DNA of 64,000 bases, taken from contig NZ_CABPRV010000014.1 of NCBI RefSeq assembly GCF_902459735.1, positions 62,001 through 126,000 on the forward strand. The letters are read 5' to 3'. Numbering within the stretch: position 1 is the first letter of the stretch; every line of letters starts with the position of its first letter. The stretch comes from Pandoraea capi (GTDB lineage Bacteria > Pseudomonadota > Gammaproteobacteria > Burkholderiales > Burkholderiaceae). The translations under genes were made by a program, and so were the position numbers. The notes beneath the pieces were generated by a model. It was given only the letters and a program-made list of their open reading frames with translations. It did not search any database and was not told where the DNA came from. This document shows, piece by piece, positions 1-64,000 of the stretch.

Positions 1-1
1 C

Positions 2-346
2 GAGGACTTGTCGCATCACCGATGCCTGCTCTACCGTTACCCCAGCAGCGGAAAGGTCGATGTGTGGCCGCTGGGTGAACTCGGGGAAAGGTGCTTTCCG
101 GATCTGCCGGATTCGATGATCGCCAACACGCTGGAACCGCTACTCGTCTTTGCGGTGTCCGGTCTCGGTATCGCATGTCTGCCCGATATCGCCATCCGGC
201 ATCAGGTGGAGACCGGTGCACTGGTCCCCGTCCTTGACGCGTTCAATAACGACAGCACGACCTTGCGTGTGCTGTGGCCTGCCAGCAAACATCCGTCGCC
301 CAAGTTGCGGGTTTTTGTCGATTTTCTGACGGACAACCTGATATAG
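2..346 (+). CDS. LysR-type transcriptional regulator, C-terminal fragment
   Basis: The frame is open from the first full codon of the window and ends at a stop at 344-346, so only the last 114 residues are present. The N-terminal helix-turn-helix lies outside the window. The segment matches the end of the LysR effector-binding domain: a loop ending in a VDVWPL-like strand, then a VSGLGIACLPDIAI helix-strand that is typical of the second alpha/beta lobe, and a final helix KLRVFVDFLTDNL. Its targets cannot be told from this part. It is convergent with the aminotransferase gene that follows. Confidence 0.85.
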   Translation, partial: EDLSHHRCLLYRYPSSGKVDVWPLGELGERCFPDLPDSMIANTLEPLLVFAVSGLGIACLPDIAIRHQVETGALVPVLDAFNNDSTTLRVLWPASKHPSPKLRVFVDFLTDNLI

Positions 347-412
347 ACGGGCGTGCTGACGATGTTCCCCGGAGATGCCGGCGCCCCGGGGTAGCGTGGT
401 GCAAATCCCTGC

Positions 413-1570
413 TCAGATTTTCCACGCGCGGCGCACACGCTCGCGAATGTCTTGCAAGCGACGCACGGGTTCGTTGGCGAAGACGAAGCGCAGGTAGCGA
501 TCTGCCTGCGGCCCCCAACCGGTCATCGGTGTGGCTGCCACTTTGCCGAGATCGAGCAGTTGACGCGAGGCGTCGGCAGGTTCGATGCCCAGACTTCGGG
601 TGTCGATCAGCATGGACCAGCCGCCGTGCGGACGAATCACGGGGAGATCGGAGAGCGCATCCATCAGGAAATCGCTGCGATGCTCCCACTCGGCAACGGC
701 GGCATCTACACCGTCGTCCACAGCGGTGAGCGCGGCGGCGGCGCCGTCCATCGCAATCCCGACCTGACAGACCACGTTGGACAAGCTGACGAGGCGCACG
801 TCGTTCATGATCGACTCGGGGCCGACGATCCAGCCCACGCGCCAGCCGATCATTCGGTACTCCTTCGAGACCGCACCGATCGTGATCGTGCGCTCTCGCA
901 TGCCCGCGAGCGATGCCGGGTGAATGACGCGGCGCCCGCCGAACAACAGGCGTTCCATGGCGGCATCGTAGACGAGCCAGATGCCGCGCTCGTTGCAATG
1001 GTCGGCGATGGCCTGCCACTCGTCCCGTGTCGGGACATAGCCGCTTGGCATCGACGGCGACATGATGAGTAGCGCTTTCGTGCGTGGCCCGATAGCGGCG
1101 GCGAGGCTATCGAGATCGAGGCGCCAGCCGTCCGGGTTCGGGATCAGGTGAGCGAACTTCGGCACGCCACCACTGAGATGGACACGGTTGATCAGCCCGG
1201 CGTACGTGGGATCGGTCAGCACGACTTCGTCGCCGGGTTCGATGATCGATAGCAAGACGTTCAGGATGCCCGCGAGGCCACCGGCCGAGACGATACACTC
1301 TGTGGCCGGGTCGTAAGCCGTGCCTGCCGAATGTCCCACGCGCTCTGCGGCCGCTTCGCGGAGCGGTCGCAGACCGGTGAAGGGGAGATAGCTATTGGCC
1401 GCATCGTCGTCGATCGCTTCGTGCGTGCGCGCCAGCGCAGCGGCGGGAGGTCGAAGATCCGTGTCCAGATTCTCGAGCCTTAGAATGTCCGGATCGCCCA
1501 AAGCGTCTGCCGCGTCACCGACTCGATCCACGCCAATGCCGGGTATTTTTTGTAACCGTGATACCGTCAT
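413..1570 (-). CDS. PLP-dependent aminotransferase, class I/II, with atypical active site
   Basis: The 385-residue protein has the fold-type I aminotransferase layout and normal length. The PLP-binding lysine is K236 in SKEYRMIGWRVGW, the Asp that binds the pyridine nitrogen is D202, and a C-terminal Arg in LRFVF fits the carboxylate-binding residue. The usual NPxNPTG motif reads SPSMPSG, so the Asn that contacts the PLP hydroxyl is M174, and the usual Tyr three residues after the Asp is M205. The start has a strong AGGAGGT site. The gene is divergent from a GntR regulator with only 32 bp between them, so that regulator probably controls it. The substrate is unknown; an amino acid is inferred. 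Confidence 0.85.
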   Translation of the reverse strand: MTVSRLQKIPGIGVDRVGDAADALGDPDILRLENLDTDLRPPAAALARTHEAIDDDAANSYLPFTGLRPLREAAAERVGHSAGTAYDPATECIVSAGGLAGILNVLLSIIEPGDEVVLTDPTYAGLINRVHLSGGVPKFAHLIPNPDGWRLDLDSLAAAIGPRTKALLIMSPSMPSGYVPTRDEWQAIADHCNERGIWLVYDAAMERLLFGGRRVIHPASLAGMRERTITIGAVSKEYRMIGWRVGWIVGPESIMNDVRLVSLSNVVCQVGIAMDGAAAALTAVDDGVDAAVAEWEHRSDFLMDALSDLPVIRPHGGWSMLIDTRSLGIEPADASRQLLDLGKVAATPMTGWGPQADRYLRFVFANEPVRRLQDIRERVRRAWKI

Positions 1571-1588
1571 GTCGACCTCCTGGAATGA

Positions 1589-1602
1589 TTTAATATATTA
1601 AA
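1589..1602. promoter_or_regulatory. Perfect 14-bp palindrome between aminotransferase and GntR genes
   Basis: TTTAATATATTAAA is a perfect palindrome and directly abuts the ATG of the GntR gene at 1603. It is the only AT-rich stretch in the 32-bp divergent gap. TAATAT at 1591-1596 could serve as a -10 element that places the transcript start near 1603. It is probably the operator or core promoter of one or both genes; this is inference. Confidence 0.55.
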
Positions 1603-2259
1603 ATGAAGAAATCAGTAGAAGGCAAGCTGTCTTTAACATCGTTGGCGGATCAGTTGCGCGAACGCATTGCGGACGGACGGTGGGCGCCCGGGACCCAACT
1701 CCGTCAGGACGCGATCGCGAAGGAGTTCGGCACCAGCCATATCCCGGTTCGGGAGGCGTTCGTGCAATTGCAGGCGAGTGGGTTCGTGACGATCGTGCCG
1801 AATCGCGGTGCGTTCGTTTCGGCGATGACGACGTTCGAGGCCTCGGAACTCACAGAAATGCGGGTGGCGCTGGAATTACTGGCGCTCGACGCCGCCATCG
1901 ATGCATTCGGCCCGGAGGACGAAGCTGCGGCGCGCGAGATTCTGCGGGAAGACGAGATGGCGCCGGACGTCGAGTCCTGGTCGATCGACAACTGGGCGTT
2001 TCACCGGGCGATCTATCAGGCCAGTGGCCGACGCCACTTGATGGAGACGCTCGAAGCGATCTGGCGCAAGACCGATCGCTATCTACGGTTGGTGTGGCAA
2101 CTGGAGCGCTATCAGGACGTGTCGTTCTCGGAGCACGTCGAGATATTGGAGGCTGTGCTGGCGCGTGATCGGCGCACGGCCAAGCGTCTGACGAAAGCCC
2201 ACATTCAGTCGGCGGGCGACGTCATGCAGATGGCGCTTCGGGCGTCCCGGGCCGGTTGA
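1603..2259 (+). CDS. GntR-family regulator, FCD (FadR) subfamily
   Basis: The 218-residue protein has an N-terminal winged helix (about residues 9-75, with SLADQLRERIADGRWAPG and HIPVREAFVQL) followed by an all-helical FCD ligand-binding domain. The FCD metal-site residues are visible as D and H in DNWAFH, H in SEHVEI and H in KAHIQSAG, so the effector is probably a small carboxylic acid bound at a metal. No Shine-Dalgarno sequence precedes the ATG, since the upstream bases are a palindrome; the message may be leaderless. It is divergent from the aminotransferase gene and most likely regulates it and itself. Confidence 0.92.
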   Translation: MKKSVEGKLSLTSLADQLRERIADGRWAPGTQLRQDAIAKEFGTSHIPVREAFVQLQASGFVTIVPNRGAFVSAMTTFEASELTEMRVALELLALDAAIDAFGPEDEAAAREILREDEMAPDVESWSIDNWAFHRAIYQASGRRHLMETLEAIWRKTDRYLRLVWQLERYQDVSFSEHVEILEAVLARDRRTAKRLTKAHIQSAGDVMQMALRASRAG

Positions 2260-2285
2260 CCTGGCTAGCACGCAACGAGCCCGCG

Positions 2286-3140
2286 TCATCGTGGCGATGC
2301 CCCGCCGCGCCACCATGCGGCCAGCGTATCGAGCGCACGACGGGATGTCTGATCGCTCAGGCCACTGTGCAGCACCACTTCCGAGTCGGGCAGCGTCGGC
2401 AACCCCAATGAGGACCCGACGTCGAGCGCTCCGACCGGCGCCACGCTGTAAGGCATGGGCGCGACAGCCAATCCGGCGGACACGGCGGCGCTGATGGCGC
2501 CCAGACCACCCCCGAGGAAGACTTCGGTCCACGCGATTTTTGCCGCGTCCAGCGTTTGCGTCGCCACATTGCGGATACCGCAGCTCGGCGCGAGGGCCGC
2601 CAGTCTTAGTGGCTGCGTCGGATCGTGCGACCAGTGCGCTGCGGCGAACCAGCCCATCCGCTCTTTCAACAGTCTTTCTCCGCCGCGCCGGTTGTCTTCA
2701 CGGCGCACGATGACAGCATCCATGGCGCCCCGTTCGAAAGCATCCATCAAGTTGCGTGACGCTTCGATGTGGACTTCGACGACGAGATTCGGGGCATGGA
2801 CGTTCAGGTTTGCCAGCAAGGCCGGTAGACCGGGCCCCGCCACCTGATCGCTGATGCCGAGTGTCAACCGCTGCGTTGCCACTGAAAGTCCTCTGACTGC
2901 CATCTCGTGCGCCGAAACGAAATGTCGTGCCGGATGGAGAAACGTCGCGCCGTGCGAGGTCAGTTGCACTTTGCGCGGTGTGCGTTCCAGCAACCGATAA
3001 CCCAGACGGTCCTCCAGACGCTTGATCTTGACGCTGATCGCGGCTTGCGACGTCCCGAGCGCTCTCGCGGCTTTGGTGAAACTGCCGAGATCGGCCGTCA
3101 GCACAAACGCGCTAACCGATTCGATGTCCAGTGTGGTCAT
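2286..3140 (-). CDS. LysR-type transcriptional regulator
   Basis: The protein has 284 residues. The helix-turn-helix lies at about residues 5-65 and contains LGSFTKAARALGTSQAAISV, followed by the linker helix and a LysR substrate-binding domain. It is divergent from the MFS exporter gene that starts at 3389. The 248-bp gap holds a T-N11-A sequence (TAT-N7-ATA at 3160-3172) that would suit a LysR site. It therefore probably controls the exporter and itself. The effector is unknown. Confidence 0.93.
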   Translation of the reverse strand: MTTLDIESVSAFVLTADLGSFTKAARALGTSQAAISVKIKRLEDRLGYRLLERTPRKVQLTSHGATFLHPARHFVSAHEMAVRGLSVATQRLTLGISDQVAGPGLPALLANLNVHAPNLVVEVHIEASRNLMDAFERGAMDAVIVRREDNRRGGERLLKERMGWFAAAHWSHDPTQPLRLAALAPSCGIRNVATQTLDAAKIAWTEVFLGGGLGAISAAVSAGLAVAPMPYSVAPVGALDVGSSLGLPTLPDSEVVLHSGLSDQTSRRALDTLAAWWRGGASPR

Positions 3141-3159
3141 TCATATCATCCGTATTGGT

Positions 3160-3172
3160 TATCTTAGAAATA
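3160..3172. promoter_or_regulatory. Candidate LysR box (T-N11-A) between LysR and MFS genes
   Basis: TATCTTAGAAATA has TAT/ATA arms around seven bases, which is the T-N11-A form bound by many LysR proteins. It lies 20 bp before the LysR start in the AT-rich part of the divergent gap. The arms are short, so chance occurrence is possible. Confidence 0.35.
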
Positions 3173-3388
3173 CTAATTCATATCTGTACGTTATCACTGA
3201 CAGTCCACATACTTTCACCACCTTCTTATGTGGACGAAAGACATGACATCGAAAGATCCGCTTGAAGCGACGCCAACCGAAGTCGCCGGGGTGGTCGTAT
3301 CGGCGCAAATCCTGCCGCCGGGATTGACGGCCGGGACGCCCGGGCGCACGGGATCTGCTGCCTCGTCGTGCGCGGGCAGGAGGGGGCC

Positions 3389-4810
3389 ATGAGCATTGAC
3401 GCGCAAAACGTGAGGGGGCCGGATGCCGCCGAGGCGGCCGGCGATCCGAACCGTTGGATCGCATTGCCTGTTCTGCTGACCGGAGCGTTTCTTCCGATTC
3501 TCGATTTCAATGTCGTCAATCTCGCGTTACCCGAGATCAGCCGCGATCTGGGGGCGACGGCGAGCGACACGCAGTTCGTTATCTCGGCTTATGCCGCCAC
3601 CTATGCCGTGTTTCTCATTACAGGGGGGCGGCTCGGCGACTGGCTGGGACGCAAGCGCATGTTCATGGCGGGCGTGGCCGGGTTCACGCTGGCTTCCGTG
3701 TTGTGCGGCGTCGCCGGTTCGCCGGGCGTTCTGATTGCCGGACGCATGCTTCAGGGACTGACGGCGACCGTCATGGCGCCGCAGGTGCTGGCTTCCATCC
3801 GGGTGCTGTTCCCGGCGGGCGAACAGGGCACCGCGCTGGGACTTTACGGTGCGGTGTTCGGTCTGGCGAATATCGCTGGTCAGATTCTGGGCGGGGTGCT
3901 GGTGACGATACATCCGCTGGGACTCGCCTGGCAGGCGATCTTTCTCATCAACGTGCCCATCGGCGCGGCGGCGTTTTTCGGAAGTCTCCGATTCCTCGGC
4001 GACTCGCGCGCGGATCATGCCCAACGTCTGGATATCGGCGGCGTCATGCGTCTGTCGGCGGCGCTCGGTTTGCTCGTTTATCCGTTGATCGAAGGACGCG
4101 GTGCGGGATGGCCGTTGTGGATCATCGCCATGCTGGTGGCGTCGCCGTTCGCGTTCCTGATCTTCGTGCGATACGAGCATCGATTGGCCCGGCGCGGTGG
4201 TGCGCCACTCGTGGATCTGGCCTTGTTTCGCGAGCCGGGGCTGGCCGTTGGCGTGGCGATGGCATTGCTCTACTACATGCTGTCGTCGTTCTACCTGACG
4301 TTCTCGGTCTACTTGCAGGGCGGTCTGAAACTGACACCGCTCGATGCCGGCATGCGCACGTTGCCATTCGCCATTGGCTACTTCGCAGCGTCTTTCGTTG
4401 CGGCGCGCTTCATGCGATGGCTCGGCTCGCGGGCACTGACGCTCGGCTTCGGCGTGCAGGTGCTCGGCTTCGGCAGTGTGATCTGGGCCGTGACGGCCGC
4501 CCGGCTGCCGCTGGTCGAGTCGGGACTGTTCGTCGCCGGACTGGGGTACGGCCTGGTCATGCCGTCGGTCATCAAGGCCGTGATCGGCGGCGTCGAACCG
4601 CGTCACGCAGGTCTGGCTTCGGGCGTGGTGATCTCGACATTCCAGATCGGCGCGGCGCTCGGCGTCGCGATCATCGGGGGCGTCTTTTACAGTGCGCTCG
4701 GGGCGGCGCGTGACCTCACCGCCTATACCAATGCCTTCGCGCTTGCCCTGAGCTGCAACGTCGTGCTTCTGATCGTCGGCGGCATCCTGTCGACCCGGCT
4801 GCCACGATAG
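3389..4810 (+). CDS. MFS transporter, DHA2 (EmrB/QacA-like) drug exporter family
   Basis: The 473-residue inner-membrane protein has the length and hydrophobic pattern of the 14-helix DHA2 drug:proton antiporters. Family motifs are seen: LDFNVVNLALPEI in helix 1 (motif D1 region), GGRLGDWLGRKRMF (motif A) between helices 2 and 3, and GRMLQGLTATVMAPQVLA in helix 4 (motif B). The start at 3389 is chosen over the earlier in-frame ATG because AGGAGGGGG stands directly before it. It is divergent from a LysR gene, as is common for inducible efflux pumps. The substrate is unknown. Confidence 0.9.
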   Translation: MSIDAQNVRGPDAAEAAGDPNRWIALPVLLTGAFLPILDFNVVNLALPEISRDLGATASDTQFVISAYAATYAVFLITGGRLGDWLGRKRMFMAGVAGFTLASVLCGVAGSPGVLIAGRMLQGLTATVMAPQVLASIRVLFPAGEQGTALGLYGAVFGLANIAGQILGGVLVTIHPLGLAWQAIFLINVPIGAAAFFGSLRFLGDSRADHAQRLDIGGVMRLSAALGLLVYPLIEGRGAGWPLWIIAMLVASPFAFLIFVRYEHRLARRGGAPLVDLALFREPGLAVGVAMALLYYMLSSFYLTFSVYLQGGLKLTPLDAGMRTLPFAIGYFAASFVAARFMRWLGSRALTLGFGVQVLGFGSVIWAVTAARLPLVESGLFVAGLGYGLVMPSVIKAVIGGVEPRHAGLASGVVISTFQIGAALGVAIIGGVFYSALGAARDLTAYTNAFALALSCNVVLLIVGGILSTRLPR

Positions 4811-5133
4811 CCGACATCACTGACATCGCTCGCCCCACGCGACCCGATCCGCGCCGGTCACCGGCGCGGTACGTCACTGTCAATCGCACGACCCACCTGC
4901 GCGTCATCGTCATCTCATGCCATGCCATGCGGCCTTCGTCATGCAGTCGATGGCCTGCGCATGCCGTGACTCAACGATCATTCGTAAAGCGAATACTTCG
5001 ATACATATTATCGATTTTGAAAATAAAGTCGCGCGACATATCGTGATTGGACAGGCGTCCGCACGCGCGTCGATGCGTCGGAGCCGATGAAGCGCCGGCA
5101 CCCTCGTCGGCGTAACGAGGAGATGGATGAGAC
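4811..5133. promoter_or_regulatory. 323-bp intergenic region with two adjacent dyads before the MHS importer
   Basis: No coding capacity is evident here. Two perfect inverted repeats lie side by side: ATTCG-N5-CGAAT at 4980-4994 (a T-N11-A LysR-type site) and TCGATA-N5-TATCGA at 4998-5014. The surrounding 4980-5030 stretch is AT-rich compared with its flanks, as expected for a promoter. The importer gene starts 120 bp further on. The pair is most likely the control region of that gene. Which regulator binds is not known; the LysR at 10401 is a candidate. Confidence 0.5.
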
Positions 5134-6801
5134 ATGATGCACAACGAGATAGCCTCGTCGTCGCCGGGCGCGATCGATGCCGACGAGAGAAAGATCATAT
5201 TCGCCGCGTCTCTGGGCGCGGTGTTCGAGTGGTACGACTTCTTTTTATACGGCGCACTGGCCGCCATCATTGCCACGCAGTTCTTCAGTAGCCTGAATCA
5301 CACGGCGGCCTTCGTATTTGCGCTGCTGACGTTCGCGGCGGGTTTCATCGTCCGGCCGATCGGCGCGCTGATCTTCGGGCGGCTGGGCGATCTGGTCGGG
5401 CGCAAACACACGTTCTTGCTCACGATCGTCATCATGGGGTGTTCCACGCTGCTGGTCGGCGTACTGCCCGGCTATCAGACGCTGGGCGTGGCGGCCCCCG
5501 TCATTCTGGTGCTGCTGCGCATGTTGCAAGGTCTGGCGCTCGGCGGCGAGTACGGCGCGGCGGCGACTTACGTGGCCGAGCACGCACCCAGCGACAGGCG
5601 CGGCGGCTGGACGGCGTGGATTCAGACGACGTCGACGCTCGGATTGCTGCTGTCGCTGGTCGTCATCATCGCCGTGCGGGCGTTGACGGGAAAGTCGTTC
5701 GACGTCTGGGGCTGGCGCATTCCGTTCCTGCTATCAGGCGTGCTGCTGGCCGTCTCCGTCTACGTGCGCGTGTCGATGCGCGAGTCGCCCGCGTTCCAGA
5801 AAATCAAGGCAGAAGGACGCACATCCCGCGCCCCGCTGACTGAAGCGTTCGGTGAGTGGCGCAATCTCAAACTGGTGCTGCAAGCGCTGTTCGGCCTTCT
5901 CGCGGGGCAAGCCGTCGTGTGGTTTACCGCGCTGTTCTACGCGATGTTCTTTCTCACGCAGACGCTCAAGCTCGATACCGGTACGACCAATCTGCTTGTG
6001 GGGCTGGCGCTGGTGATCAGTTCGCCGCTGTACATCGTCTTCGGCAGGCTATCGGATCGCATCGGCCGCAAGCCGGTCATTCTCTGTGGCCTGTTTCTGG
6101 CCGCCGCAACACTCTTTCCGATCTTCCACGGACTCACGCACTTCGCCAACCCCGCGCTTGCCCGTGCCCAGCAGACGTCGCCCGTGGTCATCGTGAGCGA
6201 TCCGGCGGACTGCTCGTTCCAGTTCAACCCGACAGGCACCGCGACGTTCGATAACGCCTGTGACGTCGCCAGACGTGTGTTGTCCGCCAACTCGGCGAGC
6301 TACGCGACGATCTCCGCCCCGGCGGGCGCGAAGACCGTCATCAGAGTGGGGACGGTGGAAATTGCCGCACCGTCGTTGCATGGCCTGCCGCCCGCGCAGG
6401 CCAAAGCCACCGAGCAGGCGTTCCGGGCGGCGACCGGACAGGCGCTCTCGCTCGCGGGATACCCGACGAATGCGGACCCCGAGGCCGTCAACGAACCCAT
6501 GATTCTGGTCCTGCTGATCGTGCTGATGGCTTACGGGGCCATGACGCTGGGCCCGATCGCCGCCATCCTCGTCGAAATGTTCCCGACACGCATTCGCTAC
6601 TCGGCGATGTCGCTGCCTTATCACATCGGTAACGGCTATTTCGGTGGTCTTTTGCCGACCGTGTGCTTCGCGCTCGTCGCACAACGCGGCGACATCTATT
6701 TCGGTCTTTGGTACCCGGTCGTCGTGGCGGCGATCTCCGGCGTCATCGGTCTGGTCTTCATCAAGGAGCCGACCCGCGATCAGATGTACGGTGACGACTA
6801 A
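5134..6801 (+). CDS. MFS transporter, metabolite:H+ symporter (MHS) family, with large extra loop
   Basis: This is a 12-helix importer of the ProP/ShiA/KgtP type. It has the family start region LGAVFEWYDFFLYG, motif A as GRLGDLVGRKHTF, and LQGLALGGEYGAAATYVAEHAP. Its 555 residues exceed the usual 430-450 because about 115 residues (roughly 336-452) are inserted before the MILVLLIVLM helix. The insert is hydrophilic, contains two Cys (PADCSF, NACDVA) and is Pro/Ala-rich; its placement suggests it faces the periplasm. MHS proteins take up organic acids and similar compounds. The gene lies just before the dehalogenase-like gene on the same strand, so it may supply the substrate of that module. 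Confidence 0.93.
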   Translation: MMHNEIASSSPGAIDADERKIIFAASLGAVFEWYDFFLYGALAAIIATQFFSSLNHTAAFVFALLTFAAGFIVRPIGALIFGRLGDLVGRKHTFLLTIVIMGCSTLLVGVLPGYQTLGVAAPVILVLLRMLQGLALGGEYGAAATYVAEHAPSDRRGGWTAWIQTTSTLGLLLSLVVIIAVRALTGKSFDVWGWRIPFLLSGVLLAVSVYVRVSMRESPAFQKIKAEGRTSRAPLTEAFGEWRNLKLVLQALFGLLAGQAVVWFTALFYAMFFLTQTLKLDTGTTNLLVGLALVISSPLYIVFGRLSDRIGRKPVILCGLFLAAATLFPIFHGLTHFANPALARAQQTSPVVIVSDPADCSFQFNPTGTATFDNACDVARRVLSANSASYATISAPAGAKTVIRVGTVEIAAPSLHGLPPAQAKATEQAFRAATGQALSLAGYPTNADPEAVNEPMILVLLIVLMAYGAMTLGPIAAILVEMFPTRIRYSAMSLPYHIGNGYFGGLLPTVCFALVAQRGDIYFGLWYPVVVAAISGVIGLVFIKEPTRDQMYGDD

Positions 6802-6806
6802 TTATT

Positions 6807-6822
6807 CACCATATCAATGGTG
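6807..6822. promoter_or_regulatory. Inverted repeat after the MHS gene
   Basis: CACCAT-atca-ATGGTG starts five bases after the MHS stop codon. No T run follows, so a rho-independent terminator is unlikely. It lies 11 bp from the shared 21-bp element and may be part of the control region of the downstream gene. Confidence 0.35.
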
Positions 6823-6832
6823 TGATGATAAC

Positions 6833-6853
6833 AATCCATTTCATAAATAAATT
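6833..6853. promoter_or_regulatory. Copy 1 of a 21-bp element shared with 10320-10340 (inverted)
   Basis: Positions 6833-6853 are the exact reverse complement of 10320-10340. The core read on the minus strand is ATTT-N7-AAAT, a T-N11-A LysR-type site. It stands 73 bp before the dehalogenase-like gene, while the other copy stands 46 bp before the CoA-transferase operon. Identity ends sharply at both edges. A common operator for the LysR regulator encoded at 10401 is the simplest reading. Confidence 0.75.
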
Positions 6854-6926
6854 GCGATTGTTTAGATTGGTCGGGTAGCGACTTCACGGTGAATTCGCAA
6901 CGCCCAACCCAACAGGAGGCCATGAC

Positions 6927-7631
6927 ATGGCAGACGTGGAACAGTTGAAGCAGGACATCAAGGTAGTGATGTTCGACCAGTACGGCACGGTGGTGGATAT
7001 GCAAGGCGGTCTGACGCAAGTTGCGACGCCGTTTCTGCGGGACAAGGGGTGGACGGGTAACCCGAACTCGTTCGTGACGTGGTGGCGCCGTACCCATTTC
7101 GAGAACTCGATGATCGATGCATTGCTGCACAAGGCGCACACGCCGTATCGCGAGATTGGCCATCGTGCCGTGTCGTACACGCTCGAACGTGCGGGGATTT
7201 CCTTCACGCGCGAAGAGGTCGAGTACCTGGTGTCCAACATCGAGAAGCTCAAGCCGTTCCCGGACGTACCCGAGGCGCTGGCTCGTCTCCAGACGAAATA
7301 CAAGATCGTCGTGCTTTCCAACGGGGATCGGGACATGCTGGAGACTGCGAAGCAGTATCACCAGATTCCGTTCGATAACGTGATCTCGGTTGCCGAAGCC
7401 AATTCGTTCAAGCCGCATGTGGCGACGTACACGAAGGCCGCCGAGATCATGGGCGTGCGTATGGACGAGGTGCTGTTCGTCGCCAACCACGCGTTCGACT
7501 GTCTGGGGGCGAAGGCGGCGGGCATGCGCAGCGCCTTCATCGACCGTCGCAAGCGTCCGTTCGGCGGCACGCCGCATCAGCCGGATATCTGGGTCGACGA
7601 CATGAAGTCGCTCGCCGACGTGATGGTCTGA
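6927..7631 (+). CDS. HAD-superfamily hydrolase, haloacid dehalogenase type II-like
   Basis: The 234-residue length and sequence match the type II 2-haloacid dehalogenase branch of the HAD superfamily. The nucleophile is D17 in VVMFDQYGTVVD, motif II is LSNGDRDML, and the Lys and Tyr of motif III are in SFKPHVATY. In proven L-2-haloacid dehalogenases the next loop carries Ser and Asn that hold the substrate. Here it reads FVANHAFD, with Ala186 and His188 at those places, so a true haloacid substrate is doubtful. AGGAGG precedes the ATG by seven bases. The upstream 21-bp element links it to the CoA-transferase operon that converges on it. Confidence 0.88.
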   Translation: MADVEQLKQDIKVVMFDQYGTVVDMQGGLTQVATPFLRDKGWTGNPNSFVTWWRRTHFENSMIDALLHKAHTPYREIGHRAVSYTLERAGISFTREEVEYLVSNIEKLKPFPDVPEALARLQTKYKIVVLSNGDRDMLETAKQYHQIPFDNVISVAEANSFKPHVATYTKAAEIMGVRMDEVLFVANHAFDCLGAKAAGMRSAFIDRRKRPFGGTPHQPDIWVDDMKSLADVMV

Positions 7632-7641
7632 GACAGCAGGT

Positions 7642-8508
7642 TTATAGGTGGCTGGCCCGGCGCAGAATGGCTTTGGCGCGATCTACGACCGGGCGATCGA
7701 CCATGTGGCCATCCATCATGACGGCATGCGAGCGCTGGGTGGCGTCGATGACGCGATGCGCCCACGCGATTTCGTCTGCGGAAGGGGAGAATACGGTGCG
7801 TGCAACCGGCAATTGCGTCGGATGCACGCACAGCTTGCCCAGAAAGCCCAGATTGCGTTCGAACCTGGCTGACCGCTCGAAGGCTTGCAGATCCGCGATG
7901 TTCTCGGTGGCGCCGGCAATCGGCGCGGGCAACCCGGCGGCGCTGGAGGCCAGCACCATTCGTGCACTCGGATAAAAGAGGCCGACGTCCTGATCCGGGG
8001 GCAACGACAGTGCCGTCTGGAAATCCATGTTGCCGAACGCCACGCGGCAGAGCTTGCCGGTGTCGATGATCGATTCGACGTTGAGGATGCCGCGCGCCGT
8101 TTCGATCATGCCGACCCGAGGCAGCGACGCCGGTAACGCATTCGCGGCGGCAATCAGGTCATCGGCGCTGTTGACCATGGTGAGGAATACGCCCGCAATA
8201 CGCTTATGAAAGCGGACGAGCGCCGCGAGATCATGCGGAAACTCGTCGCCGGTCGAAGGGTTGAGCCGGATGGCAACGCGTCGACCGTCGATGTTGCGCA
8301 CGAACGCTGCCGTGTTTTCACGCGCCTGCGCCTTGTTCGCCCCGATGACCGAGGCTTCCCAGTCGATGATGACGACGTCGGCGTCATACCCCAGCGCTTT
8401 CTCGAAACGTTCCGGCCGGTCGCCGGGCGCAAAAAGAAACGTCTGGGCAGTAGCGAGGTTCGCAGCATTCCCACGGGAAGCGGGGCGTGGCGTATTGGCA
8501 GATGTCAT
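7642..8508 (-). CDS. CoA-ester lyase of the HpcH/HpaI-CitE family
   Basis: The 288-residue TIM-barrel protein resembles the CitE-like lyases (citramalyl-, malyl- or beta-methylmalyl-CoA lyase). The CoA/substrate Arg is seen in VAIRLNP, the metal ligands Glu in MIETARG and Asp in FGNMDF, and the C-terminal KLCVHPTQ helps close the site. The usual DLEDAV segment reads DWEASV. It is the last gene of a three-gene minus-strand operon with a thioesterase and a CoA transferase. The likely job is cleavage of a hydroxyacyl-CoA, made by the transferase, into acetyl- or propionyl-CoA and an oxoacid; this is inference from context. Confidence 0.88.
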   Translation of the reverse strand: MTSANTPRPASRGNAANLATAQTFLFAPGDRPERFEKALGYDADVVIIDWEASVIGANKAQARENTAAFVRNIDGRRVAIRLNPSTGDEFPHDLAALVRFHKRIAGVFLTMVNSADDLIAAANALPASLPRVGMIETARGILNVESIIDTGKLCRVAFGNMDFQTALSLPPDQDVGLFYPSARMVLASSAAGLPAPIAGATENIADLQAFERSARFERNLGFLGKLCVHPTQLPVARTVFSPSADEIAWAHRVIDATQRSHAVMMDGHMVDRPVVDRAKAILRRASHL

Positions 8509-8560
8509 GGCAAGTGCATTCCTTCGACGTTGACGTCGGCATCACTACATCGTTTGCGCG

Positions 8561-8989
8561 TTAAAGCACCTTCCAGGTCGACGTCGCGCTGGCCAGCAGC
8601 TTGCCGTCGGCGTCGCGGACGTCGGACTGGAGGAAACAGATCTGCCGTCCCTTGCTGCTGAAACGGCTGGTGGCGGTGATCTGCCCTTCGCGAACCGCGC
8701 GCGTGTACTGGATGTTCATGGCCAGCGTGGCGCCCGCGCCGACCTCGCGCCTGAGCAGGTGTCCCATGGAGATATCGAGCAATGTCGCGCTCACACCGCC
8801 GTGCAGCGAGCCCTGCGGGTTGAACATGAAGTCCCGCACGGTCATGGTGACGGTGCAGGTCTGATCGGCGTAAGCGACATGCATCCCATACAGCTTGAGC
8901 AGGAAGAAGGTGTCGAAATCCTGGTGATAGCTGCGCAGCGCGGCCTCGAAGGCATCTCGTGCCTGTGCTTCGTCGATTGGCTTGTCCAT
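8561..8989 (-). CDS. Hotdog-fold acyl-CoA thioesterase, PaaI-like
   Basis: The 142-residue protein is a single hotdog domain of the PaaI/4HBT type. The active-site helix is visible as NPQGSLHGGVSATLLDIS, with the conserved HGG and the Asp at the helix. Such enzymes hydrolyse acyl-CoA, often to free CoA trapped in dead-end esters. Its ATG immediately follows the stop codon of the CoA-transferase gene (8990), so translation is probably coupled. It precedes the CitE-like lyase in the same operon. Confidence 0.9.
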   Translation of the reverse strand: MDKPIDEAQARDAFEAALRSYHQDFDTFFLLKLYGMHVAYADQTCTVTMTVRDFMFNPQGSLHGGVSATLLDISMGHLLRREVGAGATLAMNIQYTRAVREGQITATSRFSSKGRQICFLQSDVRDADGKLLASATSTWKVL

Positions 8990-10273
8990 TTAGTCCCGAG
9001 TTGCCGGGGTCGGAAGGTCGCGCACCGTGCCCTGCGCGTGCAACGCGTTGATCGCGTCGTCAGACAGCCCGAGCACCGCGCCGAGAATTTCACGGGTGTG
9101 CTGCCCGAGCATGGGCGGTGCGAGCACCGGATTCAGCGGCTGGTCGTCGAGGCGCACCGGCGACGTAATGTTCTTCACCTCGCCGGCGACGGGATGCGGC
9201 ATCGAGACGATCATGCCGCGCTGCGTGAGCTGCGGCGCTTCGCAGACTTCGCCCACGGTGCGGATCAGGCCGCAAGGCACGCCTGCCGCACCGAGCTTGT
9301 CGACCCAATGGCTTCGTGTGTTGCCACGGAGAATGTCGGTCACCAACGGCTTGAGCGCCTGACGATGTTTCACGCGCAGCGGCGCCGTGACGAAACGCTC
9401 GTCGTCGAACAGCGCCTTCGCACCGGTGACGTCGCAGAACAGCCGCCAGAACTTGTCGTTGGCCACGCCCAGATTGAGCCAGCCGTCCGATGCCTGAAAG
9501 GTCTCGTAGGGACTGATGGTCGGATGCTCGTTCCCCCGGCGGCTGGGAGACAGCCCCGTCGCGAAGTAAATGCCGGCGTTGAACGTCAGCAGCGAGGCGA
9601 GGGCGTCGAGCATGGAGATTTCCACGCAGCGTGCCACGCCGGTCTGCGCCCGTTCGTAAAGTGCCGAGAGAATGCCCTGAACCGCAAACAGGCCCGCGAT
9701 CATGTCGGCAATGGACGTACCGACCTTGGTCGGCTGGCCACCCGGCTCGCCGGTAATGTCCATCACCCCGGCCTCGCCCTGAACGATCAGATCGTAGCCG
9801 GGGCGCTGCGCGTCCGGCCCTTGGGAACCAAAGCCGGAGATGGCGCAGTAGATAAGTTGCGGGTTGCGCTCGCGCAGCGTCGCGAGATCGAGACCGAGGC
9901 GTTGCATCGTGCCCGGACGGAAGTTCTCGATGACGACATCGGCGCTCTCCACGAGATCGAGCAGCAGCTTGCGGCCGGCCTCGTGCTTGAGATCGATGGC
10001 GCAACTGCGCTTGTTGCGATTGACCGACAGGAAATACGCGCTCTCGCCTTCGACGAATGGCGGCCCGAAAGCGCGGCTGTCGTCGCCGTGCGCGGGTTCT
10101 TCGATCTTGACGACATCTGCCCCCAGATCACCCAGATGCATGGTCGCGAATGGACCGGACACCACACGCGTCAGGTCGATGATGCGAATGCCCTCAAGTG
10201 GCCGCGCCGCCGCATGCGTCGCGCGGCCGTGATCGTCATGCGGGGCGTTGTCGGTGGACGGACGCAGGCCCAT
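8990..10273 (-). CDS. Class III (CaiB/BaiF) CoA transferase
   Basis: The 427-residue protein shows the family III CoA-transferase pattern: PLEGIRIIDLTRVVSGPFA, a GADVVKIEEP turn, and SVNRNKRSCAIDLK. The catalytic Asp is expected in the VMDITGEPGG region. Such enzymes move CoA between carboxylic acids, commonly from succinyl-CoA to a substrate acid, and so activate it. It is the first gene of the operon with a thioesterase and a CitE-like lyase. Its promoter region carries a copy of the 21-bp element and lies divergent to a LysR gene. A related class III transferase is found at 42679-43902. Confidence 0.93.
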   Translation of the reverse strand: MGLRPSTDNAPHDDHGRATHAAARPLEGIRIIDLTRVVSGPFATMHLGDLGADVVKIEEPAHGDDSRAFGPPFVEGESAYFLSVNRNKRSCAIDLKHEAGRKLLLDLVESADVVIENFRPGTMQRLGLDLATLRERNPQLIYCAISGFGSQGPDAQRPGYDLIVQGEAGVMDITGEPGGQPTKVGTSIADMIAGLFAVQGILSALYERAQTGVARCVEISMLDALASLLTFNAGIYFATGLSPSRRGNEHPTISPYETFQASDGWLNLGVANDKFWRLFCDVTGAKALFDDERFVTAPLRVKHRQALKPLVTDILRGNTRSHWVDKLGAAGVPCGLIRTVGEVCEAPQLTQRGMIVSMPHPVAGEVKNITSPVRLDDQPLNPVLAPPMLGQHTREILGAVLGLSDDAINALHAQGTVRDLPTPATRD

Positions 10274-10319
10274 TTTCAGTCTCCTTTTGCACGAATCTCA
10301 GGGCAGTCTATCGAGGCCT

Positions 10320-10340
10320 AATTTATTTATGAAATGGATT
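10320..10340. promoter_or_regulatory. Copy 2 of the shared 21-bp element
   Basis: Positions 10320-10340 are the exact reverse complement of 6833-6853. The site contains ATTT-N7-AAAT (T-N11-A form) and lies 46 bp before the CoA-transferase start and 60 bp before the LysR start. Each copy therefore has the same orientation relative to the gene it precedes. The match suggests one regulator for both transcripts. Confidence 0.75.
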
Positions 10341-10355
10341 TTTAGTATCCAAACA

Positions 10356-10372
10356 TTCATATAGGATATGAA
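10356..10372. promoter_or_regulatory. Perfect dyad TTCATAT-N3-ATATGAA in the LysR/CoA-transferase gap
   Basis: Seven-base arms surround AGG. It lies 28 bp before the LysR ATG at 10401 and 15 bp from the 21-bp element. This arrangement of two sites fits a LysR recognition site plus an activation or autoregulation site. No experimental support is available here. Confidence 0.55.
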
Positions 10373-10400
10373 GCAAAGCCCCTGATCGAGAGGATCTGAA

Positions 10401-11303
10401 ATGAATTTGCGCGCTGTCGATTTGAACCTGCTCGTGATCTTCGACGCCCTCATGCGCGAGCGCCACGTGACCCGCGCGGCGTTGCGCATTCCGATGAGCC
10501 AACCGGCCATGAGCAATGCACTGGCACGGCTTCGTCATGTCTTCCGCGACGATCTGTTCATTCGCTCCGGCGGCACGATGGAGCCCACGCCGCGCGCCAT
10601 CGAACTGGGGGAGTCGGTGCGGCAGATTCTCCGGCAGACGGAGCGGTTGATGTCGAGCGACGTGAACTTCGACCCGGCCACGACGCAGCGCGAATTCACG
10701 GCGCGCATGTCGGATCTCGTGGGATGTCTGGTGCTGCCGCAGATTCTCGCGGCCATCGCCGAATCGGCGCCCGGCGTCACGCTCGATATCCTGCACATGT
10801 CGCCGGAGCGCACGATCAAGGGGCTGGAGAGCGACGAGCTGGACTTCGGTCTGAGCATGCAGCTTCAGCACGCCTCCAACATTCGCCGGCAACCGTTGTT
10901 CATGGATCAGATGGTGTGCGTGATGCGCGCGGATCATCCGCTGGCCGCAGGCAGGCTGACGATGAAGCGCTTTCTCGAAGCCGAGCATCTGCGTGTTGCG
11001 ATGAGCCCGACGGATATCCGCTTTGTCGACAATGTGCTCGCCGATCAGGGATTCGCAAGAAAAGTCGTCGCGAAAGTCCCGCACTGGCTGCTGATTCCGC
11101 CGATTCTGCAAGAAAGCCATCTGATCGCGGTCATCTCCGGCAAGCTCGCGGCGCGCTTCTCGTCCGAGACGATTGCGGTCCGGCCGCTGCCGTTTCCATC
11201 GGAACCTTTCTCGTGGGATATCTACTGGCATCGCCGCAACGACAACAGCGCTTCGCATAAGTGGATGCGTGATCTGGTCGTCGGCGCGTGCTCGGCGATC
11301 TAG
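10401..11303 (+). CDS. LysR-type regulator (NodD/NahR-like branch), probable controller of the HAD/CoA-transferase regulon
   Basis: The 300-residue protein begins MNLRAVDLNLLVIFDALMRE and continues with a helix-turn-helix including SQPAMSNALARLR, the form typical of the NodD/NahR/LinR branch. That branch often responds to aromatic or chlorinated acids. The rest is the effector-binding domain, with a PDIRFVD-like loop read here as PTDIRFVDNVLADQG. A GAGGATCTGAA leader gives a ribosome site. It is divergent from the CoA-transferase operon, and the gap holds two dyads, one of them repeated before the dehalogenase-like gene. Confidence 0.93.
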   Translation: MNLRAVDLNLLVIFDALMRERHVTRAALRIPMSQPAMSNALARLRHVFRDDLFIRSGGTMEPTPRAIELGESVRQILRQTERLMSSDVNFDPATTQREFTARMSDLVGCLVLPQILAAIAESAPGVTLDILHMSPERTIKGLESDELDFGLSMQLQHASNIRRQPLFMDQMVCVMRADHPLAAGRLTMKRFLEAEHLRVAMSPTDIRFVDNVLADQGFARKVVAKVPHWLLIPPILQESHLIAVISGKLAARFSSETIAVRPLPFPSEPFSWDIYWHRRNDNSASHKWMRDLVVGACSAI

Positions 11304-11372
11304 TCGCCTACCCGCGAGTGATGCGGTCGATACCCGCCCTCACGGGCATCGACCGGGAATTGCGCCAGCGCC

Positions 11373-12515
11373 TCAGAACTTATGCACCATGCCTACCCGT
11401 AGCACGGCTTGATTGCGTGAGGACGAGGCACTGGCGATGGCGCCTTCGAAGATGTCTGCGTGAGCAGCATCGGCATTCGCTCGCTGGAACGACGACATCG
11501 CGTACAGCTCGGTGCGCTTGGACAGCTTCTTGTCGATCACGACGCCGACGAGCTGATAGCCCGGCGATGTCCCCAGGTAGCCGACGCTGCCGGCCGTGTA
11601 GGTGTACTCGGCGCCTACCGTCCAGGAGGGCGCGAACTGATAGTTCGCCCAGACTTCGTAGTTTGTGAACGTCGCCGTCGCCGTTGTACCGTTCGCCTGA
11701 CCGAACAGCGTGCGGGTGTAGTTGGCGCCAAGCGTGACGGCGTCGATATTCCACGTGGCGCCCAGCCCCCACTCCTGCAACGATGCCGGATTGCCGACAT
11801 AGCTGAACGGTCCTGCTGCACCGATGGCAGCCCCGCTCGTGTTGGCCTGGAAGTTGCCGTCGGGGAACAGCGTTGCGGGATGTTTCGCTTGCAAATAGCC
11901 GGCCGCAATCAGCAGTGAGCCGATGCGATAGCGCGTGCCGGCGCTCCAGGTGCCTACTGTCGCCGTGCCGGGTGAATTCGAATTCGATAGCCCGAGCATG
12001 GCGCCGAATGAGAGGCCGCCGTAGTCGACGCTGGTGAATTTGATCGCATTATTCACACGGTACGAATCGCTTGTGTTGTCGATGTCGCTGGCATGCGCGA
12101 ACATCGGCCCCCAGTTGCCATTGAAAGTGGTCGACTGCACGAAGTCTACGATCTCGTCGTACTGGCGGCCGATAGCGAGCGAGCCGAGCGAGCGGTCGCG
12201 CAGTTCGATATAAGCCTGCCGCCCGAACTGCCGTCCGCCCTGAAAAAGCTGACCGTTTGCCGAATTGAAACCATTCTCCAGCTTGAAGGCTATCGAGCGC
12301 CCGCCGCCGAGATCCTCACTGCCCGTGATCCCCCAACGACTGCCGTAGATGCCCGACAACGTGCCGTCGACCATCGACCACTGCGATTTGCCGCCACTAT
12401 TGCTCACGTAGTTGATCCCGGTGTCGATAACGCCGTAAAGCGTCACATTCGACTGCCCATATGAAAGACCCGTCGACAACGTCAACAGTCCCAATGCCCA
12501 CTTCGCACGCTTCAT
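11373..12515 (-). CDS. Outer-membrane porin, Gram-negative (OpcP/Omp38-like) family
   Basis: The 380-residue protein has a signal peptide (basic start, hydrophobic helix, likely cut after SYG) and then SNVTLYGVIDTGINYVS, the first strand of Burkholderiales trimeric porins. The eyelet loop 3 region is seen around GRQYDEIVDFVQSTTFNGNWG. The chain ends in MVHKF, with the C-terminal Phe that the BAM machinery recognises. It would be a 16-strand general porin. It converges with the LysR gene at 10401. A second porin of the same family is at 36862. Confidence 0.95.
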   Translation of the reverse strand: MKRAKWALGLLTLSTGLSYGQSNVTLYGVIDTGINYVSNSGGKSQWSMVDGTLSGIYGSRWGITGSEDLGGGRSIAFKLENGFNSANGQLFQGGRQFGRQAYIELRDRSLGSLAIGRQYDEIVDFVQSTTFNGNWGPMFAHASDIDNTSDSYRVNNAIKFTSVDYGGLSFGAMLGLSNSNSPGTATVGTWSAGTRYRIGSLLIAAGYLQAKHPATLFPDGNFQANTSGAAIGAAGPFSYVGNPASLQEWGLGATWNIDAVTLGANYTRTLFGQANGTTATATFTNYEVWANYQFAPSWTVGAEYTYTAGSVGYLGTSPGYQLVGVVIDKKLSKRTELYAMSSFQRANADAAHADIFEGAIASASSSRNQAVLRVGMVHKF

Positions 12516-12627
12516 TTCACTTCCCCTTTACTCTTACGTGTGACATCAAAGATATATTTGGACTACTAATCGGCTTCGGCGTTATTAGAATTATTGGGTG
12601 TTTGCAACATGTGTCGGGACCGCCGCG

Positions 12628-14127
12628 CTACCTGGCGTTCAGTCCCGGTTCACTCAGGTGCCAGGACGTGACACGCTGATAGGCGCTGGCATATCGCAAT
12701 AAAGCAAACTCGGATCCGGGGCGACCGATCAGTTGCAGTCCCACCGGCATGCCGGTGTCGTCGAAACCGATGGGCAGAGACAACGCCGGTACGCCGAGAT
12801 AGTTGAAGGCGCGGTTCGAGCGAAGCAGGGCTGTCGTGAGCGCCACGGCAGCCTGCGGTTGATCCGACAGCGCGTCGATCGGCTGTGCCCGCACGGTCAC
12901 CGACGGACAGATCAGCAGATCGTGTGACGTAAAGACGTGCGCGACGAATCTTTGCAGGCAGGGTATGCGTGCTTCGATCGCTCGCGCATAGGTGCCCGGG
13001 TCGACTCGCCCCGCTGAGTTCAGCCGCAGGCGGGTGGCTGGCGAGAGACGTTCCGGTGAGTGTTGCAAACGCTCGCGGTGCAGCGCGTGGGCTTCTAACG
13101 AGGTGGTTGCGGCGGCGTACGCATCGCAATGTTCGATCTCGTCGAGCGCGAGCGGATGCAACGTAGCCCCCAATGTCTCGAATACGTTCAACGCGGCGAC
13201 CATACATTCAGACAGACCTGCGTCATGCATGTCGAAAAACGGATGGCGCGCGAGCGCGATGCGGCGCCCCTGCAACGGCAGGACTTCGCTGTCGGGCGAG
13301 TGCCTCTTGTTGTCATCCCGGGCAGCAGCGCCATTATCGGGACTGTCCGGGTCTACGAGCGCAGCAAGCGCCGCGACGAACGCCTGCGTAGCCGCGCTAG
13401 CCGAAGCGATATCGTTTCCCGTCGCGCCGACCGGACGACGAATGACGGAGAATACGCGTGCACAATCGTCGGCAAGGCGCGCCATCACGCCGATGGTGTC
13501 TTGCGAGCGGGATAGCGGCACGGAGCCGCTGGCGTCGATGCTCGCAAACGTCGGTTTAAGACCCACGACGCCGCACAGGGCCGCTGGAATTCGCACCGAC
13601 CCGCCCGTGTCCGCGCCGAGCGCGAACATAACGCCGCGCCCCGCGACGGCCGCCGCTGCGCCGCTCGACGACCCGCCGGCGATCATTGCGGTGTTCCACG
13701 GATTTCGTACCGGCCCGTTTGCCGCGTGAAGACCGGTGGCGCCGTAGCTCAGTTCGTCGAGGGCCAGCTTGCCCAGCCCCACTGCGCCGGCTTGCCACAG
13801 CGCCGCGAGCGCCGGAGCCGGCGACAAATCGGTACAGAAGTCGTCGAATTGCGATCCGGCACGCGGCGGGGCCGTGCCGTCGGTGAATACGTCCTTATGC
13901 CCGAACGGCACCCCCGCGAGCGGTTTCGTGACGTCACCGGCAGGCGCGCCCGCAGGTGGGCTGCCGCCTTGTGCGACCCAGCAATGTGTGGCGTCGCCAA
14001 CGCGCCGGGCGCTGACGGCAAACGCATTGGCGACATCGGCCGGCGTCAGTCGACCGGCCCGCAAGGCATGACGCAGCCCGTCGATCGACTGACTCAGGGC
14101 TTCGACTTCGACGGCTATGTCAGACAT
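12628..14127 (-). CDS. Amidase signature family hydrolase
   Basis: The 499-residue protein has the Ser-cisSer-Lys triad of the amidase signature family. Lys is in PLAGVPFGHKDVF, the two Ser are in IAGGSSSGAAAAV and GADTGGSVRIPAALCGVVGLKPT. It resembles the AtzF/AtzE-like amidases in size and start. The ATG at 14127 is chosen because it overlaps the end of the RraA-family gene by eight bases, which indicates coupling; an earlier in-frame start would overlap further. It is the last gene of the nine-gene transport and catabolic operon and probably cleaves an amide or carbamoyl intermediate. The substrate is unknown. Confidence 0.9.
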   Translation of the reverse strand: MSDIAVEVEALSQSIDGLRHALRAGRLTPADVANAFAVSARRVGDATHCWVAQGGSPPAGAPAGDVTKPLAGVPFGHKDVFTDGTAPPRAGSQFDDFCTDLSPAPALAALWQAGAVGLGKLALDELSYGATGLHAANGPVRNPWNTAMIAGGSSSGAAAAVAGRGVMFALGADTGGSVRIPAALCGVVGLKPTFASIDASGSVPLSRSQDTIGVMARLADDCARVFSVIRRPVGATGNDIASASAATQAFVAALAALVDPDSPDNGAAARDDNKRHSPDSEVLPLQGRRIALARHPFFDMHDAGLSECMVAALNVFETLGATLHPLALDEIEHCDAYAAATTSLEAHALHRERLQHSPERLSPATRLRLNSAGRVDPGTYARAIEARIPCLQRFVAHVFTSHDLLICPSVTVRAQPIDALSDQPQAAVALTTALLRSNRAFNYLGVPALSLPIGFDDTGMPVGLQLIGRPGSEFALLRYASAYQRVTSWHLSEPGLNAR

Positions 14128-14815
14128 GGCCGTATTTCGCGAGCGCGTCCGCAAGGCTCAGGCCCTGCTGCAATTCCGCGCGGATGTGGCTTTCCTTGTC
14201 CGTGAGCCGCTCGGCTTCGACCAGCACTTCGTCGACTAACGCGGAAGGGATCACGATGACGCCGTCTTCGTCGCCGAGAATGAAGTCGCCCGGTCGGACT
14301 TCGACCCATCGCGAAGTGGCGCCACGCAGGCTGACGGGGGTTTGCCAGCCATCCACCTTCCATCGCCCGATGGACTGCACCGGCGTGCGATATCGCGCGT
14401 ACAACGGGTACTCCTGAGCGCCGATCCAGCGCACGTCGCGAATGCCGCCGTCGATCAGCGCGCCGACGCTGCCGCGCTCTTTCATGCCAATGGCGATGAG
14501 TTCGCCGAAGTAGCAAATGCCTTCGCCGTCGCCGCTCCACACGGTGACCTCGCCGGGCGACACGCCGGCACAGGCCTGCATCTTATCGGCGTCTCCGCCC
14601 TGCGGGTACGGCATCATGTGCCCATGGATCGTGTACGCCCAGCCGGCGAGCTTGCCGGTGTCGGCCGGGTACGGCGCGAAATCGGCTGCCAGGCCCTGAT
14701 CGAGGTGACCCATGGCATCGAGCACGTCGGCGACGTTCGAGGTATCGACGATCAGAAAACGTTGGCGAATCGCTTCTTTTTCTTCAGGACTACGAATTTT
14801 TTGATTGGCGTTCAT
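14120..14815 (-). CDS. RraA/HMG-aldolase family protein (4-hydroxy-4-methyl-2-oxoglutarate aldolase-like)
   Basis: The 231-residue protein belongs to the RraA fold, which includes the class II pyruvate aldolases HMG/CHA aldolase. The family core is seen in GSVGALIDGGIRDVRWI, with the Arg-Asp pair that binds substrate and metal, and in the preceding Gly-rich turn. As the gene sits inside a catabolic operon, an aldolase or decarboxylase role is more likely than RNase E inhibition. A GGAGC site precedes the ATG. It overlaps the amidase start downstream. Confidence 0.85.
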   Translation of the reverse strand: MNANQKIRSPEEKEAIRQRFLIVDTSNVADVLDAMGHLDQGLAADFAPYPADTGKLAGWAYTIHGHMMPYPQGGDADKMQACAGVSPGEVTVWSGDGEGICYFGELIAIGMKERGSVGALIDGGIRDVRWIGAQEYPLYARYRTPVQSIGRWKVDGWQTPVSLRGATSRWVEVRPGDFILGDEDGVIVIPSALVDEVLVEAERLTDKESHIRAELQQGLSLADALAKYGHV

Positions 14816-14840
14816 TGCTTGCTCCTTGAGTTTCCGTATG

Positions 14841-15626
14841 TCAGATGCTGGGGATCATTCCGCCGTCGACGCGAATGACCGATCCATTGATGAACGAAGC
14901 GCGCTCGCTGGCGAGGAACGCGACCGTGTCGGCGTATTCTTCCGGCGTGCCATAGCGGCCGACCGGAATGCTGGCGATGCTTTGCCGGACGACCTCATCG
15001 ACTGGGCGCGCTTCCCGGGTCGCGCGTGCTTCATCGAGTGCGCGAATCCGATCGGTGCCGATACGTCCGGGCAGCACCACGTTGACGCATACGCCATGCG
15101 CCGCGACTTCGTTGGCCAGCGTTTTCGACCAGCCGAGCAGCGCAGCGCGCAGGGTGTTCGACACGCCAAGGTTGGCAATCGGTGCGATCACGCCAGACGA
15201 CGTGCTGGTCACGATTCGCCCCCAGCCCTTCGCACGCATGTCGGGCAGCACGAGGTCGGTGAGGTGCATGAGCGAGAGCACCATCGCCTCGAACTGCGAG
15301 CGCCAGGTTTGCGCCGCCACGCCGGCCGCGCCGGAGGGGGCCGGGCCGCCCGAGTTGTTGATGAGAATGTCGGGGGCGCCCAGCTCCCGCTTCACCGATT
15401 CAATCATGCTGTCCAGACTATCGATCTGTCCCAGATCGGCGACATAGCCGCTCGCCGTCCCGCCTGCTGCGCGGATCTTCTCCACGGTTTGCCCCAGCGC
15501 TTCTTCGCTGCGATCCGACACCGCGACCTTTGCGCCCTCACGCGCGAGGGCAAGTGCAATGGCACCGCCCAGTCCACCACCGGCCGACATGACCAGCGCG
15601 GTCTTGCCTGTTATGCCCAAATCCAT
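14841..15626 (-). CDS. Short-chain dehydrogenase/reductase-like protein lacking catalytic Tyr and Lys
   Basis: The 261-residue protein has the SDR Rossmann core: a cofactor loop SAGGGLGG (residues 14-21), an NNSGG segment (90-94) and Ser around 143. At the place of the catalytic YxxxK it reads SNTLR, with Ser156 and Arg160, so the normal proton-relay pair is missing. This fits the atypical BKR-like SDR subgroup, in which the tetrad is not conserved. It lies between the RraA-type aldolase and the aspartate-dehydrogenase-like gene. The activity is uncertain; it may use other residues or a non-redox role. Confidence 0.85.
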   Translation of the reverse strand: MDLGITGKTALVMSAGGGLGGAIALALAREGAKVAVSDRSEEALGQTVEKIRAAGGTASGYVADLGQIDSLDSMIESVKRELGAPDILINNSGGPAPSGAAGVAAQTWRSQFEAMVLSLMHLTDLVLPDMRAKGWGRIVTSTSSGVIAPIANLGVSNTLRAALLGWSKTLANEVAAHGVCVNVVLPGRIGTDRIRALDEARATREARPVDEVVRQSIASIPVGRYGTPEEYADTVAFLASERASFINGSVIRVDGGMIPSI

Positions 15627-15669
15627 GCCTGCTCCTTGTTCGTAATATCGATAACCGGCCGACCCGCGC

Positions 15670-16485
15670 TCAGGTGCCCACGCGCAGCGGGCTGCGGACC
15701 TTGCGCAGTGCGGCGAGCACGCTTTGTGCCGTGATGCGGCCGGTCTTGGGGTTCTCGGTCGGAATGTTCTGAATGCTCATCGAGAACGACGCCGCGTCTG
15801 AGTCGACCTCGATGGTGTGCGTGTTGCGGGTGAGCGCGGGGTCGGCCCAGATCTCGAGATGCGTGTCGTCGGGGCCGACGCCAGCCAATGCCAGCGCCAC
15901 GACGACGTTCAGATTGGCTGGAAATCCCTTGGCGGCTTCACGTGCATTGCCCGAGAAGATGCGGATGGGCTCGGTAACGTCTTCGATCCGGATGTTGTTG
16001 TCGACCAGAAATGGCGCGCCGACCAGACCGCGCACGGGCTTTCGGGTGATCATGCGCACCGAACGGATCTTGCCTTCTGCCGCGGCGGTGACCGCGTCGA
16101 GGCCGAGCAGCGCGCCCGTCGGCACGATGATCTGGCCGCCGTGCTCACGCGCGAGGGCGACCAGATCCATGCGATCGAGCAAGGCGCCGCAGCTCAGTAC
16201 GATGAGCGTCTTACCGGCGCGCAGCACCGGCTCGGCGATGTCTCCGACCAGATGCGCGGGGGCGCATTCGATCACGATATCGGCATGCTCGGCCAGTTCG
16301 CCGAGCGAGACCAGCGGCACCGGATGCTTCAGCGCGTCGATGGTCTCGGCTGCTTTGGCTGAATCGCGAACCGCGATGGCCGCCAGCTTCAGGCCGTATA
16401 TCCCTTCGTCGAGGCGTGCAGCCAAGGTTTTGCCGACAGCGCCGAGTCCGGCGATGCCCACGCGTAGCTCGTTAAGGTTAGGCAT
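15670..16485 (-). CDS. L-aspartate dehydrogenase-like protein (NadX/DUF108 family)
   Basis: The 271-residue protein starts with a Rossmann motif VGIAGLGAVGKTLA. The middle holds the DUF108 domain with a PTGALLGLDAV loop, the probable catalytic His in RNTHTIEVDSDAASF, and IPTENPKTGRITAQSVLAAL near the end. These are the marks of NAD(P)-dependent L-aspartate dehydrogenase, which turns aspartate into oxaloacetate and ammonia through iminoaspartate. The ATG at 16485 is preceded by GAGAGGAG. In this operon it may act on aspartate or a similar amino acid released from the imported compound. Confidence 0.9.
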   Translation of the reverse strand: MPNLNELRVGIAGLGAVGKTLAARLDEGIYGLKLAAIAVRDSAKAAETIDALKHPVPLVSLGELAEHADIVIECAPAHLVGDIAEPVLRAGKTLIVLSCGALLDRMDLVALAREHGGQIIVPTGALLGLDAVTAAAEGKIRSVRMITRKPVRGLVGAPFLVDNNIRIEDVTEPIRIFSGNAREAAKGFPANLNVVVALALAGVGPDDTHLEIWADPALTRNTHTIEVDSDAASFSMSIQNIPTENPKTGRITAQSVLAALRKVRSPLRVGT

Positions 16486-16533
16486 ATGTGCTCCTCTCAT
16501 GTTGGTATGGATGTCACGCAGGTCGCGACGACC

Positions 16534-17409
16534 TCAAGGCATGTCGAGACTGATGAAATGGTCGGCAATGGCGCCGGTCGTCGTCAGCCAGATACGGTCA
16601 CGATGCCGGACGATGTGTTCGAGGGCCCGCCGGAAGTGCCGAAGCCGGAACGGCTGCCCGATCAGGAACGCATGGATCGAGATGCCGAAGACGAGGGACT
16701 GTTGCTCGCTCTGCGAAAGCATCTCGTCGAAGTTGTCGATAATCATGTCGGCAAAGTCGGCGGCGCTGCCGTGATGCAGGGCAATCGCGGGAATATCGTT
16801 GACCTCGTGCGGGTAGGGCACGCTGAGGATGCGGCCTTCGCGCGTGTTGACCCAGACGGGCTGATCGTCGATTGGCCAGTCGAGCAGATAGCGATACCCG
16901 GCTTCTTGCAGAAGGTCAGGGGTCACGTTGCTGGGATTGACGCCGGGGCTCAGCCAGCCGGCCGGTGCACGGCCCTCGTGTTGCGCGATGGCTTCGGTGA
17001 CGTCGCGAATGAGCTGACGCTCTCCAGCCTCGTCGAAGTCGTTCTGATGCTCGGAGTTCGTGCGGCCGTGTCCGAGTATTTCGTCGCCGCGTGCGCGCAA
17101 CGCTGCAACGACCTCCGGGCAATGGTCGTAGCACTCGGCGTTGAGCAGCACGGACAGGGGAATGCCCAGCGCGTCACACATTTCGATGATGCGCCACACG
17201 CCGACCCGGTTGCCGTATTCGCGCCAGCCCCAGTTGTAGGTGTTCGGGTGCGGCAGGCCGGGCGAGTATGAGATGCCCAGTCCCGTGTTGTACGAAAAGT
17301 GCTCAAGGTTCAGACACAGGTGGACGGCCAGTCGGCGGCTCTGCGGCCAGTTGAAATCCGGGCGCGAGACGATGCCGGAGTAGCGAAAGCGGTCATGCGA
17401 AGGAAGCAT
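16534..17409 (-). CDS. Polysaccharide deacetylase/PuuE-like amidohydrolase
   Basis: The 291-residue protein fits the NodB-fold branch that includes the cofactor-independent allantoinase PuuE and related ureide or imide hydrolases. Visible features are the early strand LCLNLEHF in place of the usual TFDDG, the GHGRTNSEHQ segment, the WLSPGVNPS loop and a late GISIHAFLIGQPFRLRHF that resembles the PuuE end. The ATG at 17409 has AGAGG before it; a TTG 15 bases earlier is less likely. It lies just after the ABC binding-protein gene. It probably opens a cyclic amide, ureide or removes an N-acyl group. Confidence 0.82.
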   Translation of the reverse strand: MLPSHDRFRYSGIVSRPDFNWPQSRRLAVHLCLNLEHFSYNTGLGISYSPGLPHPNTYNWGWREYGNRVGVWRIIEMCDALGIPLSVLLNAECYDHCPEVVAALRARGDEILGHGRTNSEHQNDFDEAGERQLIRDVTEAIAQHEGRAPAGWLSPGVNPSNVTPDLLQEAGYRYLLDWPIDDQPVWVNTREGRILSVPYPHEVNDIPAIALHHGSAADFADMIIDNFDEMLSQSEQQSLVFGISIHAFLIGQPFRLRHFRRALEHIVRHRDRIWLTTTGAIADHFISLDMP

Positions 17410-17512
17410 CGGTAACCTCTGCAATTCGGTGAGATGAGAATGTCGTATGCGCCAGCGTGTGCGTTCGCGTCATGACGGGGCGTTGCATGTCATTGCGCAT
17501 CATTACGCATCA

Positions 17513-18469
17513 TTACGGGCGGTAGGACGCCGGTGCGCTGAGCAGCGACAAGTCGACCGTCGTGAGATTCTGCGCACTGATCAGGATCGAGGGGGCTTGC
17601 ACGTCGCGTTGCACCGGCTTGTGGGCGGCAGCCGCTACGGCTTGCCGCAAGGCTTCGCGCCCTTGCGTCACGATCTGCTGTGCGGACGTGCAGACCAGAT
17701 CGCCGCTCTTGATCATCTGCTGCGCCGTCTGGCTGAGGTTCGACGCACTGATCTTGACCTGGCCACGGCGCTGCGCCCCCTTCACCGCGATGAGGGCGCC
17801 GGCGGCCGAATCGTCGACTGCGTTGTAGATCCCGCCCAGATCGGGGAAGCGTTGCAGCCAGTTGTCGACCAGATTGATGGCGTCGTTGCGGGTCACGGCA
17901 TTACGCGACTCCGCGACGACCTTGATGCCGGGGTAACGCGCCTTCAACGTGTCGAGAAACCCCTGACGACGCTGGTCCGCCCACGACTGCCCTTGTTGTT
18001 GCGAGATCATCGCCACTTCGCCCTTGCCGGCCATGGCGTCGCCCAGACACTGGGCTTGCAGGCGGCCCATCTCGTAGTGGTTCGCGCCGACGGTGGAGGC
18101 CAGTTTCGTGCTGGCCGGCAGGCTCGACAATCCGACCACGGGAATACCTGCCCCGATGGCGTGCTCGACCGCGCCTCGCACCGCTTCGCCGTTGGTTGCG
18201 CCGACCACCATCGCGTCAACCTTGCTCTCGGAGAGATCCTGAATTTGCGAAATCTGCGTGCTGACGTTGGCGTCACCGCCCGCGTTGAGCTTGACGAGTT
18301 TCACACCGAGTTTCCTGGCTTCATCCTCGACGCCGTAAGTCATCGAGACCCAGAACGAGGACGACAGGTCGGGCGTGGCGTAGCCAATCGTCACGGCCTT
18401 CTGCGCATGCGCGGTGCCCAACAGAGCCAGCATGAGGCTGGCGGCGAACATGGAGTGCTTGAGTTTCAT
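17513..18469 (-). CDS. Sugar-type ABC transporter substrate-binding protein (RbsB-like)
   Basis: The 318-residue protein has a signal peptide likely cut after AHA and a peripla_BP_4 (RbsB-like) two-lobe domain. Typical pieces are DANVSTQISQIQDLSESKVDAMVV in the first lobe, and GIYNAVDDSAAGALIAVK in the hinge and second-lobe region. It captures the ligand in the periplasm for the two permeases and ATPase encoded upstream in the same operon. The ligand need not be a sugar, since the neighbours are amide- and amino-acid-type enzymes. AGGGGACC precedes the ATG. Confidence 0.93.
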   Translation of the reverse strand: MKLKHSMFAASLMLALLGTAHAQKAVTIGYATPDLSSSFWVSMTYGVEDEARKLGVKLVKLNAGGDANVSTQISQIQDLSESKVDAMVVGATNGEAVRGAVEHAIGAGIPVVGLSSLPASTKLASTVGANHYEMGRLQAQCLGDAMAGKGEVAMISQQQGQSWADQRRQGFLDTLKARYPGIKVVAESRNAVTRNDAINLVDNWLQRFPDLGGIYNAVDDSAAGALIAVKGAQRRGQVKISASNLSQTAQQMIKSGDLVCTSAQQIVTQGREALRQAVAAAAHKPVQRDVQAPSILISAQNLTTVDLSLLSAPASYRP

Positions 18470-18526
18470 GAGAGGTCCCCTTGGCAGGATCGTGCGTAGA
18501 TTGCGGTTGAATGTTTGAGACGGGCG

Positions 18527-19552
18527 TCACGACGCCGAATGACGTTGCAGGCGGCGAAGTTGCTGCATCAGGAAATCCATCCCGCCGCATACGACGATGA
18601 TGAGTCCGAGCACCAGTTCCGACATGAAGGGCGATGCGCCTATCAGATTCAGCCCGTTGAGCAAGGCTTGAATGAACAGCACACCGACGGCAACCTGCCA
18701 GACGCGCGCCCGGCCGCCCATGAGGGAGATACCCCCGATGACGCACGCGGCGATCGACTGCATTTCCATGCCGTTGCCGTCCACCGCCACGGCGGAGCCG
18801 CTGCGTGCGAGCAGCAGCACCCCTGCCGCACCGGCGAACGCGCCGCACAAGGCGTAAGCCGCCATGCCTGCCCGGCGCACCGGCACACCGACCAGTCCGG
18901 CGGCGCTCATATTGCTGCCGATCATGCAGAACCAGCGACCCAGCGGCGTGCGCATGGCGAGCCACCAGGCGAGCAGCAGTAACGGCAAGGCGAGCACGGT
19001 AAGCGCGGGCACGCCGAGCCACGTCTGGTAAGCGAGTGAATGCAGGTGGCTCGACTGGGGCAGAAGCAGGGCGTCGGCACCGCCCGAGGCGGCGGTGGCA
19101 ACACCGCGCACGACGAGTGCGCTGCCCAGCGTGACAATCACGGGCTCGATGCGGCGGTACGCGACGAGATAGCCGTTGATCGCGCCGAACGCCAGACCGA
19201 TGGCAATGGCAACGCCGATGGCGGCGGTATCGCCAACCCGTAACGCCGTCTGCGCGGCAACGATGGAAGCGAGGATGGCGACGGGACCGACGGAGATGTC
19301 GAAGCCGCGTGTCACGATCACCAGCATCTGGCCCACCGATAGCACGAGCAAGAAGGTGCTTTGCGACAGCACGTTGCCCATGTTGACCCAACTGGCGAAG
19401 CCGGGCGCCATGACCGCGAACACGACCCACAGCACCATCAGTGCGCCTACGCCGGACAGTTCGCGCAAGCTCAGCGTGCCGGGCAGTCGCGGGGCTGGCA
19501 GATGCGTACGCCGGTTCATGGTGATGCCGCTCATTGTTTTCTGGTTATCCAT
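18527..19552 (-). CDS. ABC transporter permease (RbsC-like), second of a pair
   Basis: The 341-residue integral membrane protein has about 8-10 hydrophobic segments and the BPD_transp_2 motifs VGQMLVIVTRGFDISVGPVA and AAYALCGAFAGAAGVLL, as in RbsC. The chosen ATG (19552) has GGAGAACCT before it. An alternative ATG at 19567 overlaps the stop codon of the first permease gene as ATGA and is also plausible. It likely forms a heterodimer with the other permease. The binding-protein gene follows. Confidence 0.9.
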   Translation of the reverse strand: MDNQKTMSGITMNRRTHLPAPRLPGTLSLRELSGVGALMVLWVVFAVMAPGFASWVNMGNVLSQSTFLLVLSVGQMLVIVTRGFDISVGPVAILASIVAAQTALRVGDTAAIGVAIAIGLAFGAINGYLVAYRRIEPVIVTLGSALVVRGVATAASGGADALLLPQSSHLHSLAYQTWLGVPALTVLALPLLLLAWWLAMRTPLGRWFCMIGSNMSAAGLVGVPVRRAGMAAYALCGAFAGAAGVLLLARSGSAVAVDGNGMEMQSIAACVIGGISLMGGRARVWQVAVGVLFIQALLNGLNLIGASPFMSELVLGLIIVVCGGMDFLMQQLRRLQRHSAS

Positions 19553-19563
19553 AGGTTCTCCGC

Positions 19564-20514
19564 TCATCCCGCACGGGCCGCGCGCACGCGTCGCCCGTTC
19601 ATTCCTGTCTGACGCGCCAGCACCGCACCCACGATCACGATGCCCAGCAGCATGTTCTGTACGAGACTCGGCAAATTCAGCAGCACGAGCGCATTGACGA
19701 CAATCGTCAGGATCAGCACGCCGATGAGCGTGTGCAGTGCGCCGCCCTTGCCACCGGCGAGCGGCACGCCACCGACAGCGCAAGCGGCAATCGCTTCGAA
19801 CGGTAGCCCCGGATACAGATTCGGCTGACCCGAGCCGAGCCGTGAAGTGAGTACCGCACCCGCCGCCGCGACCAGCAGGGCATTAAACAGATAGGCGCCG
19901 ACGACGCGACGGCGTACCGGAATACCCGCGAGTTTCGCCGCGGTTTCGTTACTGCCCAGGGAGAACAACTCGCGGCCGAAGCGGGTAAAACTCAAGATGA
20001 CGCTGACCCCCGCGAAGCTTCCCAACGCAAGCCATACCGGTGCGGAAATGCCTAGCCATGTGGTTTGCACGAGCGTGGAGAAGTCGATGTCAGCCGGCGC
20101 GTCGAGCGGCATGCCACCCACCATTGCGCCGCAAAGTCCGTGCACGGCGATCATCGAGCCCAGCGTGACCAGAAAGGGCGGGGCCTGCATCACGCCGATC
20201 AACAGGCCGTTGACGAGGCCGAGCCCGAGGACGGCCAGCGTTGCAAGCGCGAAAGCGCCACCGGTGCCGTACTGCGCGCCCGTCATGACCGCTGTCACGC
20301 TGAACAGTGCGACGGCCGATCCGATCGAAAAATCGATGCCGCGCGCGATGATCACGATCGTTTGCCCCAAGGCAGCGAGCAGGAGAATCGACGCCACGCG
20401 CGAGAGGTTCGCGAGATTGCTGACGGTGCCGAAGCGAGGCACCGCGACCCAGCAAACCACCAGTAATGCCAGTCCGACCCAGAGTGCCGGCGGCACGCGT
20501 TCAAACCGCTGCAT
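19564..20514 (-). CDS. ABC transporter permease (RbsC-like), first of a pair
   Basis: The 316-residue protein carries the same family features: LGQTIVIIARGIDFSIGSAVA and a repeated set of transmembrane helices. The ATG at 20514 overlaps the end of the ATPase gene by 14 bases, which is usual in such operons and argues against the more distant in-frame start. Two different permeases beside one double ATPase resemble the LsrC/LsrD or RhaP/RhaQ arrangement. Confidence 0.92.
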   Translation of the reverse strand: MQRFERVPPALWVGLALLVVCWVAVPRFGTVSNLANLSRVASILLLAALGQTIVIIARGIDFSIGSAVALFSVTAVMTGAQYGTGGAFALATLAVLGLGLVNGLLIGVMQAPPFLVTLGSMIAVHGLCGAMVGGMPLDAPADIDFSTLVQTTWLGISAPVWLALGSFAGVSVILSFTRFGRELFSLGSNETAAKLAGIPVRRRVVGAYLFNALLVAAAGAVLTSRLGSGQPNLYPGLPFEAIAACAVGGVPLAGGKGGALHTLIGVLILTIVVNALVLLNLPSLVQNMLLGIVIVGAVLARQTGMNGRRVRAARAG

Positions 20515-22060
20515 GGTGCATCTCCTGTTCGGTAGTACGGGCCGAGGGCACGGGCGACGTGTCGGCAATGCGCGCGATGACGTCTTCCAATGGCGTGCCG
20601 CGTGGTAGCTCACCCGCCGGGCGGCCGGCGCGCATCACGACGATGCGATGTGCAAGCGTGACCACTTCATCGGTGTCCGTCGATGCGATCACAATGGCGA
20701 TGCCGCGCCGCGAGGCGTCGATCAGCGCGTCGTGGATCGCGGCGCGGGCGTGGACGTCAACACCGCGAGTCGGCTCGATCACCACGAGGACCGACAGGCC
20801 GGGAAGCACCAGATTGCGAATCAGCATGACCTTTTGCTGATTGCCGCCGCTTAATGCGTCGATGGGCAAACTGGCATCGGCGGGTTTGACACGCAACGCT
20901 TCGAACCACGACGCCGACGCCTGCCGCTCCATGCGCGCCGTCAGCACGCGTGCGCGAGCGATCGCGCCGAACGTCGAAGCCGCTGCGTTGGTGGCGCAGC
21001 TCAGGCCGGGCAGAATGCCTTCGGCGCTGCGGTCGGCGGGTACAAAACCCACGCCGTGCTGCATGAATCGCATGCGCGACGCACCGGCCAGCGCATGACC
21101 GTCGACCGAAATGTCGCCGTCGGACAGCGGGCGCGCACCGGCCAGCGCTTCTCCGACTTCGATGGCGCCGGCGCCCATGAGTCCCACGACACCCACCACT
21201 TCGCCTGCGCCGACGCTCAGTGTCAGATCGGAGAACCGCGATTGGCACGCCGCTTGCCGCACGATCAGACGGGGCGCACCGACCGACCCCGGATCGCGGG
21301 GTTCGCGCTCAGCCACAGGGCCGACCATGCCTTCGACGATCTGACGATGCGACAACGTGTGGATCGGCGCTGCATTGATCGCGGTTTCGCCATCTCGCAG
21401 AACAGTCACGACGTCGCAGATGCGGGTGATCTCACCGAGCTTGTGACTAATGAAGACGATGCCGAGTCCTTCGGCCTTAAGGGATGCCACTGCGGTGAAA
21501 AGGCGTTCGGTCTCATGCTCGTTGAGGGCTGCGGTCGGCTCGTCAAGAATGAGAACGCAGCATTGCGCGGCAACGCCTCGCGCGATTTCGAGCAACTGGC
21601 GCTCGGCCATCGACAAACTGGCGACCGGTTGACGGGCGTCGACATGAAGGCCGATCCGGTGCGCGACCCTTAGCAGGTCGTCGCGGTGCGCGCTGGCTGT
21701 ACGGCGGCCGAACGGCTGTGCCCGAGCAATATCGAATGCCCGCAGGTTTTCTTCGACAGTCAGTTCCGGGAACACGGTGGCGTGCTGGTACACCGGCACG
21801 ACACCGGCGGCGATGGCGTCGCGCACCGAGTGAAATTCACATCGCTGTCCCTGCAAAACGATCTCGCCTGCGTCGGGTTTGAGCGCGCCGACGAGCATCT
21901 TGACCAGCGTGCTCTTGCCCGCGCCGTTCTCGCCCATGAGCGCGTGCACTTCGCCCGATTGCACGCGCAAGTTCGCCTGACGCAGCGCCTGCGTCGCGCC
22001 GAACGATTTTGCGAGTCCACGGGCATCGAGCAGTGCCCGGGGGCGGTCGTTGATGGTCAT
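20501..22060 (-). CDS. ABC transporter ATP-binding protein (RbsA-like, two nucleotide-binding domains)
   Basis: The 519-residue protein has two ATPase domains in tandem. The first is complete: Walker A GENGAGKST (about 43-51), signature SMAERQ and Walker B CVLILDEPTAAL. The second has the usual degenerate Walker A (GLMGAGAIEVGE), a good LSGGNQQK signature, and a Walker B that reads LVVIEPTRGVDV, where the usual Asp before Glu is Ile. It energises the permease pair at the inner membrane. The ATG at 22060 has a very strong AGGAGGAGAG site. It is the first gene of the nine-gene operon and divergent from a LysR gene. Confidence 0.94.
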   Translation of the reverse strand: MTINDRPRALLDARGLAKSFGATQALRQANLRVQSGEVHALMGENGAGKSTLVKMLVGALKPDAGEIVLQGQRCEFHSVRDAIAAGVVPVYQHATVFPELTVEENLRAFDIARAQPFGRRTASAHRDDLLRVAHRIGLHVDARQPVASLSMAERQLLEIARGVAAQCCVLILDEPTAALNEHETERLFTAVASLKAEGLGIVFISHKLGEITRICDVVTVLRDGETAINAAPIHTLSHRQIVEGMVGPVAEREPRDPGSVGAPRLIVRQAACQSRFSDLTLSVGAGEVVGVVGLMGAGAIEVGEALAGARPLSDGDISVDGHALAGASRMRFMQHGVGFVPADRSAEGILPGLSCATNAAASTFGAIARARVLTARMERQASASWFEALRVKPADASLPIDALSGGNQQKVMLIRNLVLPGLSVLVVIEPTRGVDVHARAAIHDALIDASRRGIAIVIASTDTDEVVTLAHRIVVMRAGRPAGELPRGTPLEDVIARIADTSPVPSARTTEQEMHHAAV

Positions 22061-22151
22061 TCTCTCCTCCTGCTTGCGCGTGATTGCGCTTTGCACGGGA
22101 TCCATCGTTAGCCGCCAAATTTCCGTCTACAAACAATTTGATCGCCTCGAC

Positions 22152-22170
22152 GCATGAGCTAGACTCATGC
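22152..22170. promoter_or_regulatory. Perfect 19-bp LysR-type dyad between the ABC operon and its LysR gene
   Basis: GCATGAG-N5-CTCATGC has seven-base perfect arms and includes T-N11-A. It lies 27 bp before the LysR start at 22197 and 92 bp before the first operon gene. Position and form fit an operator used for both autoregulation and activation of the operon. Confidence 0.7.
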
Positions 22171-22196
22171 ATGACACGACCTGATACTTCGACATC

Positions 22197-23162
22197 GTGA
22201 GACGAGATCTGCCCAATCTGCTGTCGTTGCGTGCCTTCGAATGCGCCGCACGGCATCTGAGCTTCACGGTGGCCGCCGACGAGCTTTGCGTGACGCAAAG
22301 CGCCGTGAGCCGGCATATCAAGAATCTGGAAGCCCATTACGGCGTAAGACTGTTCAACCGGCTCACGCGTGAAATCGAACTGACGGAGGCCGGGCAACGA
22401 CTCTTTCGCACGGTGGAGAAGTCGTTCAACGCGATCGAGGTGGCTTCGCGTGAGCTGGCGCCGCGCGACGTCAAGCGCAGTCTGGTCGTCAGTATCCTGC
22501 CCACGTTGGCTTCGACCTGGCTGATGCCACGGCTCGCGAAGTTCACGCAACTGCATCAAAACGTCGAGGTTCGGCTGCATACGTCGATTGCCCCGGTGTC
22601 GTTCGAGCGCGACGGCATCGACATTGCAATTCGCGTGGGGAAACCGCCGGCGCAACGTCGTCGCAAAGGCGCGCCGCGTGTCGATCTGGTCATGACGGTG
22701 GAGTGGAAGGGCGTCAGCAACGACCGGCTCTTCGCCGACGTGTTGGTCCCCGTGTGCCGACCTGCGTTGCTGGGCAAACTGACGATGCTCGATCCGCCCG
22801 CACTACAGCGTCTGCCGCTCATCCACACCGATTCCCGTGCGCATGCCTGGGAAGACTGGTTCGGCACGCAGGGCGTGGCCTACCGGCCCGGGGCGCGCGA
22901 TCTGCATTTCGGCCACTTCTTCATGTCGGTGCGCGCGGCGCTCGACGGTCGTGGCGTGGCGCTCGTGCCCGACGTCGTGGTCGAAGATCAGCTAGCGTCC
23001 GGCGATCTGGTCGTCGCTTCGCCTGCACGGGTAGCCAGCGCAGGCGACTACTACGTGATCTATCGGCGCGAGCGGGCGGACGAACCCGCGATTGCAGCGT
23101 TTCGCGAGTGGATTGCGGCCGAGAGTGCGCCTGTACTGGCCGCGCAAGGGCTCGTGGGTTGA
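22197..23162 (+). CDS. LysR-type regulator, GcvA-like
   Basis: The 321-residue protein starts at a GTG and has LPNLLSLRAFECAARHLSF followed by AADELCVTQSAVSRHIKNLE, the pattern of the GcvA/AmpR branch. The effector domain includes VRVGKPP-like and SMSVRAALDGRGVALVPD-like segments, read here as FMSVRAALDGRGVALVPD. It is divergent from the nine-gene transport and catabolic operon, with a perfect dyad between, and is its likely regulator. No earlier ATG fits, so the GTG start is kept; its ribosome site is weak. Confidence 0.9.
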   Translation: MRRDLPNLLSLRAFECAARHLSFTVAADELCVTQSAVSRHIKNLEAHYGVRLFNRLTREIELTEAGQRLFRTVEKSFNAIEVASRELAPRDVKRSLVVSILPTLASTWLMPRLAKFTQLHQNVEVRLHTSIAPVSFERDGIDIAIRVGKPPAQRRRKGAPRVDLVMTVEWKGVSNDRLFADVLVPVCRPALLGKLTMLDPPALQRLPLIHTDSRAHAWEDWFGTQGVAYRPGARDLHFGHFFMSVRAALDGRGVALVPDVVVEDQLASGDLVVASPARVASAGDYYVIYRRERADEPAIAAFREWIAAESAPVLAAQGLVG

Positions 23163-23222
23163 TCTGTTGTGTTGTCCGTGCGGGCATGAGCGCGTAAGCT
23201 TTGACGTCAGTACGGTGACCTT

Positions 23223-23258
23223 TGATCGCAGTGATCGCGATGATCGCGATGATCGTTG
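23223..23258. repeat. Four tandem 9-bp repeats (TGATCGCRA type)
   Basis: The units read TGATCGCAG, TGATCGCGA, TGATCGCGA and TGATCGTTG. They lie in the leader between a LysR gene and a NUDIX gene, ending 34 bp before the NUDIX start. The middle two are identical. The block looks like a short-unit tandem repeat that can vary in copy number. Confidence 0.7.
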
Positions 23259-23292
23259 TGGTCGGCCCATTTTTTGTTCAGAGAGGCGGGTA

Positions 23293-23760
23293 ATGACGTC
23301 GGCAATCGACACGGCAGCATCGAAACCACAACACGTGGGCCCCGTTGCGGCAACGATCGGTGTGGTTTTCAAAGACGGGCGAGTGCTGCTGGTCAGGCGC
23401 CGTAACGAACCGGACGCCGGATATTGGGGCTTCCCCGGCGGCAAGATCGACCGGGGCGAGTCGATCATGGCAGCCGCGACGCGCGAGATATTCGAAGAGA
23501 CGTCGGTCACCGCCGACGCGGTGAAGACGTTCACGGCGGTCGATGTGCTTGATAAGGGCGAGGGCGGCGTTTTGCGCCATCACTTCGTGCTGATCGCCGT
23601 ACTCTGCCATTGGGTCGCAGGCGAACCCGTGGCCGGCGACGACGCACTCGAAGCGCGATGGTGGGATCTGGATGCGCTCGACGACGCGGGACTTGTCATG
23701 AGCTTCGGCGTGATGGACGTCGTGCACGAAGCGTACGCGTTGTTGCACGTTCGCCAATAG
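23293..23760 (+). CDS. NUDIX hydrolase, ADP-ribose pyrophosphatase-like
   Basis: The 155-residue protein is a single NUDIX domain. The box is intact: GGKIDRGES, then seven residues and REIFEETSV, supplying the Glu residues that bind Mg. Such proteins split nucleoside diphosphates linked to another group, for example ADP-ribose or NADH. Start at 23293 is chosen by homologous length and AGAGAGGCGGG just upstream; the frame stays open further upstream through a tandem repeat. It stands alone, convergent with the enolase-superfamily gene. Confidence 0.88.
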   Translation: MTSAIDTAASKPQHVGPVAATIGVVFKDGRVLLVRRRNEPDAGYWGFPGGKIDRGESIMAAATREIFEETSVTADAVKTFTAVDVLDKGEGGVLRHHFVLIAVLCHWVAGEPVAGDDALEARWWDLDALDDAGLVMSFGVMDVVHEAYALLHVRQ

Positions 23761-23824
23761 GCACCCGACGGCGATACAGGCATGTGCGGGCGTCGCTTCC
23801 CACTTCACGACATATCCCCGTCTG

Positions 23825-25009
23825 TCAGTCCAGCAACTGCCGGAACGCCCGGCGGGTATCGTCCTGTAATTCGAAGCCGATGCCGGGGGCCTGCGGCAAA
23901 TCGATCATGCCGTCTTCGATGCTCAGTTCGTGAGGCATTGCCTGAAATGGCGCGAAGGCCGATGGATTAAGTTCCGCCCCACCGAGATGCAGAGCCGCCA
24001 CGACATGCAGCCCGAACAGGTGTCCCCCGTGCGGCCAGAAGGCCGTGCGAGGCCAGCCACGCCCGATCATGTCGATCACCATCTCGTAGTAATGCGTCAG
24101 CCCGTAGCAATGCGTGGGATCGAACAGGAGGATGTCCTGCGTTCGCCGCAAGCCTCCATGCAGATCGAGTAACCGCGCCTCGGCGCGCGAGAACAGCGCC
24201 TCACCGGCGGCGATCGGATGCCTGTAGATCGACGCCACGCGCGACAGCGTTTCGAAATCCAGCGGATCGCAGATGTCCTCGAACCACGCTAACCCAAGCG
24301 GTGCGAACGCGCGTGCGGCACGCAGTGCGTTGGCGAGGTCGTAGGTGTTCATCGCGTCCACGGCCAGATGCGATGGGCCTGCGAGCCTTGAGGCGGCGGT
24401 ATCGATGCGCGCCAGATCCTGATCGAGATCGGTGCCCACCTTGATCTTGGCGCGGGTGAAACCGAGGTCGGTGAAATAGCGAATCTCGTCGGACAGACGG
24501 CGGAGATCGTCTTTGGGATAGCGGTATCCGCCACCGGCATAGACCGAAACGCGCGGGGGCAGTGCGTATTGGGACAGAAGTGCCGTGGACAGACCTGCCG
24601 GGGACAGACGTTCCGACACGTACCGATACAGCGGCTGGTCGGCGATCTTGGCCGCCGCGTCCCAGATCGCCATGTCGAGCGTGCCGACGGCAACGCAGCG
24701 CTCGCCATGCCCGCCCGGCTTTTCTCCCTGCATCATGACCGACCACGCGCGCAGCGGGTCCAACTCGTTGCCGGCCTCGTCGGACAGCGTGTCGGCCGCA
24801 ATGAGGCGCGGTGCGAAGCGCTCGCGGATCAGGCCCCCTTGGCCGAAGCGTCCGACGGAAGCGAAACCGTAACCGACGACCGGCGTACCGGATCGCATGA
24901 CATCGGTGGTCACCGCCACCAGACTGGTCGTCAACCCGCCAGACGCGATGGTGCTGTCGGCGTAGCGGGATATCGGAATCGTCAGTTCCCTGACGTCGAT
25001 AATTCGCAC
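23825..25009 (-). CDS. Enolase-superfamily dehydratase, D(-)-tartrate dehydratase-like
   Basis: The 394-residue protein belongs to the mandelate racemase subgroup and matches D-tartrate dehydratase in layout from end to end. Residues expected to act are present: the KxK pair K188/K190 in KIKVG, metal ligands Asp in AVDAMN, Glu in WFEDICDP and Glu in AAGEALFS, and the general-acid His in WPHGGH. The N-terminal capping region with GGHGERCVAVGTLDMAIWD is also typical. It would turn a tartrate-like sugar acid into oxaloacetate or a related keto acid. The start is GTG with GGAGACACC before it. It follows a hydroxyacid dehydrogenase gene. Confidence 0.88.
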   Translation of the reverse strand: MRIIDVRELTIPISRYADSTIASGGLTTSLVAVTTDVMRSGTPVVGYGFASVGRFGQGGLIRERFAPRLIAADTLSDEAGNELDPLRAWSVMMQGEKPGGHGERCVAVGTLDMAIWDAAAKIADQPLYRYVSERLSPAGLSTALLSQYALPPRVSVYAGGGYRYPKDDLRRLSDEIRYFTDLGFTRAKIKVGTDLDQDLARIDTAASRLAGPSHLAVDAMNTYDLANALRAARAFAPLGLAWFEDICDPLDFETLSRVASIYRHPIAAGEALFSRAEARLLDLHGGLRRTQDILLFDPTHCYGLTHYYEMVIDMIGRGWPRTAFWPHGGHLFGLHVVAALHLGGAELNPSAFAPFQAMPHELSIEDGMIDLPQAPGIGFELQDDTRRAFRQLLD

Positions 25010-25104
25010 GGTGTCTCCTCCTCCGCTCCTTTTGCGTCCTCGCCCGTCAGCACCGCGCGATCATGGGATTGCCTTGATCTCGTCGGATGCGTTCCGGTAT
25101 TGCG

Positions 25105-25992
25105 TCAAGCGGTGTGCGACGCGCGTTCGATGGCTTTGACGACAGCCACCATGTCCTGCTCGCCGAAGCCCATCGACTCGGTTTGCGCGTACAGGTCACG
25201 GCAGACCTGCATGAGCGGCATGGTGATGCCCGCCAGACCGGCGGCATTCATCACCAGATCGCTGTTCTTCAACACGTCGGTGATGCTCGCCTGTTTTGCC
25301 AGATCGTTGTCTCGCAACTTGCCGATCTTGACGCGCGACACGGCGCTGCACATCGGACCGGCATCAAGGATCTCGGCGAAGCGGCGCATGTCCAGTCCGT
25401 GTCCGTCGGCGAAGCGTGCCGCTTCGGCCAGACCGGTGACCATCGTAATCAGGAACGTATTGACCGCCAGCTTCATGCGCAAGGCGCCGGGCACCGGCCC
25501 GCAGGTGAAGTGCTGGCGGCACATGGGGGCCAGCCGGCCGCTGATGGCTTCGACGTCTTCAGGCGCGCCCGACAGCATGGCGACAAGCTCGCCTTTTTCC
25601 GCCGGAATGCGCGAGCCCGACACGGGCGCTTCGACGAAGCGTCCGCCGACAGCGCGGATGTCGTCGGCCAACGCCTGCGAATACTCCGGTTCCACCGTCG
25701 ACAGGTTCACGACGGTGTGTCCCTGGACGCGCGCGGCAAATGCCGGTGTGTTGCGTGCGAGCACGGCGTCGATGGCGTTGCCGTCCATGAGCATCAACAT
25801 GACGGTCGTGCATCGGGCGAACACGGCGTTCGCATCCGGCGCGACCTCTGCGCCTGCGGCGGCCAGACGCTCGCACTTCTCAGGCGATCGGTTCCACACG
25901 ACGAGCGGGGCGCCTGAACGGCGAAGATTCAATGCCATCGGCTCGCCCATCGTGCCGAGGCCGATAAATCCAATCGGTGCCATGTCGGTCAT
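25105..25992 (-). CDS. NAD(P)-dependent beta-hydroxyacid dehydrogenase (3-hydroxyisobutyrate dehydrogenase family)
   Basis: The 295-residue protein has the family cofactor motif IGFIGLGTMGEPMALNL at the N-terminus, a substrate motif with VEAPVSGSRIPAEKG, and the catalytic Lys in ALRMKLAVNTFL. Relatives reduce or oxidise beta-hydroxyacids such as tartronate semialdehyde, 3-hydroxyisobutyrate or L-threonate. It is the first gene of a two-gene unit with the D-tartrate-dehydratase-like enzyme and is divergent from a LysR gene. An acid-sugar pathway is the likely setting. Confidence 0.9.
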   Translation of the reverse strand: MTDMAPIGFIGLGTMGEPMALNLRRSGAPLVVWNRSPEKCERLAAAGAEVAPDANAVFARCTTVMLMLMDGNAIDAVLARNTPAFAARVQGHTVVNLSTVEPEYSQALADDIRAVGGRFVEAPVSGSRIPAEKGELVAMLSGAPEDVEAISGRLAPMCRQHFTCGPVPGALRMKLAVNTFLITMVTGLAEAARFADGHGLDMRRFAEILDAGPMCSAVSRVKIGKLRDNDLAKQASITDVLKNSDLVMNAAGLAGITMPLMQVCRDLYAQTESMGFGEQDMVAVVKAIERASHTA

Positions 25993-26116
25993 GGTTGCAT
26001 CCTTTGTCGGTGCGCAGGTTCATTGGCTGGAAACTTTGCGGTCGACTATATTCGAATCCTATACTTATTAATATCGAAAATATCTTAAGTGATACTTCAC
26101 AAAAACGGATGAATTC
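25993..26116. promoter_or_regulatory. AT-rich divergent control region
   Basis: This 124-bp gap separates the beta-hydroxyacid dehydrogenase gene (minus) from the LysR gene (plus). Its centre (26045-26100) is AT-rich and holds the palindrome ATTCGAAT at 26050-26057 and a CTTA...TAAG pair. I could not single out one convincing LysR box. Confidence 0.35.
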
Positions 26117-26989
26117 ATGACGACACGATTTGACGTCGATGCATTGCGCACGATGGTGGCCGGGATCGATCTCGGCAGCTTCGCGCGTGCGGCCGTGCAA
26201 TTTGGACGGTCCCAATCCGCCGTGAGCATGCAGCTCAAGCGTCTGGAGGAGCAGGCCGGTCAGGTGCTGTTCGAGCGGCAGGGGCGTCGGCTGGTCCTCA
26301 CGGAAGCGGGCGACACGCTGCTGAATTACGGTCGCCGCATCATCGAGCTGCACGACGAAGCGGCGGTGGCGCTGGGGGCAAGCGCCTCCACCGTATCGAT
26401 TCGCATCGGGCTTCCCCAGGATTTCTGCGAAGACATTCTGCCGATTGCCGTGGCCCGGTTCGCGCGGGTTCGTCCGGACGTACATGTCGACGTGCGGGCG
26501 GGCCGGAATTACGCACTCGAAGAAGAGGTGCGTGTGGGCAAGCTCGATATGGCCATCGCGTTCGCAGAGCCAGGGCAGTCGCGCACTGGCACGTTGCTCG
26601 CCACGTTGCCGCTGTATTGGTACGCGAGTCATCGGTTGCGCGGATGGCCGGATGCCAGCCAACCGGTACCGCTCGTGCTGTTCGATCATCCGTGCCTGTT
26701 CCGTCAGGCGGCGATGCGCGCGCTCGACGGCAAGCAACGCGCATGGCGGCTCGCGCTGACCACGCCGAGCCTGCCCGGGGTGTGGGCTGCCCTGCGTTTC
26801 GGGCAAGGGGTATCGGTGCGAACGGCGCACCGCGTGCCGCGCGGTATTCAGGCACTCAGGGCCGGTGGTTTGCCCAAGCTGCCCGCAATTGAATTACGGC
26901 TCTTCGAGCGCAGCCATCTGACAGAGGTCGGCGCCGAATTCGTCGACTTGCTCGCATCGGTCGTTCGACAGCGTGTTTCCGCTAAGTAG
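26117..26989 (+). CDS. LysR-type transcriptional regulator
   Basis: The 290-residue protein has a helix-turn-helix with IDLGSFARAAVQFGRSQSAVSMQLKRLEEQAG and the usual effector-binding domain, including a conserved VRVGKLDMAIAF strand. It is divergent from the dehydrogenase and D-tartrate-dehydratase-like genes, so it probably senses their substrate. It is similar in general form to the LysR at 32579 (same SQSAVS recognition helix), which suggests both belong to the same subfamily. Confidence 0.92.
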   Translation: MTTRFDVDALRTMVAGIDLGSFARAAVQFGRSQSAVSMQLKRLEEQAGQVLFERQGRRLVLTEAGDTLLNYGRRIIELHDEAAVALGASASTVSIRIGLPQDFCEDILPIAVARFARVRPDVHVDVRAGRNYALEEEVRVGKLDMAIAFAEPGQSRTGTLLATLPLYWYASHRLRGWPDASQPVPLVLFDHPCLFRQAAMRALDGKQRAWRLALTTPSLPGVWAALRFGQGVSVRTAHRVPRGIQALRAGGLPKLPAIELRLFERSHLTEVGAEFVDLLASVVRQRVSAK

Positions 26990-27168
26990 TGCGGGGGTAA
27001 TGCCGGGCGGCGTCCCGGAATTCGGGGGGTATAAAACATACCGGTAAAAGACGTTGCCTTGCTAGGCGATAGCCAACCCTGAACAATCTTTCCAACGCAA
27101 ATACCGCTATCGGGGCTTCTGACATCGCTCGCGAGGCGCCAGACGGACTGACAAGGAAGGAGCAGGCA

Positions 27169-27825
27169 ATGCGCATATCTTTTTTACACACGATCGGGAG
27201 CAACGAGCGCCTGTTCGACGACACGGCCAGGAGCCTCGGTTTTTCAGAGGAAAATCTTCATCATGAACTTCGGCCTTACCTGCGCGAGGCGGTGCAGCGC
27301 GCAGGCACGATGCCGGCAGACGTAAAAGAGGAAGCGTGTCACCGTCTTCTGGCCCTGGCGGAGCAAGCCGACGCGGTCATTCTGACGTGTGCAACGCTTG
27401 GCGCAGCCGCCGATAGCATCGAGCACCCACCGGTTCCGATCGTGAGAGCCGACGTTGCGTTGGCCGTCGAGGCGAATCGCATCGGCGGAAAGATCACGGT
27501 GTTGTGCGCTGTCGAATCCACGATCGAGCCGAACCGAAAGCTCTTCGAGCGATACGCAAGCGACAAGACCACGTCGATCGATGTCGTCCTCGTCGAGCGT
27601 GCCTGGACACTTTTTAGTAGTGGCAGTGCCGACGATGCCCGTGAATGCTACGCGCTCGTTGCTGCGGCTGCGAACGATGCCTTCGATGCGGGGGCGGATG
27701 TCGTGGTCTACGCCCATCCCTGGATGGCGGCTGCACTGGCGCTTGCCGACGACGACCGGCGGCCACTCGACAGTGCTCATGCCGCGTTGCGTACCGTGAT
27801 GCAGACGATGGATACCTCGGCATAG
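27169..27825 (+). CDS. Asp/Glu racemase-superfamily protein lacking the second catalytic Cys
   Basis: The 218-residue protein has the Asp/Glu/hydantoin racemase fold. The first catalytic Cys is in AVILTCATLGAAAD. The second site, usually GCTHYP-like, reads VVVYAHPWMA, so Cys is replaced by Ala while His is kept. A one-Cys arrangement is found in some decarboxylases of this superfamily (arylmalonate decarboxylase type), though there the retained Cys is the second. A strong GGAAGGAGC site precedes the ATG. It stands alone, convergent with the AraC-type regulator. The reaction is not known. Confidence 0.78.
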   Translation: MRISFLHTIGSNERLFDDTARSLGFSEENLHHELRPYLREAVQRAGTMPADVKEEACHRLLALAEQADAVILTCATLGAAADSIEHPPVPIVRADVALAVEANRIGGKITVLCAVESTIEPNRKLFERYASDKTTSIDVVLVERAWTLFSSGSADDARECYALVAAAANDAFDAGADVVVYAHPWMAAALALADDDRRPLDSAHAALRTVMQTMDTSA

Positions 27826-27901
27826 CGAAGCCGATGCCTGGTAGCCTGCTCATGATCGACGCCGCACACAACACTCCTCCTTTGCTGCGCTCCGTTCAGA
27901 T

Positions 27902-28951
27902 TCAGGTCGAGGTGGTGCGACGGATGCCGCGTGATTGACATTTGATTTGGTACTCGCGGGGGGACAACCCCGTCTTTCGCCTGAACAGATCGCGAAACGT
28001 CCCGACGTCTTCATAGCCCACGCTTTGACTCAGTTCGCCAAGGGCAACCGGTCTCGATTCAAGCATGCGCCTGGCGAATTCGATGCGCAGATTCTGAAGA
28101 TATTCCAGTGGCGCTTGTCCGGTAGCGTGCTTGAAGCGTCGGTTCAACGTGCGTTCGCTCACAGCAAGCGATGCCGCCAGTTCGCTCAGTCGGAAACGAT
28201 GCCGGAGATTGGTTTCCATGCGCTTTTGCGCACGGGCGACGAGCGGGTCGGGATGGCCGTGCTCGCGTAATAGTGATGCGTATGACGTTGACGCACGCGA
28301 GGTGCGATGCATGTCGATGGACAGGGCCTTTGCCGTCGCACTCGCGAGCGTGTCGTTGGCGAGTGCCCCGACGAGTCGCACGGCGAGGTTGAGGTACGAC
28401 GTGACGGCTGCGCTCGACATAATCCCGTCGTGAGACATCACGATTTCCTGTGCGCGTAACTCGACGGTCGGATGGCGAGAATAGCGAGGATAGCGACGCG
28501 CGAATTCCGCTGCCTGCTCACGTCGCAGGTCGACTGTCCGATCGTCCAGCAATCCTGCTTCCGCCAGCAGAAAATTCGCTGTGCAGTAAGCGGCCAGTAT
28601 CGCGCCCGCGCGATGGTGCCTCCGCAGCGCGTCAGTTAGCGCGGCCATGGTTGCGTGACGGGCGATGAACTCGTCCATATCGGCAAGATAGGGCGCGGTA
28701 AGCAGGATGGCATCCGCGCGCCCGTCAGGCTCGATTTTCCCATCGACGGCAATCGTCTGGCCCGCGGCAGCCCTGACAGGTTGCCCGTCAGGCGACTCCA
28801 CGCGCCATGCGAACGGCAGCGCCGGATTGTGCCGGTCGTGTCCTTTATCCCGCGCACTGATGCGATTGGCGGCATGAAAGACGTCGATCGGCCCGGCGAC
28901 ACCGGACGCCAGAATGCCGTCGTACACCCAGATCCGGATCGTTGTCGTCAT
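27902..28951 (-). CDS. AraC-family regulator with DJ-1/PfpI-like domain (GlxA type)
   Basis: The 349-residue protein has an N-terminal class I amidotransferase-like domain (about 1-190, IRIWVYDGILASGVAGPIDVF, with ILAAYCTANFLLAEAGLL holding the elbow Cys) and a C-terminal AraC domain with two helix-turn-helix motifs (ELAASLAVSERTLNRRF and the closing YEDVGTFRDLFRRKTG). This is the GlxA layout. The ATG at 28951 is chosen since it starts directly before the first strand; an ATG at 28981 is possible. It is divergent from the tautomerase gene, 102 bp away, which it may control. Confidence 0.9.
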   Translation of the reverse strand: MTTTIRIWVYDGILASGVAGPIDVFHAANRISARDKGHDRHNPALPFAWRVESPDGQPVRAAAGQTIAVDGKIEPDGRADAILLTAPYLADMDEFIARHATMAALTDALRRHHRAGAILAAYCTANFLLAEAGLLDDRTVDLRREQAAEFARRYPRYSRHPTVELRAQEIVMSHDGIMSSAAVTSYLNLAVRLVGALANDTLASATAKALSIDMHRTSRASTSYASLLREHGHPDPLVARAQKRMETNLRHRFRLSELAASLAVSERTLNRRFKHATGQAPLEYLQNLRIEFARRMLESRPVALGELSQSVGYEDVGTFRDLFRRKTGLSPREYQIKCQSRGIRRTTST

Positions 28952-29053
28952 CGTGTCCGATTTCCCACTTATGAAGGCCATTGTGCCGCTTACGTTTGTG
29001 TACCCGTGTCGCGAGAATGGTGACCGATTTCACCGCAAAAGGAGCGTTACCCC

Positions 29054-29581
29054 ATGCCAATGATCGATGCACTCATTCCGCAGGATGCCCTGACACCCGA
29101 GGCCGAAAAGCGGCTCATCCACGATCTGACCGAAATTCTGATTCGCGCCGAAGGTTACGATCCGCAGGACCCCGTGGCCCGCGGCGTTACCGTCCTGAAT
29201 CTGCACCGTCCGGCAGCCGTGTATTGTGCGGGCGAATTGTCGGCGCTGCCGCGATACCGTGTGATTCCGAGTGTGCCCGAGGGCCAGTACACCGATGCGT
29301 CGCGGGCACGCCTCGTCCACGAAATCACCGAAGCCTTCGCCCGGGCGGAGAACACGACGTTCGATGACGTTGCGCCGCGCGTCTGGGTTTTCCCGACGGA
29401 AATCCCTGAAGGTCAATGGGGCGCTCGTGGCCTCATTCGCCCGGTGGCCGACATTCACGCGTATCTGGTCGGCGACCCGCAGCGCCGCGACGAAGGCGAA
29501 GCTCGATTGGCGCGCCGTCGCCGGGAAAAAGCCCGCGAATGGCTCGCGGCCGCGTCCGACGCAGCGAACGCAAGCCGATAA
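29054..29581 (+). CDS. Tautomerase-superfamily protein with two beta-alpha-beta units
   Basis: The 175-residue protein starts MPMIDALIPQ, leaving Pro1 as the likely catalytic base after Met removal. Two similar halves are seen: the first with LTPEAEKRLIHDLTEILIRAEG, the second with YTDASRARLVHEITEAFARAEN followed by a VWVFPTEIPEGQWG strand. Two joined 4-oxalocrotonate-tautomerase-like units in one chain recall the MSAD/cis-CaaD group. The last 35 residues are a charged Arg/Glu/Ala helix. It is divergent from a GlxA-type regulator. The substrate is unknown. Confidence 0.83.
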   Translation: MPMIDALIPQDALTPEAEKRLIHDLTEILIRAEGYDPQDPVARGVTVLNLHRPAAVYCAGELSALPRYRVIPSVPEGQYTDASRARLVHEITEAFARAENTTFDDVAPRVWVFPTEIPEGQWGARGLIRPVADIHAYLVGDPQRRDEGEARLARRRREKAREWLAAASDAANASR

Positions 29582-29592
29582 GCCATGAGGCA

Positions 29593-29619
29593 TGCCCCAT
29601 CCGTCTGACCGGTGGGGCA
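29593..29619. terminator. Possible bidirectional stem-loop after the tautomerase gene
   Basis: TGCCCCA and TGGGGCA form a seven-base stem over 13 bases, lying between convergent genes. A T run is absent, so its role as terminator is weak. Confidence 0.35.
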
Positions 29620-29680
29620 CCCGGCGGCACACACGTTCACGCGTCGGTGCCGCCGACATTTGCTGGCGTCGTGTTTCGCT

Positions 29681-30751
29681 TCAGCCGAAGTGCACACGCA
29701 GGCCGCACATGGCCAGTGTGATGACCGTGGCGGCGCATGCGGCGAGTACCGTGCCGACGACCATCACCATATCGCCACTTTCCTTGCGCTGCCGGTGAGC
29801 GAGCATGACGCCACGCGTGGCCGACCCGAGATGCGAGAGCAAAAAGAACACGGCAATGCTGTAGAGCGGCAATAGGCGAATGTTCCAGGGGTCGTGGATG
29901 AGGCCGGTCGGTGCGCCGATGGCGAACCCCCAGCCCGGATCAATGTGCTCGACGCCCCGCGCCAGCACCAGAACGGCGTTGGTGTGACTGATGATGAAGA
30001 ACATCAGATAGATACCCGAAGCGATCTGGAAGGCGCGAAAGCGGTCGGTCGGTCGCGTCGTGAAGCGCCAGGACATGACGGCGCCGCTCATGATTTGAAA
30101 GGCAAACGCCGCGAGCAACAACGGTTCGACCAGCGTCGCCCGGTAAATGTGACGCAGTACGTGCATCACGACGCCATGCGCCTCGGCGCCCACCAGACCG
30201 ACGAAATGGTTGGCGATGTGGCCGATCATGAACGTCACGAGTATCAATGCCGCGGCGATACCGTGAGCGACTCGTGTCCCGGCGCTGTATTTCGCGCTCG
30301 GCACGATGACCGGTGCGGTCCGGTCGCTCGTGGCAATCAGCACGGTGAGTCCCGCCCACATCACGCCCAGCAGCCAGATGTCCAGGCTGGGTTTGCCCAC
30401 CATGTAAAGCACGACGCCCGTGAACGTGAAAAGTGGCGGCGCCGCCACCGCGAGAAATGCCGTGCGCCGTGCGTAAAGCTCTGCACGCGTGGGGTTGGGA
30501 ATCGCGGCGAGCCACAGTGCGCTGATCAACGCGATCAGGGGCACGGCGAAGGCTAATAGCAACGAAACCGTCGCGCCGAGCCACGGCAAGACGGCACCCT
30601 GCGCCTGCGGGCCTTCCGTCATGCCGATGAAGCGGTGAAAGGCGATCAGCGGGAGCGGATAAAGCATGGCGGCGACGGGCGGCACTATCCAAAGGGGACG
30701 AAACCGCGTCGTGGCGTGCGCGGACCGCAGGGGAAATCCAATAGTCGACAT
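29681..30751 (-). CDS. Multi-helix membrane protein with paired His, unknown function
   Basis: The 356-residue protein has about nine hydrophobic segments. His residues cluster near or within helices: GHIANHFVGLVGAEAHGVVMHVLRH around residues 180-205, FIISHTNAVL and HLGSATRG later. This distribution resembles di-heme cytochrome b or succinate-dehydrogenase-type membrane anchors, so heme or quinone binding is possible. I do not recognise a named family. It follows the MocR gene on the same strand after 115 bp, and converges with the tautomerase gene. Confidence 0.75.
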   Translation of the reverse strand: MSTIGFPLRSAHATTRFRPLWIVPPVAAMLYPLPLIAFHRFIGMTEGPQAQGAVLPWLGATVSLLLAFAVPLIALISALWLAAIPNPTRAELYARRTAFLAVAAPPLFTFTGVVLYMVGKPSLDIWLLGVMWAGLTVLIATSDRTAPVIVPSAKYSAGTRVAHGIAAALILVTFMIGHIANHFVGLVGAEAHGVVMHVLRHIYRATLVEPLLLAAFAFQIMSGAVMSWRFTTRPTDRFRAFQIASGIYLMFFIISHTNAVLVLARGVEHIDPGWGFAIGAPTGLIHDPWNIRLLPLYSIAVFFLLSHLGSATRGVMLAHRQRKESGDMVMVVGTVLAACAATVITLAMCGLRVHFG

Positions 30752-30866
30752 GGCGAACTCTGAGGGGGAGATGCACCGCAGAATAGAAGCGTAATGGTCT
30801 GCTTAGAAGATCCATTTACCGCTTCTTTTGAGAGCCATTTAGATGCGTATCGGGTGATGCATCTCC

Positions 30867-32393
30867 CTAGCGGCAGAGCACGCGCGCAAGCGCGATCACG
30901 CCGGATGCCACGGCATCGCTGTCGATGGCGGCAAACCCCAGCACCAACCCGGGCGGCGCTTGCCGCTCGATCGCGTAGCGCGACAGTGGCCGCGTTTCTA
31001 TGCCTGCGCATTCGGCGCGGCGTGCCACATCGGTGTCGTCGGAACCGGGGGCAAGGAACGCCGGCGCATCGAGGCCCGCTACGATCCGAGGTACATGCAG
31101 CGCGCCTGCCAAATGCCGGTTGACGGCGCTGCTCAACGCTTCGGCGCGCTCGCCGTACAACAATCGCATACGTCGAATGTGGCGTCCGAAATGACCTTCG
31201 GCGATGAATTCATGGAGGACGGATTGCGGGTCGAGCGGGACATGCCGTGCCGTCAGCGACAAGGCTGCGACGAATGAATCGAGCAACCGGTCCGGCACGA
31301 TGGCGTATGCGATGCGTAACCCCGGAAACAGCAATTTGCTGAATGTCCCGCAGTAGATCACATGGCCGTAGTGATCGAGGCTTTTCAGGGCGGCGAGCGG
31401 GTTGCCTTCGAAGCGATATTCGCTGTCGTAGTCGTCTTCGATGACGATGGCGTCCCGATCTCGAGCCCATTCGAGCAGCGACAGTCGCCGTTCCAGCGCG
31501 AGCGGTGGTCCGAGCGGCGCCTGCCGTCCTGCTGTGACGTAGACGAGTCGCGCGTCGGGTGCATGCTGCCGCGCCCACTCGATATCCATGCCGCCCATGT
31601 CGACAGGTACGCCGACTACGCGCGCACCTGCCGCTTCAAGTACGAGGCGGGCACCGGGATAGCCGGGGTCCTCGATCCACGCAGCGTCGCCCGGATCGAG
31701 CAACAGGCGCGCGCTCAGGTCGATCGCCTGCTGCACGCTACCCAGCACCACCACGTTATCTGCCGTGCATGCGATGCCCCGCGATATCCCCACGTAGCCG
31801 GCAATCGATTCTCGTAGCGGTCGATATCCCTGTGCTTCGCCGTCGCAGAGCAGATCGCGTCGAGTGCGCCGCGAACGCTTGGCCGCGAGCCGTGCCCATA
31901 GCGCGAACGGAAATGCATCGAGATCGGGCTGGCTGGCGCGAAAGGCTCGAGCGGCATCCGCGCGACCGGTGATCTGAAAGGCGCTTCGCGAGAGCAGGCG
32001 GCCCCGGGACGATAGCGGGATGGTGTGCGCCGACGTGTCCTCGACATCACCGTTTTGATGGCCGTCGACGTGTGCCCGCGTGTTGCTCCGGGGACTCGAC
32101 GGCCGTGTATTGCTGTTGATGCGCCGGTCTGGCAGTTCGGGCGCGACGAAGCTGCCGCGTCCGACGGTGCCCGCAAGATAGCCTTCTGCGGCAAGTTGCG
32201 AAAACACCCCCAGCACCGTTCCACGCGATAAAGCAAGACGCGATGCAAGATCGCGCGACGACGGCAGGCGTGCCCCTGGCAATAATCGGCCGGTCAGGAT
32301 TGCGGCGCGTAGTTCGTCGTACAGCCATCGCTGCAACGGGACGCCATCTTCCCGCGGCGCCAGTGCCAGTTCTATCTGTTCGGCTCGGCGCAT
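30867..32393 (-). CDS. MocR/PdxR-type regulator (GntR winged helix fused to aminotransferase fold)
   Basis: The 508-residue protein has a GntR winged helix (about 18-85, with GARLPSSRDLASRLALSRGTV) joined by a long linker to a fold-type I aminotransferase domain. The PLP Lys is in GTFSKLLFPGLRIAY and the Asp/Tyr contacts are in VIEDDYDSEYRFEG. MocR proteins use PLP or a PLP-amino acid adduct as effector and control vitamin B6, taurine or GABA-type genes. The neighbouring downstream gene is the His-rich membrane protein; upstream is a LysR gene. Confidence 0.93.
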   Translation of the reverse strand: MRRAEQIELALAPREDGVPLQRWLYDELRAAILTGRLLPGARLPSSRDLASRLALSRGTVLGVFSQLAAEGYLAGTVGRGSFVAPELPDRRINSNTRPSSPRSNTRAHVDGHQNGDVEDTSAHTIPLSSRGRLLSRSAFQITGRADAARAFRASQPDLDAFPFALWARLAAKRSRRTRRDLLCDGEAQGYRPLRESIAGYVGISRGIACTADNVVVLGSVQQAIDLSARLLLDPGDAAWIEDPGYPGARLVLEAAGARVVGVPVDMGGMDIEWARQHAPDARLVYVTAGRQAPLGPPLALERRLSLLEWARDRDAIVIEDDYDSEYRFEGNPLAALKSLDHYGHVIYCGTFSKLLFPGLRIAYAIVPDRLLDSFVAALSLTARHVPLDPQSVLHEFIAEGHFGRHIRRMRLLYGERAEALSSAVNRHLAGALHVPRIVAGLDAPAFLAPGSDDTDVARRAECAGIETRPLSRYAIERQAPPGLVLGFAAIDSDAVASGVIALARVLCR

Positions 32394-32578
32394 CGATGCA
32401 CTTCCTATTTGGTTCAGTCAATGGTTCAGTCAATTTCGAAATAATGGACTTTTTTGGTAGCCATTAACAGCCCCCGACCGAAAGGCGCACTCATTTGCAT
32501 CGCTTTGCCCCGGGGCCATCACACACTGATGTGCCACCACACCGTGTGCCGGTTGATGGGCAGGGCGCCTCGCCGGAT

Positions 32579-33454
32579 TCACGACAGCAGGTGCTCGCTT
32601 GCACACTCCGTCACAACCCGCTTGAGTTGCGCCAGCGCGGGCGAGGTGTCCTGATGCCGTCCGTGCAGGCACAGCTTCACGGACGGTAGCGGGGGAAGGC
32701 CTTCCTGCGCACCGAGCCGTCTGAGCGACGAGGGAATGCCCGCTCCGGTTCGCAAGGTGATGCCCAGACCTGCGGCAACGCCTGACCACAGGCTTTGCAG
32801 ACTGGCCGTCGTGTAGGCCAGTCGCCACGAAATGTTGGCGTTATCGAGCGCTTCGATGCCGGCGCGTCGGAAGAAACAGGGCGGGTTGTACAGGGCCAGG
32901 TCCAACGCGTGGCCGGGGCGGACGAGCGTGTCGGTGTCAGCGGGGCCGATCCACGTCATCGGCAGTGTCGCCAGCGGTTCGGCATCGGGGCGGTGTTCGT
33001 TGCCCATGACGAGCACGAGATCGAGTTCGCCGCGATCCAGTCGCTCGAGCAGTACGCCGTTTCGCTCGACGGCAACTTCCACGCGCACCACCGGATGCGT
33101 TTTCTTGAACCGTCCGAGCGCTGCCGGGAGCCACGTTTCGGCAAAATCGCCCGGCAGGCCGAAGCGGACGACGCCCTCGATGGACGCGCCGCGCACGGCC
33201 AGCACAGCTTCGTCGTTGAGATCGAGAATGCGGTGCGCGTAGGAAAGGATCATGTCGCCAGCGTCCGTCAGCGCGAGCCCGCGCCCCTGTCGGCGAAATA
33301 GCGGATGGCCGACCTGTTCCTCCAGCTTGCGCATCTGCTGACTGACCGCAGATTGCGAGCGGCCGATCCGCTCGGCGGCGCGATTCAGGCTGCCGAGCTG
33401 CTGGGTTGCGACAAACGTGCGGAGCGCGTCCATATCGAGATTAGGTAACGGCAT
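32579..33454 (-). CDS. LysR-type transcriptional regulator
   Basis: The 291-residue protein carries the helix-turn-helix QQLGSLNRAAERIGRSQSAVSQQMRKLEEQ and a LysR effector domain with RGELDLVLVMGNEH. It is divergent from the small exported lipocalin-like gene that starts at 33639. The 184-bp gap has no clear dyad that I could define. The target and effector are unknown. Confidence 0.92.
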   Translation of the reverse strand: MPLPNLDMDALRTFVATQQLGSLNRAAERIGRSQSAVSQQMRKLEEQVGHPLFRRQGRGLALTDAGDMILSYAHRILDLNDEAVLAVRGASIEGVVRFGLPGDFAETWLPAALGRFKKTHPVVRVEVAVERNGVLLERLDRGELDLVLVMGNEHRPDAEPLATLPMTWIGPADTDTLVRPGHALDLALYNPPCFFRRAGIEALDNANISWRLAYTTASLQSLWSGVAAGLGITLRTGAGIPSSLRRLGAQEGLPPLPSVKLCLHGRHQDTSPALAQLKRVVTECASEHLLS

Positions 33455-33638
33455 CGTTCAGTTTTTCCGAATGATCGATGCCGAATTATCGCATTCATTG
33501 CACAGTTCGTCTGGCTATCATGGGTGCGGGTCATGGATTCGGTGGCGCTCGTCACGTACCTCCGCCTCTACCGATCAGGCCATTCTTTGCGTGCCATTTC
33601 GACCTGTCATGGAACGCGTTCATGGAGAAATTTTCGGT

Positions 33639-34157
33639 ATGAGTAGCCAGACGATTTTCAAGCGCAGCATGTTCGTCGCCGTGATATCGGCGTGCACGTT
33701 GATGGCGGCCGCGCCGCGCGCAGACGCCGCTGCCATCGATCCTTCGTTCGTGGGAACGTGGACGCTGGTCGCGGCCGACGTTCAGCATCCTGACGGTTCG
33801 CGCGGTCGGGATTACGGCGCCGCGCCCAAGGGATTTCTGCTGATCGATGCGCAGGGCCATTACTCGTTGCAGATTTTCAAGGCGGAGCGCCCTCGGTTCG
33901 CCTCTGGAGACAAAGCCACGGGAACGCCCGAGGAATACAAGGCGGCCGTGATGGGATCGAGTACGCACATCGGCACCATCAGCGTCGATCAGGCGAAGGG
34001 CACGCTGACGTTTCACATTCAGAACGCTTCTTTTCCGAATTGGGAGGGCGAGCAACAGAAGCGCAACTTCGAGCTCAAGGGCAATGAGTTGAGCTATCGC
34101 GTGGTGCCGCGTCCCAATGGCGATGTGCCGATCTCGATCTGGCAACGGCTGAACTGA
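33639..34157 (+). CDS. Exported lipocalin-like domain protein
   Basis: The 172-residue protein has a signal peptide (basic start, hydrophobic stretch MFVAVISACTLMAAA, likely cut after DAA or ADA) and a small beta-rich domain beginning IDPSFVGTWTLVAADVQHPDG, the typical opening of the lipocalin-like family. Later strands include GYLLID-like and YRVVPRP segments, read here as GFLLIDAQGHYSLQIF. It is expected in the periplasm and may bind a small hydrophobic molecule. An in-frame ATG at 33609 is possible, but GGAG sits before 33639. Confidence 0.8.
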   Translation: MSSQTIFKRSMFVAVISACTLMAAAPRADAAAIDPSFVGTWTLVAADVQHPDGSRGRDYGAAPKGFLLIDAQGHYSLQIFKAERPRFASGDKATGTPEEYKAAVMGSSTHIGTISVDQAKGTLTFHIQNASFPNWEGEQQKRNFELKGNELSYRVVPRPNGDVPISIWQRLN

Positions 34158-34507
34158 TCGCGTCGACGGTCTTGCACGGGCACTCACATGCTTTTCATCG
34201 ATTGAAAATCTTTTGAGCGGTCTGTGCCACTCCAGGCGCACGTCGGCTAGCGTTTTGCCCCCCCGGCGTGCGCGTTCCCACGCGTTGGTTATTTCCCGGA
34301 ACCAACGTGTCTGCCTCGTATCAGAACGACCTGAGCCCCGGTCGTCCGGTCGCCCGATCTTCCGCCCGGCACGTACCTTGCTCTGTCGATCGCTTCGACC
34401 TTTTCATCGACGCTCGTCCACGTACGCCCGCGCCGCTTACCTGCGCGCACGAGGGCACGCGCGCGCCATATGCACGCCATACGCACACCTATGCAAGGAG
34501 GACACGC
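34158..34507. other. 350-bp gap before the MscS gene
   Basis: The MscS frame stays open through this gap, but the stretch reads as low-complexity Arg/Pro-rich sequence with no membrane segment, and a strong ribosome site lies only at its end. I see no RNA gene, terminator with T run or repeat. It probably contains the MscS promoter and leader. Confidence 0.5.
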
Positions 34508-35608
34508 TTGCAAATCGGTACGCTCACATCGCTTAAGGCATTCGAAGGCATTTCACCGGCCGACTGGTTGTTCGCGGCTGTCACCATGTTGTTGAGCTAC
34601 GGCATTCTGACTGGCGTGTTGCGGTTCGCGCTGGGACGATTCGGCGCGCTGTCGAGGCGCCTGCAATCGCCGGCCGCCAGCGTGTTCGCCGAGGTACTCG
34701 GGGCGACGCGCCATTTCGTGATCTTCGTCGCAGCGTTGCTCATCGGCCTGAAGATGCTCGACCTCGGCGACAAGTGGGACACTGCCATCGTGCATGGCTG
34801 GACCGTACTCTTATGCCTGCAACTCGCGTTGTGGGTGAATCGTGCGGTCGGCGCGTGGTCGACACGTCGCTTGCAGCATCGCGCCACCGTGCCGGATAAC
34901 CCGGTGATCGTCACGATGACGGCGTGGACGGTGCGTGTGCTTGCCTGGGCCGTACTGCTGCTTGCGATGCTGGCGAACTTCGGTGTGAACATCACGGCAT
35001 TCGTTGCCAGCCTCGGCATCGGCGGCGTGGCCGTAGCGCTCGCTGTGCAGAACGTTCTCAGCGACTTGTTCGCGTCGCTGGCGATCGGACTGGACAAGCC
35101 TTTTGAAGTGGGCGATTTCATCGTCTTCGGCGACGTGGCGGGGACGATCGAGCGCATCGGTCTCAAGACCACGCGCATTCGTAGCCTGAGCGGCGAGGAA
35201 ATCGTCTGCGGCAATACCGAATTGCTCAAGAACACGCTGCACAACTACAAGCGCATGTCCGAGCGACGTATCGTGTTCACGTTCAGCGTGAGTTATCACA
35301 CGGTGCCCGACAAGCTCGCGATGGTGCCTGCGCTGGTGAAGGAGGTCGTGCAGGCGTCGGGCAAAACGCGCTTCGATCGCGCGCACTTCAAGCAGTTCGG
35401 CGCGAGTTCGCTCGACTTCGAGGTCGTCTACTTCGTGCTCAGTCCGGATTACAACCTCTATATGGATTTGCAGCAGGACATCAACCTCGCACTCATGCGC
35501 GCGTTTCTGGCGCAGGACATCCGGTTTGCGATTCCGGCCAGTGTTCAGTATTTCGCGCAGGCGCCTGAGCCGCCCAAACCACCTGACGTGGCGTCGGCAA
35601 CACACTGA
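34508..35608 (+). CDS. MscS-family mechanosensitive channel
   Basis: The 366-residue inner-membrane protein has three to five helices and then the conserved MscS pore and beta domain: VAVALAVQNVLSDLFASLAIGL followed by DKPFEVGDFI and TIERIGLKTTRIRSLSGEEIV. It releases solutes under osmotic downshock. Start is taken at TTG 34508 because AAGGAGGACACGC stands directly before it and the first helix follows soon; upstream in-frame ATGs would add an unlikely Arg-rich leader. It lies between the lipocalin-like and the histone-like genes. Confidence 0.9.
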   Translation: MQIGTLTSLKAFEGISPADWLFAAVTMLLSYGILTGVLRFALGRFGALSRRLQSPAASVFAEVLGATRHFVIFVAALLIGLKMLDLGDKWDTAIVHGWTVLLCLQLALWVNRAVGAWSTRRLQHRATVPDNPVIVTMTAWTVRVLAWAVLLLAMLANFGVNITAFVASLGIGGVAVALAVQNVLSDLFASLAIGLDKPFEVGDFIVFGDVAGTIERIGLKTTRIRSLSGEEIVCGNTELLKNTLHNYKRMSERRIVFTFSVSYHTVPDKLAMVPALVKEVVQASGKTRFDRAHFKQFGASSLDFEVVYFVLSPDYNLYMDLQQDINLALMRAFLAQDIRFAIPASVQYFAQAPEPPKPPDVASATH

Positions 35609-35740
35609 GTCTGCTGGACGTCGCACACGTGCTGGCACGTTCATTGCGGCGTGGTAGGATCGATCGCATCCACGAGGATTCCGATCGTGGCTTCGACCTA
35701 ATCCGGGCCTGCCAGGGGGCAGGTACATCAGGAGGCCAGT

Positions 35741-36373
35741 ATGTCTGCCGAGCAGAAGACGTCGCATCGCGGGTTCACCATCATTACCGTTCTGGAACGC
35801 CTTTCGAAGGGGCGTGCGCGGCTCTCCGCCAAGGTGATCGCCAGCGACGACGACCACAAGCGACGTCTCGGTGGAAAGAAGCTGCTGCAAGCCAAGCGCT
35901 GGTTCGATCATTATGCGGACGATCTCGCCGCGCCGGTGATCGCGGGTCTGAAGCACACCATCGATCTCGAACTGGCTGCTGCGAAGGCCGCGCCGAAGAC
36001 CGCCGCGAAGCCGACGGCGGGGGCTGTCGGTGTGAAGAACGAGAAGCCTGCGAAGGGCGCGAAAGCGGTGAAAGGTGTGAAGGCGGAGAAGTCGGAGGGC
36101 AAGGCCGTCAAGACCGTCAAGTCGGTTGATGCAGCCAAAGCGCCGAAGGCGGAAAAAGCGGCAAAGCCTGCCAAGGTCGTGAAGGTGGCCAAGGCTGGGA
36201 AGGGCGAGAAGGACAACCAGGTCGCCATGCCGACAAAGGCAGTGAAGGCACCGAAACCTGTCGTGCCGGCGAAAGCCGTCAACGGCGCCGCGCCGGTCAA
36301 GTCACCGGCGCGCGCACGCAAGCCCGTGACACGTGTCGCCGCGACCTCACGTCAGCGCGCAACGTCGGCGTGA
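35741..36373 (+). CDS. Histone H1-like Lys/Ala/Pro-rich protein with small N-terminal domain
   Basis: The 210-residue protein has two parts. Residues 1-80 form a compact charged domain (FTIITVLERLSKGRARLSAK, then LLQAKRWFDHYADDL) that I do not recognise. Residues 85-210 are a low-complexity tail of Lys, Ala, Val and Pro with repeated KAxK and KAVKxVK units, as in bacterial histone H1-like and AlgP-type proteins. DNA or RNA binding through the tail is inferred. GGAGG precedes the ATG by about ten bases. Tail repeats make length variation between strains likely. Confidence 0.85.
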   Translation: MSAEQKTSHRGFTIITVLERLSKGRARLSAKVIASDDDHKRRLGGKKLLQAKRWFDHYADDLAAPVIAGLKHTIDLELAAAKAAPKTAAKPTAGAVGVKNEKPAKGAKAVKGVKAEKSEGKAVKTVKSVDAAKAPKAEKAAKPAKVVKVAKAGKGEKDNQVAMPTKAVKAPKPVVPAKAVNGAAPVKSPARARKPVTRVAATSRQRATSA

Positions 36374-36449
36374 GTGTCTCGCCGCTCAAGAATTGACCGT
36401 CACGTAATACCGATCGAAGATCACGGTTCCGACATTTGCGATACCTGAA

Positions 36450-36484
36450 ACGGCGCACGCCATCCGGCGATGCGCCGTTTTTCA
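36450..36484 (+). terminator. Rho-independent terminator after the histone-like gene
   Basis: AACGGCGCA and TGCGCCGTT form a nine-base stem at 36450-36480, followed by a T run. It lies 77 bp after the stop codon. Confidence 0.8.
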
Positions 36485-36861
36485 TTGCGTCGTTGATATT
36501 TGCCATGGAGACAGGCGCGCGGTCATCGATGCGAAGTCGCACCGCATATTGCGAGCCGGTGATGGACATTATCAAGGGCACCGAATCATCGATGCCGCGC
36601 GTCGCATATGCCGGATATTTCATGTGTTGCAAATGCACCACTGACGTGCGACGTGTGACGCTAACGTGTCAGAATGCACCCGCTTGCAAGTGACCGGCGG
36701 TGCTATTCCTGAATAGGGAAAGCACCGCTCGTCATTTGGTGAGTACTCCATTGCATATGCGGTTGCAGCATCGTCGTCACACGGAACGAGGCGGCCGGTA
36801 TCGGCAGGAGACGCCTGCGTGGCAGGCCACAAATATAAGACCACTATCAAAGAGGATAAAG
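36485..36861. promoter_or_regulatory. Porin upstream region with a strong hairpin at 36697-36728
   Basis: This 377-bp stretch has no gene. A stem GCGGTGCT/AGCACCGC (36697-36704 and 36721-36728) encloses a small TATTC-cct-GAATA stem-like core. It lies 134 bp before the porin start. It lacks a T run, so it may act in the porin leader rather than as a terminator. The rest shows nothing that I can name. Confidence 0.4.
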
Positions 36862-38046
36862 ATGAAGCGCTTCCAATTCACGGCGCTGGCGGCAGCCAGC
36901 TTCGCCGTTGCTGCGCCGGCAATGGCGCAAAGCTCGACGACCAACGTGACGCTGTACGGCGTGATCGATGCCGGCGTTGCCTACGTCAATAACGTCGCCA
37001 GCGGTCTGAACGCCAAGGGTGCACACAACTTCCAGGCCGTGAGCGGCATTGGTCAGGGCAACCGTTGGGGCCTGAAGGGCTCGGAAGACCTGGGTGGCGG
37101 TCTGAAGGCTGTCTTCGTGTTGGAAAACGGCTTTAACCTGATGAACGGCACGATGCTGCAAAACAGCCGCATGTTCGGTCGTCAGGCATACGTGGGTCTG
37201 CAAAGCGCACAAGCCGGTACCGTCACGATCGGTCGTCAGTACGACTCCGTGGTGGACTTCGTGAGCCCGCTCACGTCCGCCAAGCAGTGGGCGACGCAAT
37301 ACGGCGCGCACATCGGCGACATCGACAACCTGTACAACTCGTTCCGCGTGAACAACTCGGTCAAGTACACGAGCGCGAACTACAGCGGCTTCTCGTTCGG
37401 CGCCTTGTACGGCTTCAGCAACGAGCCGAACACCGGCAACGGCACGGGCTTCTCGCACAACAACGCCTTCAGCCTCGGCGCTTCGTACGCGAATGGTCCG
37501 CTGACCGCAGCCCTCGGCTACATGCACCTGTCGAGCCCGGGTACGGCTAACGGTTCCGGTGCCGTGTCGAACGACTACTCCAGCGCTACGGACATCTTCT
37601 ACACGAGCGCCGTGGACAAGCACGACATCGCTGCGGCAGGTGTCTCGTACCAGATCCAGGCGGCCACGATCGGTTTCGTGTACAGCTATGCCAAGGTGAA
37701 GTACGTCAACCAGTCGTCGATCCGCGTGAACACGTTCGAATTGAACGGCAAGTACCAGATCGCTCCGAATCTGGTGGGCGGCCTGGCGTTCATCTACAGC
37801 GATGGCAGCGTGGGCGGTGCAACGGCACTGTCGGGCATCTCGAAGGGCACGAAGCCGCGCTGGTTCCAGATCAACGCCGGCACGACCTACGCATTCAGCA
37901 AGCGCACCGAAACGTACCTGAACGGCGTGTACCAGCGTGCTACGGGTGACGCAGTCGTTGCCGCGATCGACAACGTTGGTGGCCCGACGGGCACCGGCGC
38001 GCAATCGCAGATCGCCGTGATCGCTGGCGTGCGTCACAAGTTCTAA
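36862..38046 (+). CDS. Outer-membrane porin, Gram-negative (OpcP/Omp38-like) family
   Basis: The 394-residue protein has a classical signal peptide (MKRFQFTALAAASFAVAAPA, cut after AMA) and the porin start NVTLYGVIDAGVAYVNN. Loop 3 lies around GRQYDSVVDFVSPLTSAKQW, and the chain ends VRHKF with the terminal Phe. It uses common codons more strictly than its neighbours, as expected for a highly expressed major porin. GAGGATAAAG precedes the ATG. It is a paralogue of the porin at 11373. Confidence 0.96.
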   Translation: MKRFQFTALAAASFAVAAPAMAQSSTTNVTLYGVIDAGVAYVNNVASGLNAKGAHNFQAVSGIGQGNRWGLKGSEDLGGGLKAVFVLENGFNLMNGTMLQNSRMFGRQAYVGLQSAQAGTVTIGRQYDSVVDFVSPLTSAKQWATQYGAHIGDIDNLYNSFRVNNSVKYTSANYSGFSFGALYGFSNEPNTGNGTGFSHNNAFSLGASYANGPLTAALGYMHLSSPGTANGSGAVSNDYSSATDIFYTSAVDKHDIAAAGVSYQIQAATIGFVYSYAKVKYVNQSSIRVNTFELNGKYQIAPNLVGGLAFIYSDGSVGGATALSGISKGTKPRWFQINAGTTYAFSKRTETYLNGVYQRATGDAVVAAIDNVGGPTGTGAQSQIAVIAGVRHKF

Positions 38047-38119
38047 GCGGCTTTTCAGGCGGAATCTCGCGATTTCGGCTTGATTGGCGGGGAGGGCGCC
38101 TGACGTCCTCTTTGCCCGG

Positions 38120-38157
38120 AACGGGCTCTGTCATGTGCTGGCAGGGCCCGTTTCCCA
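38120..38157 (+). terminator. Probable terminator after the porin gene
   Basis: AACGGGC/GCCCGTT with an inner CTG/CAG forms a stem at 38120-38152, followed by TTT and a weak pyrimidine stretch. It lies 74 bp after the porin stop. Confidence 0.6.
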
Positions 38158-38183
38158 TGAAGGGGTAGCAAATCGTGTGCATT

Positions 38184-38206
38184 TGACGTCCTTTCTGTGT
38201 ATAATC
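38184..38206 (+). promoter_or_regulatory. Probable rpsU promoter
   Basis: A perfect TATAAT lies at 38201-38206. TTGACG at 38184-38189 is too close (11 bp) to act as a standard -35, so the exact -35 is uncertain. The transcript would have a leader of about 320 bases before rpsU. Confidence 0.5.
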
Positions 38207-38534
38207 ACGACCTTGTCCAAAATATGGGCATTGCGGGAAGCGGGGCTCACTGACGAACGATGAGCGCGCCGCTTCGCCATCAATCAACCGTTCAGCCAGT
38301 CTGGAAGGCGCGATACCGGGTTCGCAGATAGCGAGCTGGGGGTCGAAAGCCAATCGGGAGATCGCAGAGGAGGTGAGTCGCGGTCCCGCCGGATGTGGTG
38401 TAGTGCAGTCCGTAGCAAGTCCGTTCGTCGCGCCTGGCCTGGGGGATGTCTCCGGCAGGGCGGGGAATGGTGTCTTTGCGCGGTAAATCAAATTTACGGC
38501 TCTTATGGGGCCGGATTACTATTCGAGATATTGC
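38207..38534 (+). other. Long structured leader before rpsU
   Basis: This 328-bp stretch is downstream of the TATAAT box and ahead of the S21 start. A strong stem is formed by GAAGCGG plus GCTCA (38237-38249) with TGAGC plus CCGCTTC (38261-38275), a loop of 11 bases. No convincing gene is present. It may be a ribosomal-protein leader with a control function or may hold a small RNA; this is inference. Confidence 0.45.
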
Positions 38535-38747
38535 ATGACCAAGATCGTTATCAAAGACGGTGAACCCGTTGAAGTCGCACTGCGTCGTTTCCGTCGCGCC
38601 ATCGACGGCACGGGCCTGATCAAGGAAGTCAAGGCACGCGCTGCTTACGAAAAGCCGACGGCTGAACGCAAGCGCAAGAAGGCGGCTGCCGTGGCCCGTC
38701 TGCGTAAGCGTCTGCGCAGCCAGACCCTGAAGAAGAAGATGTACTAA
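38535..38747 (+). CDS. rpsU: 30S ribosomal protein S21
   Basis: The 70-residue protein starts [19 protein letters not shown] and ends with a basic tail [13 protein letters not shown], the complete S21 pattern and length. It joins the 30S subunit near the anti-Shine-Dalgarno end of 16S rRNA and aids initiation. The usual dnaG-rpoD neighbours are absent; a terminator follows at once and a cupin gene lies beyond. Burkholderiales often carry more than one rpsU copy, so this may be the separate one. Confidence 0.97.
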
Positions 38748-38786
38748 GCACCGGTTGCGCCGTATTGGCGCAATGCAGTGCGAAGT

Positions 38787-38816
38787 CGAAAAACCCGCCA
38801 GCTGGCGGGTTTTTTT
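38787..38816 (+). terminator. Rho-independent terminator after rpsU
   Basis: AAAACCCGCCAGCTGGCGGG followed by seven T forms a compact GC stem (ACCCGCCA/TGGCGGGT) with flanking A and T runs. It lies 40 bp after the rpsU stop. Confidence 0.92.
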
Positions 38817-38899
38817 ATGGGCAGACGGCGCGGGGCGATTTGCTACACTCGTGGCCTGCCGTCTGTCTGACGCATCCCCCCTCACATCACAATAACCCC

Positions 38900-39373
38900 A
38901 TGAAAACGTTGACCTTTGCCGCGCTCGACGCGTTGACCGGGCAAGCTGCGCAATCGCCCCGTGCCCGTATGAACCAGAACCTGCACGAATCGCTGGACGA
39001 TTCGATTCAGCGTCTGGCGATTGCCATGGAACCTGAGACCTATATTCGCCCGCATCTGCATCACCACACGTGGGAGTTGCTCACGGCGTTGCGCGGACGA
39101 TTCGTCGTATTGACGTTCGATGCGGCGGGTGTCGTTGTGGGGCGCCTGGTGTTGGGAGAAGACACGAGCGTGGTCGAAACGCCGCTTGGCACTCACCACA
39201 CCGTGCTGTCGCTCGATCCGGGCGCGGTGATCTTCGAGGTCAAGCACGGCCCGTATCGTCCGTTCGTCGAGGCGGATTACGCGAGCTGGTCGGCACCGGC
39301 GGATACGCCCGAGGCCTCGGCGTTCATGACCTGGGTCAAAACGGCGCAAGTGGGCGATCGCTGGGCGGCGTGA
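38900..39373 (+). CDS. WbuC-family cupin metalloprotein
   Basis: The 157-residue protein has a small jelly-roll cupin fold of the WbuC type: ARMNQNLHESLDDSIQRL, then the metal-site segment YIRPHLHHHTWELL with several His and a Glu, and THHTVLSLDPGAVIFEVKHGPY near the second motif. WbuC proteins often sit in O-antigen clusters, but some stand alone, as here. The function is unproven; a metal-dependent sugar-modifying role is usually suggested. It lies between rpsU and a degenerate GT9-like gene. Confidence 0.85.
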   Translation: MKTLTFAALDALTGQAAQSPRARMNQNLHESLDDSIQRLAIAMEPETYIRPHLHHHTWELLTALRGRFVVLTFDAAGVVVGRLVLGEDTSVVETPLGTHHTVLSLDPGAVIFEVKHGPYRPFVEADYASWSAPADTPEASAFMTWVKTAQVGDRWAA

Positions 39374-39522
39374 GTCTGCCAACGCCGCGCCGCGCTGTCT
39401 GTGTTGGCGCGGCGATCGCGGACGTGTCCGGTGCGGCTGCAAGCCCTGCTAGGACCCGCTTCCGCTGAGAGGCACGCGTGCGCCCTTTCAACGCCGGCGC
39501 TGTGCAGATGTTGACGGGGCGA

Positions 39523-40527
39523 TCAGCGTGTCCAGCCTTCAAACTCCGTTGCCATGGCGAGCAGTGCTGTGGCGGCGGCGTCTACCGCCCCGGGCCAGTC
39601 GTCGGCGGCGGGTGGCAATTGGTAGTGGCGGAGGTCGTCAGGTGAGAAGCGATCGTCGTTGCCGAAGTGGGTGCCGTGCCGATCATCATGATGCGACGCA
39701 GCCGACCGGGCAGCACCCAGACGCCAGACGGGGACGCCTAGGCCTTCGGCCAGATGGGCGTGCACCGCATTCAGCGAGATCACCAGATCGAGATTGTCGA
39801 TGAGCGACGCCGCGTCGGCGAGGTCGTCGCAATCGGCGCGCCAGTCGATCCAGTCGACGGATTCAGACGGAATTGCAACAAACGCTTCATCTTCGGGCTG
39901 CCCCAGCGGTATCCACGATACGCCGGGCACGCGCAGCAATGGGGCTAGCGACATCAGTCGCGAGGCGTTTCCCATCGAATCCATCCATGTGTTGTCCGCG
40001 AAGGCTTCCAGTCCGGCAAAACCCACACAGAAACCATGCTGCGCCGCTGCGGCGAGCCGGTCACGCCAATGGCGGGCTGCGGTACTTGCCACGCGCAGAA
40101 ACGGGCGTCCCGCGTGGGCATGGGCGGCTTGTGGCCCGAGCGTTCTGGCGAGCGTGGCAAGCGGGCAGCGAAGATCCCAGTCCGACACGTCGCGCGGCAT
40201 GCGCGAGAGTACGACAACCCGATCCCCCATCGACCATTCGACGAGCCGGCGCGCATCGGGCGGCCCCACGAAGCCGATCTTGCCGAACCGGGCGGCGGCG
40301 GTTTCCAGATGGCGCAGTTGGCTGACCATCTCGGTATCGTGCCCGGTGCCGATGACGAGCAGATGTTGATGCAGCGTGTCGCCGCCACCGGTCCAATTCG
40401 GTAGGGGGCAATCAGGGTGAGGGCTGAGTGCGGCGCCGATCTGGGCCCAGGCATGGGCGATGTCCTTGGCGGCAGGGGCGTCGCTGGCATCGATTGTCGG
40501 GACTGCGCGCTGCGAAGGCTTCGTCAT
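39523..40527 (-). CDS. GT9/heptosyltransferase-like protein without TPR region
   Basis: The 334-residue protein resembles the C-terminal part of TPR-linked glycosyltransferases found in Proteobacteria. The clearest part is LADAASLIDNLDLVISLNAVHAHLAEGLGVPVW, matching the donor-site segment in which relatives read DxxVAHLAGALGKPVW. The N-terminal region does not contain TPR repeats. The stretch between carries FVGPPDARRLVEW and other weakly conserved parts. It may be a shortened family member or have lost activity. The start is supported only by frame and position. Confidence 0.65.
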   Translation of the reverse strand: MTKPSQRAVPTIDASDAPAAKDIAHAWAQIGAALSPHPDCPLPNWTGGGDTLHQHLLVIGTGHDTEMVSQLRHLETAAARFGKIGFVGPPDARRLVEWSMGDRVVVLSRMPRDVSDWDLRCPLATLARTLGPQAAHAHAGRPFLRVASTAARHWRDRLAAAAQHGFCVGFAGLEAFADNTWMDSMGNASRLMSLAPLLRVPGVSWIPLGQPEDEAFVAIPSESVDWIDWRADCDDLADAASLIDNLDLVISLNAVHAHLAEGLGVPVWRLGAARSAASHHDDRHGTHFGNDDRFSPDDLRHYQLPPAADDWPGAVDAAATALLAMATEFEGWTR

Positions 40528-40803
40528 ACGAATCCTGGCATCGAGAAGGGAACAGAAAATGTCGGGGATCGCGGCACCGGACGACAGGCGCGCGGCAACG
40601 TTACGGCCGGAGAATGCTGGGGGAAGGCACGAAGTGAATGATAGGGGCGTCGCGGGGTGCGGCTGTGCCGGGGTCTTTGCCCACGGGGTCGATTCGTTTG
40701 CCGGACGGCAAAATATTTGATATTTGAAGCAGATCGGGCGAGGGGATCAGGCCGGCCGTCGGGTGGTCATCCCGGGAGGTCTGGCGAGGCGATGCTGTCT
40801 GAC

Positions 40804-40815
40804 GGGGGGGGGGGG
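40804..40815. repeat. Homopolymer of 12 G
   Basis: Twelve consecutive G bases follow GAC and precede CGATC. The tract is outside coding regions, 277 bp before the GT9-like start and 81 bp after the CsgG-like stop. Such tracts slip readily in replication, and their counted length is also prone to sequencing error. Confidence 0.8.
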
Positions 40816-40837
40816 CGATCTGCCGAGATCGGATTCG

Positions 40838-40874
40838 CCCCTCAAACATCGGCAAAAAAGCCGGGTTTGAGGGG
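40838..40874 (-). terminator. Strong stem-loop after the CsgG-like gene
   Basis: CCCCTCAAAC (40838-40847) pairs with GTTTGAGGGG (40865-40874), with an inner CGGC/GCCG stem around six A. On the minus strand it begins 21 bp after the CsgG-like stop and the six T lie in the loop. It is a likely terminator or mRNA 3' stabiliser, though the T run is not placed in the usual position. Confidence 0.5.
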
Positions 40875-40895
40875 GAAAGTGCGGGTAACGTCGAT

Positions 40896-41765
40896 TTACT
40901 TCTTCTTCTTGCGGACGACCTTCTTGGCGGGGGCCGGAGCGTCGTCGTCCTGAACGGTCAACTGGCCGCCCGTGCCGAGGCCGCCGGCGACGGTTTGCTG
41001 CTTGTAGTTCTTCACGGCGCGCACGACGTTGTTGTACGAGTCGGTGAACGCCGCCACGATGACCTTGCCTTCGGCGGTGTTCGAGTAACCGCCGAGCGAG
41101 CCGCCGGCCGAGCTGCCGACGATGCGACCGAGCGCGCCGAAGTCCATGGCCGAGGCGCTGCCTTCTGCGGCGGCGATCTGCACGCTGGAGCGGTTGTCGA
41201 TGACGGTCAGCAGGGTGCTGGCTTCCTTCGAGTTCATGCTGCCGGCGAGTGCGCCGATGGCCGAACCGATGCCGCCCGGCAGGAGGCCGGCGAGGCTGGC
41301 GCCGGCACCGCCGGCGTTGTTATTCGTGAACGTGATCGACGGGCTGATCGCGTAGTCGGCGGCGACCATCTTGCCCTTGCCGAAGTTCGACTTGCCGCGC
41401 AGTTCGCCGGATTCCTGGAGCGAGCGTTCGCCCATGATGGTGTTCATGCCGCGACCGCGATCGACCACGACGAAGCAGTTCGATTGCTGGACGAGGAGCT
41501 TGAGCACCGGCACGGTCGAGCCGAGCTTGTACTGGCCGGTCAGCACACCGTACCACGGGGCGGACGTGTCTTCGATGACGGCGATCGTACCCAGCGGGCG
41601 ATCGCACTTCTCGAGCGTGGAGTTGGCGTTTTCGGAGTTTGCGCCGCCGGCCGAACCGGTGGCTGCCGTCTTGGCGCTGCTGCTCCCCTGGTTCATGGTC
41701 GAGCAACCCGCCATGATGCCGGCCGCAAGCAGCAGACCGGATATTTTTACGAGATGGTGTGCCAT
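40896..41765 (-). CDS. CsgG/HfaB-family outer-membrane lipoprotein
   Basis: The 289-residue protein has a lipoprotein signal with lipobox MAGC (Cys21) and a CsgG-type body: TIAVIEDTSAPWYGVL, then a nucleotide-fold-like segment VVVDRGRGMNTIMGER, a Gly/Ala-rich transmembrane-hairpin-like stretch (GASLAGLLPGGIGSAIG), and a DNRSSVQIAAAEGSA strand. CsgG forms the curli secretion pore; here no csgA, B, E or F gene is near, so a different export or assembly role is likely. The C-terminus ends in a basic KKVVRKKKK tail. Confidence 0.85.
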   Translation of the reverse strand: MAHHLVKISGLLLAAGIMAGCSTMNQGSSSAKTAATGSAGGANSENANSTLEKCDRPLGTIAVIEDTSAPWYGVLTGQYKLGSTVPVLKLLVQQSNCFVVVDRGRGMNTIMGERSLQESGELRGKSNFGKGKMVAADYAISPSITFTNNNAGGAGASLAGLLPGGIGSAIGALAGSMNSKEASTLLTVIDNRSSVQIAAAEGSASAMDFGALGRIVGSSAGGSLGGYSNTAEGKVIVAAFTDSYNNVVRAVKNYKQQTVAGGLGTGGQLTVQDDDAPAPAKKVVRKKKK

Positions 41766-42001
41766 TTTCCTAGTTCTTTAGAATGTTGTTCTGGAAAGGG
41801 CGGCGCTGCCGCACCCGCATGAAGCCTGGGTTTCGGCCAAGTCGGTGACGCCGCCGAATGCCAGGAGTCCAAAAAAGCAGGAGTGAAAGTCATTTAGGGT
41901 AGGACTCCTATGCTGAAATGCTCCGTAAGAACATTCCGCGCCGCATGCTAGCACGGGCGTAAATTGCGTAGACCCTATCAAATTTAGTGGGGATTACGAA
42001 T

Positions 42002-42044
42002 GGATTAGGTGGGTGCTTTCATTGGGATTAGGTGTGGATTAGGT
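42002..42044. repeat. Three direct copies of GGATTAGGT
   Basis: Copies lie at 42002-42010, 42025-42033 and 42036-42044, with spacings of 14 and 2 bases. The gap upstream of the CsgG-like start is about 240 bp. The repeats could be protein-binding sites or remains of a repeat; no function is shown. Confidence 0.55.
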
Positions 42045-42190
42045 AGAAACCATTAATCGATTTTCTAATCGCTCGCGAATGGACTTTGAAGCAGGGCACT
42101 GGAACGTGGTTGCCGGTTGGACGTATGGCGGCGCTGAGATGAGGCGACAGGCGAGCGTCGTGTCGAACGGAAACGAACAGCAAACAAAAA

Positions 42191-42222
42191 GCCCCGGCAG
42201 CGATCGCTGTGCGGGGCGTTTT
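42191..42222 (-). terminator. Terminator after tRNA-Arg
   Basis: Read on the minus strand, GCCCCG...CGGGGC with an inner self-complementary CAGCGATCGCTG forms a long stem at 42191-42218, followed by a T run (the A run at 42186-42190 on the plus strand). It lies about 50 bp after the tRNA 3' end. Confidence 0.8.
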
Positions 42223-42266
42223 CGTTTGGGGATGCAGTGAGGTGACGTCTCTGCGATACCGTCTTT

Positions 42267-42341
42267 TGGTCCCCCCGGCAGGAATCGAACCTGCATCTAG
42301 CGCTTAGGAGGCACTTGTTCTATCCATTGAACTACAGGGAG
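42267..42341 (-). tRNA. tRNA-Arg (anticodon CCU)
   Basis: The minus strand folds into a full cloverleaf. The acceptor stem CTCCCTG pairs with CGGGGGG (two G-T pairs), the D stem is GTTC/GAAC, the anticodon stem AGTGC/GCGCT encloses loop CTCCTAA with anticodon CCT, and the T arm is GCAGG-TTCGATT-CCTGC. The discriminator is A and CCA is encoded. It reads the AGG codon. Confidence 0.96.
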
Positions 42342-42678
42342 AGACTGGATGCTATCCAGTGGCGCGACACCCTCTGCAATCAGAGGTGCCGCTTTGTTTA
42401 TGAGGCTTTCCGGGCGATTGTGATACCCCTAACGTATCACTTCGGAACACCTTATAACCTGCTATTTCACATCGCCATTGCTACTGTTTTGCTACGGCAA
42501 GTCGGGCGACAGTGGCATCGATTGCGCAGGTAGGAACGCGTTGGCGCACCCAAGTTCGACGCGAGGGCAAGAGTATAGCAAAAACGGTTCGGGCGAAGGC
42601 CCGTACCTACGCGCATCCACCCGAATGCGGCGCGCGCTTCAGTGCTTCTGCCATCCATCATTGAGTGAGCGTTGCGTG
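42342..42678. other. 337-bp gap upstream of tRNA-Arg
   Basis: A frame that begins inside the tRNA and runs to 42533 has no recognisable product and is judged spurious. The stretch 42380-42510 is AT-richer than the region. No promoter for the tRNA could be defined with confidence, and nothing else is seen. Confidence 0.45.
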
Positions 42679-43902
42679 TCAGACGATGCCGCTCTCGCGC
42701 AGCCCGGCGATCTGCGTGTCGTCCAGCCCCAGGCGCTCGCGCAGAATGTCGTCGCTGTGCTGACCGAGCGTCGGCGGCGCGCGGTGGGCCACCGGCGGCG
42801 TCTCGCTCATCTTCATGGGACTGGCCACCAGACGCGCGACACCCCCGGACGGATGCGGCAACTCGATCGCCATCTCGCGCGCGAGCACTTGCGGGTGTGC
42901 GAAGACTTCCGGCAGCGTGTTGATCGGCCCGCACGGCACGCTTGCGACTTCCAGCCTGTCGATCCATTCGTCCTTGCCGAACTTGCGCACCATTTGCGCA
43001 AGGATCGGCACGAGCACCTCGCGATGGCGCACGCGCGACGGGTTGGTAGCGAAGCGTTCGTCGTCGGCCAGCGCTGGCTCGCCGCCCGCTTCCACAAATT
43101 TGCGGAACTGCCCGTCGTTGCCCACGGCGACGATGATCCAGCCGTCATCGCCCGTCTGAAACGTCTGATACGGAACGATGTTCGGATGCGCATTGCTCCA
43201 GCGCACCGGCGCCTTCTCGCTGGCGAGATAGTTGGTGTTCATGTTCGCGAGCATCGCGACCTGCGTATCGAGCAGCGCCATGTCGATGTACTGGCCCACG
43301 CCCGTGCGGTCGCGATGGGTGAGGGCGGCCATGATGGCGATGGTGGCATACATGCCGGTCATGAGGTCGGCGATAGCGACCCCGGCCTTCTGCGGGCCGC
43401 CACCGGGCAGCCCGTCGCGCTCGCCGGTAATGCTCATGAAGCCGCCAATGCCCTGCACGATGAAGTCGTAACCGGCGCGCGACGCGTGCGGGCCGGTCTG
43501 GCCGAAGCCAGTGACGGAGCAGTAGACGAGATCGGGTTTGACGGCCTTGAGCGAGGCGTAATCGAGACCGTACTTCGCCAGTTGACCGACCTTGTAGTTC
43601 TCGACGACGACGTCGCTTTGCGCCGCGAGCGAACGCACGATGGCCTGACCTTCGGGGCGGGAAATGTCCAGCGTAAGGGAGCGCTTGTTGCGGTTGGCCG
43701 CGAGGTAGTACGCGGCCTCTGTCGTGTCGCGGCCTTCGGCGTCGCGTTGGTAGGGCGGGCCCCAGCGACGGGTATCGTCGCCGGCGCCGGGGCGCTCGAC
43801 CTTGATGACGTCTGCGCCCAGATCGGCCAGATTCTGCGTCGCCCACGGTCCGGCCAGCACCCTTGAGAGGTCCAGTACCCGGATATGACTCAGCGCACCC
43901 AT
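42679..43902 (-). CDS. Class III (CaiB/BaiF) CoA transferase
   Basis: The 407-residue protein has the family start [32 protein letters not shown], the [15 protein letters not shown] segment and the [13 protein letters not shown] region near the active-site Asp. It uses CoA exchange to activate a carboxylic acid. AAGGAGAGAG precedes the ATG. It stands alone beside alaS with no clear pathway partners, and is a distant paralogue of the transferase at 8990-10273. The acid acted on is unknown; succinyl-CoA-dependent transfer to a dicarboxylate is typical of close relatives. Confidence 0.93.
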
Positions 43903-44077
43903 CGTTCGCTCTCTCCTTGATTCTTGTCGTTTGACGGACGGTTCGCGCCAAAATTCGGAACATCGTTTTGCATTGCGGAACTTGTGGGCGAGAGTCTACG
44001 TCCGTCGGTTTGCGCATGACCAGCACCGTTTCGCACTGCGGTTGGCGGCACAACGCCGTGGAAAGATCGATTTCCCG

Positions 44078-44083
44078 TATAAT
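44078..44083 (+). promoter_or_regulatory. Probable alaS -10 element
   Basis: TATAAT lies 63 bp before the alaS ATG in an otherwise GC-rich gap divergent from the CoA-transferase gene. No good -35 is seen at the standard spacing. Confidence 0.4.
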
Positions 44084-44146
44084 CAAAAGTTTGCAAAATA
44101 CCCCGCCAGGCTTAGCTCGCCCGGTCCCCACGCTCCCACGCACCCT

Positions 44147-46771
<2,625 letters not shown>

Positions 46772-46868
46772 TCGTTCGTTGGTGATTCGATCGTGCCTCG
46801 ATCGTGATTCGATGAGGCGGCCGTGAAACGTTAGGTCGCCCCACCGGACCGATCGGGCAGGAACAAGC

Positions 46869-46896
46869 AAAACGCGCACTTCGGTGCGCGTTTTGC
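46869..46896 (+). terminator. Rho-independent terminator after alaS
   Basis: AAAACGCGCAC-TTCG-GTGCGCGTTTT is a perfect 11-base-pair stem with a stable TTCG tetraloop, ending in T. It lies 98 bp after the alaS stop. Confidence 0.9.
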
Positions 46897-47227
46897 GTTT
46901 TGTGCCCGCAAGTCGTGTCTCGCTTCCGGTCTGCAGCGAGATGTTGACGCGCTACGATGGCCGCGTCGGCGTCAGGTGGCCTGACAGGCGGGCAGTACAG
47001 TTTCGTTTCCGGAAATGATGTGCGCGTGCCGGACATCAATGTTGCGTGCAGCGCGTGGCAATGCCCTGCGGTGCGCAGGGGAACCATCGCATCCGGCAAT
47101 GGTTTGCATGTAAAGTATTCAATACGTTGCGCGCGTACGAAGAAATGCAGAAAACATCCAACGAAGCATTCGCGCGGCAGACGTTCGCTCTCGTTTGTTC
47201 TCATTCGCCTGCGGGCCAGCCATCGCC
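46897..47227. other. 331-bp gap before the YbfB-type MFS gene
   Basis: No gene, repeat or RNA structure is recognised beyond the alaS terminator. The stretch is presumed to contain the promoter of the MFS gene; 47100-47140 is its most AT-rich part. Confidence 0.45.
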
Positions 47228-48475
47228 ATGTCAGCCACACTCGCCAGTTCCGATCCGGTTTCCTCGACGTTGCCCCAACCCACACCAGAGCGGGCGGCGT
47301 GGCGCATTGCCTTGTCGTGCATGCTTGCGTTGTCGGTGGCCATGGGCATTGGCCGCTTCGCCTTCACGCCGATGTTGCCGCTCATGCTGCACGAGCACCT
47401 CACCGACATTCAGCACGGTAGCTGGCTCGCGTCGCTTAACTATGCCGGGTATTTCGTCGGTGCCCTTTCGTGTATGTGGTTGCATTTCACGCCGACGCTC
47501 ATCATCCGTTTCGCGCTGGCCGCGACCGTCGCGCTGACGCTGGCGATGGGACTGCTCGAATCGTTTGCCGTATGGGCGGTCGTGCGTACGCTGGCGGGCG
47601 TGATGAGCGCATGGGCAATGGTGTTCTCGGCGGGCTGGGGTTTTCGCAAGCTGGCGGAATTGCGCATGCCGAGTCTGGGCGGCGTGATGTTCGCGGGCCC
47701 GGGTGCCGGCATCGTGGTGACGGGCCTGCTCGCAAGCCTGAACGAAGCGCTTGGGTGGCCTGCGCGCGGCGGCTGGTTGCTCTGTGGTGCTCTCGCGCTG
47801 CTGTTGCTCGCGCTCATCTGGCGGACGTTCGTTGCCGATGCGCCGAACATGTCGGATGCGGCCAAGTCGGCCGACGCCGGAAAATCAGCGCCTGCGCCCG
47901 CCATCAACCACGGCAGTGGCGAGAGCGTGATTTCCGTCACGATCCTGTACAGCTTCGCCGGGTTCGGTTACATCATCACCGCGACCTTTCTGCCGGTGAT
48001 CGCGCGTCAGGCGTTGCCGGGCTCGCCGTGGCCCGATCTGTTCTTTCCGCTGCTCGGGCTCATGGTGATTCCGGGTGCCATCATCGGAGCACGCGCGCCG
48101 CTCACATGGGATAACCGTCTGTTGCTGGCGGTGTGTTACGTCATGCAGGGGCTGGGTGTCGGTATCGGCATCGTGTTTCCGAATGTCGCGGGCTTCGCCG
48201 TTGGCAGCGTGCTCGTGGGACTGCCGTTCACGGCGATTACCGTGTATGCGGTTCGCGAGTGCCGTCGTTTGCGTGGGGACAATGCCAATGGCCTGATCGG
48301 ACTCGTGACGGCATCCTACGGTATCGGGCAGATCGTCGGTCCGCTGGTCGCCGCGCCGCTCGTGGCCGCGACAGGCGGTTTCACAACGGCGCTGCTGTGC
48401 GCCAGCGGCGTGCTGGTGCTCGGCGCGGTCGGCTTCGTGTGGGACTGGCGTCGGTCGCTCGAACGTGCGCCCTGA
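47228..48475 (+). CDS. YbfB/YjiJ-family MFS transporter
   Basis: The 415-residue protein has twelve hydrophobic segments and the family opening ALSVAMGIGRFAFTPMLPLM, which distinguishes YbfB/YjiJ proteins from other MFS groups. Later segments include ASLNYAGYFVGAL and GSVLVGLPFTAITVYAVRE. The substrate of this family is not established; it is expected to be in the inner membrane. An in-frame ATG at 47195 is possible, but the site at 47228 fits the usual N-terminus. It precedes a class II aldolase gene. Confidence 0.88.
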   Translation: MSATLASSDPVSSTLPQPTPERAAWRIALSCMLALSVAMGIGRFAFTPMLPLMLHEHLTDIQHGSWLASLNYAGYFVGALSCMWLHFTPTLIIRFALAATVALTLAMGLLESFAVWAVVRTLAGVMSAWAMVFSAGWGFRKLAELRMPSLGGVMFAGPGAGIVVTGLLASLNEALGWPARGGWLLCGALALLLLALIWRTFVADAPNMSDAAKSADAGKSAPAPAINHGSGESVISVTILYSFAGFGYIITATFLPVIARQALPGSPWPDLFFPLLGLMVIPGAIIGARAPLTWDNRLLLAVCYVMQGLGVGIGIVFPNVAGFAVGSVLVGLPFTAITVYAVRECRRLRGDNANGLIGLVTASYGIGQIVGPLVAAPLVAATGGFTTALLCASGVLVLGAVGFVWDWRRSLERAP

Positions 48476-48601
48476 ATCGAGCCGGCGCGGGCGAGCTGCG
48501 TCGGGATCTGCGTCGAACCGGCAACGCGCGAGACGCGCAGGTGAGCGGGCCGGACCCATCGCCCTGACATCGCTCGCAAGCCGTGTTCGTGATATCGGCT
48601 C

Positions 48602-49396
48602 ATGGACCTTTCCAGAGAATTGCGTATGTCTTTTACCCTGAAGGCCGGCCGAAAGGCCGCCACCGTGATGAGCGACGAGGAACGCCGGATGCGCGTCGAT
48701 CTCGCCGCCTGCTATCGCCTCGTTGCACTGAACAGCTGGGACGACCTGATTTACACCCACATTTCGGCGATGGTGCCTGGCGAACCCGGACACTTTCTCA
48801 TCAACCCGTTTGGGCTCGCTTTCGATGAGGTGAGTGCGTCGAATCTCGTGAAGATCACCATGAACGGCGAGATCGTGGGCGAGAGCGAGCACCCGGTCAA
48901 CGTGACTGGGTTCGCGCTGCACGGGGCAGTGCACGCCGCCCGCCCGGATGCGGTGTGCGTCATGCATCTGCACAATACGGCGGGCATTGCCGTGTCGATC
49001 CAGCCGCATGGTCTGCTGCCGATCTCGCAACATGCGCTGCGTTTTCACGAGCGCATCGGCTATCACGATTACGAAGGGCTGGCGTTCTCGCCGTCCGAGG
49101 GCGAGCGGCTCACGACCTCGCTGGGTCCGCACCCGGCCATGTTGCTGCGCAATCATGGCACCCTGACGCTCGGTCGCACCGTGGCCGAAGCGTTCGTGCT
49201 GATGGCAACGCTCATCAAGGCGTGCGAGATCCAGTTACAGGCGCTCGCCGGCGGCGCTGCGCCGAACCTGCCCAGCCCTGCGGTACAGGACAAGACGGCG
49301 ATTCAACTGGAAGACGGTGGTGCGATCGAGGGCGTGCTGGAGTGGCCCGCACTGCTGCGCAAACTCGATAGAATAGATGCCTCGTTTCGCGATTGA
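48602..49396 (+). CDS. Class II aldolase/adducin-family protein
   Basis: The 264-residue protein has the class II aldolase fold. The zinc His residues are seen in VMHLHNTAG (HxH) and LRNHGTLTLG, and DDLIYTHISAMVPG is the N-terminal phosphate or carboxylate loop. Relatives include fuculose-phosphate aldolase and ribulose-5-phosphate epimerase, but the adducin-like proteins of this length in beta-proteobacteria lack proven substrates. An ATG 24 bases on (48626) is also possible. It precedes a small tautomerase gene. Confidence 0.88.
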   Translation: MDLSRELRMSFTLKAGRKAATVMSDEERRMRVDLAACYRLVALNSWDDLIYTHISAMVPGEPGHFLINPFGLAFDEVSASNLVKITMNGEIVGESEHPVNVTGFALHGAVHAARPDAVCVMHLHNTAGIAVSIQPHGLLPISQHALRFHERIGYHDYEGLAFSPSEGERLTTSLGPHPAMLLRNHGTLTLGRTVAEAFVLMATLIKACEIQLQALAGGAAPNLPSPAVQDKTAIQLEDGGAIEGVLEWPALLRKLDRIDASFRD

Positions 49397-49541
49397 CGCA
49401 TCCGCTGCCGGGGCGGATATCCGAAACGTGCGGCACCGCTGCGACTCACATCGAAGGGAGGGCGCGCAGGGAGTGCAGGACGCGCAGAGCGCGGCGTGGC
49501 CGAAGCCCGATTCCAAGAACGATATAAGGAGATAGATCGCA

Positions 49542-49730
49542 ATGCCAACGTTTCACGTCGAGATGTTCGAGGGGCGTACCGTCGAGCAAAAACGCGCATT
49601 CGTCAAAGCTGTCACGCAAGCGGCGGTCGAGACGATCGGTTGCACGCCGGAGTCCGTCGACATCATCATTACCGACGTCAAGCCGGAGAACTGGTCTACG
49701 GGCGGCACGCTCTGGTCGGATCCGCGCTGA
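49542..49730 (+). CDS. 4-oxalocrotonate tautomerase-family protein
   Basis: The 62-residue protein is a single 4-OT unit. It starts MPTFHVEMFEGR, so Pro1 is the expected catalytic base; the helix VEQKRAFVKAVTQAAVETIG and final strand VDIIITDVKPENW follow. Members turn over enol/keto acids as hexamers. AAGGAGATAG precedes the ATG. It lies between class II aldolase and threonine aldolase genes on the same strand, which may be one transcript. Confidence 0.93.
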   Translation: MPTFHVEMFEGRTVEQKRAFVKAVTQAAVETIGCTPESVDIIITDVKPENWSTGGTLWSDPR

Positions 49731-49839
49731 GCGGGGCGGTCGTCTACCGTCCGCTGAATTCGGTTAGGCCGGCACGGGTTGCCGGAAAGTCTGAGGCGGG
49801 GGCTCGTGTGGAGTCCCCCGTCGTTTTGAAGAGGTCGTC

Positions 49840-50961
49840 ATGTCGCAAGCCCCGTCCCCGTCCGTACCGAACATCAACGCCGCAGCCGTCACCGCACCCA
49901 ATGACGGCGCGTCGCAAACGCCTCAGCACTTCGCCTCGGACAATTACGCCGGGATATGCCCGGAGGCCATGCGATATCTGGTCGAAGCGAACGCCAGCGG
50001 TCACGAGGTCTCTTACGGCGACGATACCTGGACGCAGCGCGTGTGCGACGGCATTCGTCAACTGTTCGACACGGACTGCGAGGTCTTCTTCGTTTTCAAT
50101 GGCACGGCGGCAAATTCGCTCGCACTGGCGTCGTTGTCGCAGTCGTATCACTCCGTCATTTGCCACGAACTGGCGCACGTCGAAACAGACGAATGCGGTG
50201 GTCCGGAATTCTTCTCCAACGGCGCGAAGCTGCTGACCGCACGCGGGCGGGAGAACAATGGCAAGCTTACGCCGGACGCCGTCGAGTCCGTCATCAATCG
50301 CCGTTCGGACATCCACTTTCCGAAACCGAAGGTCGTCACGCTCACGCAGGCAACCGAAGTCGGTACGGTCTACAGCGTCGATGAGATCAAGGCGATTGCG
50401 GCGGTGGCGAAGCGTCGCAATCTGCGCGTGCACATGGACGGCGCGCGTTTTGCCAACGCGGTGGCGACCCTGGGCTGTCATCCTGGCGACGTTACCTGGC
50501 GCGCCGGGGTCGACGTGCTGTGCTTTGGCGGCACGAAGAACGGCCTGCCGGTAGGCGAGGCCGTCGTCTTCTTCAACCGGGCGCTGGCCGAGGATTTTGC
50601 TTACCGTGTGAAGCAGGCGGGCCAGTTGGCGTCGAAGATGCGCTTCATTTCCGCGCCGTGGCTCGGCATGCTGGAGAACGATACGTGGCTGCGCCATGCG
50701 CGCCACGCGAACGATATGGCACAGTTGCTCGCGAGCCGTATTCGCAATATCCCCGGCGTGTCGATCATGTTTGAGACGCAGGCTAACGGCGTGTTCGCCG
50801 AACTCCCGGCGCATGTGATCGAGGCGCTGCGGGCCAAGGGCTGGCGCTTTTACACGTTCATCGGCGCCGGCGGCTGCCGCTTCATGTGCGCATGGGATAC
50901 GCGTGTCGACACGGTCGAGCGTCTGGCCGCGGATATTCGCGCATTGAGCACGAAGGGGTAA
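49840..50961 (+). CDS. Low-specificity L-threonine aldolase
   Basis: The 373-residue PLP enzyme fits the beta-eliminating lyase/threonine aldolase family. The opening is FASDNYAGICPEAMRYLVEA, the Asp that binds PLP is in HMDGARFANA, and the Schiff-base Lys is in CFGGTKNGLPVGEA. It splits threonine or allo-threonine into glycine and acetaldehyde. A GAAGAGG site precedes the ATG. It converges with the ClC gene; the gap is short and no terminator with T run is seen. Confidence 0.93.
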   Translation: MSQAPSPSVPNINAAAVTAPNDGASQTPQHFASDNYAGICPEAMRYLVEANASGHEVSYGDDTWTQRVCDGIRQLFDTDCEVFFVFNGTAANSLALASLSQSYHSVICHELAHVETDECGGPEFFSNGAKLLTARGRENNGKLTPDAVESVINRRSDIHFPKPKVVTLTQATEVGTVYSVDEIKAIAAVAKRRNLRVHMDGARFANAVATLGCHPGDVTWRAGVDVLCFGGTKNGLPVGEAVVFFNRALAEDFAYRVKQAGQLASKMRFISAPWLGMLENDTWLRHARHANDMAQLLASRIRNIPGVSIMFETQANGVFAELPAHVIEALRAKGWRFYTFIGAGGCRFMCAWDTRVDTVERLAADIRALSTKG

Positions 50962-51019
50962 AGCGTCACTCTCACTTCCGGCTGCCGACATCGGATGGCA
51001 CGCCGGCGGTGATGCCCGC

Positions 51020-52474
51020 TCAGGCCTGTCGCGGCGCCGGTACGGTCGGCGTCAGAAAGCGGTGCGCCAGCGTGTGGTAGAACGACGGGGCAATGGTCCG
51101 CGAGACTTGTGTCGACAGTAGCGCAACGGCCATGAGCGGAATCACCATCTGATGGCCATCGATCATCTCCATGACGATCACGAACGACGTAATCGGCGAT
51201 TGCGTGACGGCGGCCAGATAGCCGACCATGCACAGCGCAGCCATGGCTGGTAGCGGCACCACCGACGTCATGTGCGCCATGACGTTGCCCAGGCCTGCAC
51301 CGATCGCCAGCGACGGCGCGAAAATGCCGCCCGGAATCCCCGACAGGTACGACACACACAGCGCGGCGAATTTCAGCACGGCGTATAACGGCGAGAGCGC
51401 GGTGTGCGATTCCAGCAGACCACGGGCTTCGGCATAACCGCTGCCGAATGTCGTGCCGCCCGAGGCGACGCCGATTACCGCAATGGCAAGGCCGCAAACC
51501 AATGCGAAGCGCACCGGGTGCGCGCGGCGCATGTCGACCAGTGCCCTGGGCATCCAGCGAGGTACGTTGAGCATCAACCAGCCGAATACACCTCCAGCTA
51601 CGCCGGTGAGCAGACTCGCCACGATGAGCACGGGGATCAGCGTCCACTGAAAGTCGCTGATCGCCTTGATCTGGCCGAAGTACAGATAGTTGCCTTGCAG
51701 GCCGAGCGCCACGACGCCGGAGAAGATGATTGCCGTGATGAGCGTGCCGCTGTTGCGTGCAACGAAACTGCGGCTCAGCTCCTCGATGGCAAAAACGACA
51801 CCCGCGAGCGGTGTATTGAACGCCGCTGCCAGACCGGCGGCCGCCCCGGCGAGCGTCAGTTGGCGTTCGATGTGAACGCTGCTGCGTCGATAGCCGCGAC
51901 GCATGGCGTACATGAGCGAGGCGCCGATCTGTACCGTCGGACCTTCGCGTCCGATGGTGAAGCCGCAAAGGATGCCGAGAAACGAGACCGCCATCTTGCC
52001 GAACATGATGCGCAGCGTCAGCAGCGACTTCGACAGTCGCGAGTCCTGAAGCGTGGCAATTACCTGCGGAATTCCGCTGCCCTCAGAGCCCCTGAAGAAC
52101 GTTTGCGTGAGCCAGATTGCCAGCGCTGCGCCAAGCGGTGTGACGATCAGCGGTAGCCAGAAGCCATGCGCGAGCATGCGCTGGAAGAGCTCGAAGCCGA
52201 AATCCACCAGTTTGGCGTACGCCACGGAGACGAGTCCGACGAGGACCGCGCCGAGCCAGAATACGCCGTAGTTGTGCCAGAGCCGGCGGGAGCGTCGCAC
52301 ACCGCGTTGGGTCAGTCGGGTCGACAGCGAGGCCGCAGGCGCGGGGGCTGACGAAGACGGCGAAGATGGCGAAGACGGGGAATCCGGAGTAGCGTCGGAA
52401 GAGGAGGCGTTCGGCGGAATATCGGACACGGGCCGTGGACGAAAATTGAAAGACGTTCGCCGATTATACGCCAC
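51020..52474 (-). CDS. ClC-family chloride channel/antiporter
   Basis: The 484-residue membrane protein has all ClC selectivity motifs: GSGIPQV, GREGPTVQIG with the gating Glu, and GGIFAPSLAIG. The internal proton-site Glu of ClC-ec1 has a match in AGVVFAIEEL, so exchange of Cl for H is plausible. The N-terminus has about 35 low-complexity residues with SPSSPSSPSS, encoded by 9-base repeats near 52345-52380. The start is GTG without a clear ribosome site; another GTG at 52429 is equally possible. Confidence 0.92.
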   Translation of the reverse strand: MAYNRRTSFNFRPRPVSDIPPNASSSDATPDSPSSPSSPSSSAPAPAASLSTRLTQRGVRRSRRLWHNYGVFWLGAVLVGLVSVAYAKLVDFGFELFQRMLAHGFWLPLIVTPLGAALAIWLTQTFFRGSEGSGIPQVIATLQDSRLSKSLLTLRIMFGKMAVSFLGILCGFTIGREGPTVQIGASLMYAMRRGYRRSSVHIERQLTLAGAAAGLAAAFNTPLAGVVFAIEELSRSFVARNSGTLITAIIFSGVVALGLQGNYLYFGQIKAISDFQWTLIPVLIVASLLTGVAGGVFGWLMLNVPRWMPRALVDMRRAHPVRFALVCGLAIAVIGVASGGTTFGSGYAEARGLLESHTALSPLYAVLKFAALCVSYLSGIPGGIFAPSLAIGAGLGNVMAHMTSVVPLPAMAALCMVGYLAAVTQSPITSFVIVMEMIDGHQMVIPLMAVALLSTQVSRTIAPSFYHTLAHRFLTPTVPAPRQA

Positions 52475-52572
52475 GACATTTGTGGGCTTGGTCCGAAGAC
52501 GTCTCGGAATTCACCGAATGTGCAGCGCGTCATGAGTTCATTTAAGATATTCGAATTCGCTGAAGAACGATC

Positions 52573-53103
52573 ATGAACGAACTCATCTTTTGTCCCCGCT
52601 GTGCCTCAGCCCTTGATTCACGTGACGTGGCCGGGCGTATTCGCCGCGCCTGCCCTGACAACGCATGCGGTTTCGTCCACTGGGATAATCCGCTGCCGGT
52701 GGTGGCGGGACTCGTCGAATATCGCGGACAAATCCTGCTGGCGCGCAACGCGGCATGGACCGAGGGTATGTTCGCACTCATTACCGGTTTTCTCGAGCGT
52801 GACGAAACGCCGGAAGACGGTATTCGCCGTGAGATCAAGGAAGAAACGAACCTGGAAGCCGATGTGATTTCGCTGCTCGGCGTCTACGAGTTCATGCGCA
52901 AGAACGAGCTGATCATCGCCTATCACGCTGTGTGCGACGGCGATATTCGCCTCTCGGAGGAACTCGCAGAATTTCGGCTGGTGGCGCCGCATCAGGTGCG
53001 TCCGTGGCGAGCCGGCACCGGGCACGCGGTGGCCGAATGGCTGCGTCGACGCAATTTGCCCATCGAATACGTCGATTCCGCGCGCCTGTCGATCGCAGAG
53101 TGA
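52573..53103 (+). CDS. NUDIX hydrolase with N-terminal zinc ribbon
   Basis: The 176-residue protein has a Cys4 zinc ribbon (FCPRC and ACPDNACG) followed by a NUDIX domain. The box is complete: GFLERDETPEDGIRREIKEETNL. This layout matches the NudC-like and related bacterial proteins, but without the longer NudC N-terminal domain, so NADH decapping cannot be claimed. It is divergent from the ClC gene and is followed by tusA. Confidence 0.9.
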   Translation: MNELIFCPRCASALDSRDVAGRIRRACPDNACGFVHWDNPLPVVAGLVEYRGQILLARNAAWTEGMFALITGFLERDETPEDGIRREIKEETNLEADVISLLGVYEFMRKNELIIAYHAVCDGDIRLSEELAEFRLVAPHQVRPWRAGTGHAVAEWLRRRNLPIEYVDSARLSIAE

Positions 53104-53217
53104 TGCTCGATAGGTGGGATTCGCAACGCGCGTGCGGACTCGCACGACGACTACGGTAGAATCGCGGTTTGCACGGCGAACCCGGCAAATGATTCGAACG
53201 AGACCGAAGAGAGGGAC

Positions 53218-53451
53218 ATGAGCATGGAATTTCAGAAAGAAGTTGACGCGAGCGGCCTGAATTGTCCGCTGCCGATTCTGCGTGCGAAGAAGGCGCTGGC
53301 CGAAATGCAGAGCGGAGAAGTGCTGCATATCATCGCCACCGATCCGGGCTCCGGGCGCGACTTCAGTGCGTTTGCCAAGCAGACCGGCAACGAACTGCTC
53401 GAATCGCGCGAAGAGGGCAAGACGTTCCACTTCTGGATGCGCCGTCGCTGA
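53218..53451 (+). CDS. TusA-family sulfur carrier protein
   Basis: The 77-residue protein has the TusA fold and the active-site motif LNCPLPILRAKKAL, in which Cys carries the persulfide. The last strand HFWMRRR also fits. TusA relays sulfur from cysteine desulfurase for tRNA 2-thiouridine and other uses; solitary homologues may serve other sulfur routes. GAGAGGGAC precedes the ATG. A bidirectional terminator follows. Confidence 0.94.
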   Translation: MSMEFQKEVDASGLNCPLPILRAKKALAEMQSGEVLHIIATDPGSGRDFSAFAKQTGNELLESREEGKTFHFWMRRR

Positions 53452-53523
53452 TCGCGCGGCTACATTTCGGCATCCGCGCCGAACGTCGCGGTCGATATCC
53501 GCGCATCGCGATTCGGCAGGCAT

Positions 53524-53556
53524 AAAAAAACCGACGGATATACCGTCGGTTTTTTA
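53524..53556. terminator. Bidirectional terminator between tusA and galU
   Basis: CCGACGG-ATATA-CCGTCGG flanked by A and T runs can end transcripts from both sides. It lies between the convergent tusA and galU genes. Confidence 0.93.
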
Positions 53557-53578
53557 TTGCACGCGTGTCGATGGAAGC

Positions 53579-54466
53579 TTAGATCAGACCGCCGTGCACG
53601 TCTTCTTGCAGATACTTGCGGAAGGCGTCTTTCAACTCCGGGTGACGCAGCGCAAACTCCACCGTTGCCTTCAGATAGCCCAGCTTGCTGCCGCAGTCGA
53701 AGCGCTTGCCGTTGTAACGATAGGCCAGCACGGCTTCGTCCTTCATGAGCTTCTGGATGGCGTCGGTAAGCTGAATCTCACCGCCCGAACCCGGATCGAT
53801 CTCGCGAATGCAGTCGAAAATGCGCGGGCGCAGCACGTAACGACCGACGACACCCAGATTCGACGGTGCGTCCTTCGGATCCGGCTTCTCGACGATGTGT
53901 TCGAGCTTGACGATCTCAGTCTCGCCCCAAGTCTTGCCGGCAACGATCCCGTAGGAGCGACTTTGCTCGATGGGGATCTCTTCCACGCCAATGATCGAGC
54001 TGTGGTACTGGTTGTACAGATCGACCATCTGCTTGAGCACGGGCGGCTGACCGTCGAGCAGGTCGTCCGCGAGGATGACCGCGAACGGTTCATCGCCGAC
54101 GAGCTTCTCGGCGCACAGCACGGCGTGTCCGAGACCGAGCGCTTTCGGCTGGCGCACATAGAAGCAATCGATGTGCGCCGGCTTGATCGAATGCACTACG
54201 TCGAGCAATGCCTGCTTGTTCTTCGCCTCGAGTTCCGCTTCGAGTTCGAAGGCCGTGTCGAAGTGATCTTCGATGGCGCGCTTGTTGCGGCCCGTAACGA
54301 AGATCATCTCCGTGATGCCGGCGGCCGCCGCCTCTTCCACTGCGTACTGAATCAGCGGCTTGTCCACGACCGGCAGCATTTCTTTCGGGCTCGCCTTGGT
54401 CGCAGGCAGAAACCGGGTGCCGAGGCCCGCGACGGGGAACACGGCTTTGGTCACAACGGCTTTCAT
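53579..54466 (-). CDS. galU: UTP-glucose-1-phosphate uridylyltransferase
   Basis: The 295-residue protein has the nucleotidyltransferase motif [20 protein letters not shown], the [14 protein letters not shown] substrate site and [11 protein letters not shown] with the metal Asp. It makes UDP-glucose for polysaccharide and LPS synthesis. The length is normal. It follows valS on the same strand with a 29-bp gap and so may be co-transcribed. AGGGAGATACC precedes the ATG. Confidence 0.97.
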
Positions 54467-54495
54467 TGGTATCTCCCTGATGAATTTTCAGCGTC

Positions 54496-57357
54496 TCAGG
54501 CGGGCAGGCGGGCAAGCTGTGCCTGCAATTTGCCGAGAACCGCTTCAAAGTCGACCAATCGTTGCTTCTCAAGTTCCACCACATTGGCGGGCGCGCGCGC
54601 CACGAAGCTCTCGTTGGAAAGCTTGCCGTGGCATTTCGCGATCTCGCCTTCGAGGCGCTTCACTTCCTTGCCGAGGCGCTCGCGTTCGGCGGCCACGTCG
54701 ATTTCCACCTTCAATGCCAGCTTGTTCGCGCCCACCACGGCGAGCGGTGCGCCCGCAGCCTGTGCGTCGAGCGTGGCTTCGTCGGCCAGCACCTGAACTT
54801 CGGAGAGCTTCGCCAGCGTTTGCAGATACGGGGCGATCGACGTCAGGAACGGCACGTCGCCGGCCACCAGCAGCGGCACGCGCTGGGCCGGCGACAGGTT
54901 CATTTCGCCGCGAAGATTGCGGCAGGCGTCGACGGCAGCCTTCAACTGCTGCATCCAGGCTTCGTCGCCTTCGTCGATCTTGCTCATGTCGGCGACCGGA
55001 TACGGCTGCACCATGATACTGGCTTCGCCCGCGGCCTTGTCGGCGGGATAGCGACCGGCGAGCGGCGCCACCTTCTGCCACAGCGCTTCGGTGATGAACG
55101 GAATGATCGGGTGTGCCAGACGCAGCACCGTTTCCAGCACGCGCAGCAGCGTGCGGCGCGTGGCGCGTTGTTGCGCCAACGTGCCGTTCTGAATCTGCCA
55201 CTTGGCCAGTTCGACGTACCAGTCGCAGTACTCGTCCCACACGAACTTGTAGATCGTGCTGGCGATGTTGTCGAAACGGTAGTCGGCGAAGCCCTTGGCC
55301 ACGTCGGCTTCCACGCGCTGGAGCAGCGAGACGATCCAGCGGTCGGCGCGCGAGAAGTCAAGCTGACCTTCGGGGCCGCAATCGCCCACGCAAGGCGCCA
55401 TCCCGCAATCTTGCCCTTCGCAGTTCATCAGCACGAAACGCGTGGCGTTCCACAGCTTGTTGCAGAAGTTGCGGTAGCCTTCGCAGCGCGCCAGATCGAA
55501 GTTGATGTTGCGACCGAGCGTGGCCATCGACGCGAACGTGAAGCGCAGCGCATCGGTGCCGAACGGCGCGATGCCCTCCGGGAATTCCTTGCGCGTCTTC
55601 TTCTCGATGGTGGCGGCCTGCTTCGGGTTCATCAGCCCCGTGGTGCGCTTGGCGAGCAGCGTGTCGAGCGACACACCGTCGACGATGTCGATCGGATCGA
55701 GCGTGTTGCCCTTCGACTTTGACATCTTCTGACCTTCGGCGTCGCGCACCAGCCCGTGCACATACACGGTCTTGAACGGCACCTGGCCGGTGAAGTGCGT
55801 GGTCATCATGACCATGCGCGCCACCCAGAAGAAGATGATGTCGAAGCCCGTGACCAGCACCGATGACGGCAGGAAATGCTTCAGTTCCGGCGTCTGCTGC
55901 GGCCAGCCGAGCGACGAGAACGGCACCAGTGCCGACGAGAACCACGTGTCGAGCACGTCTTCGTCGCGCTTGAGCGCGCCGGTCGAGCCGGCGGCACGGG
56001 CCTTCTCGATGGCCTCCTCTTCCGTGTGGGCGACGAACACGTTGCCGTTTTCGTCGTACCACGCCGGGATCTGATGGCCCCACCAGAGCTGACGGGAGAT
56101 ACACCAGTCCTGAATGTTCTCGAGCCACTGGTTGTACGTCGTCGTCCAGTTTTCCGGGACGAACTTGATCTCGCCGCTACGCACCACGTCGAGCGCAGTT
56201 TCGGTGATCGACTTGCCCGGACGGAACGTGCCTTCGGGCGCGGGCTTTGTCATCGCCACGAACCACTGGTCGGTGAGCATCGGCTCGATAACCGTACCGG
56301 TGCGGTCGCTGCGCGGCACCATCAGCTTGTGCGCCTTGACCGATTCGAGCAGGCCGAGGGCATCCAGATCGGCGACGATTTGCTTGCGCGCGTCGAAACG
56401 ATCGAGACCGCGGTACTTTTCCGGGGCGTTGTCGTTGATCTTCGCGTCGAGCGTGAGAATGTTGATCTGCGGCAGGTTGTGACGCTGACCGACGGCGTAG
56501 TCGTTGAAATCGTGTGCGGGCGTGACCTTCACGACGCCCGTACCGAACTCGCGGTCGACGTAATCGTCCGCAATGATCGGGATTTCACGATCGCACAGCG
56601 GCAAACGGGCCGTCTTGCCGATCAGATGCCTGTAGCGCTCGTCTTCCGGATGCACCATCAGCGCGGTGTCGCCCAGCATCGTCTCCGGGCGCGTGGTCGC
56701 GACCGTGAGCGTGCCCGAACCGTCGGCGAGCGGGTAGCGGATGTGCCACAGCGAGCCTTCTTCTTCCTCGCTGACGACTTCCAGATCGGACACCGCGGTG
56801 AGCAGCGTCGATTCCCAGTTCACGAGACGCTTGCCGCGATAGATCAGGCCCTGCTCGTAGAGCGTGACGAACACGTCGCGCACTGCGCTGGACATCTTCT
56901 CGTCCATCGTGAAGTACTCGCGGCTCCAATCGATGGAAGCCCCGAGGCGGCGAATCTGGCCGGTGATCGTGCTGCCCGATTGCTCCTTCCACTCCCAGAC
57001 GCGCTCGACGAACTTCTCGCGGCCGAGATCGTGACGCGAGACCTTCTTGGCGTCCAGTTGACGCTCGACGACGATCTGCGTGGCGATACCGGCGTGGTCG
57101 GTGCCCGGCACCCAGAGGGTGTTCGCGCCCTTCATGCGGTGGTAGCGCGTCAGACCATCCATGATCGTCTGGTTGAACGCGTGCCCCATGTGCAGCGTGC
57201 CGGTAACGTTCGGCGGCGGCAACTGGATGCTGAAATCTTCACGGGCGTCGTCGAAAGTCGGCCGGGCATAGCCGCGGCGTTCCCATTCGGGGCCCCAGTG
57301 GGCTTCGACGTCCTGCGGCTCGAAGCTCTTGGCAAGCGTATTGTCGCTGTCGCTCAT
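54496..57357 (-). CDS. valS: Valyl-tRNA synthetase
   Basis: The 953-residue class I synthetase is full-length. The HIGH motif is [15 protein letters not shown], the KMSKS motif is QKMSKSKGN, and the C-terminal Lys/Glu-rich coiled-coil arm is present ([20 protein letters not shown]-like region). It charges tRNA-Val and edits Thr in the CP1 domain. A TATAAT on the minus strand at 57393-57398 gives a short leader. It is divergent from uvrD. Confidence 0.98.
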
Positions 57358-57392
57358 GGATTGAATGGACCGTGTAATGCGTGAAACCCTGA

Positions 57393-57440
57393 ATTATAAA
57401 AGATTCGGTGCCATTTCCGTGTCGCCGCAGGATTTATAAT
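57393..57440. promoter_or_regulatory. Overlapping divergent valS and uvrD promoters
   Basis: On the minus strand TATAAT lies at 57393-57398, 36 bp before valS. On the plus strand TATAAT lies at 57435-57440, 29 bp before uvrD. The two -10 boxes are back to back, so their -35 regions overlap in 57405-57430. Good -35 matches are not seen, and no LexA-like box is evident. Confidence 0.5.
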
Positions 57441-57468
57441 CGGGCTTCACTCGAAATTCGTACCCGAC

Positions 57469-59787
57469 ATGCCCGATCTGCTCGCCAATCTGAACCCCGA
57501 ACAACTGGCCGCCGTCACGCTTCCCGACGAGCCGGCCCTCATTCTCGCGGGCGCGGGTTCCGGCAAGACGCGCGTGCTCACGACCCGTATCGCCTGGCTG
57601 ATCCAGCAAGCGCACGTCGGCCCGGCGGGCATTCTGGCGGTGACCTTTACCAACAAGGCGGCCAAGGAAATGCAGGCCCGACTGAGCGCGATGCTGCCGA
57701 TCAGCACGCGCGCCATGTGGATCGGCACCTTCCACGGGCTGTGCAACCGCATGCTGCGCGCGCATTTTCGCGACGCCGGGCTGCCGCAGAGCTTTCAGAT
57801 TCTGGATCAGTCCGATCAGTTGTCCGCCATCAAGCGAATGATGAAGGCGGCGAATGTCGACGATGAGAAATTTCCGCCCAAGAATCTCCAGTATTTCATC
57901 AATAACGCCAAGGAGCAGGGCCTGCGGCCGCACGAGGTCGAGGCCAACGACGCCTTCAACCAGAAGTTCGTCGAGCTTTATGCGAGCTATCAGGAGCAGT
58001 GCCAGCGCGAGGGGGTAGTCGATTTCGCCGAACTGTTGCTGCGCTGCTTCGAACTGCTCAAGCATAACGAACCGCTGCGCGTGCACTACCAGTCGCGCTT
58101 CCGACACATCCTCGTCGACGAGTTTCAGGACACCAACAAGCTCCAGTACGCATGGCTCAAGATGCTCGCCGGGACGAACGCCGCCGTGTTCGCCGTCGGT
58201 GACGATGATCAGAGCATCTACGCGTTTCGTGGTGCTAACGTCGGCAATATGGCTGACTTCGAGCGTGAATTCCGCGTTCGTCATTTGATCAAGCTGGAGC
58301 AGAACTACCGTTCGCACGGCAATATCCTCGACGCCGCCAACGCGTTGATTTCCAACAATGCCCGACGGCTGGGCAAGAACCTGCGCACGGACGCCGGGCA
58401 CGGCGAGCCGATTCGGGTGTACGAGGCGGCGACCGATTTGCAGGAGGCAAGCTGGCTCGTCGAGGAGATCAAGGCGCTGGTCGCGCAAGGGCTGTCGCGT
58501 CAGGACGTGGCGATCCTCTATCGCAGTAACGCCCAGTCGCGGGTGATGGAGCATGCGCTCGTCGGCGCGGGCATCGCCTATCGCGTGTACGGCGGTCTGC
58601 GCTTCTTCGAGCGTCAGGAAGTCAAGCACGCGCTGGCTTATCTGCGTCTGATCGAGAATCCGAACGACGACACCGCGTTCGTGCGGGTCGTCAATTTCCC
58701 CACGCGGGGGATCGGCGCCCGCTCGCTGGAGCAACTGGCCGACGCCGCACGTCTGTACAACTGTTCGATGTACGCCGCGGTGCCTTACATGACGGGCAAG
58801 GCGGGCACCAACCTGCTGGCCTTCGTCCGGATGATCGAGCAGATGCGTCACGACACCGAGCGCCTGACGCTGCCGGAAGTGGTGACGCACGTCATCGACG
58901 CGAGCGGCCTGATCACGCATTACCAAACCGAGAAGGAAGGCCAGGACCGCATCGAGAACTTGCAGGAGCTGGTGCATGCGGCTACGGCCTTCATTGCGGA
59001 GGAGGGCTACGGGCTGGACGCCCCGGCGCGCCTGATCGCCATGCGCCCTGCGTTGCCGGGCGCGCCGGACGTGCTGGCATCGCCCGATGGCGTGGTGGAT
59101 GCCGATACGCCGGTCGAGATGACGCCGCTGGCGGGCTTCCTGTCGCACGCGTCGCTCGAAGCCGGCGACAATCAGGCCGAGGCAGGGCAGGACGCCGTGC
59201 AACTGATGACGGTGCACGCGGCCAAGGGTCTCGAATTCACGGCAGTGTTCGTCACCGGTCTGGAGGAAGGGCTGTTCCCGCATGAAAACAGTGCGATGGA
59301 ACTCGACGGCCTCGAAGAGGAGCGACGCCTGATGTACGTGGCCATTACGCGAGCGAAGGAGCGGCTGTATCTGTCGTTCACGCAGAGCCGAATGCTGCAC
59401 GGCCAGACGCGCTACAACGTGCGCTCGCGGTTCTTCGATGAAATTCCCGAGGAGGTGCTGAAATTCCTGACGCCGCGTGCCCAGCCCGGCGCACGGCTGG
59501 GGCAGGCTGACCCGGCGTGGGGGCGTGACTGGTTTGCGCGACCGCAAACGAGCGCACCGAAAGACGAGTGGGCCGCCACGAAGTCGGAGAAGGCGCTGGC
59601 GGACCGTTCGCGGGCGTCGGAGACTGGCTTCAAACTCGGACAGGGCGTGTTCCACACCAAGTTCGGTGAAGGCAAGATCATCGGACTGGAAGGGGCGGGC
59701 GACGAGGCCCGCGCGCACGTGAAGTTCGGTCGTCACGGCGAGAAGTGGCTGGCGCTGGCCGTCGCGAAGCTTCAGCCTATCGAGTGA
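57469..59787 (+). CDS. uvrD: DNA helicase II (UvrD/Rep/PcrA family)
   Basis: The 772-residue superfamily 1 helicase contains all motifs: Walker A GAGSGKT, motif II VDEFQDTN, motif III VGDDDQSIYAFRGA, motif V VHAAKGLEF and motif VI YVAITRAKERLYLSF. The C-terminal part with GQGVFHTKFGEGKIIG is the UvrD-type RNA-polymerase-binding Tudor-like end. It works 3' to 5' in nucleotide-excision and mismatch repair. Start is set by family fit at 57469. Confidence 0.96.
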   Translation: MPDLLANLNPEQLAAVTLPDEPALILAGAGSGKTRVLTTRIAWLIQQAHVGPAGILAVTFTNKAAKEMQARLSAMLPISTRAMWIGTFHGLCNRMLRAHFRDAGLPQSFQILDQSDQLSAIKRMMKAANVDDEKFPPKNLQYFINNAKEQGLRPHEVEANDAFNQKFVELYASYQEQCQREGVVDFAELLLRCFELLKHNEPLRVHYQSRFRHILVDEFQDTNKLQYAWLKMLAGTNAAVFAVGDDDQSIYAFRGANVGNMADFEREFRVRHLIKLEQNYRSHGNILDAANALISNNARRLGKNLRTDAGHGEPIRVYEAATDLQEASWLVEEIKALVAQGLSRQDVAILYRSNAQSRVMEHALVGAGIAYRVYGGLRFFERQEVKHALAYLRLIENPNDDTAFVRVVNFPTRGIGARSLEQLADAARLYNCSMYAAVPYMTGKAGTNLLAFVRMIEQMRHDTERLTLPEVVTHVIDASGLITHYQTEKEGQDRIENLQELVHAATAFIAEEGYGLDAPARLIAMRPALPGAPDVLASPDGVVDADTPVEMTPLAGFLSHASLEAGDNQAEAGQDAVQLMTVHAAKGLEFTAVFVTGLEEGLFPHENSAMELDGLEEERRLMYVAITRAKERLYLSFTQSRMLHGQTRYNVRSRFFDEIPEEVLKFLTPRAQPGARLGQADPAWGRDWFARPQTSAPKDEWAATKSEKALADRSRASETGFKLGQGVFHTKFGEGKIIGLEGAGDEARAHVKFGRHGEKWLALAVAKLQPIE

Positions 59788-59864
59788 CGATGACCGCAGG
59801 GCGCCGGTTCGCTGGCGGCCAGAATGGCATGCCGCCGGCATCTGGCCAGCGCCGGGCATGAAAT

Positions 59865-59891
59865 AGGGCACCCTCGGGTGCCCTTTGTTTT
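59865..59891. terminator. Bidirectional terminator between uvrD and the BPSS1780 gene
   Basis: AGGGCACCC-TC-GGGTGCCCT is a perfect stem with a two-base centre, followed by T-rich sequence. It separates convergent genes. Confidence 0.85.
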
Positions 59892-59915
59892 TGCTGCGCG
59901 CTCGAAGTCGAAGGC

Positions 59916-60728
59916 TTACGCCTCGGGCGGCGCCACATTCGGATCGATGGCGCCGATCTCCTGCACCCCGAAGCAACCGCGATAGCTCGCATAGAACGAG
60001 CAGTACACGATGGCGGCGAACAGCAGGGACAGCGGCCAGATCACGAGCATCGCGTATTGAAAAACGCCCAGCACGGCCATGATGACCATGAGAATCATGG
60101 ACGACACCATCGCGAGCAGCATCACGCACAGGCCGTAGACCACGAACGCGCGGAAGTTGCGCGTGCAGGCCGTCCAGCTGAAAAAGATGGCCTTGACCGG
60201 CGTAATGTCGTGCCACGCCACGAGCACCGGGGCGAACCAGAACAGCATGGCGACCGGAATGTAGGCGACGGCGAACGCCATGGCGGCGACCATGCCCGCA
60301 GTACTGTTCATGACGTCGTCGCGATTCATGTTGCCGTCGAACAGCAACTTGTTGATCAGATCGCTGCCGTTGAAGAGCGACGAAATCAGGTACGCGATGA
60401 CCGTCGCCGCCATGTAGTAACCGCCGAGAATCAGCAGTCGGCGCGCGATTTCCTTGCCGTGGCCGCGAAACCCGTCGAGCAGGACCTGCGGCAACACCTG
60501 CTTGTTCTTGATGATGTCGCGACACGCGGCCATGAAGCCCACGGACAGGCCCGGGACGAGCACCAGCGAGATGAGTCCGCCGATGACCGGCACGAAGGAG
60601 ATCACTAACGTGCCGAACAGGTAAGCGAACAGCAGGCTCATGATGGCGAGCGGGTTCTTGCGGAATAGCCAGATGCCCTGGCGCAGCCACACATAACCAC
60701 TCTTCGGCGGGACTTCAAGCAATTGCAT
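59916..60728 (-). CDS. BPSS1780-family membrane protein
   Basis: The 270-residue protein has about six hydrophobic segments and begins MQLLEVPPKSGYVWLRQG, the fixed start of this beta-proteobacterial family. Segment VGVLQYAM-like and FWFAPVLVAWHDITPVKAIFFS are also typical. The function is unknown. The start at 60728 follows the thrB stop by 31 bp, so it is likely in one operon with DUF2782 and thrB genes. The frame stays open upstream through thrB in another reading and should not be extended. Confidence 0.9.
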   Translation of the reverse strand: MQLLEVPPKSGYVWLRQGIWLFRKNPLAIMSLLFAYLFGTLVISFVPVIGGLISLVLVPGLSVGFMAACRDIIKNKQVLPQVLLDGFRGHGKEIARRLLILGGYYMAATVIAYLISSLFNGSDLINKLLFDGNMNRDDVMNSTAGMVAAMAFAVAYIPVAMLFWFAPVLVAWHDITPVKAIFFSWTACTRNFRAFVVYGLCVMLLAMVSSMILMVIMAVLGVFQYAMLVIWPLSLLFAAIVYCSFYASYRGCFGVQEIGAIDPNVAPPEA

Positions 60729-60759
60729 AGGGTTTGAAAGACTCCGATTGGGCGTCGGG

Positions 60760-61731
60760 TTACAGCCAGGGAATGGAAACGGCTTCGATGCGTTTGCGCA
60801 GGATTCGTTCGAAATGCCCCGGATCGTGCGGCTTGAGCATTTCCGCCGCCCGCGGCAAATGGAAATCATACAGGCGCGACACCCAGAACCGCAGCGCGCC
60901 TGCACGCAGCATGTCGCGCCAGTGAGACGCCTCGATGTCCGTGAGCGGACGCACGGTTTCGTAAGCGCGCAGCATGGCGTGCACCCGGGCGTCGTCGAGC
61001 GTGCCGGTCGCCAGGTCACAGCACCAGTCGTTGACTGTCACTGCGAGATCGAACAACCACTTGTCGCAACCGGCGAAGTAGAAGTCGAAGAAGCCGCCCA
61101 ACCGCGGTGAACCGTCTGCCGCCGTATCGAACAGCACGTTGTCGCGGAACAGATCGCAATGGCATGGGCCGGCTTGCATCGCACGGTAATCGCTCGACGC
61201 AAAAAACGCTTCCTGATGCGCCATCTCGCTTTCCAGCAGGGCGCGCTCAGCGTCGCTCAGGAACGGCAGCACCTCCGGCGTGGCGTCGCGCCACCACGGC
61301 AGGCTGCGCAGATTGGCCTGTTCGAGCGTGAAGTCGCGGCCCGCCAGATGCATGCGCGCGAGCATGGCGCCGACGTGCGCGCAATGTTCGGCCGTGGGAG
61401 CCAGCTCCGAGCGCCCCGACAGTTTGGTGACGATGGTGGCAGGCTTGCCGTTGAGTTCGCCCAGAATCTCGCCGGCGCGATCCGGAATCGGATCCGGCAC
61501 CGGTACGCTGTGATGCGCGAGATGCCTCATCAATTGCAGATAGAACGGCAATTGCGTAGCGGTGAGCTTTTCGAACAGCGTCAGCACGAACTCGCCGCGC
61601 TCGGTCGTCAGGAAATAATTGGTGTTCTCGATGCCCGAGCTGATGCCCCGGAAGTCGAGAACTTTCCCCAAATCGTAGCGTTGCAGCCACCGCTGAAGCT
61701 GCTCGGGCGAGACGGAAGTAAAAACGGCCAT
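60760..61731 (-). CDS. thrB: Homoserine kinase (APH-fold type, ThrB2)
   Basis: The 323-residue protein belongs to the aminoglycoside-phosphotransferase-fold homoserine kinases, not the GHMP type. The ATP lid is [13 protein letters not shown], the catalytic loop [11 protein letters not shown] and the metal Asp in FFDFYFAG. It phosphorylates homoserine for threonine synthesis. The ATG at 61731 begins [12 protein letters not shown], the usual start; a TTG ten codons upstream is less likely. It sits between DUF2782 and BPSS1780 genes on the minus strand. Confidence 0.95.
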
Positions 61732-61884
61732 GCGTGCGTTGAGTGGATAAGACTCAGACAAACGGCCCGTGCGCGTGCAGCGGGCCGCTGGTTTGAGACA
61801 AACAGGAAGCTGGCGCGCCGCAATACCGCTGATACCGCCAGTACGACTTCGAGGGCGCGCGAATGAGTCAGATTACCAGAGTCG

Positions 61885-62253
61885 TCAGAACTTCAATCCG
61901 ACGGACGGCAGACGATCGTTTTGCGACGTGTTGTCACGGGCGCGCGGCGCGTTGTCCGGCGGGGTCGTCAACTGGTAGTTGGTGCCGAAGCGGGAGTGCA
62001 CATCGATCTCCGTGGGCTTGCCGCGATCGCGGTACTCGGTCACGGTGGTGCCCTGGTCATTGACGTAATAGCTCGGCTTGCGTTCCTGATTGACGTCCAC
62101 CGACTGTGTGCTGGTCGCGGCGGCGCGGGCGTCGGCTTCGCGTTTGGCGGCCTGGGCGGCGGTTTCCTTGCCGTCCTGGGCAAACGCCTGGCCGACGAGC
62201 AGCAGGCCGGTACCGATCAGCAGGGGCAGGGCACGGGAAAAGCGCGTTTTCAT
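61885..62253 (-). CDS. DUF2782-family exported protein
   Basis: The 122-residue protein has a signal peptide (MKTRFSRALPLLIGTGLLLV, likely cut after AFA) and a short mature part with PSYYVNDQGTTVTEYRDRG, the DUF2782 core. It should be periplasmic; no function is known. The second of two adjacent ATGs (62253) has the best distance from GGAG. It precedes thrB on the same strand. Confidence 0.88.
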   Translation of the reverse strand: MKTRFSRALPLLIGTGLLLVGQAFAQDGKETAAQAAKREADARAAATSTQSVDVNQERKPSYYVNDQGTTVTEYRDRGKPTEIDVHSRFGTNYQLTTPPDNAPRARDNTSQNDRLPSVGLKF

Positions 62254-62611
62254 CATTATTCTCCGAGGGCGGGAACGCATCTGCGACGCACAGGCGCAAA
62301 CCGTGGCGTCGCAGTGGGTTCCAATGTGCCCATTCTATCAAACGTGCTCCACTTCGCATTGTGGAATCGCGTTGAATGCAGCGTGGTTCCTTGCCTGCGG
62401 GGCGGTTGTCGGTCCGCTGTGAACGTTTCGTGACAGCGCTTCATTCCGAAATGTCGGTGCCCGGTGTGGCGGGTTGTAGTCTTCTTATTTCTTTTGGTTA
62501 TAAGAAAATCACGAAACAGTCGTTTTCATCGATGCTGCGCTCTGGCACTCTGCCACGTTGTCTCAATGGGTGGCCAGGTGCCACCCATCTGCATTCTGGA
62601 GTCTGAAAGTC

Positions 62612-63847
62612 ATGTCGTCTTCCGCCGCCCCGGCCGCCCTCAAAACCGCGCCGCCTTCCCCATCGTCCTACAATGCCCGGCCCCTGACCGTGGCGCTGGT
62701 GCTCATCGTCATCGGTATCGCCTACCTGCAAGCGACGGTGGGACCGAAGCAGGCTGCGCTGGCGGGTGTCGGCGCGTTGCTTGGTGTGGCGCTTTATCAC
62801 GCGGCATTCGGCTTTACCTCGGCGTGGCGCGTGTTCATCGCAGATCGTCGCGGCGCCGGGTTGCGCGCGCAGATGGTGATGCTGGCCGTGGGCGTCGCGT
62901 TGTTCTTCCCGGCGCTGGCCGAAGGCACATTGTTCGGCAACAAGGTCGTCGGGCTGGTCTCGCCGGTCGGTGTGTCCGTCGCGTTCGGGGCGTTCATCTT
63001 CGGTATCGGCATGCAGCTCGGCGGCGGCTGTGCCTCCGGCACGCTGTACACCGCTGGCGGCGGCAACACGCGCATGATCGTCACGCTCGCGGCATTCATC
63101 GTCGGCTCGGTCGTGGCGACGGCGCATCTGCCGTGGTGGGAATCGCTGCCGCACATCAAGCCGGTTTCGCTGGTGAAGGCGTGGGGCCTGTGGCCCGCAC
63201 TGATCGCCAACCTCGCGTTGTTCGCGGCGATCGCCGGGTTCACGCTGTGGGCCGAGAAGCGTCGGCACGGGCGCGTGGTCGGTGTGCCGATGACGCGCAG
63301 CGCGAAGGGCACGCCCGCACTGCTGCGCGGTCCGTGGCCGTTGCTCTGGGGTGCGCTGGCACTGGTGCTGCTCAACTATGCGACGCTCGCGTTGGCCGGT
63401 CGCCCGTGGGGCGTGACATCGGCGTTCGCGCTGTGGGGCGCCAAGGCGTTCATGGCGCTCGGCGTTGACGTCGCGTCGTGGCCGTACTGGGCCAAACAGG
63501 CCAACGTACTCAACGCGCCGGTCACGCAAGACGTGACGACGGTCATGGATCTTGGCATCATCCTCGGCGCGCTCGTGGCGGCCTCGCTCGCCGGCAAGTT
63601 CGCGCCCGTGTGGAAGATTCCTGTACGCTCGCTGATCGCTGCCGTCGTGGGCGGTTTGCTGCTCGGCTACGGCGCACGTCTGGCGTACGGCTGCAATATC
63701 GGAGCGTACTTCAGCGGCATCATCTCGGGCAGCCTGCACGGTTGGCTGTGGCTCGTGGCGGCATTCTTCGGCAACGTGTTCGGCACGCGCCTGCGTCCGT
63801 TCTTCGGTCTGGAAGTCGAGACCACGCCGCGCGAGAGCGGCTGCTGA
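62612..63847 (+). CDS. YeeE/YedE-family sulfur-compound transporter (TsuA-like)
   Basis: The 411-residue membrane protein has about nine to twelve hydrophobic segments and both Cys motifs of the YeeE/YedE family: GGGCASGTLYTAGGG and YGCNIGAYFSG. In TsuA, such Cys residues relay thiosulfate through the membrane. The two halves are fused in one chain rather than split as YedE/YeeE pairs. Start at 62612 is chosen by fit. Its partner TusA-like protein is not adjacent; the nearest tusA is at 53218. Confidence 0.9.
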   Translation: MSSSAAPAALKTAPPSPSSYNARPLTVALVLIVIGIAYLQATVGPKQAALAGVGALLGVALYHAAFGFTSAWRVFIADRRGAGLRAQMVMLAVGVALFFPALAEGTLFGNKVVGLVSPVGVSVAFGAFIFGIGMQLGGGCASGTLYTAGGGNTRMIVTLAAFIVGSVVATAHLPWWESLPHIKPVSLVKAWGLWPALIANLALFAAIAGFTLWAEKRRHGRVVGVPMTRSAKGTPALLRGPWPLLWGALALVLLNYATLALAGRPWGVTSAFALWGAKAFMALGVDVASWPYWAKQANVLNAPVTQDVTTVMDLGIILGALVAASLAGKFAPVWKIPVRSLIAAVVGGLLLGYGARLAYGCNIGAYFSGIISGSLHGWLWLVAAFFGNVFGTRLRPFFGLEVETTPRESGC

Positions 63848-63901
63848 TGCCGCAGGCGAGTCACTGACCGGCAGGCCGCTACCGCTACCGTCTGCCCATA
63901 A

Positions 63902-63937
63902 AAAACGGCGCTTGCGATTGCCTCGCAGCGCCGTTTT
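63902..63937. terminator. Bidirectional terminator after the YeeE/YedE gene
   Basis: AAAACGGCGCT and AGCGCCGTTTT form an 11-base stem over a 14-base loop, with A and T runs at the ends. It can also serve a minus-strand gene at the right edge. Confidence 0.88.
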
Positions 63938-63978
63938 GCATTGGCGGATGGATGCCCGCAGGGGCGCGATCCGTGCGA

Positions 63979-64000
63979 TTACAGATAGAACATCTTCTCG
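63979..64000 (-). CDS. Possible C-terminal end of a minus-strand gene
   Basis: On the minus strand the last bases read EKMFYL followed by a stop (TTA at 63979-63981). A terminator lies 42 bp beyond. The fragment is too short to identify; it may be a gene that enters from the next window. Confidence 0.35.

Follow-up and report, generated by a model that had tools for sequence, protein, structure and literature searches.

A shared composite operator at three promoters of a probable LysR-controlled catabolic regulon in Pandoraea capi

Introduction

The LysR-type protein NahR serves separate promoters, those of the nah and sal operons of plasmid NAH7, through repeated operators. In Burkholderia MBA4 a HAD type II gene is accompanied by the gene of an MFS permease (the pair Deh4a/Deh4p). 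Haloacid degradation by itself requires no CoA-transferase, lyase or thioesterase, and in L-2-haloacid dehalogenase the Ser and Asn of the VSSN..D motif have a functional role. The Ict-Ich-Ccl (Rip) pathway combines a CaiB-type transferase, a CitE-like lyase and a MaoC-type hydratase with a LysR regulator. LysR-type promoters usually have an RBS near -65, with additional sites near -10/-35 (PMC4730206), and the palindrome of the nod box is given as ATC-N9-GAT (PMC5596368). BsrA (PA2121) of Pseudomonas aeruginosa has 765 bound regions, with a loose T-N11-A only (PMC8407307). The key residues of RhCESH (CESH[L]) are D18, R55, K164, H190 and D193, together with a water-activating pair including E212 and the carboxylate ligands Y58/R59 (PMC10869282).

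Here we analyse a stretch of 64,000 nucleotides of the Pandoraea capi genome (the window), in which an inverted repeat lies before the gene of a HAD hydrolase and before an operon of CoA-ester enzymes, the latter next to a divergent LysR-type gene. Titles and abstract openings of mostly freely accessible papers contained no description of this cluster. We consider it very probable that a LysR protein controls a catabolic regulon with three promoters, two of which carry the repeat, through the mechanism proposed below.

Results

Inverted repeat and composite operator

As the first-pass annotation of this DNA had stated, the 21 bp at 6833-6853 are the exact reverse complement of those at 10320-10340. 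From base composition, one would expect 0.0017 such exact pairs of 21 bp per 64 kb and, for this AT-rich 21-mer, 2e-8 copies per genome. The accompanying statement that matching ends at once on both sides is correct for exact identity and incorrect for similarity, which runs over 43 bp at 84% (6811-6853 against 10320-10362). Judged by comparison with relatives, the 21-mer is the right-hand, -35-overlapping part of a promoter-operator that spans about 65 bp. It was rejected as an operator on its own because the relatives conserve the longer template and show variation within these 21 positions. Since its exact identity is lost in them, this identity is partly incidental.

The composite promoter-operator can be written as ATTC-N7-GAAT-N6-ATAC-N5-ATCSATTT-N3-AAAT-N14-TANNNT. 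Its left half has T-N11-A in 20 of 20 compared sites; the first-pass annotation had placed a T-N11-A core within the 21-mer and overlooked this better dyad, ATTC-N7-GAAT, upstream of it. When the sites are anchored on the core alone, the -10 letters T, A and T occur at fixed places in 18, 20 and 18 of the 20, and after re-anchoring a TAnnnT -10 is present in 19 of 20, with the -35-overlapping element at constant distance from it. Of the 21 stretches taken for this promoter table, the one upstream of the Trinickia LysR gene, which agrees at 7 of 13 core positions, was left out of the -10 counts. Template columns are 83-85% identical between sites, against 30% for other columns between different genes, but the sites were picked by best fit to a template drafted after inspection, and the agreement in template columns is therefore raised. 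With the transcription start inferred, the T-N11-A dyad near -65 and the -35 element correspond to the usual LysR-type layout.

A regulon of two transcripts had been suggested, and three promoters were found. The overlooked site (4980..5044, plus strand) lies upstream of the MFS gene, agrees with the template at 26 of 27 positions and scores 71.9 with a matrix made from relatives only. It is composed of ATTC-N7-GAAT (4980-4994), ATAC (5001-5004), ATCGATTT-N3-AAAT (5010-5024) and the -10 TATCGT (5039-5044), and its 45-bp operator portion occupies 4980-5024. The second site (6804..6868, plus strand; 24 of 27 positions, score 66.3) stands upstream of the HAD gene and includes the first 21-mer copy (6833-6853) and the -10 TAGATT (6863-6868). 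The third one, on the minus strand at 10305..10369, precedes the CoA-transferase operon and has the best score in the window (79.4, with 25 of 27 positions); its parts are the dyad ATAT-N7-GAAT (10355-10369), which lies 31 bases ahead of the start codon of LysR, the -10 TAGACT (10305-10310) and, between them, the other 21-mer copy (10320-10340). Comparison shows the composite operator, with a -10 at fixed distance, to be conserved at the MFS, HAD and CoA-transferase/thioesterase/lyase promoters.

Distribution of the operator

With up to 3 mismatches allowed, exactly 3 copies of the 45-bp operator are present in the 5.85-Mb genome, all within the window, and the reversed control gives 0. The 15-base core ATCCATTTNNNAAAT with up to 2 mismatches matches 116 places genome-wide versus 32 for its reversed control. 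Its 2 perfect copies are the two 21-mer sites, and the MFS-upstream site (5010-5024) is among 11 copies with one mismatch. The ten remaining one-mismatch places (nine stretches) were considered as further targets in the same genome, and none was accepted because their scores do not exceed 2.5 for the full matrix or 16.7 for the 34-bp one. This search for unrelated copies, by core scan and operator scan, left the earlier proposal of joint control unrefuted.

Across the genus the operator was detected in 3 of 32 genomes, the same three that have the LysR and HAD genes. In six related clusters it is kept at 16 of 17 corresponding promoters; the gene order varies among the relatives, and each promoter retains its site and -10 register. 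The matrix built from these 17 sites gives 5.6 to the next best place after the three window sites. When one relative is left out at a time, 16 of the 17 sites score 28.5-72.8, with the Pseudomonas CoA-transferase site as a weak exception (7.1). P. anapnoica has only one of its three sites within 3 mismatches, yet all three score 51-73 by the matrix. A looser pattern matches 3, 3, 2, 2 and 0 places in five further genomes, and its control matches none.

The cluster recurs in distant genera and is patchy within the genus, where LysR occurs in 3 of 32 genomes. In a Trinickia genome the LysR protein is 80% identical, but the operator is absent genome-wide and there is no operon in the 19 kb inspected. 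Around eight LysR homologues of 48-58% identity the operator was not found in the 3.9 kb around each (best 34-bp score 14.2).

Regulator and nod-box likeness

The LysR-type regulator (10401..11303, plus strand; 300 aa; PF00126/PF03466) has a NodD/NahR/LeuO-like DNA-binding domain. This domain is 61% and 56% identical to those of two NodD-type proteins of pSymA and 52% to that of the NahR-type protein of NAH7, and the whole protein is 31% identical to the NodD-type proteins. Its best PDB relative is 2uye, and other LysR-type chains were also matched. The LysR gene, earlier described as divergent from the second 21-mer copy, is divergent from the CoA-transferase gene in the window and in six relatives, thus in 7 of 7 clusters. 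Joint control, as first suggested, is strongly supported by comparison: the operator stands only at these promoters, recurs at the corresponding ones of relatives and co-occurs with LysR and HAD. Control by the adjacent NodD-like LysR protein is a well supported prediction.

Matrices of three lengths (34, 45 and 65 bp) were tried on pSymA of S. meliloti. The 34-bp matrix of the right part ranks four nod boxes as the top four matches in 40 kb, and 0 of 2000 column-permuted 34-bp matrices reach their summed score; single 34-bp scores of 17-23 are reachable in simulated sequence (maximum 23.0, 50 runs). With the 45-bp matrix three nod boxes rank 1-3 (11.0, 3.6 and 0.7) and the fourth falls outside the top eight, while the full-length 65-bp matrix puts no nod box on top. 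The right part of the nod box, ...ATC[A/G]ATTTTACCAAT, is present in register with the upstream GAT. The palindrome ATC-N9-GAT occurs in 2 of 20 sites and in 0 of 3 in the window. On these comparisons we regard the right part of the operator as being of nod-box type.

In 50 kb of NAH7 the highest 34-bp matrix score, 9.1, falls away from the NahR promoters. Stretches resembling ATTCA...TGAT lie upstream of ndoR and salA, and the full matrix ranks the salA-upstream stretch second with a score of only 2.9.

Enzymes of the cluster

The permease (5134..6801, plus strand; 555 aa) is an MFS protein of the metabolite:H+ symporter type (PF00083/PF07690; TIGR00883 332.6 bits, under the cut-off of 443), and its orthologue is present in 5 of 6 related clusters. 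On the minus strand lie a CitE/HpcH-like CoA-ester lyase (7642..8508, 288 aa, PF03328), a hotdog thioesterase of the 4HBT/PaaI kind (8561..8989, 142 aa, PF03061 and TIGR00369 over cut-off) and a class III, CaiB-type CoA-transferase (8990..10273, 427 aa, PF02515 with E 1.4e-133), for which 0 of 7 NCBIfam models reach the cut-off. The best PDB matches of the lyase are acyl-CoA lyase beta chains. The lyase is absent from one related cluster (G020), in whose genome the best match has 37% identity, and that of Paucimonas (41%) is hardly nearer than lyases encoded elsewhere in the relatives (36-40%).

These families fit an acid-degradation pathway, as the first-pass annotation supposed, but its 'dehalogenase' label for the HAD type II hydrolase (6927..7631, plus strand; 234 aa) is doubtful, because His replaces the dehalogenase-type Asn, as in cis-epoxysuccinate hydrolase. 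A haloacid degradation cluster of permease and L-2-haloacid dehalogenase would agree with TIGR01428 (haloacid dehalogenase type II) at 153.6 bits, over the cut-off of 125.4, and with the resemblance of HAD plus MFS permease to the Deh4a/Deh4p pair. The L-2-haloacid dehalogenase 1qq5 (83.1 bits) is 2.5 bits behind the best PDB match, the 'Epoxide hydrolase' chain 8wnh (85.6 bits), and comes first for the Halorussus homologue. The Asp nucleophile of motif I is aligned (D17), along with R54, K162, H188 and D191. However, the Ser and Asn of the VSSN..D motif, present in the HADs of Polaromonas JS666 and Xanthobacter and in 1qq5, are replaced by Ala186 and His188, and Ala and His occur in all seven HAD orthologues. 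The CoA-transferase, lyase and thioesterase, moreover, are not in themselves needed for haloacids, and we judge this pathway rather unlikely.

At about 30% identity to RhCESH, the hydrolase keeps the HAD fold family and the places of D18, R55, N134, K164, H190 and D193. The places of Q20, Y58, R59, T133, Y192 and E212 are changed (His and Phe at 58/59, no Glu aligned in the gapped region of E212), and its substrate is therefore probably another acid. Eight archaeal plasmid matches head the list for the HAD protein, and four of their neighbourhoods were inspected; three were without the gene set, and Halorussus limi, with HAD, thioesterase and CoA-transferases together, was kept as a weak lead. 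BLAST gives no match between its thioesterase and that of the window, and its MR/MLE protein shares 29% identity with the one of the G020 cluster. A Bll6730-like enolase-family gene beside the latter cluster, whose function we take to be linked to tartrate, was considered as a tartrate link and rejected: it concerns one genome, and a nearby stretch scoring 5.5 was not accepted.

Degradation of itaconate or citramalate by an Ict-Ich-Ccl (Rip) type pathway appears very unlikely. The CaiB-type transferase and CitE-like lyase do stand together with a LysR regulator, and among NCBIfam models RipC_Ccl fits the lyase best; its 122.7 bits are, however, far under the cut-off of 375, a MaoC-type hydratase was not found among the ten proteins scanned, and the HAD protein and thioesterase would be left without a role.

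Discussion

The sites may be shared but read by some other regulator, for example a LysR paralogue encoded elsewhere, with the adjacent LysR being incidental. An initial look for LysR relatives in the same genome gave 125 candidates, Trinickia lacks the sites although its LysR is a close orthologue, and binding by the adjacent protein is a prediction from comparison. Against this, LysR, HAD and operator occupy the same three genomes, the LysR gene keeps its divergent position in every cluster and a NodD-like DNA-binding domain accompanies a nod-box-like operator, so we find another regulator quite improbable. It is hardly credible that the repeats are inverted terminal repeats, whether as the ends of a mobile element around the HAD gene and CoA-transferase operon or as what is left of one, as two exact inverted copies 3.5 kb apart, the patchy occurrence of the cluster in the genus and its recurrence in distant genera might suggest. 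Against it, one more copy, diverged and oriented as the first, is located beyond the pair at 4980-5044, and the sites follow promoters, with their -10 register, in rearranged clusters of relatives; conservation is mainly in motif columns, and the family-matched ORFs that the pair encloses are HAD, lyase, thioesterase and CoA-transferase, with no transposase.

In the LysR-controlled regulon that we prefer, the regulator would bind as a tetramer, with one dimer on the ATTC-N7-GAAT dyad (centred near -64, given a transcription start 7 nt beyond the -10) and the second on ATAC...ATCSATTT-N3-AAAT, over the -35. At the third site it may repress its own divergent gene. An inducer, either the imported acid or an intermediate, could shift the protein on DNA and so activate the three promoters. 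The permease would import the acid and the HAD protein hydrolyse it through an Asp ester; the CoA-transferase may then activate the product, the lyase split it and the thioesterase release CoA or the end product.

As a speculation whose chances are low, we propose that in Pandoraea, Burkholderia and Pseudomonas an undescribed carbon-acid pathway is governed by a NodD-like regulator through an operator of nod-box type. Here a hydroxy acid would be formed when a CESH-like HAD opens an epoxide or an acid of similar kind, and the CoA-transferase and CitE-like lyase would then cleave this product, e.g. tartrate to glyoxylate and glycolyl-CoA. If this is true, nodulation control would derive from an older catabolic operator, or at least from one with no tie to symbiosis. 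The repeat has become a defined regulon with testable operator, regulator and targets, through which an acid pathway that awaits characterisation can be approached. The resemblance to nod boxes at genes other than those for nodulation also allows us to ask where the nodulation switch originated and in what way long operators are recognised by NodD-kind regulators of the LysR type.

Among the described systems, Deh4a/Deh4p is similar in having a HAD type II gene with an MFS permease, a likeness of gene content; it differs from the present cluster, which has His/Ala for the dehalogenase-type Asn/Ser and whose CoA-ester enzymes share the operator. The NCBIfam model that fits the regulator best is that of BsrA (217 bits, far under the cut-off of 480), and in contrast to the 765 bound regions and loose T-N11-A of BsrA the regulon here has three sites with a long operator. 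With the nod box our operator shares the register GAT(G)-N6-AT-N7-ATC[A/G]ATTT-N3-AAT, whereas its left half is a T-N11-A of the ATTC-N7-GAAT kind, and the genes behind the sites (MFS, HAD and CoA-ester genes) look catabolic and not nodulation-related as in the NodD regulons of rhizobia. As in the case of NahR, a single regulator would serve separate promoters with repeated operators.

Gene content and distribution of the cluster

The cluster includes genes for an MFS permease (5134-6801, + strand), a HAD type II hydrolase (6927-7631, +) and a LysR regulator (10401-11303, +), and, on the complementary strand from 10273 down to 7642, genes for a CoA-transferase, a hotdog thioesterase and a CitE-like lyase. 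With LysR as query we obtained matches in Pandoraea anapnoica, Burkholderia sp. Bp9142, Trinickia mobilis, Pseudomonas sp. GM84 and a Paucimonas MAG. Whole-genome searches detected it in three of the 32 genomes of the genus, in 11 of 398 genomes of the family (E up to 1e-95; six with at least 80% identity, five with 48-52%), in one of 369 genomes of the class, which was the own genome, and in three of 398 genomes of the genus of the Pseudomonas strain.

Six clusters were compared with that of the window: those of P. anapnoica, G020 (same genus), Bp9142, G117, GM84 and the Paucimonas MAG. Genes for LysR, CoA-transferase, thioesterase and HAD occur in every one of them. The permease is present in five, with none within 12.9 kb in the Paucimonas MAG, and the lyase also in five, the G020 cluster having none. 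The Paucimonas lyase (41% identity, opposite strand, behind a TctC gene) is hardly closer than lyases elsewhere in the relatives. The best-kept enzyme is the HAD protein, at 82-96% across relatives. To the right of the cluster lie porin, amidase, RraA-like and SDR genes, whose close counterparts (69-89%) occur, among the loci compared, only in P. anapnoica; the Trinickia porin reaches 35% against that of the window.

The Trinickia LysR (L023:10046-10945) is 80% identical to ours, and the 19 kb around it hold none of the cluster genes except a 40% CaiB-type gene further off. In the window itself, positions 42679-43902 (-) are, by the look of the translation, a candidate second CaiB-type CoA-transferase gene.

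Structure and specificity of the operator

The first-pass annotation described 6833-6853 and 10320-10340 as exact reverse complements that stop matching at once on both sides. Exact identity over 21 bp was confirmed in the sequence, but the likeness does not end there and runs for 43 bp at 84%. The computed expectation for pairs of this kind in the window is 0.0017, which excludes a chance origin. The 21-mers form the right-hand part of a predicted promoter-operator of about 65 bp, present before the permease gene (site 1, 4980-5044), the HAD gene (site 2, 6804-6868) and the CoA-transferase operon (site 3, 10305-10369, -).

Twenty promoters were compared, anchored at first on the core alone. 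Outside the core, the conserved columns were AT, TGAAT and ATAC upstream and TAnnnT beginning 29 bases after the core start; under this anchoring the -10 T, A and T were present in 18, 20 and 18 sites. The template reads ATTC-N7-GAAT-N6-ATAC-N5-ATCCATTT-N3-AAAT-N14-TANNNT, with TAnnnT in place at 19/20 sites and T-N11-A within the left dyad at 20/20. A matrix built from 17 sites of relatives gave the window's three sites 79.4, 71.9 and 66.3, and the next place in the 64 kb only 5.6. When each relative was left out in turn, 16 of these 17 sites scored 28.5-72.8, the exception being the Pseudomonas CoA-transferase site (7.1). In front of the TctC and lyase genes of Paucimonas stands a further site with a lower score (18.4). 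For sites of different genes, agreement is 83-84% in template columns versus 30% elsewhere; for one gene compared across genomes it is 85% versus 45%. The template-column values are raised by the choice of sites by template fit. In these alignments, likeness between promoters of different genes stops at the template columns.

At up to three mismatches, the own genome and G020 each hold three copies of the 45-bp operator and P. anapnoica holds one; these are also the three genomes of the genus that carry the HAD gene. None was found in the remaining 29, nor with the reversed control. A more permissive pattern, searched with at most two mismatches, occurred at three places each in G117 and G282, at two each in G766 and G1164 (Paucimonas), and nowhere in the Trinickia genome G063, while its control had no match in any of these. 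The first-pass annotation had read the repeat as a sign of joint control, and unrelated copies were sought across the own genome: the perfect 15-base core stands at the two 21-mer sites only. With up to two mismatches, this core occurs at 116 places versus 32 for the reversed control.

According to PMC4730206, LysR-type promoters usually have a recognition site near -65 and further sites near -10/-35. By its spacing, with the dyad centre near -64 and the second element over -35, the operator would have this layout. The dyad of site 3 stops 31 bases short of the LysR start codon, a position from which LysR may also repress its own gene.

Possible function of the HAD protein

The closest solved relatives of the HAD protein are chains of RhCESH (8wnh, E 4e-23), with the L-2-haloacid dehalogenase 1qq5 close behind (2e-22). 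RhCESH is a cis-epoxysuccinate hydrolase, and its residues are taken from PMC10869282. In the alignment, its D18, R55, N134, K164, H190 and D193 correspond to Asp17, Arg54, Asn132, Lys162, His188 and Asp191. In contrast, Q20, Y58, R59, T133 and Y192 are replaced by Tyr19, His57, Phe58, Ser131 and Phe190, and E212 has no aligned Glu. In plasmid-borne HADs of Polaromonas JS666 and Xanthobacter that carry a type II dehalogenase annotation, the places of our Ala186 and His188 are taken by Ser and Asn. From these residue comparisons, the HAD protein likely hydrolyses its substrate via an Asp ester; this substrate may differ both from haloacids and from cis-epoxysuccinate. We propose that cleavage of a tartrate-like product as its CoA ester would give each of the three CoA enzymes a role.

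Several neighbourhoods deserve mention. Beside the G020 cluster (L021:7240-8394), behind a gene resembling a second LysR, lies a gene whose enolase-family product is closely related to 4kem and to Bll6730 (PDB 2dw6/2dw7), a D-tartrate dehydratase. In G117 (L022:694-5371) and GM84 (L006:640-3283) an aldehyde dehydrogenase gene borders the cluster, together with a gene for a GMC oxidoreductase or a zinc alcohol dehydrogenase, which hints that the acid may be formed from an alcohol. A Halorussus limi plasmid (L030:3760-12294) has a 39%-identical HAD gene amid genes for CoA-transferases, a thioesterase, an MR/MLE enzyme and an isocitrate/isopropylmalate-type dehydrogenase; for this homologue 1qq5 ranks first.

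Comparison with known LysR-type systems

Multi-promoter LysR regulons are well known. The literature searched contained no description of this operator with these genes, and as far as that search reached, the regulon is a variant not previously described.

We scanned 40 kb of Sinorhizobium meliloti pSymA with the part of the matrix from GAAT to AAAT (34 bp). Its top four places (23.1, 22.5, 22.2, 17.3; the fifth 7.3) have the form of nod boxes, and one adjoins a NodD-type gene; we assign both names by form, the stretch being unannotated in the record. The two longer matrices perform less well and do not both recover these boxes: with 45 bp three of them rank 1-3 (11.0, 3.6, 0.7) and the fourth falls outside the top eight, and with 65 bp the top match is not a nod box. 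Over 50 simulated 40-kb sequences the best 34-bp score averaged 9.0 and reached 23.0, so that a single match alone is weak. None of 2000 column-permuted matrices reached the four-box sum of 85.1 (best 46.3), the four boxes being mutually related and not four independent tests. PMC5596368 gives the nod box as 47 bp long with ATC-N9-GAT.

A nod-box-like stretch (GATTAGG repeats, then AATCGATTTTCTAAT) also lies between ORFs of the window at 42037-42070 (+), scoring 17.2 with the 34-bp matrix; no LysR gene was found among the ORFs of at least 150 aa listed for 41000-43200.

On the NAH7 stretch with its NahR-type gene, the best 34-bp score was 9.1, and the full matrix ranked the stretch before salA second (2.9). 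The DNA-binding domain of LysR is 61% and 56% identical to those of two NodD-type proteins of pSymA, 48% to that of a third LysR-type protein on the same stretch and 52% to that of the NahR-type protein of NAH7, with whole-protein identities to these regulators of 29-31%.
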